From a virus, in the IMG/VR virus record IMGVR_UViG_3300033183_000198, positions 1 through 26,802 of that record: a DNA stretch of 26,802 nucleotides. One strand, given 5' to 3'. A program made the translations under genes and the position numbers. Positions within the stretch are counted from its first letter, which is position 1, and each line of letters starts with the position of its first letter. Under the pieces are notes generated by a model. The model saw only the letters and a program-made list of their open reading frames with translations, was not told where the DNA came from and did no database searches. Positions 1 through 26,802 of the stretch are shown here, piece after piece.

Positions 1-127
1 ATGCTGGCGTAGCATTGTCACCATCTAACGTACTCCACGCCTTCGCACTACCATTAACAACATAGCTGGTGGCGATATCAGCACCAGCACCTGTTTCCAG
101 CGTATCTGCTATAATCTTGCCAGCCAT
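1..127 (-). CDS. Tail-fibre-like protein, N-terminal part (cut by left edge)
   Basis: This is a 5' fragment of 42 codons with the C-terminus beyond the window. The protein begins MAGKIIADTLETGAGA and continues to a KAWSTLDGD motif. That motif matches the KAWINLDGTGT motif of the next gene upstream, so it belongs to the same family of short tail-fibre or adhesin-like proteins. Its ATG overlaps the TAA stop of the preceding gene by one base (TAATG). The ribosome binding site GGAG lies inside the 3' end of that gene. The role, a virion-surface or receptor-contact protein, is inferred from position downstream of the J-like gene and from resemblance to marine phage fibre proteins. Confidence 0.7.
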   Translation of the reverse strand, partial: MAGKIIADTLETGAGADIATSYVVNGSAKAWSTLDGDNATPA

Positions 128-540
128 TATGCTAAGTCTCCAAATGCTGATGTGCAAACAAAGTCTCTATCCGCAGAACCACTTTCGTTCTGATGAATAG
201 ATGTCTGCAATTGTGATGCGGTTGGGGTTGTGCTAACTCTTAGCCCAGCAATAAAACCTTTGTTTGTGCTAGAGTTATTCATTGTGGACATATTCCAGCC
301 GTAGTTCACATTGTTGAAGCTGTTTGTAAATGCGTTAATATATGCGCCACTTCCATCGTCTGTGACTGAGGCAATGTTTAGCGAATCCAGTGTTGCAATT
401 GTGCCTGTGCCGTCTAGGTTAATCCACGCCTTGAGCAACCCCTGCTGTAGCGATTGCGTTGCAGAACCGCCCTCAGAGGTCACAGTAACAGAGCCAGCAG
501 AAGTCTTGCCAGTGAGTTTGTCTGTAATTACTTCACTCAT
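127..540 (-). CDS. Short tail-fibre-like protein
   Basis: This 137-residue protein is rich in Ser, Thr, Asn and Gly, as phage fibre proteins usually are. It holds the motif KAWINLDGTGT near residue 38, followed by NIASVTDDGSGAY. This pattern recurs in the neighbouring genes and, as I recall, in many marine phage tail proteins. It ends GDLA, as its paralogue does. Its start overlaps the previous stop as ATGA, so translation is probably coupled. No enzymatic motif is seen. It probably decorates the tail tip. The structural class is likely, but the receptor is unknown. Confidence 0.72.
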   Translation of the reverse strand: MSEVITDKLTGKTSAGSVTVTSEGGSATQSLQQGLLKAWINLDGTGTIATLDSLNIASVTDDGSGAYINAFTNSFNNVNYGWNMSTMNNSSTNKGFIAGLRVSTTPTASQLQTSIHQNESGSADRDFVCTSAFGDLA

Positions 541-902
541 GCTAGGTCTCCGTGTGCTACTGCATCATTTCTTGTATCAATGGCAGGATTGTTACTGCCC
601 GGATGATTTACATAAAAGGAACGTGACCGATATGTAGAAGATGATGTTTCTTCGTGCATTACGTCTGATAAGAATGTATTAGAAATGTTTGCGGCAACAG
701 GAAAATCAGCGGCAGACATAGCATTAGTAAGGGTGTGCGTATGGTCACCCGTTCCATTATCAGTCAAAGAAGATATATTAAGGCTTTGGTCAATCGTGCT
801 TACATCTGCCCTAATATATGCCTTTGCCGCACTCTGCTTAGTCAGCGTTACAGGGCTAGAGCCGTCTGATGCTACGATTGTATCTGCTTTTAATGTACTC
901 AT
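537..902 (-). CDS. Short tail-fibre-like protein
   Basis: This 121-residue paralogue of the next gene downstream has KAYIRAD, then LNISSLTDNGTGDHTHTLTN in the same relative place as the neighbour's KAWINLD and NIASVTDDGSGAY, and the C-terminal HGDLA. The codons for GDLA (GGA GAC CTA GCA) also provide the GGAG ribosome binding site of the next gene, seven bases before its ATG. It overlaps genes on both sides by 4 nt. The middle of the protein diverges strongly from its paralogue, as expected if the variable part contacts different ligands. That last point is inference. Confidence 0.72.
   Translation of the reverse strand: MSTLKADTIVASDGSSPVTLTKQSAAKAYIRADVSTIDQSLNISSLTDNGTGDHTHTLTNAMSAADFPVAANISNTFLSDVMHEETSSSTYRSRSFYVNHPGSNNPAIDTRNDAVAHGDLA
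541..554. repeat. Fibre-gene end repeat, copy 1 (embedded ribosome binding site)
   Basis: GCTAGGTCTCCGTG on the plus strand. On the minus strand it encodes the end of the fibre protein (HGDLA) and contains GGAG placed 7 nt before the next gene's ATG. It is identical to the copy at 26701-26714. A variant, GCTAAGTCTCC, is at 131-141. Confidence 0.7.
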
Positions 903-1351
903 GCTATCACCAAGTTACCATTGACAGTCAATGTAACCCCTGTTGCCACTGTCAGGCTAAAGAAAGCCCCAGCGTTATCACCCGATGCGATTGTGGTGTT
1001 TGTATCTAGCTGTTGCTCATGCACCCGAAAGATATCGCCCTTGCCGTTAGTGGTATCACCTGTTGCACCATTTTCGCCCTGAAAGTAGCCAGCACCGCCA
1101 GCCGCAGCCTGTGATGGCTCTGCTGTGTCTGCGGTCTGGTCTACGTCAAATAAATCAATCCACGCATCATCGTCTGCATTCCGCATTTTCAGTTTGTCGG
1201 CTGTTGTATCATACCATAGCTGATAGGCGTAGGTAGTAGATGGCGCAGTTGCGCCAGCGTTAGCACTAACAATAGCAGCCAGCGCATTATTTAAATCTGT
1301 ACGCGTTGCCGGAAATGTTTGGTTATCTATAACGTAATCGTGCTGTGCCAT
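899..1351 (-). CDS. Tail-fibre-like protein next to J
   Basis: This 150-residue protein has the N-terminus MAQHDYVIDNQTFPATRTDLNN. It then has a segment (YQLWYDTTADKLKMRNADDDAW) of the kind common in phage fibre proteins, where a short trimer-forming strand reads xLWYdttadkLkmRn. A Gly/Ala-rich linker follows, then a Thr/Val-rich C-terminus. It lies 3 nt downstream of the J-like gene and overlaps the next fibre gene by 4 nt (ATGA). It is most likely the first fibre attached below the tail hub. This assignment rests on composition, remembered similarity and position. Confidence 0.7.
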   Translation of the reverse strand: MAQHDYVIDNQTFPATRTDLNNALAAIVSANAGATAPSTTYAYQLWYDTTADKLKMRNADDDAWIDLFDVDQTADTAEPSQAAAGGAGYFQGENGATGDTTNGKGDIFRVHEQQLDTNTTIASGDNAGAFFSLTVATGVTLTVNGNLVIA

Positions 1352-1354
1352 TAA

Positions 1355-4153
1355 TTATACCCCTGTCGCAACATAATCAAATAATCTATCTACCACTGTA
1401 TTACTGCTATCTTTAAAGACGATAGTAAACCCTGTTGCGCTCTTACTTGTTATAGCATAAAAATCACCGCTTTGCATATCACCCACTGATATCGCTACAG
1501 CTTGCAGTGTTTTAAACGCTACAGGGAATGTTATCACCTTGCCGCCAGCCGCAGTGCCACTCTGTATATCGTTATCTGACTGCTGCGTATTAGCCATATT
1601 TATATCTATGGTCAATTCCTCTATCGATGGCGTTTCATCGCTCTGTGTGGTGCTTAAAACGGCTTTAAAGCGGAATGCTCGCGCTGTATAACTGCCCACA
1701 ATGAATTGCCGATAGGCTGACCAAGTAGGCGTTCCGGCAGGGTCATCATCTGTAGTGCTAACAAAAATATCCACATCGGTAGCCCCGACATTCGTTGTTG
1801 CCCCTGTTATTTGCGATAGCTGCGTTACCAATAAAGTATAAGTGGCCTGCGCGGTATGCACTGCGCCTAAATCTATATAATCTTCAAATTCATATGTGCC
1901 GGATGCAGAAACTGATGCATTACCGCCATCAAACAAACCAACCGCATCATCAAAATTGCCAGATGCTTGGTCAAATGTATCCGAAGTATCTAGCTGCAAT
2001 TTATCATCTACGATAATTACATTTGTTTTTGTGCCGCCAAAATCCGGATGTTCATCAATGCTATTTACATTCTGGAAGCCTTGTAGTGCAGATACCAGTA
2101 CAATGCTGCTATCTGCATTGGCTGATTGACCGCCCAGCTTATCTTCTGCTTTGATAAAATAAGTGCCTGTCTGCGCTGGTACGGTAGCAGTAGATGCAGG
2201 GCGTGATATCTTAGCCGCCACTGTCTTAGCGTTAGCATATGTTGCGCCAGTTGTTAGCGGTGAATGCCGCACAATATAATGCGAAAGCGTCTGGTCGGTT
2301 ACAGGCGTCCAGCTTAAATCTGCATTCTGACCATTAACATTCACGCTAAAATTAGTCACATCGCTTATTTGCGTAGGTGTAGAGCCGATAGAATGCTGGA
2401 TAGTGGTGTAAGGCGATGCGATGCCCTGCTGCGATATGATACGCGCCCTTACATCGTAGGTAGTATTTGCGACCACGTTATGCAATTCAAAACGCGGTGA
2501 TGATGATACGCCCAACGATATATAGTTAGTGTCTGTAGATTTCTTTGCCTGCACCTCAAACTGATTTGCATAAACGCTAGTAGATGCTGGCGTAGCCACC
2601 AGAACAGCCGTAATCTTTTGATTTACTACTTGCGCCTCATCTGCGGCTGTTAGCGTAGGGGCTGGCAGATTAAATGGCGATGGCAGCGTAGTATTATCTA
2701 GGCTAAATACTTTTTCATTAGCGTTCCAATCATAGACCGCGCTATTGTTTTCGCGTAGGGCTAAATCTACGCCTAAAACAGGTGCGCCACCTTCACCAGC
2801 CGATACGCTAAATGACCATTCAGCAACTTGAAAAACCTTTTGATTAAAGCCTAGCCGCGAATTAGTAACATATACGTTATCGCCAACCGACAAATCAAAC
2901 GCTTTTAAATTGCAATTCATCTGCATAAATATCTGCTGCCGATTGCGATAAAGCGCGATTTTAGCCAATCTCTGCGCCATCGGTGATGATACAGTATATG
3001 GCAAGTTATAATCTAAAAACTTCCTATCCCCACCATCTTCGGCCTCAAATGTGCTAGAAGTAAGTGCCGGATAATCAGCCGCTATGTAATTTGTAACATC
3101 TGGTGAAAATATGCCTTTAATAGCGTTATAGTTATCGCGCTTAGAACGCTTAGTCTGCACATTAATAACATCGATAACATCATCTTCATCAATGGTAACT
3201 GTAGGCGCGACATATTTAGCTACCTTGATAGTAAACTTGCCATTTACATAAGATATAGTGCCGCCACAGCTTGTCACCATTTCTTCTAATATGCGCTTTG
3301 GTGCGTTGCTAGTTTGCATAACTCCGTGAAATTCGTAGCGGTTTTCTGTGCCACCAGCAGCGAGCGCAACGCTTTCATCACATATATTAGCTGCTGTTTG
3401 GAATGCTGTATCGTCAATTTCTGATGCAGATGCGCCCACGCCATAAGTGGTGTTCATCAAATAGTCGCGCATACATAGAGCCGGATTTGCGCTATAAACA
3501 GTTGTTGATGTGCGTGGGTCGTAAACCTTTTTGCCCTCTACGATAGCTGAAATGGTCGGCAATCCATTAGGAAATGCGTTGCGGTCGAAATCTAGCCGCG
3601 CATAAATATAAGCAATCCCTGACAGCTTATGGTCAGCAGACCAGCCTGCGCCACTTTCTGCCACTAAATCACTATCTGCCGCCTGTCCAGCCGTTCCTAG
3701 ATGCGTTTTAATACGCACCTTGCCTGCATATTGTGATGGGGCGGTTACATTACCAGAACCATCTAAAGTAAGTGCTTTATCATCTATATAAATAGTGTCG
3801 AAGCTATTTATTTCATGCGTAGCCACCAGAATAACCAAATGCAGCTTCTGGTCGTTGTCAGTGCTTTCTACGTGTGCTAACAGGCCAGATACGCGCGTTT
3901 TCCCATAAACAAATCTACGCGGATGCGTAGGCTGTTTAATCATCTGCGTTCTGTTTTGCGCCTCAGAAGCATAATCATTATAGCTTGGTAAATCTGGCGT
4001 AGGGGCTAGGGCATTTGCCGCACCAGCAGAGGCAATAGTAACCGCAGCCATCGCCCAGTTACCAGTAAACGCATAAATAGCCGCAGTTACTAGAACGACA
4101 GGGTCTTGTAATGCTTTGGTCGTGCCTTTAACAAACTTTGAAAACCAAGACAT
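1355..4153 (-). CDS. Tail tip / host-specificity protein, lambda J-like
   Basis: This 932-residue protein sits at the end of the tail gene block, where lambda has gpJ. Residues about 15-50 are hydrophobic and Ala-rich. Residues 75-125 carry FVYGKTRVSG and LHLVILVATHEINSFDTIYIDD, typical of the J family N-terminal hub region. Residues about 500-590 and 597-688 look like two fibronectin type III repeats (LSWTPVTDQTLSHYIVR is diagnostic of the second). The remaining 240 residues are beta-rich and probably form the receptor-proximal part. J-type proteins form the central fibre and hub that recognise the outer-membrane receptor. No frameshift or break is seen. The start lies 3 nt after the preceding stop. 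Confidence 0.88.
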   Translation of the reverse strand: MSWFSKFVKGTTKALQDPVVLVTAAIYAFTGNWAMAAVTIASAGAANALAPTPDLPSYNDYASEAQNRTQMIKQPTHPRRFVYGKTRVSGLLAHVESTDNDQKLHLVILVATHEINSFDTIYIDDKALTLDGSGNVTAPSQYAGKVRIKTHLGTAGQAADSDLVAESGAGWSADHKLSGIAYIYARLDFDRNAFPNGLPTISAIVEGKKVYDPRTSTTVYSANPALCMRDYLMNTTYGVGASASEIDDTAFQTAANICDESVALAAGGTENRYEFHGVMQTSNAPKRILEEMVTSCGGTISYVNGKFTIKVAKYVAPTVTIDEDDVIDVINVQTKRSKRDNYNAIKGIFSPDVTNYIAADYPALTSSTFEAEDGGDRKFLDYNLPYTVSSPMAQRLAKIALYRNRQQIFMQMNCNLKAFDLSVGDNVYVTNSRLGFNQKVFQVAEWSFSVSAGEGGAPVLGVDLALRENNSAVYDWNANEKVFSLDNTTLPSPFNLPAPTLTAADEAQVVNQKITAVLVATPASTSVYANQFEVQAKKSTDTNYISLGVSSSPRFELHNVVANTTYDVRARIISQQGIASPYTTIQHSIGSTPTQISDVTNFSVNVNGQNADLSWTPVTDQTLSHYIVRHSPLTTGATYANAKTVAAKISRPASTATVPAQTGTYFIKAEDKLGGQSANADSSIVLVSALQGFQNVNSIDEHPDFGGTKTNVIIVDDKLQLDTSDTFDQASGNFDDAVGLFDGGNASVSASGTYEFEDYIDLGAVHTAQATYTLLVTQLSQITGATTNVGATDVDIFVSTTDDDPAGTPTWSAYRQFIVGSYTARAFRFKAVLSTTQSDETPSIEELTIDINMANTQQSDNDIQSGTAAGGKVITFPVAFKTLQAVAISVGDMQSGDFYAITSKSATGFTIVFKDSSNTVVDRLFDYVATGV

Positions 4154-4156
4154 TAC

Positions 4157-4711
4157 CTAGCCCCATATAATCTGTTTTGACTGCAAATCAGCGACAAATT
4201 CTAGCCCTTTATCGCTAGGGTAGTCTATCTTCTGATCCTCGCTAGTATAACGCCTTTCCCTTGCAATCTCCAAATCTATAAGGCGGCTTTCACCAGTTAT
4301 ATTAACTGTGGCTGTCTCATTACTTTCAGTAATGTTCATAACATCCATATGGCCTTTAAAAAGCACATAGGGCGTATCGTTTATGCTGCCAGTGCTATCT
4401 AACGTGCCAAAGTAAAGCGTAATATCTCTGCCTTGATAGTTTTCTGACAAAGCCGCAGACAATAAGCTAGATGGTATGCCGGAAAGCTGGACATTAATGC
4501 CTGTAGCCTTAATCTCTGATGTTTCATCTACAGTAGTTAACTGCATAAAATCAGCAGCCCCAGAATATGTATCGCCATCGATAGTCAAATTGCCATAGCC
4601 AGTCCATAGCCGGATAGCACCGCCAGAAAAATCCATTTCTACAGCAAAAAACGGCTGAACTTCCGCAGCCGATAAAGAATTAGTAAAATCTGTGCCTAAT
4701 GAACGTGTCAT
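4157..4711 (-). CDS. Tail hub / minor tail protein
   Basis: This 184-residue protein lies between the tape-measure-proximal minor tail gene and J, the position of lambda L/K/I. It is beta-rich, with segments such as AVEMDFSGGAIRLWTGYGNLTIDGDTYSGA and YQGRDITLYFGTLD, resembling baseplate-hub or distal tail proteins of siphoviruses and gene transfer agents (DUF2163-like or gp27/gp44-like folds). I see no Fe-S cysteine cluster like that of lambda gpL and no NlpC/P60 motif, so the lambda L and K activities are not evident. It overlaps the upstream gene by 4 nt (ATGA). Confidence 0.6.
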   Translation of the reverse strand: MTRSLGTDFTNSLSAAEVQPFFAVEMDFSGGAIRLWTGYGNLTIDGDTYSGAADFMQLTTVDETSEIKATGINVQLSGIPSSLLSAALSENYQGRDITLYFGTLDSTGSINDTPYVLFKGHMDVMNITESNETATVNITGESRLIDLEIARERRYTSEDQKIDYPSDKGLEFVADLQSKQIIWG

Positions 4712-5334
4712 AGTGCCTCTACCGCCCCGAATGTCATGCTGTAAAAGCCAGCCTGATTAATCTGCCAGTCTGTAGTATTAGTGCCAAGTCTAAACAGCCC
4801 CACAGCGTTGCTGACTACTACTGTAGCATTATCCGCAGGGCTACTACGCAAATCAGGCCAGATGGCTACTGTAGCCTCACCAGAGGCGTTTGTATCTACA
4901 TCTTCTAGCACTTTATATAACTGTGCGCCTGCGCCAGTGCCTAGCTGTATATAATCGCCTGCCAAAAGGTAGCCTGTTTCGGATGTGGGCAAGCCATCGA
5001 TGGCTAATTCACCGCCAGTTTGCGATGCACCATTTACCACAGGCGTTCCAGCAGTTGTAGATGCTGAACCGCGTGGCGTTGCGCCATTAGGGTCACCCAT
5101 CGTGAATGTGCCATAAGAGCCATACAGCTTCATAAAAAAGCTAATCCATACTTCTGCCTGTGCGCGTTTCATAGGCGGCAGCGTTATATCAGCTTCCCAC
5201 CTCGCGCCAGCGTGTTTGTGGATTTGCTGCTTTAAATTGAAAGGCGATGATGTAGCACTTATGACATTTCGCGCCATAAGATTGATATTTGCTATGCCTG
5301 ATGTGGGGAATGAAAGCGGATAAGTTATAGCCAT
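4708..5334 (-). CDS. Minor tail protein downstream of tape measure
   Basis: This 208-residue protein begins right after the tape measure gene, the position of lambda gpM/gpL or the distal tail protein of other siphoviruses. The N-terminal half contains RWEADITLPPMKRAQAEVW and the phrase GSYGTFTMGDPNGATPRG. The latter is a loop I associate with conserved minor tail proteins in proteobacterial phages. The C-terminus has GLFRLGTNTTDWQINQAGFYSMTFGAVEAL. It probably connects the tail tube or tape measure to the hub. The role is inferred from position and fold-like features rather than a catalytic motif. Confidence 0.6.
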   Translation of the reverse strand: MAITYPLSFPTSGIANINLMARNVISATSSPFNLKQQIHKHAGARWEADITLPPMKRAQAEVWISFFMKLYGSYGTFTMGDPNGATPRGSASTTAGTPVVNGASQTGGELAIDGLPTSETGYLLAGDYIQLGTGAGAQLYKVLEDVDTNASGEATVAIWPDLRSSPADNATVVVSNAVGLFRLGTNTTDWQINQAGFYSMTFGAVEAL

Positions 5335-5337
5335 TGT

Positions 5338-6939
5338 TTATACCCCGAATGCTGAACCAAATGAACCGCCACGCCTTTTAGCATCCAGAACGCCAGAAAC
5401 AGCCGCATTCTGTATTTGCGGCATCATATTCATCACTTCTGTTCTAACTGTTTGCGCTACGCCAGTGCTTAAATTGATAGTTTGGTTTACAGTTACACCG
5501 CCACCGCCATTAGGAATAATCTGCCCTGATGAATTAGGCACAAACATTTCTGCGCCTTGCTCACCCACTATGTAGGCTTTTCCTGCGCTAACTGCCCCAC
5601 CATTAGCCCTAAAGCCGCCAAACATAGCGGCAAATGGATTTCCACCACCACTGCCACCAAGCCCACTCATCAGGCTTCCTAAAGCCCTTTTAGCTGCCAT
5701 ACGCGCTAAATCAGATAAGATGCTGTTAGCCATACTGCGGAAAGCATCCTTTGCGGACATTGTGCCAGTAACCATACCAGCAAAACTATCTTCTAAACGA
5801 CCTAGACCATCGATAGCCATTCTTTCTGTCGCAGATTTCATATCTTTAGATGCTTCGATATATTGCTCGAAAGCTGTTTTGCTGCGCTCGCCTAGATTTG
5901 TAATCTTGTTTCCGATTTCATCATAGGTGACAGGAACGGCTACCATAGCGTCTCTTAGCTTTTTAAATTCTTCTGCGCTTAATCTGGTGCTTTTAGCCAC
6001 TTCTTCAATTGGGTGTACCATCCCAACATTAGCGCGAGCCAATCCTTCCGCGCCTTCTGTAGTCTTTTCCAGATTAGCAATCATGCGTTCAAGGTCTGCA
6101 TTTAGCTGCTCGCCAAATGTAAACTCTTGCATTTCAACGCCAACAAAATTAGCCAATTCTACTAATTCATTTAAAAAGTTTCTAATGCCTAAAGTAGCTA
6201 CATTAATAACTTTCAAAACATTAGTTAAAACAAATTGCGCGAAAGCTGCTAAAGGCGGCAAAACAACGGCTGTTATTTGCTGACCGATAGATGTTAGCAC
6301 CTTGCTCAACATATCAAATCTATCATTAGCAGCTTCAACAGCTTTTGCCTGCTCGCCAGTCAATTCCATAGTTACTGCGTTAAATGATTTCTGCAAATCC
6401 ATCAAAACGCCAGAGCCACCTTGCAGAAGGTTTAGAAGGTTAGTGCCTGACCGCCCTAATAAATCATATGCTATCCTAACCCTGTCGGCTTGATTTGGAA
6501 CGCCCTGCAAAGCATCGGCAACTTCCAACAATAAATCGTTTGTGGATTTTAAGCTGCCATCCTGATTTTTTAAGGTAATGCCTAATTCATCAAAAGAGCG
6601 TTTGGCGATGCCTGTGCCAAGATTGGTTTCAGAAATAACCCTGCTAAATCTGTCCAGTGCTTTATTCAGTGTATCCGCTTCCGCACCAGTCTGCGCTGCC
6701 GCAAACTGTAAACTTTGAAGCTGATTAACTGTTAAACCAATTCTGGCTGATTGCTTTGCTAATTCATCAATCTGTGATGAAAAGCCTTTTAAAGCCACGC
6801 CAGCACCTAAAGCGGCTAGGGCTGTTCTGACGTTGCCTATGGATTTGCCTACGCGCCCCAGACCAGAGCGCACAGATGAAAAGGCCTGCCGCGTTTTGTC
6901 GATGGCTGTTAACTGAATTTTAAGATTTTGGTCTGCCAT
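5338..6939 (-). CDS. Tail tape measure protein, lambda H-like
   Basis: This 533-residue tape measure protein starts with a basic, coiled N-terminus (IDKTRQAFSSVRSGLGRVGKS). A central hydrophobic stretch near residues 213-257 could be membrane-active. The C-terminus is the lambda/TMP type: GGAVSAGKAYIVGEQGAEMF, then VPNSSGQIIPNGGG. Tape measures fix tail length and leave the virion during DNA injection. At roughly 1.5 angstrom per residue this predicts a fairly short tail near 80 nm. The start overlaps the end of the frameshifted chaperone extension in another frame, the usual G/GT/H arrangement. Confidence 0.9.
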   Translation of the reverse strand: MADQNLKIQLTAIDKTRQAFSSVRSGLGRVGKSIGNVRTALAALGAGVALKGFSSQIDELAKQSARIGLTVNQLQSLQFAAAQTGAEADTLNKALDRFSRVISETNLGTGIAKRSFDELGITLKNQDGSLKSTNDLLLEVADALQGVPNQADRVRIAYDLLGRSGTNLLNLLQGGSGVLMDLQKSFNAVTMELTGEQAKAVEAANDRFDMLSKVLTSIGQQITAVVLPPLAAFAQFVLTNVLKVINVATLGIRNFLNELVELANFVGVEMQEFTFGEQLNADLERMIANLEKTTEGAEGLARANVGMVHPIEEVAKSTRLSAEEFKKLRDAMVAVPVTYDEIGNKITNLGERSKTAFEQYIEASKDMKSATERMAIDGLGRLEDSFAGMVTGTMSAKDAFRSMANSILSDLARMAAKRALGSLMSGLGGSGGGNPFAAMFGGFRANGGAVSAGKAYIVGEQGAEMFVPNSSGQIIPNGGGGVTVNQTINLSTGVAQTVRTEVMNMMPQIQNAAVSGVLDAKRRGGSFGSAFGV

Positions 6940-7407
6940 CTTTTGTCACCTTAAAATAAGCCATCCACTCATTAAACTCTGAAAGGCTTAATTCTTCTAT
7001 CTCGCCCTGAGTTTTGTGTAAACGATCCGCCAAAGCCATCATGTTTAGCCTTAACGGATCGCCCTTTAGTTTTTTTCCTGTTGCTCCACGCTTTCTATAT
7101 CGCCAAACATTTTGCCAGCGATATCTGCGATGAGGCTGACAGGCTCGCGCATCAGAACTGGTTTATCTTCCAGCGTAAATACGCGTTCACCGTCTTTTGT
7201 TTCTGCTTTTGCGATAATCAGGTCAATCATGCCTGCGATGGTCATGTTATTGAGAAAATCTTTATGCTTTCTCTGTAATCTGTCCATATCGCCTGCTGTA
7301 ATCGCTCCAACATACAAAAGAACTGGCGCATCATCGCCCCATTCGGGAACTTCGATAACGCGCCTATCTTTATTGCGCTTAGACGCAATCTGATTAGCAA
7401 TAGACAT
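6920..7407 (-). CDS. Tail assembly chaperone GT, made by -1 frameshifting
   Basis: This is the long product of the chaperone gene: codons 1-113 in frame 0, then a -1 shift at the slippery heptamer A AAA AAC (7075-7069), directly before the TAA. The new frame adds 49 residues, beginning LKGDPLRLNMMALADRLHKT and containing the segment ELSLSEFNEWMAYF. That segment is typical of T-type extensions in siphophage chaperones (DUF4035-like). The extension ends at 6920, inside the tape measure start. A 7-bp stem lies 7 nt after the slip site. In lambda, gpGT recruits tail tube subunits onto the tape measure. Most ribosomes should stop at G. The signal is seen directly, and its use is inferred from the family. 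Confidence 0.85.
7023..7075 (-). promoter_or_regulatory. Programmed -1 frameshift signal: slippery A AAA AAC plus stem
   Basis: On the minus strand the codons GAA AAA AAC TAA contain the heptamer A AAA AAC at 7075-7069, in the correct register for tandem -1 slippage. A spacer of 7 nt (7068-7062) follows. Next comes a perfect 7-bp inverted repeat, CGATCCG (7061-7055) and CGGATCG (7029-7023), separated by 25 nt that could take part in a pseudoknot. Heptamer, spacer length and stem match a canonical frameshift element. Confidence 0.85.
7066..7407 (-). CDS. Tail assembly chaperone G (short product)
   Basis: This 113-residue protein (MSIANQIASKRNKDRRVIEV) lies between the tail tube and tape measure genes, the invariant position of siphophage tail chaperone G. 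It is compact and charged with no transmembrane segment, and has the phrase VLLYVGAITAGDMDRLQRKH seen in G-type chaperones of proteobacterial phages. It ends EQQEKN-stop, where the AAAAAAC codons form the slippery site. The chaperone coats the tape measure during assembly and is absent from the virion. The assignment is strong because of the gene order and the frameshift signal. Confidence 0.88.
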   Translation of the reverse strand: MSIANQIASKRNKDRRVIEVPEWGDDAPVLLYVGAITAGDMDRLQRKHKDFLNNMTIAGMIDLIIAKAETKDGERVFTLEDKPVLMREPVSLIADIAGKMFGDIESVEQQEKN

Positions 7408-7414
7408 AAATCAC

Positions 7415-7804
7415 CTAGACAGTAGTTTCAGATAGTGCGCCAGTGCCTTGCATAGAGAAGCTAGCCTCTACCATACCATCAAAGCTGCCAGTGATGGTTT
7501 TGCCAGTGATGATACAAGAACCAGTGTAATATGTATCGCCAGCAGTATCGCCCTCTGGATAAATATTGAGCGTTACAGTTGAGCCTACGTCAAATGTACC
7601 CTGACCAGTTGTATCAGTTTCATCCCACCAGCAATCTACGCTAGCGGTAAATGTCTTTAAACCAGCCAAATAGGTGCGGCTGGTATCGCCCAGCGCGGTA
7701 TCTTCAATGGTATCACCACTTTCTTCGATGGTGTAATTGCGAATTTCTGCAACGGCATTACTGCCGCTTTTCACAGTGCCTTCTGATCCTGCATGAGTTG
7801 CCAT
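7415..7804 (-). CDS. Major tail (tube) protein, V-like
   Basis: This 129-residue protein is beta-rich and acidic: MATHAGSEGTVKSGSNAVAE, EIRNYTIEESGDTIEDTALGDT and the C-terminal SFDGMVEASFSMQGTG. These are typical of siphophage tail tube subunits, which polymerise as hexameric rings. It lies between the tail terminator and chaperone genes. Lambda gpV has an extra Ig-like domain, which is absent here, so this is the minimal tube fold. A strong Shine-Dalgarno sequence (AGGAG, 8 nt before ATG) fits a protein needed in high copy. Confidence 0.85.
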   Translation of the reverse strand: MATHAGSEGTVKSGSNAVAEIRNYTIEESGDTIEDTALGDTSRTYLAGLKTFTASVDCWWDETDTTGQGTFDVGSTVTLNIYPEGDTAGDTYYTGSCIITGKTITGSFDGMVEASFSMQGTGALSETTV

Positions 7805-7819
7805 AATTAAATCTCCTGA

Positions 7820-8263
7820 TTAAGCAGCAGTTTCTACGTCATTTTCGGCTGTTCTATAAACGGCCTCTACAGTAAAGCGTCCTATAGCAAGCGTGGTTTC
7901 ACCATCGCCTGTATAGTCTGCCTCAAACGCTGTAACTTGCAAATCTTTTGACAAGCCACCAAGCGTAACATCTGCCGCTAATGCTTCCTCTACTTCTACG
8001 GCAATAGTGTCTAGCGTGTTATCGGTGTTTGTCATATCTGTTACAAACGCCTCTACGCCAATTTCCAGCCGCCTCATAATTGAACGGCTAATAGTTAAAG
8101 TGTCAAAATCAGTAGTTTCTGATTTCGTAAAAATAGCTAGCGCAGGCAAGTTAGCTTTTTCTAAAGGAAAAACGCGGCTGCGGTAAACATTACTGCCAGT
8201 AGTGTTTAAGCCTGTTAAGGCTGTAACTACTGCATCCCTAATCTGTTTTCTAACGTGCGCCAT
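7820..8263 (-). CDS. Tail terminator / minor tail protein U-like
   Basis: This 147-residue protein starts MAHVRKQIRDAVVTALTGL and continues GSNVYRSRVFPLEKANLPAL. This is the characteristic opening of tail terminator (gpU-like) proteins: a first helix, then a beta strand ending in LPAL. Such proteins cap the tail tube at the head-proximal end and set when tube polymerisation stops. Its start directly follows the stop of the FII-like gene (TAA then ATG), and the tube gene is next, matching lambda order FII-(Z)-U-V. Confidence 0.78.
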   Translation of the reverse strand: MAHVRKQIRDAVVTALTGLNTTGSNVYRSRVFPLEKANLPALAIFTKSETTDFDTLTISRSIMRRLEIGVEAFVTDMTNTDNTLDTIAVEVEEALAADVTLGGLSKDLQVTAFEADYTGDGETTLAIGRFTVEAVYRTAENDVETAA

Positions 8264-8578
8264 TTATGCCGGTATTTCTAAAACTAAAGTTGTTATGCCT
8301 GTGCCATCTGCCTGCACAATTCTTATAAAGTGGTCTATGCCATTTATGGTCATTTGTTCGTTTTCTGTAGCATTAGGAATGTCTGCTGTTCTGCATACAA
8401 ACCTTTTTTGCTGCATCGCCACCCCGATATTACCGCCTACATCAACCTCGATAAATTCATTGTCGAATATGCCATTAACTGTAGAAGATGCGCCCACTGA
8501 TGGATGATAAGTAGCAGCAGTGCCGAAATCATCAACACCAAAAAAAATTGCTCTATCATCTGCGGTCTCAACAGCCAT
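8264..8578 (-). CDS. Head-tail joining protein, FII-like
   Basis: This 104-residue protein has DRAIFFGVDDFGTAATY near the start, then TVNGIFDNEFIEVDVGG, MTINGIDHFIRIV and a C-terminal DGTGITTLVLEIPA. I recognise this pattern from phage head-tail joining or head completion proteins of the FII type, which bind the connector and provide the tail docking surface. Position between small FI-like proteins and the U-like gene agrees. Its ATG overlaps the upstream stop as TAATG. Confidence 0.75.
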   Translation of the reverse strand: MAVETADDRAIFFGVDDFGTAATYHPSVGASSTVNGIFDNEFIEVDVGGNIGVAMQQKRFVCRTADIPNATENEQMTINGIDHFIRIVQADGTGITTLVLEIPA

Positions 8579-8739
8579 TATTCTTCGCTTTCGCTTTTAG
8601 CCTTCTTAACTGGCATTTTATCAGATGCATAACCACGCGCAATCAACTTATTAGCGATGCGTGTAGGAAAATCATATTCTTTGCCTTCTTTCAGGTTTTC
8701 ACCGCCAGAAACGCAATCTTTTAACATATAAACTTTCAT
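8578..8739 (-). CDS. Small head-region protein, 53 aa (FI/DUF7210-like)
   Basis: This 53-residue gene fills a gap between the FII-like and FI-like genes. It reads MKVYMLKDCVSGGENLKEGK, then YDFPTRIANKLIARGYASDK, and ends with a Lys/Glu-rich tail. It starts in an ATGA overlap with the gene upstream and stops in a TAATG overlap with the next, which strongly supports it being real. Its layout (K-V/L-x-short strand-Cys-G...G-x-x-hydrophobic-helix-G-x-A) resembles the neighbouring 69-residue protein, so the two may be tandem duplicates. Function is unknown. The location suggests a head or connector accessory role. Confidence 0.7.
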   Translation of the reverse strand: MKVYMLKDCVSGGENLKEGKEYDFPTRIANKLIARGYASDKMPVKKAKSESEE

Positions 8740-8945
8740 TTTTTCTTCGCACTTCTTTTAACAAGCGATGATGCTGATTTTTTTGTTAAGCCAACAGCGC
8801 GGTCAGTTAAAGTGGTTTCATCGTGGGGCTGCGCCTTTCCGATGTTAACTAAATCTAAACCGATGTTTTCTGGCAATTCTACAATAGTGCCAGCCTCTGC
8901 CGTTTTGCCCTGTACCATACAAGTGCGCGTAATTTTTAACTTCAT
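8736..8945 (-). CDS. Small head-region protein, FI-like
   Basis: This 69-residue protein has MKLKITRTCMVQGKTAEAGT, IVELPENIGLDLVNIGKAQP and a basic Ser/Lys tail. This pattern is common in small proteins just after the capsid gene in lambda-type phages (FI position; DUF7210-like by memory). I chose the ATG at 8945 over the in-frame GTG one codon earlier, because AGGGG lies 6 nt before the ATG and only 3 nt before the GTG. Lambda gpFI stimulates packaging. Whether this protein does so is not shown. Confidence 0.7.
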   Translation of the reverse strand: MKLKITRTCMVQGKTAEAGTIVELPENIGLDLVNIGKAQPHDETTLTDRAVGLTKKSASSLVKRSAKKK

Positions 8946-8964
8946 CACAATCCCCTATAAAGAA

Positions 8965-8990
8965 AGCAAGGGCGGCTGATACCGCCCCTG
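8965..8990 (-). terminator. Hairpin after the capsid gene (terminator or attenuator)
   Basis: On the minus strand, 10 nt after the capsid stop codon, GGGCGG (8987-8982), a loop TATCAG and CCGCCC (8975-8970) form a 6-bp GC stem. It is followed by TTGCTTTCTTT, a weak U-rich tract. It may lower expression of genes downstream of the capsid or stabilise capsid mRNA. Stem sequence and loop length are the same as in the stronger terminator at 18034-18060. Confidence 0.6.
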
Positions 8991-8999
8991 CTAAGTTAT

Positions 9000-11324
9000 T
9001 TAGGCATCGATGTCCAAGCAAGCCGCAAATGACTGTGCATGACGAACAGCGATATCCATTTCCTGCATCACGCGGATACGAACCGCGCCTGATGAGCCTG
9101 CTGTGTAAGGGTCAATCAGGATGTCAGGTGTAGAGAAGAAGCCCATCATCAACTGCGAGAAATCACCGAAGATCATAGCTGACAACGCTGTACCTGAGCC
9201 TTTGGTCAGGTCAGATGGTACGTTGTTGGTGATTGCCAAGTTGTAACCATACAGGCTATTCCAAGGCGCATCCAACAGCATAACGCTATCGGTAGAAGCC
9301 ACTTTAGCAGTAGATGCCATCAGTGATTTTACTTTCGGATTTGTCAGGTATGCCAATGAATTGCCGTTGATGGCTGCATTATCAATCTCAACTTCTTTAA
9401 CGAGATTTACAATGTCATCCCACGCAATCGCGCCACCGTTTGTACCGATAGCAACAGAACCGATGCCAGTAGTACCAGTGATGCCTGTAGGCTCATTAGA
9501 GCCGCCACCTTCGATAGCTACATCTTCAATCTTCTGTGCGATGCTGTTCAACAGGTCATCACGTACAATCTGCTCAACAGATGGGTCAGATTGGATCATC
9601 AGCAGGCGTGAAACGTCTGTAAACGCGCCCAGTGATTTAGGTGACATTGTAATCTGAGAGAAAACAGCGTTCACTTCACTGGTAGCACCATTCTCTGCTA
9701 CGAAACCAGCAGAAACGCCAGTTGCCAGCTTTGGAATAGCTACATCGCCTTTAAGGCCAGACATTACGCGAGAGCCTAATTCTGAGAAAACCAAACGAGC
9801 GCGCAGCGCGTCTACAAACTCATTTCCTAGATGCTCAGTAGGGCGCAGAAAACCACCAGCACTATCTGTGCCAACGGTCAAATCACGCTTGCCAGTCCAG
9901 AACTGGTCAGGGGCGTAGAAGCCGCGAGCCTCGCGACCAGAACGCTTTGCGATTTCTTCTGAAACCTCGCGCTCCAAGCCTTGCAGGCCAGAACCATTTA
10001 CCAGACCGCGTACAGCTTTCATAAAGCTATAATCGCGCTGCTCTTTTGCAGACATATCAACCGCGCCAGCAGATTGCTCTAGCGGTGTGCCTTCGCCAAT
10101 AGCGTCCAGCAGAACGCCACGGAACTGCTCAACAGAAAGGCCATCACCAATAGCTTTATCGGCTAGGTCGCGTCTGTTGTGCTTTTGTGCTAGCTTGATG
10201 ATTTCGCCAGCATTTTTTTGGAAATCGCGCTTGGCTGCTTCTGATGCTGCCTCGCGGATTTCATCCACATTTACATCTGTCATTTTTGGAGTTTCCTTCA
10301 CTTCTATGACCGTTTTTGTTTCAGCACTGCGATTAACGCCCACGCCTGCATCGGCAGGAACGCTCACAATACTAGCTTCGTATGGCATCCAAGAATTAAC
10401 AGAAACAGTGCCTGCCCTGTCGTTCTTAGCGTCCATATTGCGGATTTGGTAACCGATGCTGACGTTGCTTCTGATACCATCCTTAACGTCATCGTAAATC
10501 TCTCTAGCAAGCGCACCTTTTCCAAAGCGCACCACCGCCCGTAGTCTGCGGTCGGTTTTATCAAGATATGTCCGTTCGATAACGCCAATCTGTTTAGTTA
10601 AATCGTGGTCTAGCAGCAAAGGTGCATGACCAGAATTTAACCGCGATAAATCTATAGCATCTTCGCTATGCTCTAAAACTTCTAGCCCGAATGAACGCTC
10701 GACAGGTTCTTCTGATGATAAAGACATTCGCACCCTGCGATCATCTTCATCCACCATTTCCCCATCAGCCGCCCGATAATTAAGCGCAGAACGGTCTAAC
10801 CGTTCTTCTTTATCTTCTTTATCATAAGGCCGCATTTCTTCGGTATGCTTTTCAAATGTAACTGTATAAGTTTCATCTGTTTCAGTTACATCAATAATAT
10901 GCCTGTTTTCCATATCATCACCCTCTACATCTAGGGTCATATTATCAGAATTTATTTCGTTTGTCATATCGCGATCACCTTCATCGATGCGGTCAAGCGC
11001 AGCGTCTTTTGCCCTTGCCCAAGTTTGGCCTGCATCACCGCCCCACGCTGCCCACGCTACGCGGCCTTTTGATGGATAGCCTTCTTCGCCTGCGCTAAAC
11101 CCTTCGGCCTGTTTATCCACTTCATGCCTGCTAAAAAAGCTATGCATTCTGCGTACTGTTTCGGCTGACAATTCCTGACGGTTTACTAACTGACGCGCTC
11201 TGGCTACAGCTACAGCAGTGCCGCCCTGCTCACCTTCTTTGCGCCAATCCAGAAACTTCTGCGCTTCGGCTGCCATTCCCTCTGTAGGCTTTAAGCTGAT
11301 TTCTACGCCTTTATACGTTGCCAT
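9000..11324 (-). CDS. Prohead protease-major capsid protein fusion (HK97 fold)
   Basis: This 774-residue polyprotein has three parts. Residues 1-115 are a domain often found upstream of phage proteases (FFSRHEVDKQ, GRVAWAAWGGDAGQTW). Residues about 195-335 are an HK97-type prohead protease: SGHAPLLLDHD (H233, H240) and SNVSIGY (S289) hold the likely catalytic His and Ser, and EASIVSVPADAGV closes the domain. Residues about 345-460 are helical and scaffold-like. From about 480 to the end is the HK97-fold capsid, with GGFLRPTEHLG and AIEGGGSNEPTGITG-type motifs. Protease, scaffold and capsid are usually separate genes. Here the protease must release the capsid by self-processing. The start overlaps the portal gene by 14 nt, with ribosome binding site AGGAAGA. 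Confidence 0.9.
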   Translation of the reverse strand: MATYKGVEISLKPTEGMAAEAQKFLDWRKEGEQGGTAVAVARARQLVNRQELSAETVRRMHSFFSRHEVDKQAEGFSAGEEGYPSKGRVAWAAWGGDAGQTWARAKDAALDRIDEGDRDMTNEINSDNMTLDVEGDDMENRHIIDVTETDETYTVTFEKHTEEMRPYDKEDKEERLDRSALNYRAADGEMVDEDDRRVRMSLSSEEPVERSFGLEVLEHSEDAIDLSRLNSGHAPLLLDHDLTKQIGVIERTYLDKTDRRLRAVVRFGKGALAREIYDDVKDGIRSNVSIGYQIRNMDAKNDRAGTVSVNSWMPYEASIVSVPADAGVGVNRSAETKTVIEVKETPKMTDVNVDEIREAASEAAKRDFQKNAGEIIKLAQKHNRRDLADKAIGDGLSVEQFRGVLLDAIGEGTPLEQSAGAVDMSAKEQRDYSFMKAVRGLVNGSGLQGLEREVSEEIAKRSGREARGFYAPDQFWTGKRDLTVGTDSAGGFLRPTEHLGNEFVDALRARLVFSELGSRVMSGLKGDVAIPKLATGVSAGFVAENGATSEVNAVFSQITMSPKSLGAFTDVSRLLMIQSDPSVEQIVRDDLLNSIAQKIEDVAIEGGGSNEPTGITGTTGIGSVAIGTNGGAIAWDDIVNLVKEVEIDNAAINGNSLAYLTNPKVKSLMASTAKVASTDSVMLLDAPWNSLYGYNLAITNNVPSDLTKGSGTALSAMIFGDFSQLMMGFFSTPDILIDPYTAGSSGAVRIRVMQEMDIAVRHAQSFAACLDIDA

Positions 11325-12792
11325 CTTCTTCCTGTCCTACATCTACAGTAGCTGGCACTGGTGCTTTATTGCCGTATGGCTGGAAAGCTGTATCGATGCC
11401 GTAGCGATTAGCCAATTCACTTTCGCGGTTAATCTGTTCAAATACATCTTCGGTATCTTTACCGTATTGTGCATGAACATCCTGCAAGGTAACGATGCCA
11501 TTATTTAGCGCGGTTACACTCGCATTTATTTCCTTCTGTGGGTCTACCCACGCAAAGCCGCGCGGTCTGTAGATTACATTATCAGCAAATAAATCATACT
11601 TACCCATCGGCAGATTTAGCTTGCCGACAGTGATAGCCATTTCCAGCCACGCCCGATAGATAGGGTCAATAAATGCATCAATCATAAACTGCTGCATCAT
11701 TTTGAAATGGTCTCTATCTTCGATAGTGCCTTGCCGGATAGATGAATAGCTAACGCCTTCCAGATTGTTTGCTAGCGATACATAGCTAACGCCCAGCCCT
11801 GACGCGATACCGCGCAGAATAGCCTTCTCAAAATCAGCAAAATTATCGGTCGGCTGCGATGGGTCAAATGCTTTAAAATCCATCCCTGTAGGCAATTGCG
11901 TGAAAGTGCCAGGGGATGCATCCATAATAGGCGCGTGATTATCGTAATCATCGCCAATAAACCCATCACCTTCGGGGCTGACAAAGAAACCCATCTTTGA
12001 TGCGGCTACTCTAGCATTTACTAGCGCAGCTTCTTCAAAGCCATCCAGCATCTTTAGGCGCGATAAAGCGTTGCTCATCATCGGAACGCCTCTGGTTTGG
12101 CCTGCGCGTTCCTGTATAAAGCAGTGAATGATATCATCTGCTGGCACTTGTATATGTCTGCGCTTGGTATTTGAGCCGTAACTGTGGTCGTGATGCGGAT
12201 GATCCTCGAACATAAAATAGCTGATAGGCTTACCAGCTTTATCGATTTCAACGCCCATCCGCACTTCGTTGCCGTTAGATAGCCGCTTATTATATTCTTC
12301 ATCCAGATAATCAGCCTCTAAAAACTGTAAGCTAAACCCGAATGGATTATTAGCTGGCCTGCGAATTTTCTTAATAATAACTTCGCCATCACGCGCTAGC
12401 GTTTCCATAAATAGACGCTGCGCCTGTAGCCAGCTTAAACGACCATCAACCGTACAAAAACCTGTGCGCCCCCACGCTAAAAAGTTTTGCTCTATAAGGC
12501 GATTGCCTACTGTGTCTAGGCTGTTATCATCGTTGCGCTTGCGTACTTGCATTGATACGCCTGTTGCGCCCACTACATTAGTGGTCATTATCTGTAAATA
12601 GCGTTTTGCGTAGGGATGATTGCGGCTAATTTCGCGGCATCTATCGCGCAAAGTGCGTAGATTTGGCCTAATCTCACTATCGGCAGAACGCGATGAAGTA
12701 ATGAAGTCGCTAAATAATCTGCCGATATTTGCCCCATTGTAGGCGCGTTTTTGCGGCTTCGGCTTGCCTTTAAAGAAATCCATCACGCCCAT
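11311..12792 (-). CDS. Portal protein, lambda B-like
   Basis: This 493-residue protein belongs to the lambda-type portal family. It starts MGVMDFFKGKPKPQKRAYNG and includes LRDRCREISRNHPYAKRYLQ, GRTGFCTVDGRLSWLQAQRL, AGQTRGVPMMSNALSRLKML and SYSSIRQGTIEDRDHFKMMQ, all typical of these portals. Twelve copies form the ring at the capsid vertex through which DNA passes and which nucleates head assembly. The ribosome binding site GAGG sits 8 nt before the ATG, inside the preceding gene's 3' end. Length is close to lambda gpB (533). Confidence 0.93.
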   Translation of the reverse strand: MGVMDFFKGKPKPQKRAYNGANIGRLFSDFITSSRSADSEIRPNLRTLRDRCREISRNHPYAKRYLQIMTTNVVGATGVSMQVRKRNDDNSLDTVGNRLIEQNFLAWGRTGFCTVDGRLSWLQAQRLFMETLARDGEVIIKKIRRPANNPFGFSLQFLEADYLDEEYNKRLSNGNEVRMGVEIDKAGKPISYFMFEDHPHHDHSYGSNTKRRHIQVPADDIIHCFIQERAGQTRGVPMMSNALSRLKMLDGFEEAALVNARVAASKMGFFVSPEGDGFIGDDYDNHAPIMDASPGTFTQLPTGMDFKAFDPSQPTDNFADFEKAILRGIASGLGVSYVSLANNLEGVSYSSIRQGTIEDRDHFKMMQQFMIDAFIDPIYRAWLEMAITVGKLNLPMGKYDLFADNVIYRPRGFAWVDPQKEINASVTALNNGIVTLQDVHAQYGKDTEDVFEQINRESELANRYGIDTAFQPYGNKAPVPATVDVGQEEDGNV

Positions 12793-12794
12793 AT

Positions 12795-13379
12795 CTAAAA
12801 CCTCACTAGCACTGTTGCGCCTGTATTATCTCCGCGCTTTGCTCTCTCGCGTTGCACCTCTTTAGCATACTCTTTACGATAAAAATCACGCGCATCCTGC
12901 AAATCTTGAAAAGACATTTTTGTCAGGCTACGTCCATTAATGCTATAGCTGGCAACGTCAGCATCTGCCTTGCCCTCTAATATGCTTTCTATTTTGGAAA
13001 TCATAATTTGCGAGTGGCTACGTGGGTCTACCGCATTATCTAAATCGGTAATGATATCCCAGCTACCTGTTTCCAATACAGCGCGATTACTGTCACTGTT
13101 TCTGGTAACTTCTAACTGCCAATGGAAATGCTCGACATGAAAGGTAGCACTTGACGCGCTAGTAATCTCAAACAAATAATCATCGCCACTTACAGTACCA
13201 GTTACCGAAAACTCATGCGTGCCGCCCGAACCTGTATCGCGGCTGATATATTTAACAACATAACTTGCTGATGGATATTCGAGAGCTAAACCAGATTTGC
13301 GCCAAACTTTATAATCGCCAACAATAATAGTTTCTGGCTCTTTTGTTGGTGCGTCTGTTGTACTAAAAATATTTGCCAT
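12795..13379 (-). CDS. W-position protein with gpW-like C-terminus
   Basis: This 194-residue protein lies between terminase and portal, where lambda has the 68-residue head-tail connector gpW. Its C-terminal 60 residues (SYSINGRSLTKMSFQDLQDA, then helical RDFYRKEYAKEV) look like gpW: a short strand with G-R, then a helix. The N-terminal 120 residues are beta-rich and absent from lambda gpW (TGSGGTHEFSVTGTVSGDDY, HWQLEVTRNSDSNRA). This suggests a fusion of a beta domain to a gpW-like connector, or a different protein that shares the terminal motif. The assignment is inferred from position and the C-terminal pattern. Confidence 0.6.
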   Translation of the reverse strand: MANIFSTTDAPTKEPETIIVGDYKVWRKSGLALEYPSASYVVKYISRDTGSGGTHEFSVTGTVSGDDYLFEITSASSATFHVEHFHWQLEVTRNSDSNRAVLETGSWDIITDLDNAVDPRSHSQIMISKIESILEGKADADVASYSINGRSLTKMSFQDLQDARDFYRKEYAKEVQRERAKRGDNTGATVLVRF

Positions 13380-13381
13380 AA

Positions 13382-15271
13382 TTACCGCCAGCCATTCACA
13401 AAACCGCCCGATGGGCGTGGTCTAAAGACAGGATTATTTTGCACTTGCGGTTGCTTCGGCTTTTCTGGCTCTGCTGGTGCATTTGCAATCCTATCCGCAA
13501 TATCATTTAGCCGCAGTGACAATATCGACAATGCGGCATAAGCATAAACGCGGCAATCAAGTGCCTCATTTCTGGCGCGTGTTTTGACAAATTCCCTGCG
13601 CGGAAAGCCTTTATGATATTTAGTGACAATCTTTTCAGATGCTGCCAACTGTTTAAAATATTCATCATCGCGCCCTGTAGGGAAGTGACAATACCCTGCC
13701 CCTGCGATTGTAACCTTTAAGCGGCTAAAAATCAATTCCTTGATGTTGTCAACGCCTATAGTGAATAATTTGATTTTTCCGATATTGTTTCTAGTCGGCT
13801 TGCTGACAATAGGGCGTGTTTCCCCTGCCATACCCTTTATCGCAAAAATGCGCTTGCCTTCGCGCGGCCTGACATAGTTATAAACGGCTTGCGTATAATG
13901 ACCGCCACTATCGATGCAGGCTGACCGAATGCCTAGCTGCCTGCCATCTTCTGTTTCATAGATAGCATTTAAGCGGTTATCTAAATCATTCCATAAATGC
14001 GGTGTAGATGGGTCACCATAAAGCTGTATCCAATCGATAGACCAGCTTTCTTCATCCCTGCCCCAGCCCACTATCTCTAAGGCTAGATAGCTATCCTGAA
14101 CGTCAATGCCTGCTGTAATACATACGATGCCACTGTCTAGCTTTTCATCAAATTCCTCTACGCGCTCAGAAACAGCGTAATCATCAACGCGCTCACCCAT
14201 TTCCTCATAGGTTTCTGCTAAATAGGTGTTTACAAAAACGCGTAAAGTATCCGGCAGCTTTTTAGCCTGTAAAAACTCTTTTGCCGCACGTTCTAGGCTT
14301 GTCCATACTGAATAAATCCCATTTAGATGAAAGCCTGCTGTTCCTGTAAAGGGCGCGGTGGCAATCCATTCACCGTAGCGGATAGCGCGTAAACGCTTCG
14401 CCTCATCCCATAAGCTACCGCAATCCTCGCACATATACGCAGCCGTCTCCGGCTTTCCTTCATCCCATCTTACATCCGACCATTTTAAGGTTTGCTTATG
14501 ACCGCAATCGGGGCAAGGTACAAAATACTGGCGTTGATCGCTTTCCTGATAGGCCGCTTCTATTCTTGATGCGCCTTTATTGGTCGGAGTGCTAACCATC
14601 ACAATTTTTCGGTTATAGCTAAAGGTTTTCGTTCTAGCCCTAGCCAAATCAATCGGATCACCCTCAGAGCCAGCCGATATAGGGTATCTATCCACCTCAT
14701 CAAGAAATACGCACCGCACTGGCCTAGATGCCAGCCCAGCCGCACTATTTGCGCCCACTATCGCTATATAGCCGCCTGCAAATGATTTCTGGTAAATAGT
14801 GTTGCCGCTATCGCGCGTCCTAGCATCGGCAACCGCATTTTTCAGAACAGGCGTATCGCGTAGCATAGGGGCTAGTCTATCGTTAGACCACATCTTAGCC
14901 ATTTCTAATGTCGGCTGCACTACAAGCATAGGCGATGGCTGGTTATCAATATAATACCCTATCGCATTGTTTATTATTTCTGTCTTGCCTACCTGTGCGC
15001 CTGTCATAAAAACTACGTTTTCAATAGTAGGGTCGCTAATAGCTTGCATCATGCCGCGCTGGTAGGCTGCGCGGTTTGTACTCCAATGCCCTGCCTCTGC
15101 TGATGCCTCTGGCGATAATCTTCTATATTGGTCTGCCCATTCATCCAGTTTTAGGTCTGTCGGCGGCTTCATCGCGTTGAATGTTGCCTGTGCTATCCTC
15201 ATCGCTGTCGGATGCGCGGATAGGCTGACTGACCTTGACTTCGATGTCTGCGATTTCTTGTAAGGCATCAT
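13382..15271 (-). CDS. Terminase large subunit, lambda gpA family
   Basis: This 629-residue packaging motor and nuclease shows an ATPase with a Walker A-like TGAQVGKTE (residues 90-98) and Walker B CVFLDEVDRYP (D191, E192). A zinc-ribbon insertion CPDCG...CEDCG (C253, C256, C281, C284) is typical of GpA. The nuclease has TAGIDVQDSYLALE (D390, D393), CIDSGGHYT (D454) and NEALDCRVYAYAA (E569, D572). It translocates DNA into the prohead and cuts at genome ends. The chosen start overlaps the small subunit gene by 131 nt and has ACAGG 6 nt before its second ATG. A shorter start at residue 24 (15202) lacks a ribosome binding site but is possible. Confidence 0.95.
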   Translation of the reverse strand: MMPYKKSQTSKSRSVSLSAHPTAMRIAQATFNAMKPPTDLKLDEWADQYRRLSPEASAEAGHWSTNRAAYQRGMMQAISDPTIENVVFMTGAQVGKTEIINNAIGYYIDNQPSPMLVVQPTLEMAKMWSNDRLAPMLRDTPVLKNAVADARTRDSGNTIYQKSFAGGYIAIVGANSAAGLASRPVRCVFLDEVDRYPISAGSEGDPIDLARARTKTFSYNRKIVMVSTPTNKGASRIEAAYQESDQRQYFVPCPDCGHKQTLKWSDVRWDEGKPETAAYMCEDCGSLWDEAKRLRAIRYGEWIATAPFTGTAGFHLNGIYSVWTSLERAAKEFLQAKKLPDTLRVFVNTYLAETYEEMGERVDDYAVSERVEEFDEKLDSGIVCITAGIDVQDSYLALEIVGWGRDEESWSIDWIQLYGDPSTPHLWNDLDNRLNAIYETEDGRQLGIRSACIDSGGHYTQAVYNYVRPREGKRIFAIKGMAGETRPIVSKPTRNNIGKIKLFTIGVDNIKELIFSRLKVTIAGAGYCHFPTGRDDEYFKQLAASEKIVTKYHKGFPRREFVKTRARNEALDCRVYAYAALSILSLRLNDIADRIANAPAEPEKPKQPQVQNNPVFRPRPSGGFVNGWR

Positions 15272-15695
15272 AAACCTGTTCTTTTAGAATGTTTTTAACT
15301 TCTACTAGATTTTCTGCCGCGAAACATTCTGGCGCGGCTCTTTGTGGCAGCGATAACATCTTCTGCCGCATATTTTGGCTAACTTCTATCCAAACTTTTT
15401 CTACGTCGCTGGATGGGATTAGCTGTTCTTCTATCTGCGCCTTTTCCATTTCAGCCATATCTGCTTTAGCTTTTGTTAGGCGTGTTCGGTGCGCGTTATA
15501 ATCATCACCGCTAACATCTGACCGTATACCACGCTCTCGCAGATATTTTATATAGGCTCTAACTACAGGCACTAATTCATAACGCCCACGCTCTTTACGC
15601 GGTATTATGCCTTCATTTACTAGCTGCGTTACTCGCTGCGGTGTTAAATCTAGCAGTTTCGATATTGTATCAAGCGGAAACGTCTGCGCTGCCAT
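15141..15695 (-). CDS. Terminase small subunit, Nu1-like
   Basis: This 184-residue protein opens with a winged-helix DNA-binding motif of the Nu1 type (TISKLLDLTPQRVTQLVNEG, IIPRKERGRYELVPVVRAYI). A helical region with a KADMAEMEKAQIEEQLIPSS linker follows, then a helical oligomerisation and large-subunit-binding segment (NMRQKMLSLPQRAAPECF). Nu1 proteins recognise the packaging site and recruit the large subunit. The last 25 residues are low-complexity, acidic and encoded within the overlap with the large subunit gene. It overlaps the methyltransferase gene by 26 nt. Confidence 0.9.
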   Translation of the reverse strand: MAAQTFPLDTISKLLDLTPQRVTQLVNEGIIPRKERGRYELVPVVRAYIKYLRERGIRSDVSGDDYNAHRTRLTKAKADMAEMEKAQIEEQLIPSSDVEKVWIEVSQNMRQKMLSLPQRAAPECFAAENLVEVKNILKEQVYDALQEIADIEVKVSQPIRASDSDEDSTGNIQRDEAADRPKTG

Positions 15696-16935
15696 TTACC
15701 ATCTCATCAAATGTTTTGCCTGTTTCAGCGTGTATAGCTTTCCGGCCTGTGTAGTCCTGCCAGCGTTTAACTATGACATCGACATATTTAGGGTCTAAAT
15801 CCATAAGCCTAGCTTTCCGGCCTGTTTTTTCGCAGGCTATTAATGTAGAGCCGCTGCCGCCAAAAACGTCAAGAACTATATCCCCACCTTTGCTGCTGTT
15901 TTTCAATGCTCTTTCAATTAGCTCTACAGGTTTTTGCGTAGGATGAACATATTCTGCTGTTGCGCCCCTGCTCATATACCAAACATCACTCTCGCTTTTG
16001 TCTCCATACCAGCTACCGCCCTTAACGTAGAAAATAAATTCATGCTGCGGTCTGTAGTTGGCATTTCCTAAACCAATGCTTTTTTTATCCCAAACTATAC
16101 AATTTGCCACAGTACCGCCCCCAAGCTGTATAGCTTCCTCAAATTCGCTATAAGTACGCCAAGTGAAACAAATATAGTAAGCCGCACCCTGTTTAGAAGA
16201 TTGTATGCATAAAGCTATTGCATCCCGAACTAGGCTAATAAGGCTATCGCCTTCTAGATCATCGTTTATAATCATGCCGTGAGCTTTTACTAAAGCCCCT
16301 TTAGAAGTAGAGCCAGCTGCGCGACCACCGCCATAGCTCATGCCATAAGGTGGGTCAGTAAAAACCATATCGGCTTGCTGGTTTTCCATTAGCTTGTCTA
16401 CCGCATCTATGCTGGTGCTATCTCCGCACATAACGCGATGCTGATCTAGTTTCCATACATCGCCAATAACGCTAACAGGCTTTTCAGGCTCATCCGGCAC
16501 TTGGTCATCATCGACCAGCCCTTCTTCTACCGCGTCTGCCAAAAGGTCGGCTAACTCTTTATCATCAAAACCAGTTAGCGATAAATCGAAATCCGCGTCT
16601 TTTAGCTCTTGAAGCTCTATCTTTAGCATTTCATCATTCCAGCCAGCATTTAAGGCTAGTTTATTGTCTGCTATAACGTATGCCTGCTTTTGTGCATCGG
16701 TTAAATGAGACAGCCTGATACAAGGTATCTCTTTCATTTGCAGGCGGTGCGCTGCCATCGTTCTGCCGTGGCCTGCTATAATAACATCATCAGCATCTAT
16801 TAAAACTGGATTGGTAAACCCAAACTCGTTGATACTGCTACAAATTTGCGCTACTTGCTCATCAGAATGAGTGCGGCTATTTCTAGCATAGGGTATCAGT
16901 TTTTCGGTAGGTATATATTCTATTTTCTGTTTCAA
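15670..16935 (-). CDS. ParB-like domain fused to DNA adenine/cytosine-N4 methyltransferase
   Basis: This 421-residue fusion has residues about 5-95 forming a ParB/Srx-like nuclease-fold domain (IPYARNSRTHSDEQVAQICS, then GHGRTMAAHRL). Residues about 155-400 are an amino-methyltransferase with TDPPYG (193-198, motif IV), HPTQKP (331-336) and DVFGGSGST (356-364, SAM-binding motif I). Motif IV precedes motif I, which fits a beta-class N6-adenine or N4-cytosine enzyme. It likely protects phage DNA from host restriction or marks it for packaging. No matching restriction nuclease is evident. The start is TTG (16935-16933), supported by AAAGGGA 7 nt upstream and the good ParB N-terminus. It lies directly upstream of the terminase genes. 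Confidence 0.92.
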   Translation of the reverse strand: MKQKIEYIPTEKLIPYARNSRTHSDEQVAQICSSINEFGFTNPVLIDADDVIIAGHGRTMAAHRLQMKEIPCIRLSHLTDAQKQAYVIADNKLALNAGWNDEMLKIELQELKDADFDLSLTGFDDKELADLLADAVEEGLVDDDQVPDEPEKPVSVIGDVWKLDQHRVMCGDSTSIDAVDKLMENQQADMVFTDPPYGMSYGGGRAAGSTSKGALVKAHGMIINDDLEGDSLISLVRDAIALCIQSSKQGAAYYICFTWRTYSEFEEAIQLGGGTVANCIVWDKKSIGLGNANYRPQHEFIFYVKGGSWYGDKSESDVWYMSRGATAEYVHPTQKPVELIERALKNSSKGGDIVLDVFGGSGSTLIACEKTGRKARLMDLDPKYVDVIVKRWQDYTGRKAIHAETGKTFDEMVNGSADVSA

Positions 16936-17033
16936 CTTTGTATCCCTTTGAAATTAAAACGCTTTAATTATTCCTGTCGCTAGAAAAATATTGCGGTCGC
17001 GCGTTACCCGTGAAACGGTGCTGCAGGAAGAAC
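16936..17033 (-). promoter_or_regulatory. 98-nt non-coding region upstream of methyltransferase/terminase; candidate packaging (cos) site
   Basis: This is the longest gene-free stretch on the late strand. It holds an 18-nt perfect inverted repeat, AATTAAA-ACGC-TTTAATT (16952-16969), possibly an operator or small hairpin next to the methyltransferase ribosome binding site. It also holds a GC-rich segment GCGGTCGCGCGTTACCCG (16991-17008) with partial dyad symmetry. On the minus strand a weak stem CGG(G)T/ACCG is followed by ATTTTT, which could be a weak terminator. Lambda-type phages with Nu1/A terminases carry cos just upstream of these genes, so the region is a candidate packaging site. No ends are visible. 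Confidence 0.35.
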
Positions 17034-17825
17034 CTATCGCCTCGCACTTCGCTTGGCCTGTGCAAATCTTTTATTAAAATTCTGCGCCATAGACCGCCTC
17101 GCTGTTCGCATTCCTTCGCCATAGAAATCAAACTGGTCATCGATACGCATCGGCTGCTGCTCCAATATATACAGCCGTTGCAGTGGATATCTATCCCTGC
17201 CCTGCCTACGCAATATCATTTCCTGTCCGTCTACTGTCTGCTTAAACACTCGCGGCTTATCCAGCAACGCTCTAGGGCGGTTACCCTTTGTAACACCACC
17301 ACGCGAGCGCAGGCGCATATCCTGTGCTGGTATTGCAATCGAGCGACCATTAGCCCTCTTTACGCCACCCACTGCTAATTTTTGTAGATAATCTCTATGA
17401 CGCGCACCTGATGGGAAGTTTTGCACTGTAGCCGTTAGATTGCGCTTAGTAGCCCTGTTCTCTCCGCGTATAGGCATCATCACTGCCTTCATAAACGCTG
17501 GATTACGCAGCCTGATACTGCTAGGCCAGACGCGCTCTATCGTATCTTTACGCACTTCAAACGCTGCATCATTCAAAGCCATAGCAGTCGCAAATGGTAT
17601 CTGATTACGACCAAACGCATCTATAGCCTTCTGCACTTCTGTTAAGTTGCTGGTCAGGTTAACGCTAACGCCACCGACAATAGATTTAACAGACTGGCTA
17701 GCCTTCTGCTGCATTTCCTGTTCAATGCTGGCAGATGTTCTTCTGAACACCTTGCCGCGAGAGAATAGCCGACCAGCCCCTGCGCCTACAGCCCTGAAAC
17801 CCCCTGCTATAAACTGAACCGCCAT
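17034..17825 (-). CDS. Minor tail protein Z-like
   Basis: This 263-residue basic protein has at its centre the pattern I associate with prophage minor tail protein Z: DAFGRNQIPFATAMALNDAA followed by FEVRKDTIERVWPSSIRLRN. The C-terminal half is Arg-rich (RSRGGVTKGNRPRALLDKPR). Z proteins act at the head-tail junction. In lambda the gene lies between FII and U, but here that spot is empty and this gene sits upstream of the terminase. Its ATG overlaps the preceding stop by one base (TAATG). The family assignment comes from memory of the motif and is moderately secure. Confidence 0.55.
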   Translation of the reverse strand: MAVQFIAGGFRAVGAGAGRLFSRGKVFRRTSASIEQEMQQKASQSVKSIVGGVSVNLTSNLTEVQKAIDAFGRNQIPFATAMALNDAAFEVRKDTIERVWPSSIRLRNPAFMKAVMMPIRGENRATKRNLTATVQNFPSGARHRDYLQKLAVGGVKRANGRSIAIPAQDMRLRSRGGVTKGNRPRALLDKPRVFKQTVDGQEMILRRQGRDRYPLQRLYILEQQPMRIDDQFDFYGEGMRTARRSMAQNFNKRFAQAKRSARR

Positions 17826-18016
17826 TAGTGTATCATCCCATCTTCTAGCTGTAACACCACCACAGTATCGCCTAAAACGTCAGTAAAATCCAGCAGAGGC
17901 GCATCGCATTCGCTACAGTTGATGGTCGCACTATGCTCGATAACATAGCAGCGCGTGTCCTGACCGCAGGCTTGGCACGTTACATCATCAGCAAAAAACT
18001 CAACGCTATCATCCAT
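17825..18016 (-). CDS. Small zinc-ribbon protein
   Basis: This 63-residue acidic protein has two CxxC pairs (CQACG near residue 15 and CSECD near 35), forming a likely zinc ribbon, with an additional Cys-Tyr in the loop. It is the first gene downstream of the terminator at 18034-18060 and overlaps the Z-like gene by one base, so it may be co-translated with it. No recognition beyond the ribbon. It could be a transcription or assembly accessory. Only weak GGTG precedes its ATG. Confidence 0.6.
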   Translation of the reverse strand: MDDSVEFFADDVTCQACGQDTRCYVIEHSATINCSECDAPLLDFTDVLGDTVVVLQLEDGMIH

Positions 18017-18033
18017 AAGCGCACCATTACATA

Positions 18034-18060
18034 ATAAAAAAGGGCGGTCAATGCCGCCCC
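18034..18060 (-). terminator. Rho-independent terminator
   Basis: On the minus strand GGGCGG (18059-18054), a loop CATTGA and CCGCCC (18047-18042) form a 6-bp GC stem, followed by TTTTTTATTAT. It lies 6 nt downstream of the stop of the 40-residue membrane protein gene. This is a textbook intrinsic terminator ending the two-gene unit that starts at 18450. Late transcription through it would need antitermination or a separate promoter downstream. Confidence 0.85.
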
Positions 18061-18064
18061 CTTT

Positions 18065-18187
18065 CTATTCTGCTAACCAGACTATCAAATGCCACCACGT
18101 AGGCTGACCATCATAAAACTTTAACCAGCCAGCCGTAAACGCGCACATTACCACTATCATTATGATGCTTTCAGTTATCGCCTTCAT
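18065..18187 (-). CDS. Small membrane protein, 40 aa
   Basis: This 40-residue protein begins MKAITESIIMIVVMCAFTAG and ends with a Trp-rich hydrophobic stretch (TWWHLIVWLAE). Residues 7-22 form a convincing transmembrane helix, and the second half could be membrane-associated. Its ATG overlaps the upstream stop as TAATG, so it is probably translated as a coupled partner of the 87-residue protein. The pair lies between a promoter/operator and a terminator. Function is unknown. Superinfection exclusion or host membrane interference are possibilities only. Confidence 0.65.
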   Translation of the reverse strand: MKAITESIIMIVVMCAFTAGWLKFYDGQPTWWHLIVWLAE

Positions 18188-18450
18188 TATGCTACACCCC
18201 GATGCGCTTCTATTATTTTTTCCAAACCGTATGTTAACTGCAAATCGTTAGCATAGGCGTCAACATACCCAACCAAACCGCCTTTAATCAGGCCGTCAAC
18301 TGTGAAGCCATCATTTGGGTTTTCCGAAATTGACTGCCAGATGTTTTCCATATACCCCTGCGCCACAGAAACAGCGTTGCGCTTTGCTTCGTTTCCAGCT
18401 TGCCATTCGAGCTGCAAATAAGTTGTGATTTTATCTTCTAACAATGTCAT
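18187..18450 (-). CDS. Unknown 87-aa protein behind an operator-controlled promoter
   Basis: This is an 87-residue, mostly helical, acidic-to-neutral soluble protein (EDKITTYLQLEWQAGNEAKR, NPNDGFTVDGLIKGGLVGYV). I do not recognise a family. The start has a strong ribosome binding site AGGGAG 8 nt before the ATG. It is the first gene of a short unit with its own promoter (18487-18516) overlapped by an operator like that in the divergent early region, so expression probably responds to the phage regulator. A regulatory role would fit, but no DNA-binding motif is visible. Confidence 0.7.
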   Translation of the reverse strand: MTLLEDKITTYLQLEWQAGNEAKRNAVSVAQGYMENIWQSISENPNDGFTVDGLIKGGLVGYVDAYANDLQLTYGLEKIIEAHRGVA

Positions 18451-18486
18451 CAGTAAATCTCCCTTAGATGATGTTGCTTATACACC

Positions 18487-18516
18487 ATCTTACCACAATG
18501 GTAATAACAGGATCAA
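18487..18516 (-). promoter_or_regulatory. Promoter for the 18450-18065 unit
   Basis: On the minus strand TTGATC (18516-18511) resembles a -35 box. After 18 nt, TAAGAT (18492-18487) resembles a -10 box. The strong ribosome binding site of the 87-residue gene follows about 25 nt later. The dyad at 18490-18504 fills the space next to the -10 box, so a bound regulator would block the promoter. Box assignment is by eye. Confidence 0.5.
18490..18504. promoter_or_regulatory. Operator: perfect dyad TTACCA-CAA-TGGTAA
   Basis: This is a 15-bp perfect inverted repeat with 6-bp arms and a 3-bp centre, between the likely -35 and -10 boxes. It matches the element at 21520-21534 at 12 of 15 positions, pointing to a shared regulator, most simply the Cro-like protein encoded at 21308-21502. 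Confidence 0.65.
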
Positions 18517-18677
18517 GTATTATTTACACTTTTTTCTAATTTTTTTTCTTCTTTTATATCTAAGCCGCAAATCGCACAATGCCAGCCGAATACTCGCTCT
18601 ATAAGCTGGCTCAAACATTTCGGGCATAAACCCTGCTTTAAACGCTTGGCTATTTCGCCATTCCCCTCGTCAATCAT
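18513..18677 (-). CDS. Small zinc-ribbon protein, 54 aa
   Basis: This 54-residue protein has two CxxC pairs, CPKC and CAIC, about 17 residues apart (LCPKCLSQLIERVFGWHCAI), and a Lys/Glu-rich tail. It is a likely zinc-ribbon protein. I chose the ATG at 18677 because it overlaps the upstream stop as ATGA and has GAGGGG just before it. A longer reading up to 18752 would lie entirely inside the replication gene. Its 3' end overlaps the promoter of the next unit. Function is unknown. Confidence 0.65.
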   Translation of the reverse strand: MIDEGNGEIAKRLKQGLCPKCLSQLIERVFGWHCAICGLDIKEEKKLEKSVNNT

Positions 18678-19354
18678 CTCCGCCCCTCTGGTATAGCTGA
18701 TGGTCTGTTCTGCTTGTAAAAGCGTTGCATAGTTTCGCTCAACGCATCCCATTCATCAGGCGTGAATATCTTTTTCTGCGCCACGCCAAAATTATCATTG
18801 TTTTGTTTGCTGTAAGTGCGCTGCGGTTTATTAGCCTCGCGATTACACCAATTCTTGAAAAAGGCTGATGGGGATGCATAAGCCGCTTTATTGCCGTTCT
18901 GTTCATCCCATAGCCTGATACTGTCTATAATGCTGTCAGGTGATAGCCCCTTATCTTTAGCATACTGGATGCACTCATCATCCGGCTTCCATTCCGAAAT
19001 TTTTATCTTGCCCTTATTCTTTTTGTTAAGAGTTCCATAAGAGTTAGTGTGCCAACCTGTCACCCCTAGAGGTGACACTGTGTCACGTGTCAGATTGTCA
19101 CCTATAAAGATTTCATAGATATCTGTCTTATTAAAACGCTTGCGTCTGATGATGTATCCAGCCGCCTCTAAATCCTTTAATTTGCGTATTACGGTGCGCC
19201 TGCTAACGCCTGTCACCTCTGCTAGCGTGTCTATGCTAGGCCAGCAAGTGCCAGTGCTATCGTTATAATGGTCAGCCAGTACCACCATCACAAATTTGGA
19301 TATAGGGTCAGGAAAAGATGTTTTCATCACCTGTGATAGCTTCTGGATGCTCAT
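18674..19354 (-). CDS. Replication initiation protein, O/DnaT-like with winged helix
   Basis: This 226-residue protein has an N-terminal winged helix of the HTH_36 type at residues about 10-85 (CWPSIDTLAEVTGVSRRTVI, then RKLKDLEAAGYIIR). A linker at about 86-118 follows, then a helical C-terminal domain with IIDSIRLWDEQNGN and SAFFKNWCNREANK that resembles DnaT or lambda-O-type replication proteins recruiting the host helicase. No phage helicase, primase or polymerase is seen, so the phage probably relies on the host replisome. The linker-coding DNA contains an iteron-like repeat cluster (19057-19102). A G-rich ribosome binding site precedes the ATG, which overlaps the upstream stop (ATGA). 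Confidence 0.8.
   Translation of the reverse strand: MSIQKLSQVMKTSFPDPISKFVMVVLADHYNDSTGTCWPSIDTLAEVTGVSRRTVIRKLKDLEAAGYIIRRKRFNKTDIYEIFIGDNLTRDTVSPLGVTGWHTNSYGTLNKKNKGKIKISEWKPDDECIQYAKDKGLSPDSIIDSIRLWDEQNGNKAAYASPSAFFKNWCNREANKPQRTYSKQNNDNFGVAQKKIFTPDEWDALSETMQRFYKQNRPSAIPEGRR
18997..19102. other. Candidate replication origin: TGTCACC repeats plus AT-rich stretch inside the O-like gene
   Basis: Within 46 bp (19057-19102) there are copies of TGTCA at 19058, 19081, 19088 and 19096 and inverted TGACA at 19073. The first pair forms a 20-bp near-palindrome TGTCACCCCTAGAGGTGACA (19058-19077). Beside it lies an AT-rich stretch (18997-19046) with a direct repeat of AAGAGTT. A further TGTCACCTCT is at 19211. 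Repeats plus AT-rich DNA inside the initiator gene copy the lambda origin layout. They encode only the linker of the protein. Confidence 0.6.
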
Positions 19355-19527
19355 ACAAGCCCCCCTGCGCTATCGATCAAATCTTCGATGAAATCATCCC
19401 TGCCTTGCGTGTTTTTCTCTACGCATCGGCAAATAAACCAGCCCACGTTGCCTGTATTATCTTCTGGCTCGCGCACCCACCCTTTGCCCATACAAAAACG
19501 GCAATCATCATCTGCATTTTCATCCAT
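19351..19527 (-). CDS. Small Cys-rich protein, 58 aa
   Basis: This 58-residue acidic protein has CRFC (residues 9-12) and CRC (33-35), a probable zinc site, with the phrase MGKGWVREPEDNTGNVGWFI between them. Resemblance to small phage ribbon proteins is general only. It begins 8 nt inside the previous gene (ATGGATGA) and ends in an ATGA overlap with the replication gene, so it is well placed in the operon. Function is unknown. It may assist the replication protein downstream. Confidence 0.7.
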   Translation of the reverse strand: MDENADDDCRFCMGKGWVREPEDNTGNVGWFICRCVEKNTQGRDDFIEDLIDSAGGLV

Positions 19528-19792
19528 TATCTTTAGCTGCCTTTCCGATTAATTCCTGCGCCAGCCATAACATCTGACGCTTATCCATCTTCTTAAAACT
19601 GCACTGCCCATCTACTGTAACCAGCAGGCCATCATCGTAAACCGCGATTAATACCTGTTTTATCTGCTCTGCGCTATCATCTTCTTTTATTAGCAGGCCA
19701 TATCCGGCATCGGGGTCATAGTGATACGTTAGCGGCTCAAATCGCCACCCCTGCGGCACTGGTGCGCCCTTTATGCTATAACGCACTATCAT
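19520..19792 (-). CDS. Unknown 90-aa protein
   Basis: This 90-residue protein, MIVRYSIKGAPVPQGWRFEP onward, is a mix of strands and helices with no signal peptide or transmembrane helix. Hydrophobic beta segments (YGLLIKE, VLIAVYDDGLLVTVDG) and a final helix (RQMLWLAQELIGKAA) suggest a small globular domain. I do not recognise a family. It starts in an ATGA overlap with the nuclease-like gene upstream and is part of the early minus-strand operon. Confidence 0.65.
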   Translation of the reverse strand: MIVRYSIKGAPVPQGWRFEPLTYHYDPDAGYGLLIKEDDSAEQIKQVLIAVYDDGLLVTVDGQCSFKKMDKRQMLWLAQELIGKAAKDNG

Positions 19793-20229
19793 TTGTATGC
19801 AATCATCGTAAATTCTTCGATAGGGAAGTGGATCATAACATCTTCATCATTTGGATCGCCCCTATCATATCTGCCGCCATAAGCCGCGAAACTATCGGCT
19901 GTAAGCGATATATAGCCCACTGCATCCGTCCAGCCCACAATCAAAACCACTTTAACGCCAATATCCACAAACCGCTTTGCATATAAAACCTTGCCGATAT
20001 TAACCATCATCGTAGGGTATTTTTTATGATGAAAGGTGCGCGTTTTGATTTCTGCCATACCCACCAGCACTTTGTACCAGTGTCCGTTTATAAGCTGCGG
20101 TTTTAATATGCCATAATCGATTTCATGCTTTGCCGGAAAAGGCGCATAATCATAACCGAATTTTTTGCAGAAGGCTTTTATAATACGTTCCTGACGCGCT
20201 AAATCTGCATCTGTTTCATAGATAGGCAT
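19789..20229 (-). CDS. PD-(D/E)XK nuclease-like protein
   Basis: This 146-residue protein shows the core of the PD-(D/E)XK fold: an N-terminal helix (DLARQERIIKAFCKKFG), then HEIDYGI (D38) at the end of a strand and VGMAEIKTR with E60-x-K62. A helix (VNIGKVLYAKRF) and a strand (KVVLIVGW) follow. This D...ExK arrangement is the metal-binding active site of the superfamily. The substrate is unknown. Resolution of branched DNA or host DNA degradation are options. The start directly abuts the upstream stop. Confidence 0.65.
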   Translation of the reverse strand: MPIYETDADLARQERIIKAFCKKFGYDYAPFPAKHEIDYGILKPQLINGHWYKVLVGMAEIKTRTFHHKKYPTMMVNIGKVLYAKRFVDIGVKVVLIVGWTDAVGYISLTADSFAAYGGRYDRGDPNDEDVMIHFPIEEFTMIAYK

Positions 20230-20421
20230 CTAATCTCTCCACTTCCCACCGCGCCTTTTCATAGACGCTTTGACGCTGTGCGCTGATAAAACTGCGCTGT
20301 TCCAATTTGGATTGCGATAGTGATTTGTATCTTCACGCACTCTGGCATCAAATAACGCCTCGCGCTGCTTTTTAAGATGCGCCTCAAATTCTGCAATCGT
20401 CATATTAATTGCTGTTTTCAT
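20230..20421 (-). CDS. Unknown small basic protein, 63 aa
   Basis: This 63-residue basic helical protein contains MTIAEFEAHLKKQREALFDA and HSVKASMKRRGGKWRD. The basic tail could bind nucleic acid. I do not recognise it. It lies between two nuclease-like genes in the operon, with an ATGA overlap upstream and no gap downstream, which supports it being a real gene. Confidence 0.65.
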   Translation of the reverse strand: MKTAINMTIAEFEAHLKKQREALFDARVREDTNHYRNPNWNSAVLSAHSVKASMKRRGGKWRD

Positions 20422-20723
20422 AGCTTCCCTGCCAGTAAATTTAGAAAATCTTCATAATCGATAACCGCTAGCGGCTTTTTGCGGTCAGCACCAATAACAA
20501 GCGCATCAGCCCCTTCGATATTCTGGTAAATAAAAGCAAAGCCATTAGCACGTTTCTTTGCCTCTATCTCCCATACTTCGCGGCCTATCTTAATATGCAC
20601 ATCATTTTTGATGCTGCCAGCACCACTCAGAGGCACTCTAAATGCCTCTAAGCCGTGTTTTTGGGCTATCTCTACAAGCTGCCGTTCAAAGCGGCTACCC
20701 TTTTCTTTATTCCGATTTGGCAT
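20418..20723 (-). CDS. Holliday junction resolvase-like nuclease (Hjc/PD-(D/E)XK)
   Basis: This 101-residue protein opens MPNRNKEKGSRFERQLVEIA (E13 in the first helix), then FRVPLSGAGSIKNDVHIKIG (D41) and REVWEIEAKKRANGF (E54-x-K56). The spacing E-D-ExK with the PLSGAG loop is typical of Hjc-like and phage RusA-alternative resolvases of the PD-(D/E)XK class. Such enzymes resolve recombination or replication junctions before packaging, which fits a phage with an ERF annealase. A clear ribosome binding site AAAGGGG precedes the ATG within the upstream gene. Confidence 0.75.
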   Translation of the reverse strand: MPNRNKEKGSRFERQLVEIAQKHGLEAFRVPLSGAGSIKNDVHIKIGREVWEIEAKKRANGFAFIYQNIEGADALVIGADRKKPLAVIDYEDFLNLLAGKL

Positions 20724-21318
20724 TTTTGCCCCTTTTGTTTTCGGTAATTATTCGCAAAACGCTTTCAAAATAATCTATCAAAGCGTCTGGCGTATATTCA
20801 CGCTCATATTGCGTAGCCCTTATCGTGCCTTTAACTTGGCCTGTCATAGAACGTAATGGCGGTCTATCTTTGTCAGCGATTAACTCGCCTGCCAGAGGCA
20901 TTCTGGGCAGTTGCATTTTGTCAATGCCACAGAAATATAGTTTTGTCGGTTTATGTGCTACATGACCAAAATCATATTGATCAATAAAAACAGTAAAGCC
21001 GCCAAACTCATCTGGAAAAGCATCAGCATCGGGAATAAACTTTGAAAAAAGCCTAGAGCCAGATGGATGCTCTAAAATACCGCCATTTTTCCTGACGATA
21101 TCGCTAGCCAATAATGCTAACTCTTTTTCACCCTCTCGCACATTCGTTGCCATATGCGATAGTCTGCCCCACGCTCTACAGGGTGGATGGCAAACAACAG
21201 GCAAATCATCTTTATAATTGCTAGCGTCCCTGTCAGCATCCCAACAATCAAACGAATGCCTATTTTTGTAGGCACTGTCAGCCCTCACAAATAAAGCCGC
21301 AAATTGTTTATTTTGCAT
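20707..21318 (-). CDS. C5-cytosine-methyltransferase-like protein, degenerate
   Basis: This 203-residue protein has VVCHPPCRAWGRLS (P45, P46, C47), like the catalytic PPC motif IV of cytosine-C5 methyltransferases, and GGILEHPSGS (E83) in the place of the ENV motif VI. FDCWDADRDA near residue 23 may stand for the SAM-binding acidic motif, but no clear FxGxG motif I is present and the protein is short for the family. It could be an active minimal enzyme, an inactive DNA-binding relative, or an enzyme acting on another substrate. The family is seen in other phages without assigned function, by memory. Overlaps: 11 nt with the Cro-like gene, 17 nt with the resolvase gene. Confidence 0.55.
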   Translation of the reverse strand: MQNKQFAALFVRADSAYKNRHSFDCWDADRDASNYKDDLPVVCHPPCRAWGRLSHMATNVREGEKELALLASDIVRKNGGILEHPSGSRLFSKFIPDADAFPDEFGGFTVFIDQYDFGHVAHKPTKLYFCGIDKMQLPRMPLAGELIADKDRPPLRSMTGQVKGTIRATQYEREYTPDALIDYFESVLRIITENKRGKNAKSE

Positions 21319-21502
21319 CTTCTAACCAATCTTCAAAGCTAACCGCACCGCCTGTAGCCTGTTTAATTTCATGCGCCATACGTATCGATGGCACTCTAAA
21401 GCCGTTAGCCCAGCGATGCACTGTTGGCGGCTCTACACCCATTTCGCAAGCAAATGCCGCAAATGTGATGTTATTAGATTTTATATATTCTGCAAGTTTC
21501 AT
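21308..21502 (-). CDS. Cro/CI-like helix-turn-helix regulator
   Basis: This 64-residue protein consists almost only of a helix-turn-helix domain: FAAFACEMGVEPPTVHRWAN at residues about 14-33, with the YdaS/Cro-type layout. No dimerisation or protease domain follows, so it is Cro-like rather than CI-like. It is transcribed away from the exonuclease gene, and the intergenic region holds a candidate operator (21520-21534). A strong ribosome binding site AAGGGA lies 8 nt upstream. It probably represses one or both early promoters and the promoter at 18487-18516. Confidence 0.82.
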   Translation of the reverse strand: MKLAEYIKSNNITFAAFACEMGVEPPTVHRWANGFRVPSIRMAHEIKQATGGAVSFEDWLEDAK

Positions 21503-21563
21503 ATCACTTTCCCTTGTTGTTTCCAGAACGGTAACAGAAATATTTTGTATATGTAAAGAATAA
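21503..21563. promoter_or_regulatory. Divergent early promoter region
   Basis: This 61-bp AT-rich region separates the Cro-like gene from the divergent exonuclease operon, so it must hold both promoters or their regulatory DNA. It contains the operator-like dyad at 21520-21534. Possible -10 sequences (TATATG on plus, near 21547) are visible, but no convincing pair of boxes can be fixed by eye. The plus gene has only AAAGA before its first ATG. Confidence 0.6.
21520..21534. promoter_or_regulatory. Operator-like dyad TTTCCAGAACGGTAA
   Basis: This is an imperfect inverted repeat matching the perfect dyad TTACCACAATGGTAA at 18490-18504 at 12 of 15 positions. Its centre lies 25 bp from the start of the Cro-like gene. 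Together the two sites define a likely recognition sequence TTWCCASAAYGGTAA for the phage regulator. Confidence 0.6.
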
Positions 21564-22415
21564 ATGTTAAAAAAAATTATGAATGATAAAAATATGTATG
21601 AATTCCAGAAACAAACCTACTGGTCTTTTAGCCGCGCTAATCAGCCAAACGGCTATTTTCTATATTGGTATGGCACAAAAACACCAGAGGAACGCGCCCA
21701 GCATATTATCGGGGAAAGCGGTCAGATAGGCACTTTCATACATGAAGGCGTACAGCTAGTGGTTTCCCACGGCTTAGATATAGAGCAGGCTATAGCCACC
21801 ACTCAGACTACATTCGATGAAAAGTTTGTTAGTGAAGATGATGTGAAGCGTTCACGTTTTCGTGAAATGATAGCCCCAATGATACATCAAGCTGTTGATA
21901 TGCTTTGCAAATATAATTTCACAAAACCTAAAGACGAATTAAAAATAGAATGCACTTTGCCGGATATCGATTTGCCATTCATCGGCTATGTTGATTTGGT
22001 AGGCGATGGGATGTTTTGCGAAATGAAAACTAAATCCGTCAGCAAAAGCCGCATCTTGAAAGATGGTACGCAGGGCTGGTCTAAAGGCCGCTTGCCTGCT
22101 GACGAGCCAGATTGGTCGCACGTCAAACAGGTGGCCTTATATCATCACGCTACAAAGCTGATACCTTCTATCCTGTATATCGCAGAGCATGACGCAAAGC
22201 TATTTACGCCTTTCAATTGTGAACGCCTTAGCGATGCTATGCTAGCGGCTGCGCTCGATGAATTGCGTAAACAGACGCTAATAAAGCAAAACCTGATAAA
22301 AATATCACCCGACCCGAAGGTGCTAGCTGGTCTGGTAGACCCTGACTGGCAGCATATGTACATCTGGAATGATGAAACCCAAAGAGAGGAAGCTAAAAGA
22401 TTATGGCAAATTTAA
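21564..22415 (+). CDS. RecB/Cas4-like PD-(D/E)XK exonuclease
   Basis: This 283-residue protein has the RecB/Cas4-like exonuclease pattern: GTFIHEGVQ (H60), a helix, LPFIGYVDLVGDGMFCEMKT with D144 and E153-x-K155, and VKQVALYHH (Q189, Y193). No Cas4 iron-sulphur cysteines are seen. As the partner of the annealase gene downstream (13-nt overlap), it most likely makes 3' single-stranded ends for phage recombination, like lambda Exo or RecE. The first ATG at 21564 is used here. Later in-frame ATGs at 21579 and 21594 are possible, as none has a strong ribosome binding site. Confidence 0.82.
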   Translation: MLKKIMNDKNMYEFQKQTYWSFSRANQPNGYFLYWYGTKTPEERAQHIIGESGQIGTFIHEGVQLVVSHGLDIEQAIATTQTTFDEKFVSEDDVKRSRFREMIAPMIHQAVDMLCKYNFTKPKDELKIECTLPDIDLPFIGYVDLVGDGMFCEMKTKSVSKSRILKDGTQGWSKGRLPADEPDWSHVKQVALYHHATKLIPSILYIAEHDAKLFTPFNCERLSDAMLAAALDELRKQTLIKQNLIKISPDPKVLAGLVDPDWQHMYIWNDETQREEAKRLWQI

Positions 22416-23005
22416 TGCAAGCCCTTAATGATTTTAGGCAGGCATCGTCTGTCGGCAAATCGGGCAAAAACCCTATGTTTAAATCTCAATACACTACGCT
22501 TGGGGATGTGTTAACCGCTATCTCTGGCGCAAAAGAGTATGGGCTAGGCTGGTCGCAGTTTTTTACAGGCCGCACATTGGTGACTATAGTTAGCCACCTA
22601 GAAAGCGGTGAAGAAATCAGAAGCGATATAGAATTGCATCCTGAAAGCGATAAACCGCAGGCATTTATGTCATGTGTCACCTACTATAGACGCGCTAGCC
22701 TTATGACTATGTTCGGATTGAACGCTGATGATGATGATGGTAATATTGCATCAGCAAGTCGGGGCGCGGCTTCCTCCAACACGCGACCACTTGCAGGGGC
22801 TGGCGGTGCTTCCTCCCTTTCATCGCCAGCCCCTTCACGCCCCACTAATCAAGCTTTAAAAGACGCTTTAACTGTCTGCGCTACCGTAGACGAGGTTACA
22901 GGCGTTTATAAAAGGCTGTTTCAGGAAAAGAAAATATCACCTACGGAACAGCAGCTTAATATGTTAACCGAAGCAAAAGAGAGGCTAAAAAATAATGAAT
23001 TATGA
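22403..23005 (+). CDS. ERF-family single-strand annealing protein
   Basis: This 200-residue protein has the ERF signatures: KSQYTTLGDVLTAI (residues 27-40), LGWSQFF, and YYRRASLMTMFGLNADDDDG (94-113). A Ser/Ala/Pro-rich linker and a helical tail follow. ERF proteins anneal complementary single strands, allowing circularisation of the genome and recombination. With the exonuclease it forms a two-component recombination module. Its start lies inside the exonuclease gene and its stop overlaps the next gene's start by 11 nt. Confidence 0.92.
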   Translation: MANLMQALNDFRQASSVGKSGKNPMFKSQYTTLGDVLTAISGAKEYGLGWSQFFTGRTLVTIVSHLESGEEIRSDIELHPESDKPQAFMSCVTYYRRASLMTMFGLNADDDDGNIASASRGAASSNTRPLAGAGGASSLSSPAPSRPTNQALKDALTVCATVDEVTGVYKRLFQEKKISPTEQQLNMLTEAKERLKNNEL

Positions 23006-23240
23006 TAACACTAATCGCGGTGCGCTATTTAAAAACGACCGCAAAGAAAAAGATACGCATCCTGATTATCGGGGCGATATCAACGTGAATGGCACTGAAA
23101 TGTGGATTAGTGCTTGGCTGTCAACTTCTAAAGCTGGCAAGCCCTATATGAGCCTGTCGCTACAGCCTAAAGAGGAACAGGTATCCACACCAGAGCCGCA
23201 GCCAGCAGTGAATGCTCTCGATGACAGCATCCCCTTCTAA
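22995..23240 (+). CDS. Conserved small protein with SSB-like C-terminal tail
   Basis: This 81-residue protein has an N-terminal NYDNTNRGALFKNDRKEKDT, then HPDYRGDINVNGTEMWISAW and SKAGKPYMSLSL, a beta-rich domain (DUF736-like, by memory) common in phages. It ends LDDSIPF, close to the DDDIPF tip of bacterial single-strand binding proteins that recruits repair and replication enzymes. Positioned after the annealase, it is probably a replication/recombination accessory or a compact single-strand binding protein. DNA binding is inferred. Confidence 0.75.
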   Translation: MNYDNTNRGALFKNDRKEKDTHPDYRGDINVNGTEMWISAWLSTSKAGKPYMSLSLQPKEEQVSTPEPQPAVNALDDSIPF

Positions 23241-23433
23241 ACAGGCAAAAATATCTGTAGACGCTAGCGGCCTTGCCGTTAGTGTCGCAGAACAGGATTA
23301 TATCATTACGCTCGACAGTAAAGATATGGTAGGGCTGGCAGTTGAATTGTTAAACAGGGCGCAAAAGTTATATGTTCGAGAAAAAGAAAAAGAAGCCGCA
23401 GAAAAACGCGCCACCACCACCGCGCTTCGATAA
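23221..23433 (+). CDS. Unknown 70-aa protein
   Basis: This 70-residue protein starting MTASPSKQAKISVDASGLAV has a beta hairpin region, a helix (SKDMVGLAVELLNRAQKLYV) and a charged tail REKEKEAAEKRA. It starts inside the preceding gene. An earlier in-frame ATG at 23212 would add three residues. Neither has a clear ribosome binding site, so translation is probably coupled to the gene before it. I do not recognise it. Confidence 0.6.
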   Translation: MTASPSKQAKISVDASGLAVSVAEQDYIITLDSKDMVGLAVELLNRAQKLYVREKEKEAAEKRATTTALR

Positions 23434-23557
23434 ATGCGCTTGGTGCGAAAAGCCAGTTAATCTTAATGGTATGTTTACTTGCGATGGGGCTGGTGAAACT
23501 CTGCATATTGAATGCTTCAATAAGCGATGGGAATTATTGAAAAATGAAGGTAGATAA
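23372..23557 (+). CDS. Small zinc-binding protein, 61 aa
   Basis: This 61-residue protein has a basic, Pro-rich start (EKKKKKPQKNAPPPPRFD) followed by CAWC...C...H-x-x-C (CAWCEKPVNLNGMFTCDG, then LHIECF), enough ligands for a zinc finger. It overlaps the preceding gene by 62 nt in another frame and the next by 14 nt. The ligand pattern argues that this is the real frame. Function is unknown. A nucleic-acid or protein adaptor is plausible. Confidence 0.65.
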   Translation: MFEKKKKKPQKNAPPPPRFDKCAWCEKPVNLNGMFTCDGAGETLHIECFNKRWELLKNEGR

Positions 23558-23747
23558 AGATATCCCTATGCCTAATAAAGGCGTGGCTGGTAAATTTAAT
23601 TTCATATCAGATATGAAAATAGGGGAAAGCATTTTCGTAGAAGATAAGTTTAAACGCGACAGCATACGGTCAGCGTTTAAATATCGTAACATCCCCTGCA
23701 TTACCAGACGCGAGGCTAAAGGCTATCGCATCTGGCGTAGTGATTAA
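23544..23747 (+). CDS. Conserved small phage protein, 67 aa
   Basis: This 67-residue basic protein has MKVDKDIPMPNKGVAGKFNF, KIGESIFVEDKFKRDSIRSA and YRNIPCITRREAKGYRIWRS. This arrangement (a proline-rich opening, a G-E/D-S-hydrophobic turn, a helix with RxxxR and a final V/I-W-R) matches small phage proteins of the DUF7303 type, by memory. Some have been guessed to be regulators. It is the last gene of the plus-strand operon, and its stop codon overlaps that of the convergent holin gene. Confidence 0.7.
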   Translation: MKVDKDIPMPNKGVAGKFNFISDMKIGESIFVEDKFKRDSIRSAFKYRNIPCITRREAKGYRIWRSD

Positions 23748-24130
23748 TCTTTTTTCTTTTTGCTGAAATCCAGCCCCAGATTTTTCATAGCACGTTCACC
23801 ATACCAGAAGCCCAGAGATAGCAGATTAAGCTGCCATAGCATTTCCATAGCATCATCTGATACGTTGCGCGTTAGAAAGCCGTATATAAACGCCCCTGCT
23901 AAAAAGTAGGTTAAGACAGGCCGCACTGTGCCGCGTAATATCTGGATGCTAATATGCACATCTTTTGCTGCGCCTTCATATTGCACTACAAAATCGCGAA
24001 ATGTGCTTTCAGCCTTCGCCACTTCTGCGACCATCTGCTGCCGCGCTTTCTCTGCCGCCTTTTTATCAGGTATCAGGTCTAGCGTCTTTTCTATGGCTGG
24101 CTGTAATAGCGGTAATAATGCCTGTATCAT
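23744..24130 (-). CDS. Holin, 3TM family
   Basis: This 128-residue protein has an N-terminal amphipathic/coiled region (LIPDKKAAEKARQQMVAEVA), then RGTVRPVLTYFLAGAFIYGF and MLWQLNLLSLGFWYGERAMK with a lysine-rich end. This layout fits the GTA_holin_3TM family (R-P loop before the first helix, W-Y-G-E-R after the second). It probably forms the pores that release the endolysin. A strong ribosome binding site (GGAG, 8 nt) lies in the endolysin's last codons. The last codon and stop are shared with the convergent gene through the palindrome GATTAATC. Confidence 0.8.
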   Translation of the reverse strand: MIQALLPLLQPAIEKTLDLIPDKKAAEKARQQMVAEVAKAESTFRDFVVQYEGAAKDVHISIQILRGTVRPVLTYFLAGAFIYGFLTRNVSDDAMEMLWQLNLLSLGFWYGERAMKNLGLDFSKKKKD

Positions 24131-24131
24131 A

Positions 24132-24503
24132 TCAATAGCTCCATACGTTACTGCGTGGCGTTTTAGTATAAATATCCAAATGGATAAATCTATTGTGGCC
24201 TTTTTGTGCTACACCCACGCCTGTAAAGCCTAATTCAAATGCCAATGCTAAGATGTGATAAGCCTCTTGGCCTGAGCAGGCTATATCAGCCGCTAGCCCC
24301 ATAGTGTGAATGCCTGCCTTTTCTTTAGCCGCCTCGATGGGATGCGTAGCATCGCGATAGCCGCTAGTAACAGTAATGGGCTTGCCATACTTAGTACGCA
24401 AAGCCTGTAGCTTGTCCATAAACTTAACATCCATATCGCATTTGCCAGTATGAGAGCAGGCAAATTCTTTTTCTGAAAAGTTAGGATATTTAGACCAATC
24501 CAT
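24132..24503 (-). CDS. Endolysin, M15 family D,D/L,D-carboxypeptidase
   Basis: This 123-residue peptidase M15A-type domain has SGYR (47-50), HTMGLAAD with H66 and D73, and FIHLD with H108 and D110. H66, D73 and H108 are the expected zinc ligands. It cleaves peptidoglycan cross-links. No signal peptide is present, so export depends on the holin. I chose the ATG at 24503, which overlaps the upstream stop as TAATG. The in-frame TTG two codons earlier is less likely. Confidence 0.9.
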   Translation of the reverse strand: MDWSKYPNFSEKEFACSHTGKCDMDVKFMDKLQALRTKYGKPITVTSGYRDATHPIEAAKEKAGIHTMGLAADIACSGQEAYHILALAFELGFTGVGVAQKGHNRFIHLDIYTKTPRSNVWSY

Positions 24504-24919
24504 TAGCAAAATCCCTCTCGCACAATATGCACTGCTTTTTGCCAGCTATCATACTCTTTATGCAAGTTATCAAAGGCCGACAGGGGATATCTTTGGCTGG
24601 TTTTGTTGACTGACGATGCTGCGTAGAAGATGCACCTTCGTTCAAGTAAGCTACAATGACATAAGATATCATACTGATCATGCCTTAACTGCTTTTTAGC
24701 CCCTGTACCATTGTTAAAATGGTAGCAATTCATTCGCCCATCTTTTTCGGCTCTAGGCATTCCGCTTTTAACTTGTATCCGTAGCGCACCAACTTCATCA
24801 AAGGCCACTAAATCATAGCCATCTGTCGGTACGTGTGCTGCCGACCATCCATCAAAGCCCATAATAACACTACAGGCTATCATCTCCCCTATCGCTCCGC
24901 TTATGGTAGCTGTGTGCAT
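24503..24919 (-). CDS. PD-(D/E)XK endonuclease-like protein in the lysis cassette
   Basis: This 138-residue protein reads ISGAIGEMIACSVIMGFDGW (E12), PTDGYDLVAFDEVGALRIQV and KSG (D36, Q49-x-K51). The pattern E...D...QxK is the active site of PD-(D/E)XK endonucleases similar to group I intron/DUF-type nucleases (PDDEXK_5-like). It sits between a small holin-like gene and the endolysin, with TAATG junctions on both sides. A role in DNA degradation or defence against competitors is possible. A homing nuclease would be another explanation, but no intron is visible. Confidence 0.65.
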   Translation of the reverse strand: MHTATISGAIGEMIACSVIMGFDGWSAAHVPTDGYDLVAFDEVGALRIQVKSGMPRAEKDGRMNCYHFNNGTGAKKQLRHDQYDILCHCSLLERRCIFYAASSVNKTSQRYPLSAFDNLHKEYDSWQKAVHIVREGFC

Positions 24920-25092
24920 TATTTATATTTATTAATAAATTTCTGTATCGTTTCGGTTTCCCATATTCGTATAGCAAACCAAATTATAGTTAAAGTTGTT
25001 GCGATTACCGTTAGCATTTCTGGCAGCATCCCCATCCATACCGCGCCAGTGCTGGTCGCAGCCGTTACATCTATTGGCGTTTTGCTATCCAT
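24919..25092 (-). CDS. Small holin-like membrane protein, 57 aa
   Basis: This 57-residue protein starts MDSKTPIDVTAATSTGAVWM. A transmembrane helix of about 20 residues (MLTVIATTLTIIWFAIRIWE) follows, then a charged tail. This is the layout of a common marine phage holin-like protein: a short polar N-terminus with DVTA, one helix ending IWxxIRIW, a basic C-terminus. Its ATG overlaps the gene upstream by 8 nt and its TAA overlaps the nuclease ATG (TAATG). It may be a second holin, an antiholin or a pinholin next to the 3TM holin. Confidence 0.7.
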   Translation of the reverse strand: MDSKTPIDVTAATSTGAVWMGMLPEMLTVIATTLTIIWFAIRIWETETIQKFINKYK

Positions 25093-25564
25093 TTATCCCA
25101 CCTTTTAAATAGTCAGCCCAAATAAATAAACCGTATCCCCCGATGGCTATCAATATAGCACATAATATGATAGCGATAAATAACTCCCTTTCCCTGCGCT
25201 TCTTAGCTAGATATTTTAAATTATCAGCCTTTCTTTTACGCGCCATAGATAATTCACGCTGGAATGCATCCCACGCGCCTACACCGCCCCCGAATAGCAT
25301 CATATGGCTGCGTAAATCATCCATAGCCTTTTTATGCGCTATTTTGGCCTGACTAATCGCATAGGCTTCCTGCTCTGTGCTAGCCAGTTTGCTTATCACG
25401 CCTTTATGCTGGCCTGTCTCTGCAATCTGTATCTGCGCGTCTAATTCACCTAACTTGCCAACACTAGGCATCAGGCTAGCAACATCTTTGCCAGCCTTTA
25501 TACCAGTGCTGATAGCCCCTGCAATCTTGGTCACAGAGGCTGCAAGTGTCAGTATCTCTATCAT
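25085..25564 (-). CDS. Tail-anchored membrane protein of the lysis region
   Basis: This 159-residue protein has an amphipathic N-terminus (MIEILTLAASVTKIAGAIST), helical middle parts, a basic region RKRKADNLKYLAKKRRERE and one strong transmembrane helix at about 127-148 (LFIAIILCAILIAIGGYGLF). I recall similar proteins in marine phages next to holins but know of no assigned function. A C-terminal anchor with a long cytoplasmic N-terminus is unlike a holin. A regulator of lysis, or a spanin substitute, is conceivable. It precedes the small holin-like gene with an overlap. Confidence 0.65.
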   Translation of the reverse strand: MIEILTLAASVTKIAGAISTGIKAGKDVASLMPSVGKLGELDAQIQIAETGQHKGVISKLASTEQEAYAISQAKIAHKKAMDDLRSHMMLFGGGVGAWDAFQRELSMARKRKADNLKYLAKKRRERELFIAIILCAILIAIGGYGLFIWADYLKGGING

Positions 25565-25571
25565 AATTAGC

Positions 25572-25946
25572 CTATGCGAAGGGGCTATCGCCTAACAAAT
25601 CATCATCCCACGCTGCTTTTAAAGCTGTGATGCTGGTCGCGCTAGAAATAGCAGAGGCATCGGTAGCATCGCGCAGATTAGTCTTTTTAGTGGCAGATGC
25701 AGTTTTAGCCGCACTATCATCAGCTTCCAATGCTTTCATATAGGCAACATCTTCTGCTTCTAATAAAGGCTTGCGCACTTCGCGGATTTTGTCTTTAAAG
25801 ATTTCTTTTGCTTTTGTTAAATCTTCGGAAATTACGTTGCCGGATAATGACCACGCGCCCCGAAAATCTCTATTTGATGGAACGGTAGCAGTTGAGGCAT
25901 CAATCTGATTACCGTCCTTATCTACGATATAAGTTGTAACTGCCAT
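25572..25946 (-). CDS. Conserved phage protein, possible fibre assembly chaperone
   Basis: This 124-residue protein begins MAVTTYIVDKDGNQIDASTA, then FRGAWSLSGNVISEDLTKAK, then charged helices (EIFKDKIREVRKPLLEAEDV). A short strand region followed by helices with R-x-x-R-x-P-L-L resembles tail-fibre assembly/DUF4376-like proteins that sit beside fibre genes. It is an acidic soluble protein without catalytic residues. It has a strong ribosome binding site (AGGAG, 6 nt). The chaperone role is inference from resemblance and location. Confidence 0.6.
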   Translation of the reverse strand: MAVTTYIVDKDGNQIDASTATVPSNRDFRGAWSLSGNVISEDLTKAKEIFKDKIREVRKPLLEAEDVAYMKALEADDSAAKTASATKKTNLRDATDASAISSATSITALKAAWDDDLLGDSPFA

Positions 25947-25947
25947 T

Positions 25948-25961
25948 TTATACTCCTATGC
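25948..25961. repeat. Translation-start repeat TTATACTCCTATGC, copy 1
   Basis: On the minus strand this reads GCATAGGAGTATAA, with AGGAG placed just before the ATG of the 124-residue gene (25946). An identical 14-nt copy is at 26231-26244. Confidence 0.65.
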
Positions 25962-26184
25962 AATCTTCGTATCGCCCCACAAGCCTAGTCGTGTCGTGTT
26001 TGAAACCAATGTGACGACCTGTAGTCACAATGTAATCACCAGACTTCTTAAAGGCTTTCACAATGTAATCAGGGCAAGATGGGGCTGTTCTCTCTACCCT
26101 AAACTGCATACCGATGTGATACCAACGGTCTGTCTTTTTGTTATATATCCGATGTGCGTTGATTAGTTTCAATTTACACCTCAT
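25948..26184 (-). CDS. Unknown conserved basic protein, 78 aa
   Basis: This 78-residue protein, MRCKLKLINAHRIYNKKTDR then WYHIGMQFRVERTA, has 3 Cys and many basic residues, with beta-rich segments such as GDYIVTTGRHIGFK. I set the start at the ATG at 26184, because AAAAGGA lies 8 nt upstream. A longer reading from a TTG at 26211 has no ribosome binding site. No family is recognised. It may belong with the two neighbouring proteins, which are conserved in marine phages near tail fibre and lysis genes, by memory. Confidence 0.65.
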   Translation of the reverse strand: MRCKLKLINAHRIYNKKTDRWYHIGMQFRVERTAPSCPDYIVKAFKKSGDYIVTTGRHIGFKHDTTRLVGRYEDCIGV

Positions 26185-26227
26185 TTTGTGCGTCCTTTTC
26201 CAAATTAGCAAGGTATGTGTTTGGCAT
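26174..26227 (-). CDS. Possible 17-aa leader peptide upstream of the 78-aa gene
   Basis: This short reading frame encodes MPNTYLANLEKDAQNEV and has a strong ribosome binding site, AGGAG 8 nt before the ATG. It ends at 26174, overlapping the first codons of the 78-residue gene in another frame. Translation of the leader could clear the way for the downstream start (coupling). It is too short for a confident gene call. Confidence 0.4.
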   Translation of the reverse strand: MPNTYLANLEKDAQNEV

Positions 26228-26230
26228 CAG

Positions 26231-26244
26231 TTATACTCCTATGC
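26231..26244. repeat. Translation-start repeat TTATACTCCTATGC, copy 2
   Basis: On the minus strand this is GCATAGGAGTATAA, with AGGAG 8 nt before the 17-codon leader ATG (26227). Part of the repeat encodes the end of the 152-residue gene (GCA TAG). Confidence 0.65.
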
Positions 26245-26697
26245 GGCTAATTCATCAGAAATGCGCCAAGCATTGCGCCATTCTCTTGTTTGAGGCAGTT
26301 GCCCCTTGCGGCATATAACCATCTTTGGCTTATTACCGCTATCCCAATTCTGCCAGACGCTTTGCGGTACGTCTTTCATAATCAGGTATTCTATAGCTTC
26401 TTCTTCTGTCATAGGCGGCATCGGCTCTGTATCGTGCAACAGATAGCCACGGGTATGTTTCTTAAAGTCTGGCTGGGCTTCGTCTATGGCAAGTTCCCAG
26501 TAAACCCATACAGGCGGTAAGATGCCGCCCTGTAGCGCACAAGCCATCCAATTAGGGTCTGGCACAAGTATCTTAGCGCACTCATCAATGCTGTCCTCAT
26601 AGACAACACGATAGTCTGACTGGTAAGCCTCAAGGTTTTCTTTTGCCCAGCACAGTCTATACCAGAGATGTGTGCCTTGAAATTCAGGTGTTTGCAT
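26239..26697 (-). CDS. Conserved marine phage protein, unknown function, 152 aa
   Basis: This 152-residue acidic protein reads MQTPEFQGTHLWYRLCWAKE, then WMACALQGGILPPVWVYWEL and EEEAIEYLIMKDVPQSVWQN, ending CRKGQLPQTREWRNAWRISD. It is Trp-rich (11 in 152). I recall closely similar proteins from uncultured marine phages without a function. The start overlaps the preceding tail-fibre-like gene as TAATG and uses the ribosome binding site embedded in that gene's end, so it is likely co-expressed with the fibres. It could be a fibre-associated or assembly protein. Confidence 0.65.
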   Translation of the reverse strand: MQTPEFQGTHLWYRLCWAKENLEAYQSDYRVVYEDSIDECAKILVPDPNWMACALQGGILPPVWVYWELAIDEAQPDFKKHTRGYLLHDTEPMPPMTEEEAIEYLIMKDVPQSVWQNWDSGNKPKMVICRKGQLPQTREWRNAWRISDELAA

Positions 26698-26802
26698 TAT
26701 GCTAGGTCTCCGTGAATACTTAATACAACTTGTTTATCATCAATAGCTGTAGCACCACCACCTGTGTTGCTTGGATAACCATACCTTGCCCTAAATGCAG
26801 TA
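26697..26802 (-). CDS. Tail-fibre-like protein, C-terminal part (cut by right edge)
   Basis: This is a 3' fragment of 34 codons plus stop. The reading frame TAFRARYGYPSNTGGGATAI, DDKQVVLSIHGDLA-stop ends with HGDLA, like the protein at 537-902. The 14-nt sequence GCTAGGTCTCCGTG (plus strand, 26701-26714) is identical to that at 541-554. It therefore belongs to the same tandem fibre array as 1-902. It may be the missing end of that array if the genome is circular, but the two fragments are not directly in frame. Confidence 0.65.
   Translation of the reverse strand, partial: TAFRARYGYPSNTGGGATAIDDKQVVLSIHGDLA
26701..26714. repeat. Fibre-gene end repeat, copy 2 (embedded ribosome binding site)
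   Basis: This is identical to 541-554. It sits at the 3' end of the truncated fibre-like gene, directly before the start of the 152-residue gene. Confidence 0.7.

Follow-up and report, generated by a model that had tools for sequence, protein, structure and literature searches.

The window (the whole stretch of DNA analysed, 26,802 nt of the IMG/VR virus record IMGVR_UViG_3300033183_000198) carries on its minus strand a gene, G (7066..7407), that encodes a protein of 113 aa and lies between the genes for the tail tube and the tape measure protein, with those for head closure and the tail terminator among its other neighbours. The tape measure gene (5338..6939, minus strand) starts with an ATG at 6939, and matches Tape_meas_lam_C (E 7e-10) and tape-measure PHROGs. 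G matches phrog_344 ('tail assembly chaperone') with E 5.7e-6, as do 43 of 50 G homologues. A search of PDB sequences with the G profile matched nothing relevant. An AlphaFold2 model of G (pLDDT 86) has the HK97 tail assembly chaperone 2OB9 as its top Foldseek match, and alignment of the two in VIA-align gave Z 9.2, with 3.6 Å over 96 residues. A zero-frame protein homologous to known chaperones, here by family and by predicted fold, and a location between the tube and tape measure genes are both characteristic of a G/GT pair. Elsewhere on the minus strand 11324..9000 is a single ORF of 774 aa in which a prohead serine protease (Peptidase_S78) is fused to an HK97-type capsid domain (Phage_capsid), and a methyltransferase gene (15670..16935; N6_N4_Mtase, with a ParB_N-like start) overlaps an ORF of 184 aa (15141..15695) that also overlaps the terminase gene.

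The 3' end of G reads ...CAG GAA AAA AAC TAA. It contains the slippery heptamer A_AAA_AAC (7075..7069, minus strand) in the correct register for a -1 slip, as the original prediction had pointed out, and this has the X_XXY_YYZ form of the -1 cassettes stimulated by a Shine-Dalgarno (SD) sequence, of the dnaX/IS911 type. Continuing in the -1 frame from the heptamer there are 49 open codons (6923..7069, minus strand) that would extend G into a GT fusion of 162 aa. The translation of this T extension is LKGDPLRLNMMALADRLHKTQGEIEELSLSEFNEWMAYFKVTKDGRPKS, with a stop at 6922..6920, so that it ends inside the start of the tape measure gene (an overlap of 20 nt); both the length and the end point are those originally predicted. 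The extension was also predicted to be T-like, and this is upheld by a match to phrog_337 (E 8.9e-6) that is shared by 28 of 30 T homologues and by lambda T itself (E 4.7e-7), i.e. the out-of-frame extension is conserved and homologous to T. The suggested comparison with DUF4035 was not fruitful, as T had no Pfam DUF4035 match and only a sub-threshold one to Phage_tail_T (E 0.024). The predicted model of T comprises three helices.

Relatives were gathered from viral contigs and phage records, and 149 distinct sequences were found with queries from this family, with G proteins that are about 27-97% identical to that of the window. The closest named phages are Roseobacter CRP-822-type isolates (45-55% identity in G and 57-60% in TerL), together with pelagiphages. 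A single-protein search of genome contigs gave a single partial match, in a Roseovarius MAG, that ends before the shift site. The -1 frame is open in all the relatives; the count gave two 'stops' in T, which were read as incomplete codons at contig ends. In 44 representatives pN/pS for the -1 frame is about 0.25, the silent sites being almost saturated, while the other two frames over the T region give 1.1 and 2.7 and contain 111 and 174 stops. This comparison of codons shows purifying selection on the T extension. An evolutionary remnant, with a weak site and a -1 frame that has decayed and lost its function, would be at odds with a frame that is open and under purifying selection in relatives down to about 27% identity, and we regard it as extremely improbable.

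The heptamer A_AAA_AAC is present in 149/149 distinct relatives and in 63/63 sequences of HTVC026P type, and A_AAA_AAG in 62/62 of HTVC112P type, these being counts of related sequences and not of independent events. Thus there is a conserved, in-register slippery site near the end of G, as found in G/GT pairs. Relatives without the heptamer and with a degraded -1 frame would have argued against a frameshift; instead all 149 retain the heptamer and have the frame open. The codon preceding AAA AAC is GAA, GCA, ACA, CTA, GTA or AAA among the relatives. Its third base is invariably A, so the first A of the heptamer has been kept through five changes of amino acid. A change of the final C to T would be silent in either frame (Asn AAC/AAT in the zero frame, Leu CTA/TTA in the -1 frame), yet T is never seen there; outside this codon, AAC accounts for about 51% of the Asn codons of G. 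The T extension always begins with CTA or CTG, the two Leu codons with which a stop is maintained in the zero frame, and Arg at the second T position is always encoded by AGR. The three tests at silent sites (codon -3, the final C and the first T codon) therefore point to selection acting on the nucleotides themselves, and on this sequence evidence the frameshift signal of the window's family is unusually well conserved.

When 27 minus-strand ORFs of the window were scanned, several contained in-register X_XXY_YYZ heptamers, but only in gene G is the heptamer 3 nt or less from the stop and followed by an extension beyond it. Because this combination is unique among the 27 ORFs and the heptamer is kept by all relatives, we do not consider it to have arisen by chance. 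Just one further heptamer in that scan leads into an extension beyond its stop, an A_AAT_TTA in a small ORF (20723..20418, minus strand), in register 18 nt before the stop and with 68 open codons in the -1 frame; this may be fortuitous.

Downstream of the heptamer the RNA is predicted to form a hairpin (7020..7064, minus strand) with a continuous stem of 19 bp, G-U pairs included (7064..7046 with 7038..7020), and a 7-nt loop (7045..7039). Its folding energy is -27.8 kcal/mol, with z -6.4 compared with 200 dinucleotide shuffles. The 7-nt spacer TAAAGGG and the arms CGATCCG/CGGATCG described previously are there, but the proposed 7-bp stem with a loop of 25 nt has to be revised, since that loop is itself paired to give the longer stem. 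Compared with recodings that preserve the -1 frame protein the z score is -3.7, and in 13/13 representatives of the window's lineage it lies between -2.1 and -5.4. Two pairs have changed on both sides, and 47/500 shuffles reach the same covariation score. As can be expected where both arms are coding, covariation does not decide the matter, and support for the hairpin comes from the folding energy. In the window's lineage the hairpin begins within the 4-10 nt of the heptamer that is typical of dnaX/IS911-type cassettes, but this is not so in the CRP and HTVC026P lineages. Outside the window's lineage this hairpin is not retained: most roseophage-type representatives have z near 0, a few (L181, L184 and L242) form another hairpin at a greater distance from the heptamer, and there is none in HTVC026P-type pelagiphages. 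An Rfam scan of the window gave no match. From these folding comparisons the 19-bp hairpin is lineage-specific, and roseophage and most pelagiphage relatives are without it.

The loop of the hairpin contains a potential start codon, and T might be a separate small gene of 40 aa that begins with the ATG at 7042..7040, its translation perhaps coupled to termination of G. There is an in-frame ATG-ATG in the loop with TAAGG 6 nt before it, and GAGG-6-ATG occurs in many members of its sublineage. However, the putative SD sequence sits in the stem, no position of the start codon is shared, and several representatives have no ATG, GTG or TTG in the first 30 T codons. Moreover, L1, P5, R7 and N9 of T are conserved, although they lie before the window's ATG and before any possible start, and a separate gene leaves the fixed heptamer unexplained. 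We therefore think a separate T gene very unlikely.

The original prediction made no mention of a purine block that lies upstream of the shift site. The SD-like sequence GGAG (7084..7087, minus strand) is 9 nt upstream of the heptamer, within the 6-17 nt over which such elements occur in dnaX/IS911-type cassettes, and is on this basis a candidate stimulator. Of the 149 relatives, 110 have GAG and 36 have GGG at codon -6; among 44 representatives GAG is found in 42, i.e. in 42 of the 43 that have Glu there, compared with GAG as 42% of the Glu codons elsewhere in G. Applying the rule of PMC4066793 (an SD-like element 6-17 nt upstream), 102/147 relatives have such an element, against 15.7% of in-phase positions inside G. 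The block is about 6-9 nt from the heptamer, which is closer than the 9-14 nt quoted in a review for -1 stimulation but still within the 6-17 nt range of PMC4066793. Sequences of HTVC112P type mostly have GAG GAA or GAG GAC at this position, and in those of HTVC026P type the SD-like element is absent.

The frame could also be changed at transcription, by slippage of RNA polymerase on the run of A to generate a mixed pool of mRNA. The window has A7, and 63/63 HTVC026P-type sequences, in which neither the SD-like element nor the hairpin is seen, have A9. Transcriptional realignment has been associated with A runs longer than 7 (PMC3711429), while the run in the window's family does not exceed 7 A (6 A in 25 and 7 A in 122 of 147), with 9 A found solely in the HTVC026P type. 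Nor does such slippage need a fixed silent C after the run or a hairpin downstream. For the window this explanation is likewise highly unlikely, but it may contribute in the HTVC026P-type sequences (L249-L328), given their invariant A9 and lack of hairpin and SD-like element.

The zero-frame stop (7066..7068, minus strand) directly adjoins the heptamer, a second feature absent from the original prediction. It abuts the heptamer in 274/274 distinct sequences from three lineages, again related sequences and not independent events. Following AAAAAAC it is TAA in 136 and TGA in 13 of the 149 relatives; the 63 distinct HTVC026P-type sequences have A_AAA_AAC then TAA, within the A9 run, and in the 62 of HTVC112P type TAG or TAA comes immediately after A_AAA_AAG. 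Most of the 149 relatives have a spare zero-frame stop 3-11 codons further on, so loss of the first stop would be cheap, and still it is never lost. Note that the abutment is not universal, since in Sinorhizobium phage phi3LM21 and the related L416 one sense codon separates A_AAA_AAC from the stop. In annotated SEA-PHAGES frameshifts the stop lies on average 26 nt away (PMC10885494), and in some dnaX genes the zero-frame stop directly follows the shift site (PMC5009743). Judged by their conservation, the abutting stop and the upstream SD-like element would both belong to the frameshift signal, and with the stop so constant, termination may have a part in the slip. A tentative extension of this, which we consider possible but doubtful, is that the stop is a working part of the signal, as a -1 'shifty stop' used in several lineages of abundant marine phages. 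With UAA, UGA or UAG in the A site, slow arrival of release factor would give time for the E- and P-site tRNAs to slip, and the G:GT ratio would then respond to the rate of termination. If true, a shifty stop would be combined with different sets of stimulators according to lineage, i.e. the hairpin, the SD-like block, both or neither.

Taking these observations together, gene G and the -1 frame of this marine phage very probably constitute a tail assembly chaperone pair of the lambda/HK97 type expressed by -1 ribosomal frameshifting, and the prediction of a G/GT pair is supported by sequence, structure, conservation and gene order. The signal, its conservation, the selection on the -1 frame and the family membership are seen directly, and the fold of G comes from a predicted model; from these we infer that slippage occurs and at what rate, what each stimulator contributes and what each domain does. 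Most ribosomes would read G and terminate at the TAA right after the heptamer. A minority would slip back by one base at A_AAA_AAC, with tRNA-Lys and tRNA-Asn re-pairing on AAA AAA, and continue for 49 codons to give GT. The long hairpin 4-7 nt downstream would probably aid slippage, as would SD-like pairing between 16S rRNA and the GGAG/GAGGA block. If the roles are analogous to those in lambda, G would coat the tape measure protein and the T part would bring in the tail tube protein, so that the ratio of G to GT matters. Lambda requires about 30:1 (PMC5009743), and two genes of an HK97-like chaperone cluster shifted 6-7% in an assay (PMC3711429).

The locus shares with lambda G/GT the gene order tube - G - T - tape measure, the -1 frame extension and membership of T in phrog_337. 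However, the lambda heptamer is G_GGA_AAG with the stop of G about 15 nt later, whereas here A_AAA_AAC abuts the stop; T has 49 aa compared with 144 in lambda, and there is the long hairpin. A -1 frameshift is annotated for gp13/gp14 of HK97, the fold of which (2OB9) is matched by the predicted G, but HK97 has no A6 heptamer, its stop is about 15 nt after GAA AAG, and the sequence identity is about 16%. In its three-part layout of upstream SD-like element, A6 heptamer and downstream stem-loop the signal resembles the E. coli dnaX and IS911 cassettes. These belong to different genes, the window's family has AAC rather than AAG, the SD-like element is nearer the heptamer here, and the frameshift product of E. 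coli dnaX is the shorter one, unlike GT. This is thus a known kind of system, its novelty lying in the present member and in the distinctive signal.

Homologous G, -1 frame T and the abutting stop are common to the named relatives, which differ in their stimulators. CRP-822-type roseophages have the SD-like block but no selected hairpin, HTVC026P-type pelagiphages have the A9 run and neither stimulator, and HTVC112P-type pelagiphages combine A_AAA_AAG with the SD-like block and a hairpin of 7 bp. On E. coli ribosomes A_AAA_AAC shifts less than A_AAA_AAG (PMC5009743; PMC4066793), and the pairing of the weaker heptamer with a long hairpin in the window's lineage and the stronger with a 7-bp hairpin in HTVC112P could suggest compensation. 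This natural series, with one site and its abutting stop, the hairpin or SD-like block present or absent, and AAC or AAG, could be used to ask how stimulators have been exchanged during evolution and whether an adjacent stop contributes to -1 slippage.

As anticipated, gene callers have missed the extension. T is annotated in none of the GenBank records examined, which are those of roseophages CRP-823/811/406/821 and of pelagiphages HTVC026P/202P/111P/112P and give G alone, and the word 'frameshift' is absent from the CRP paper (PMC12629253). The analysis thereby adds a missing protein to widespread roseophage- and pelagiphage-related marine phages whose records give only G. Over the T region of HTVC112P (L331, 1006-1152) and HTVC111P (L332, 1006-1158) GenBank has a minus-strand 'hypothetical protein' that is probably spurious. 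Around the end of G in a distant relative, Marine virus AG-345-A17 (L334), the T-like sequence NQWKFLYSLAKELGKTVAE is apparently in the +1/-2 frame with respect to G and there is no A6 heptamer, a possible switch in the direction of the shift.
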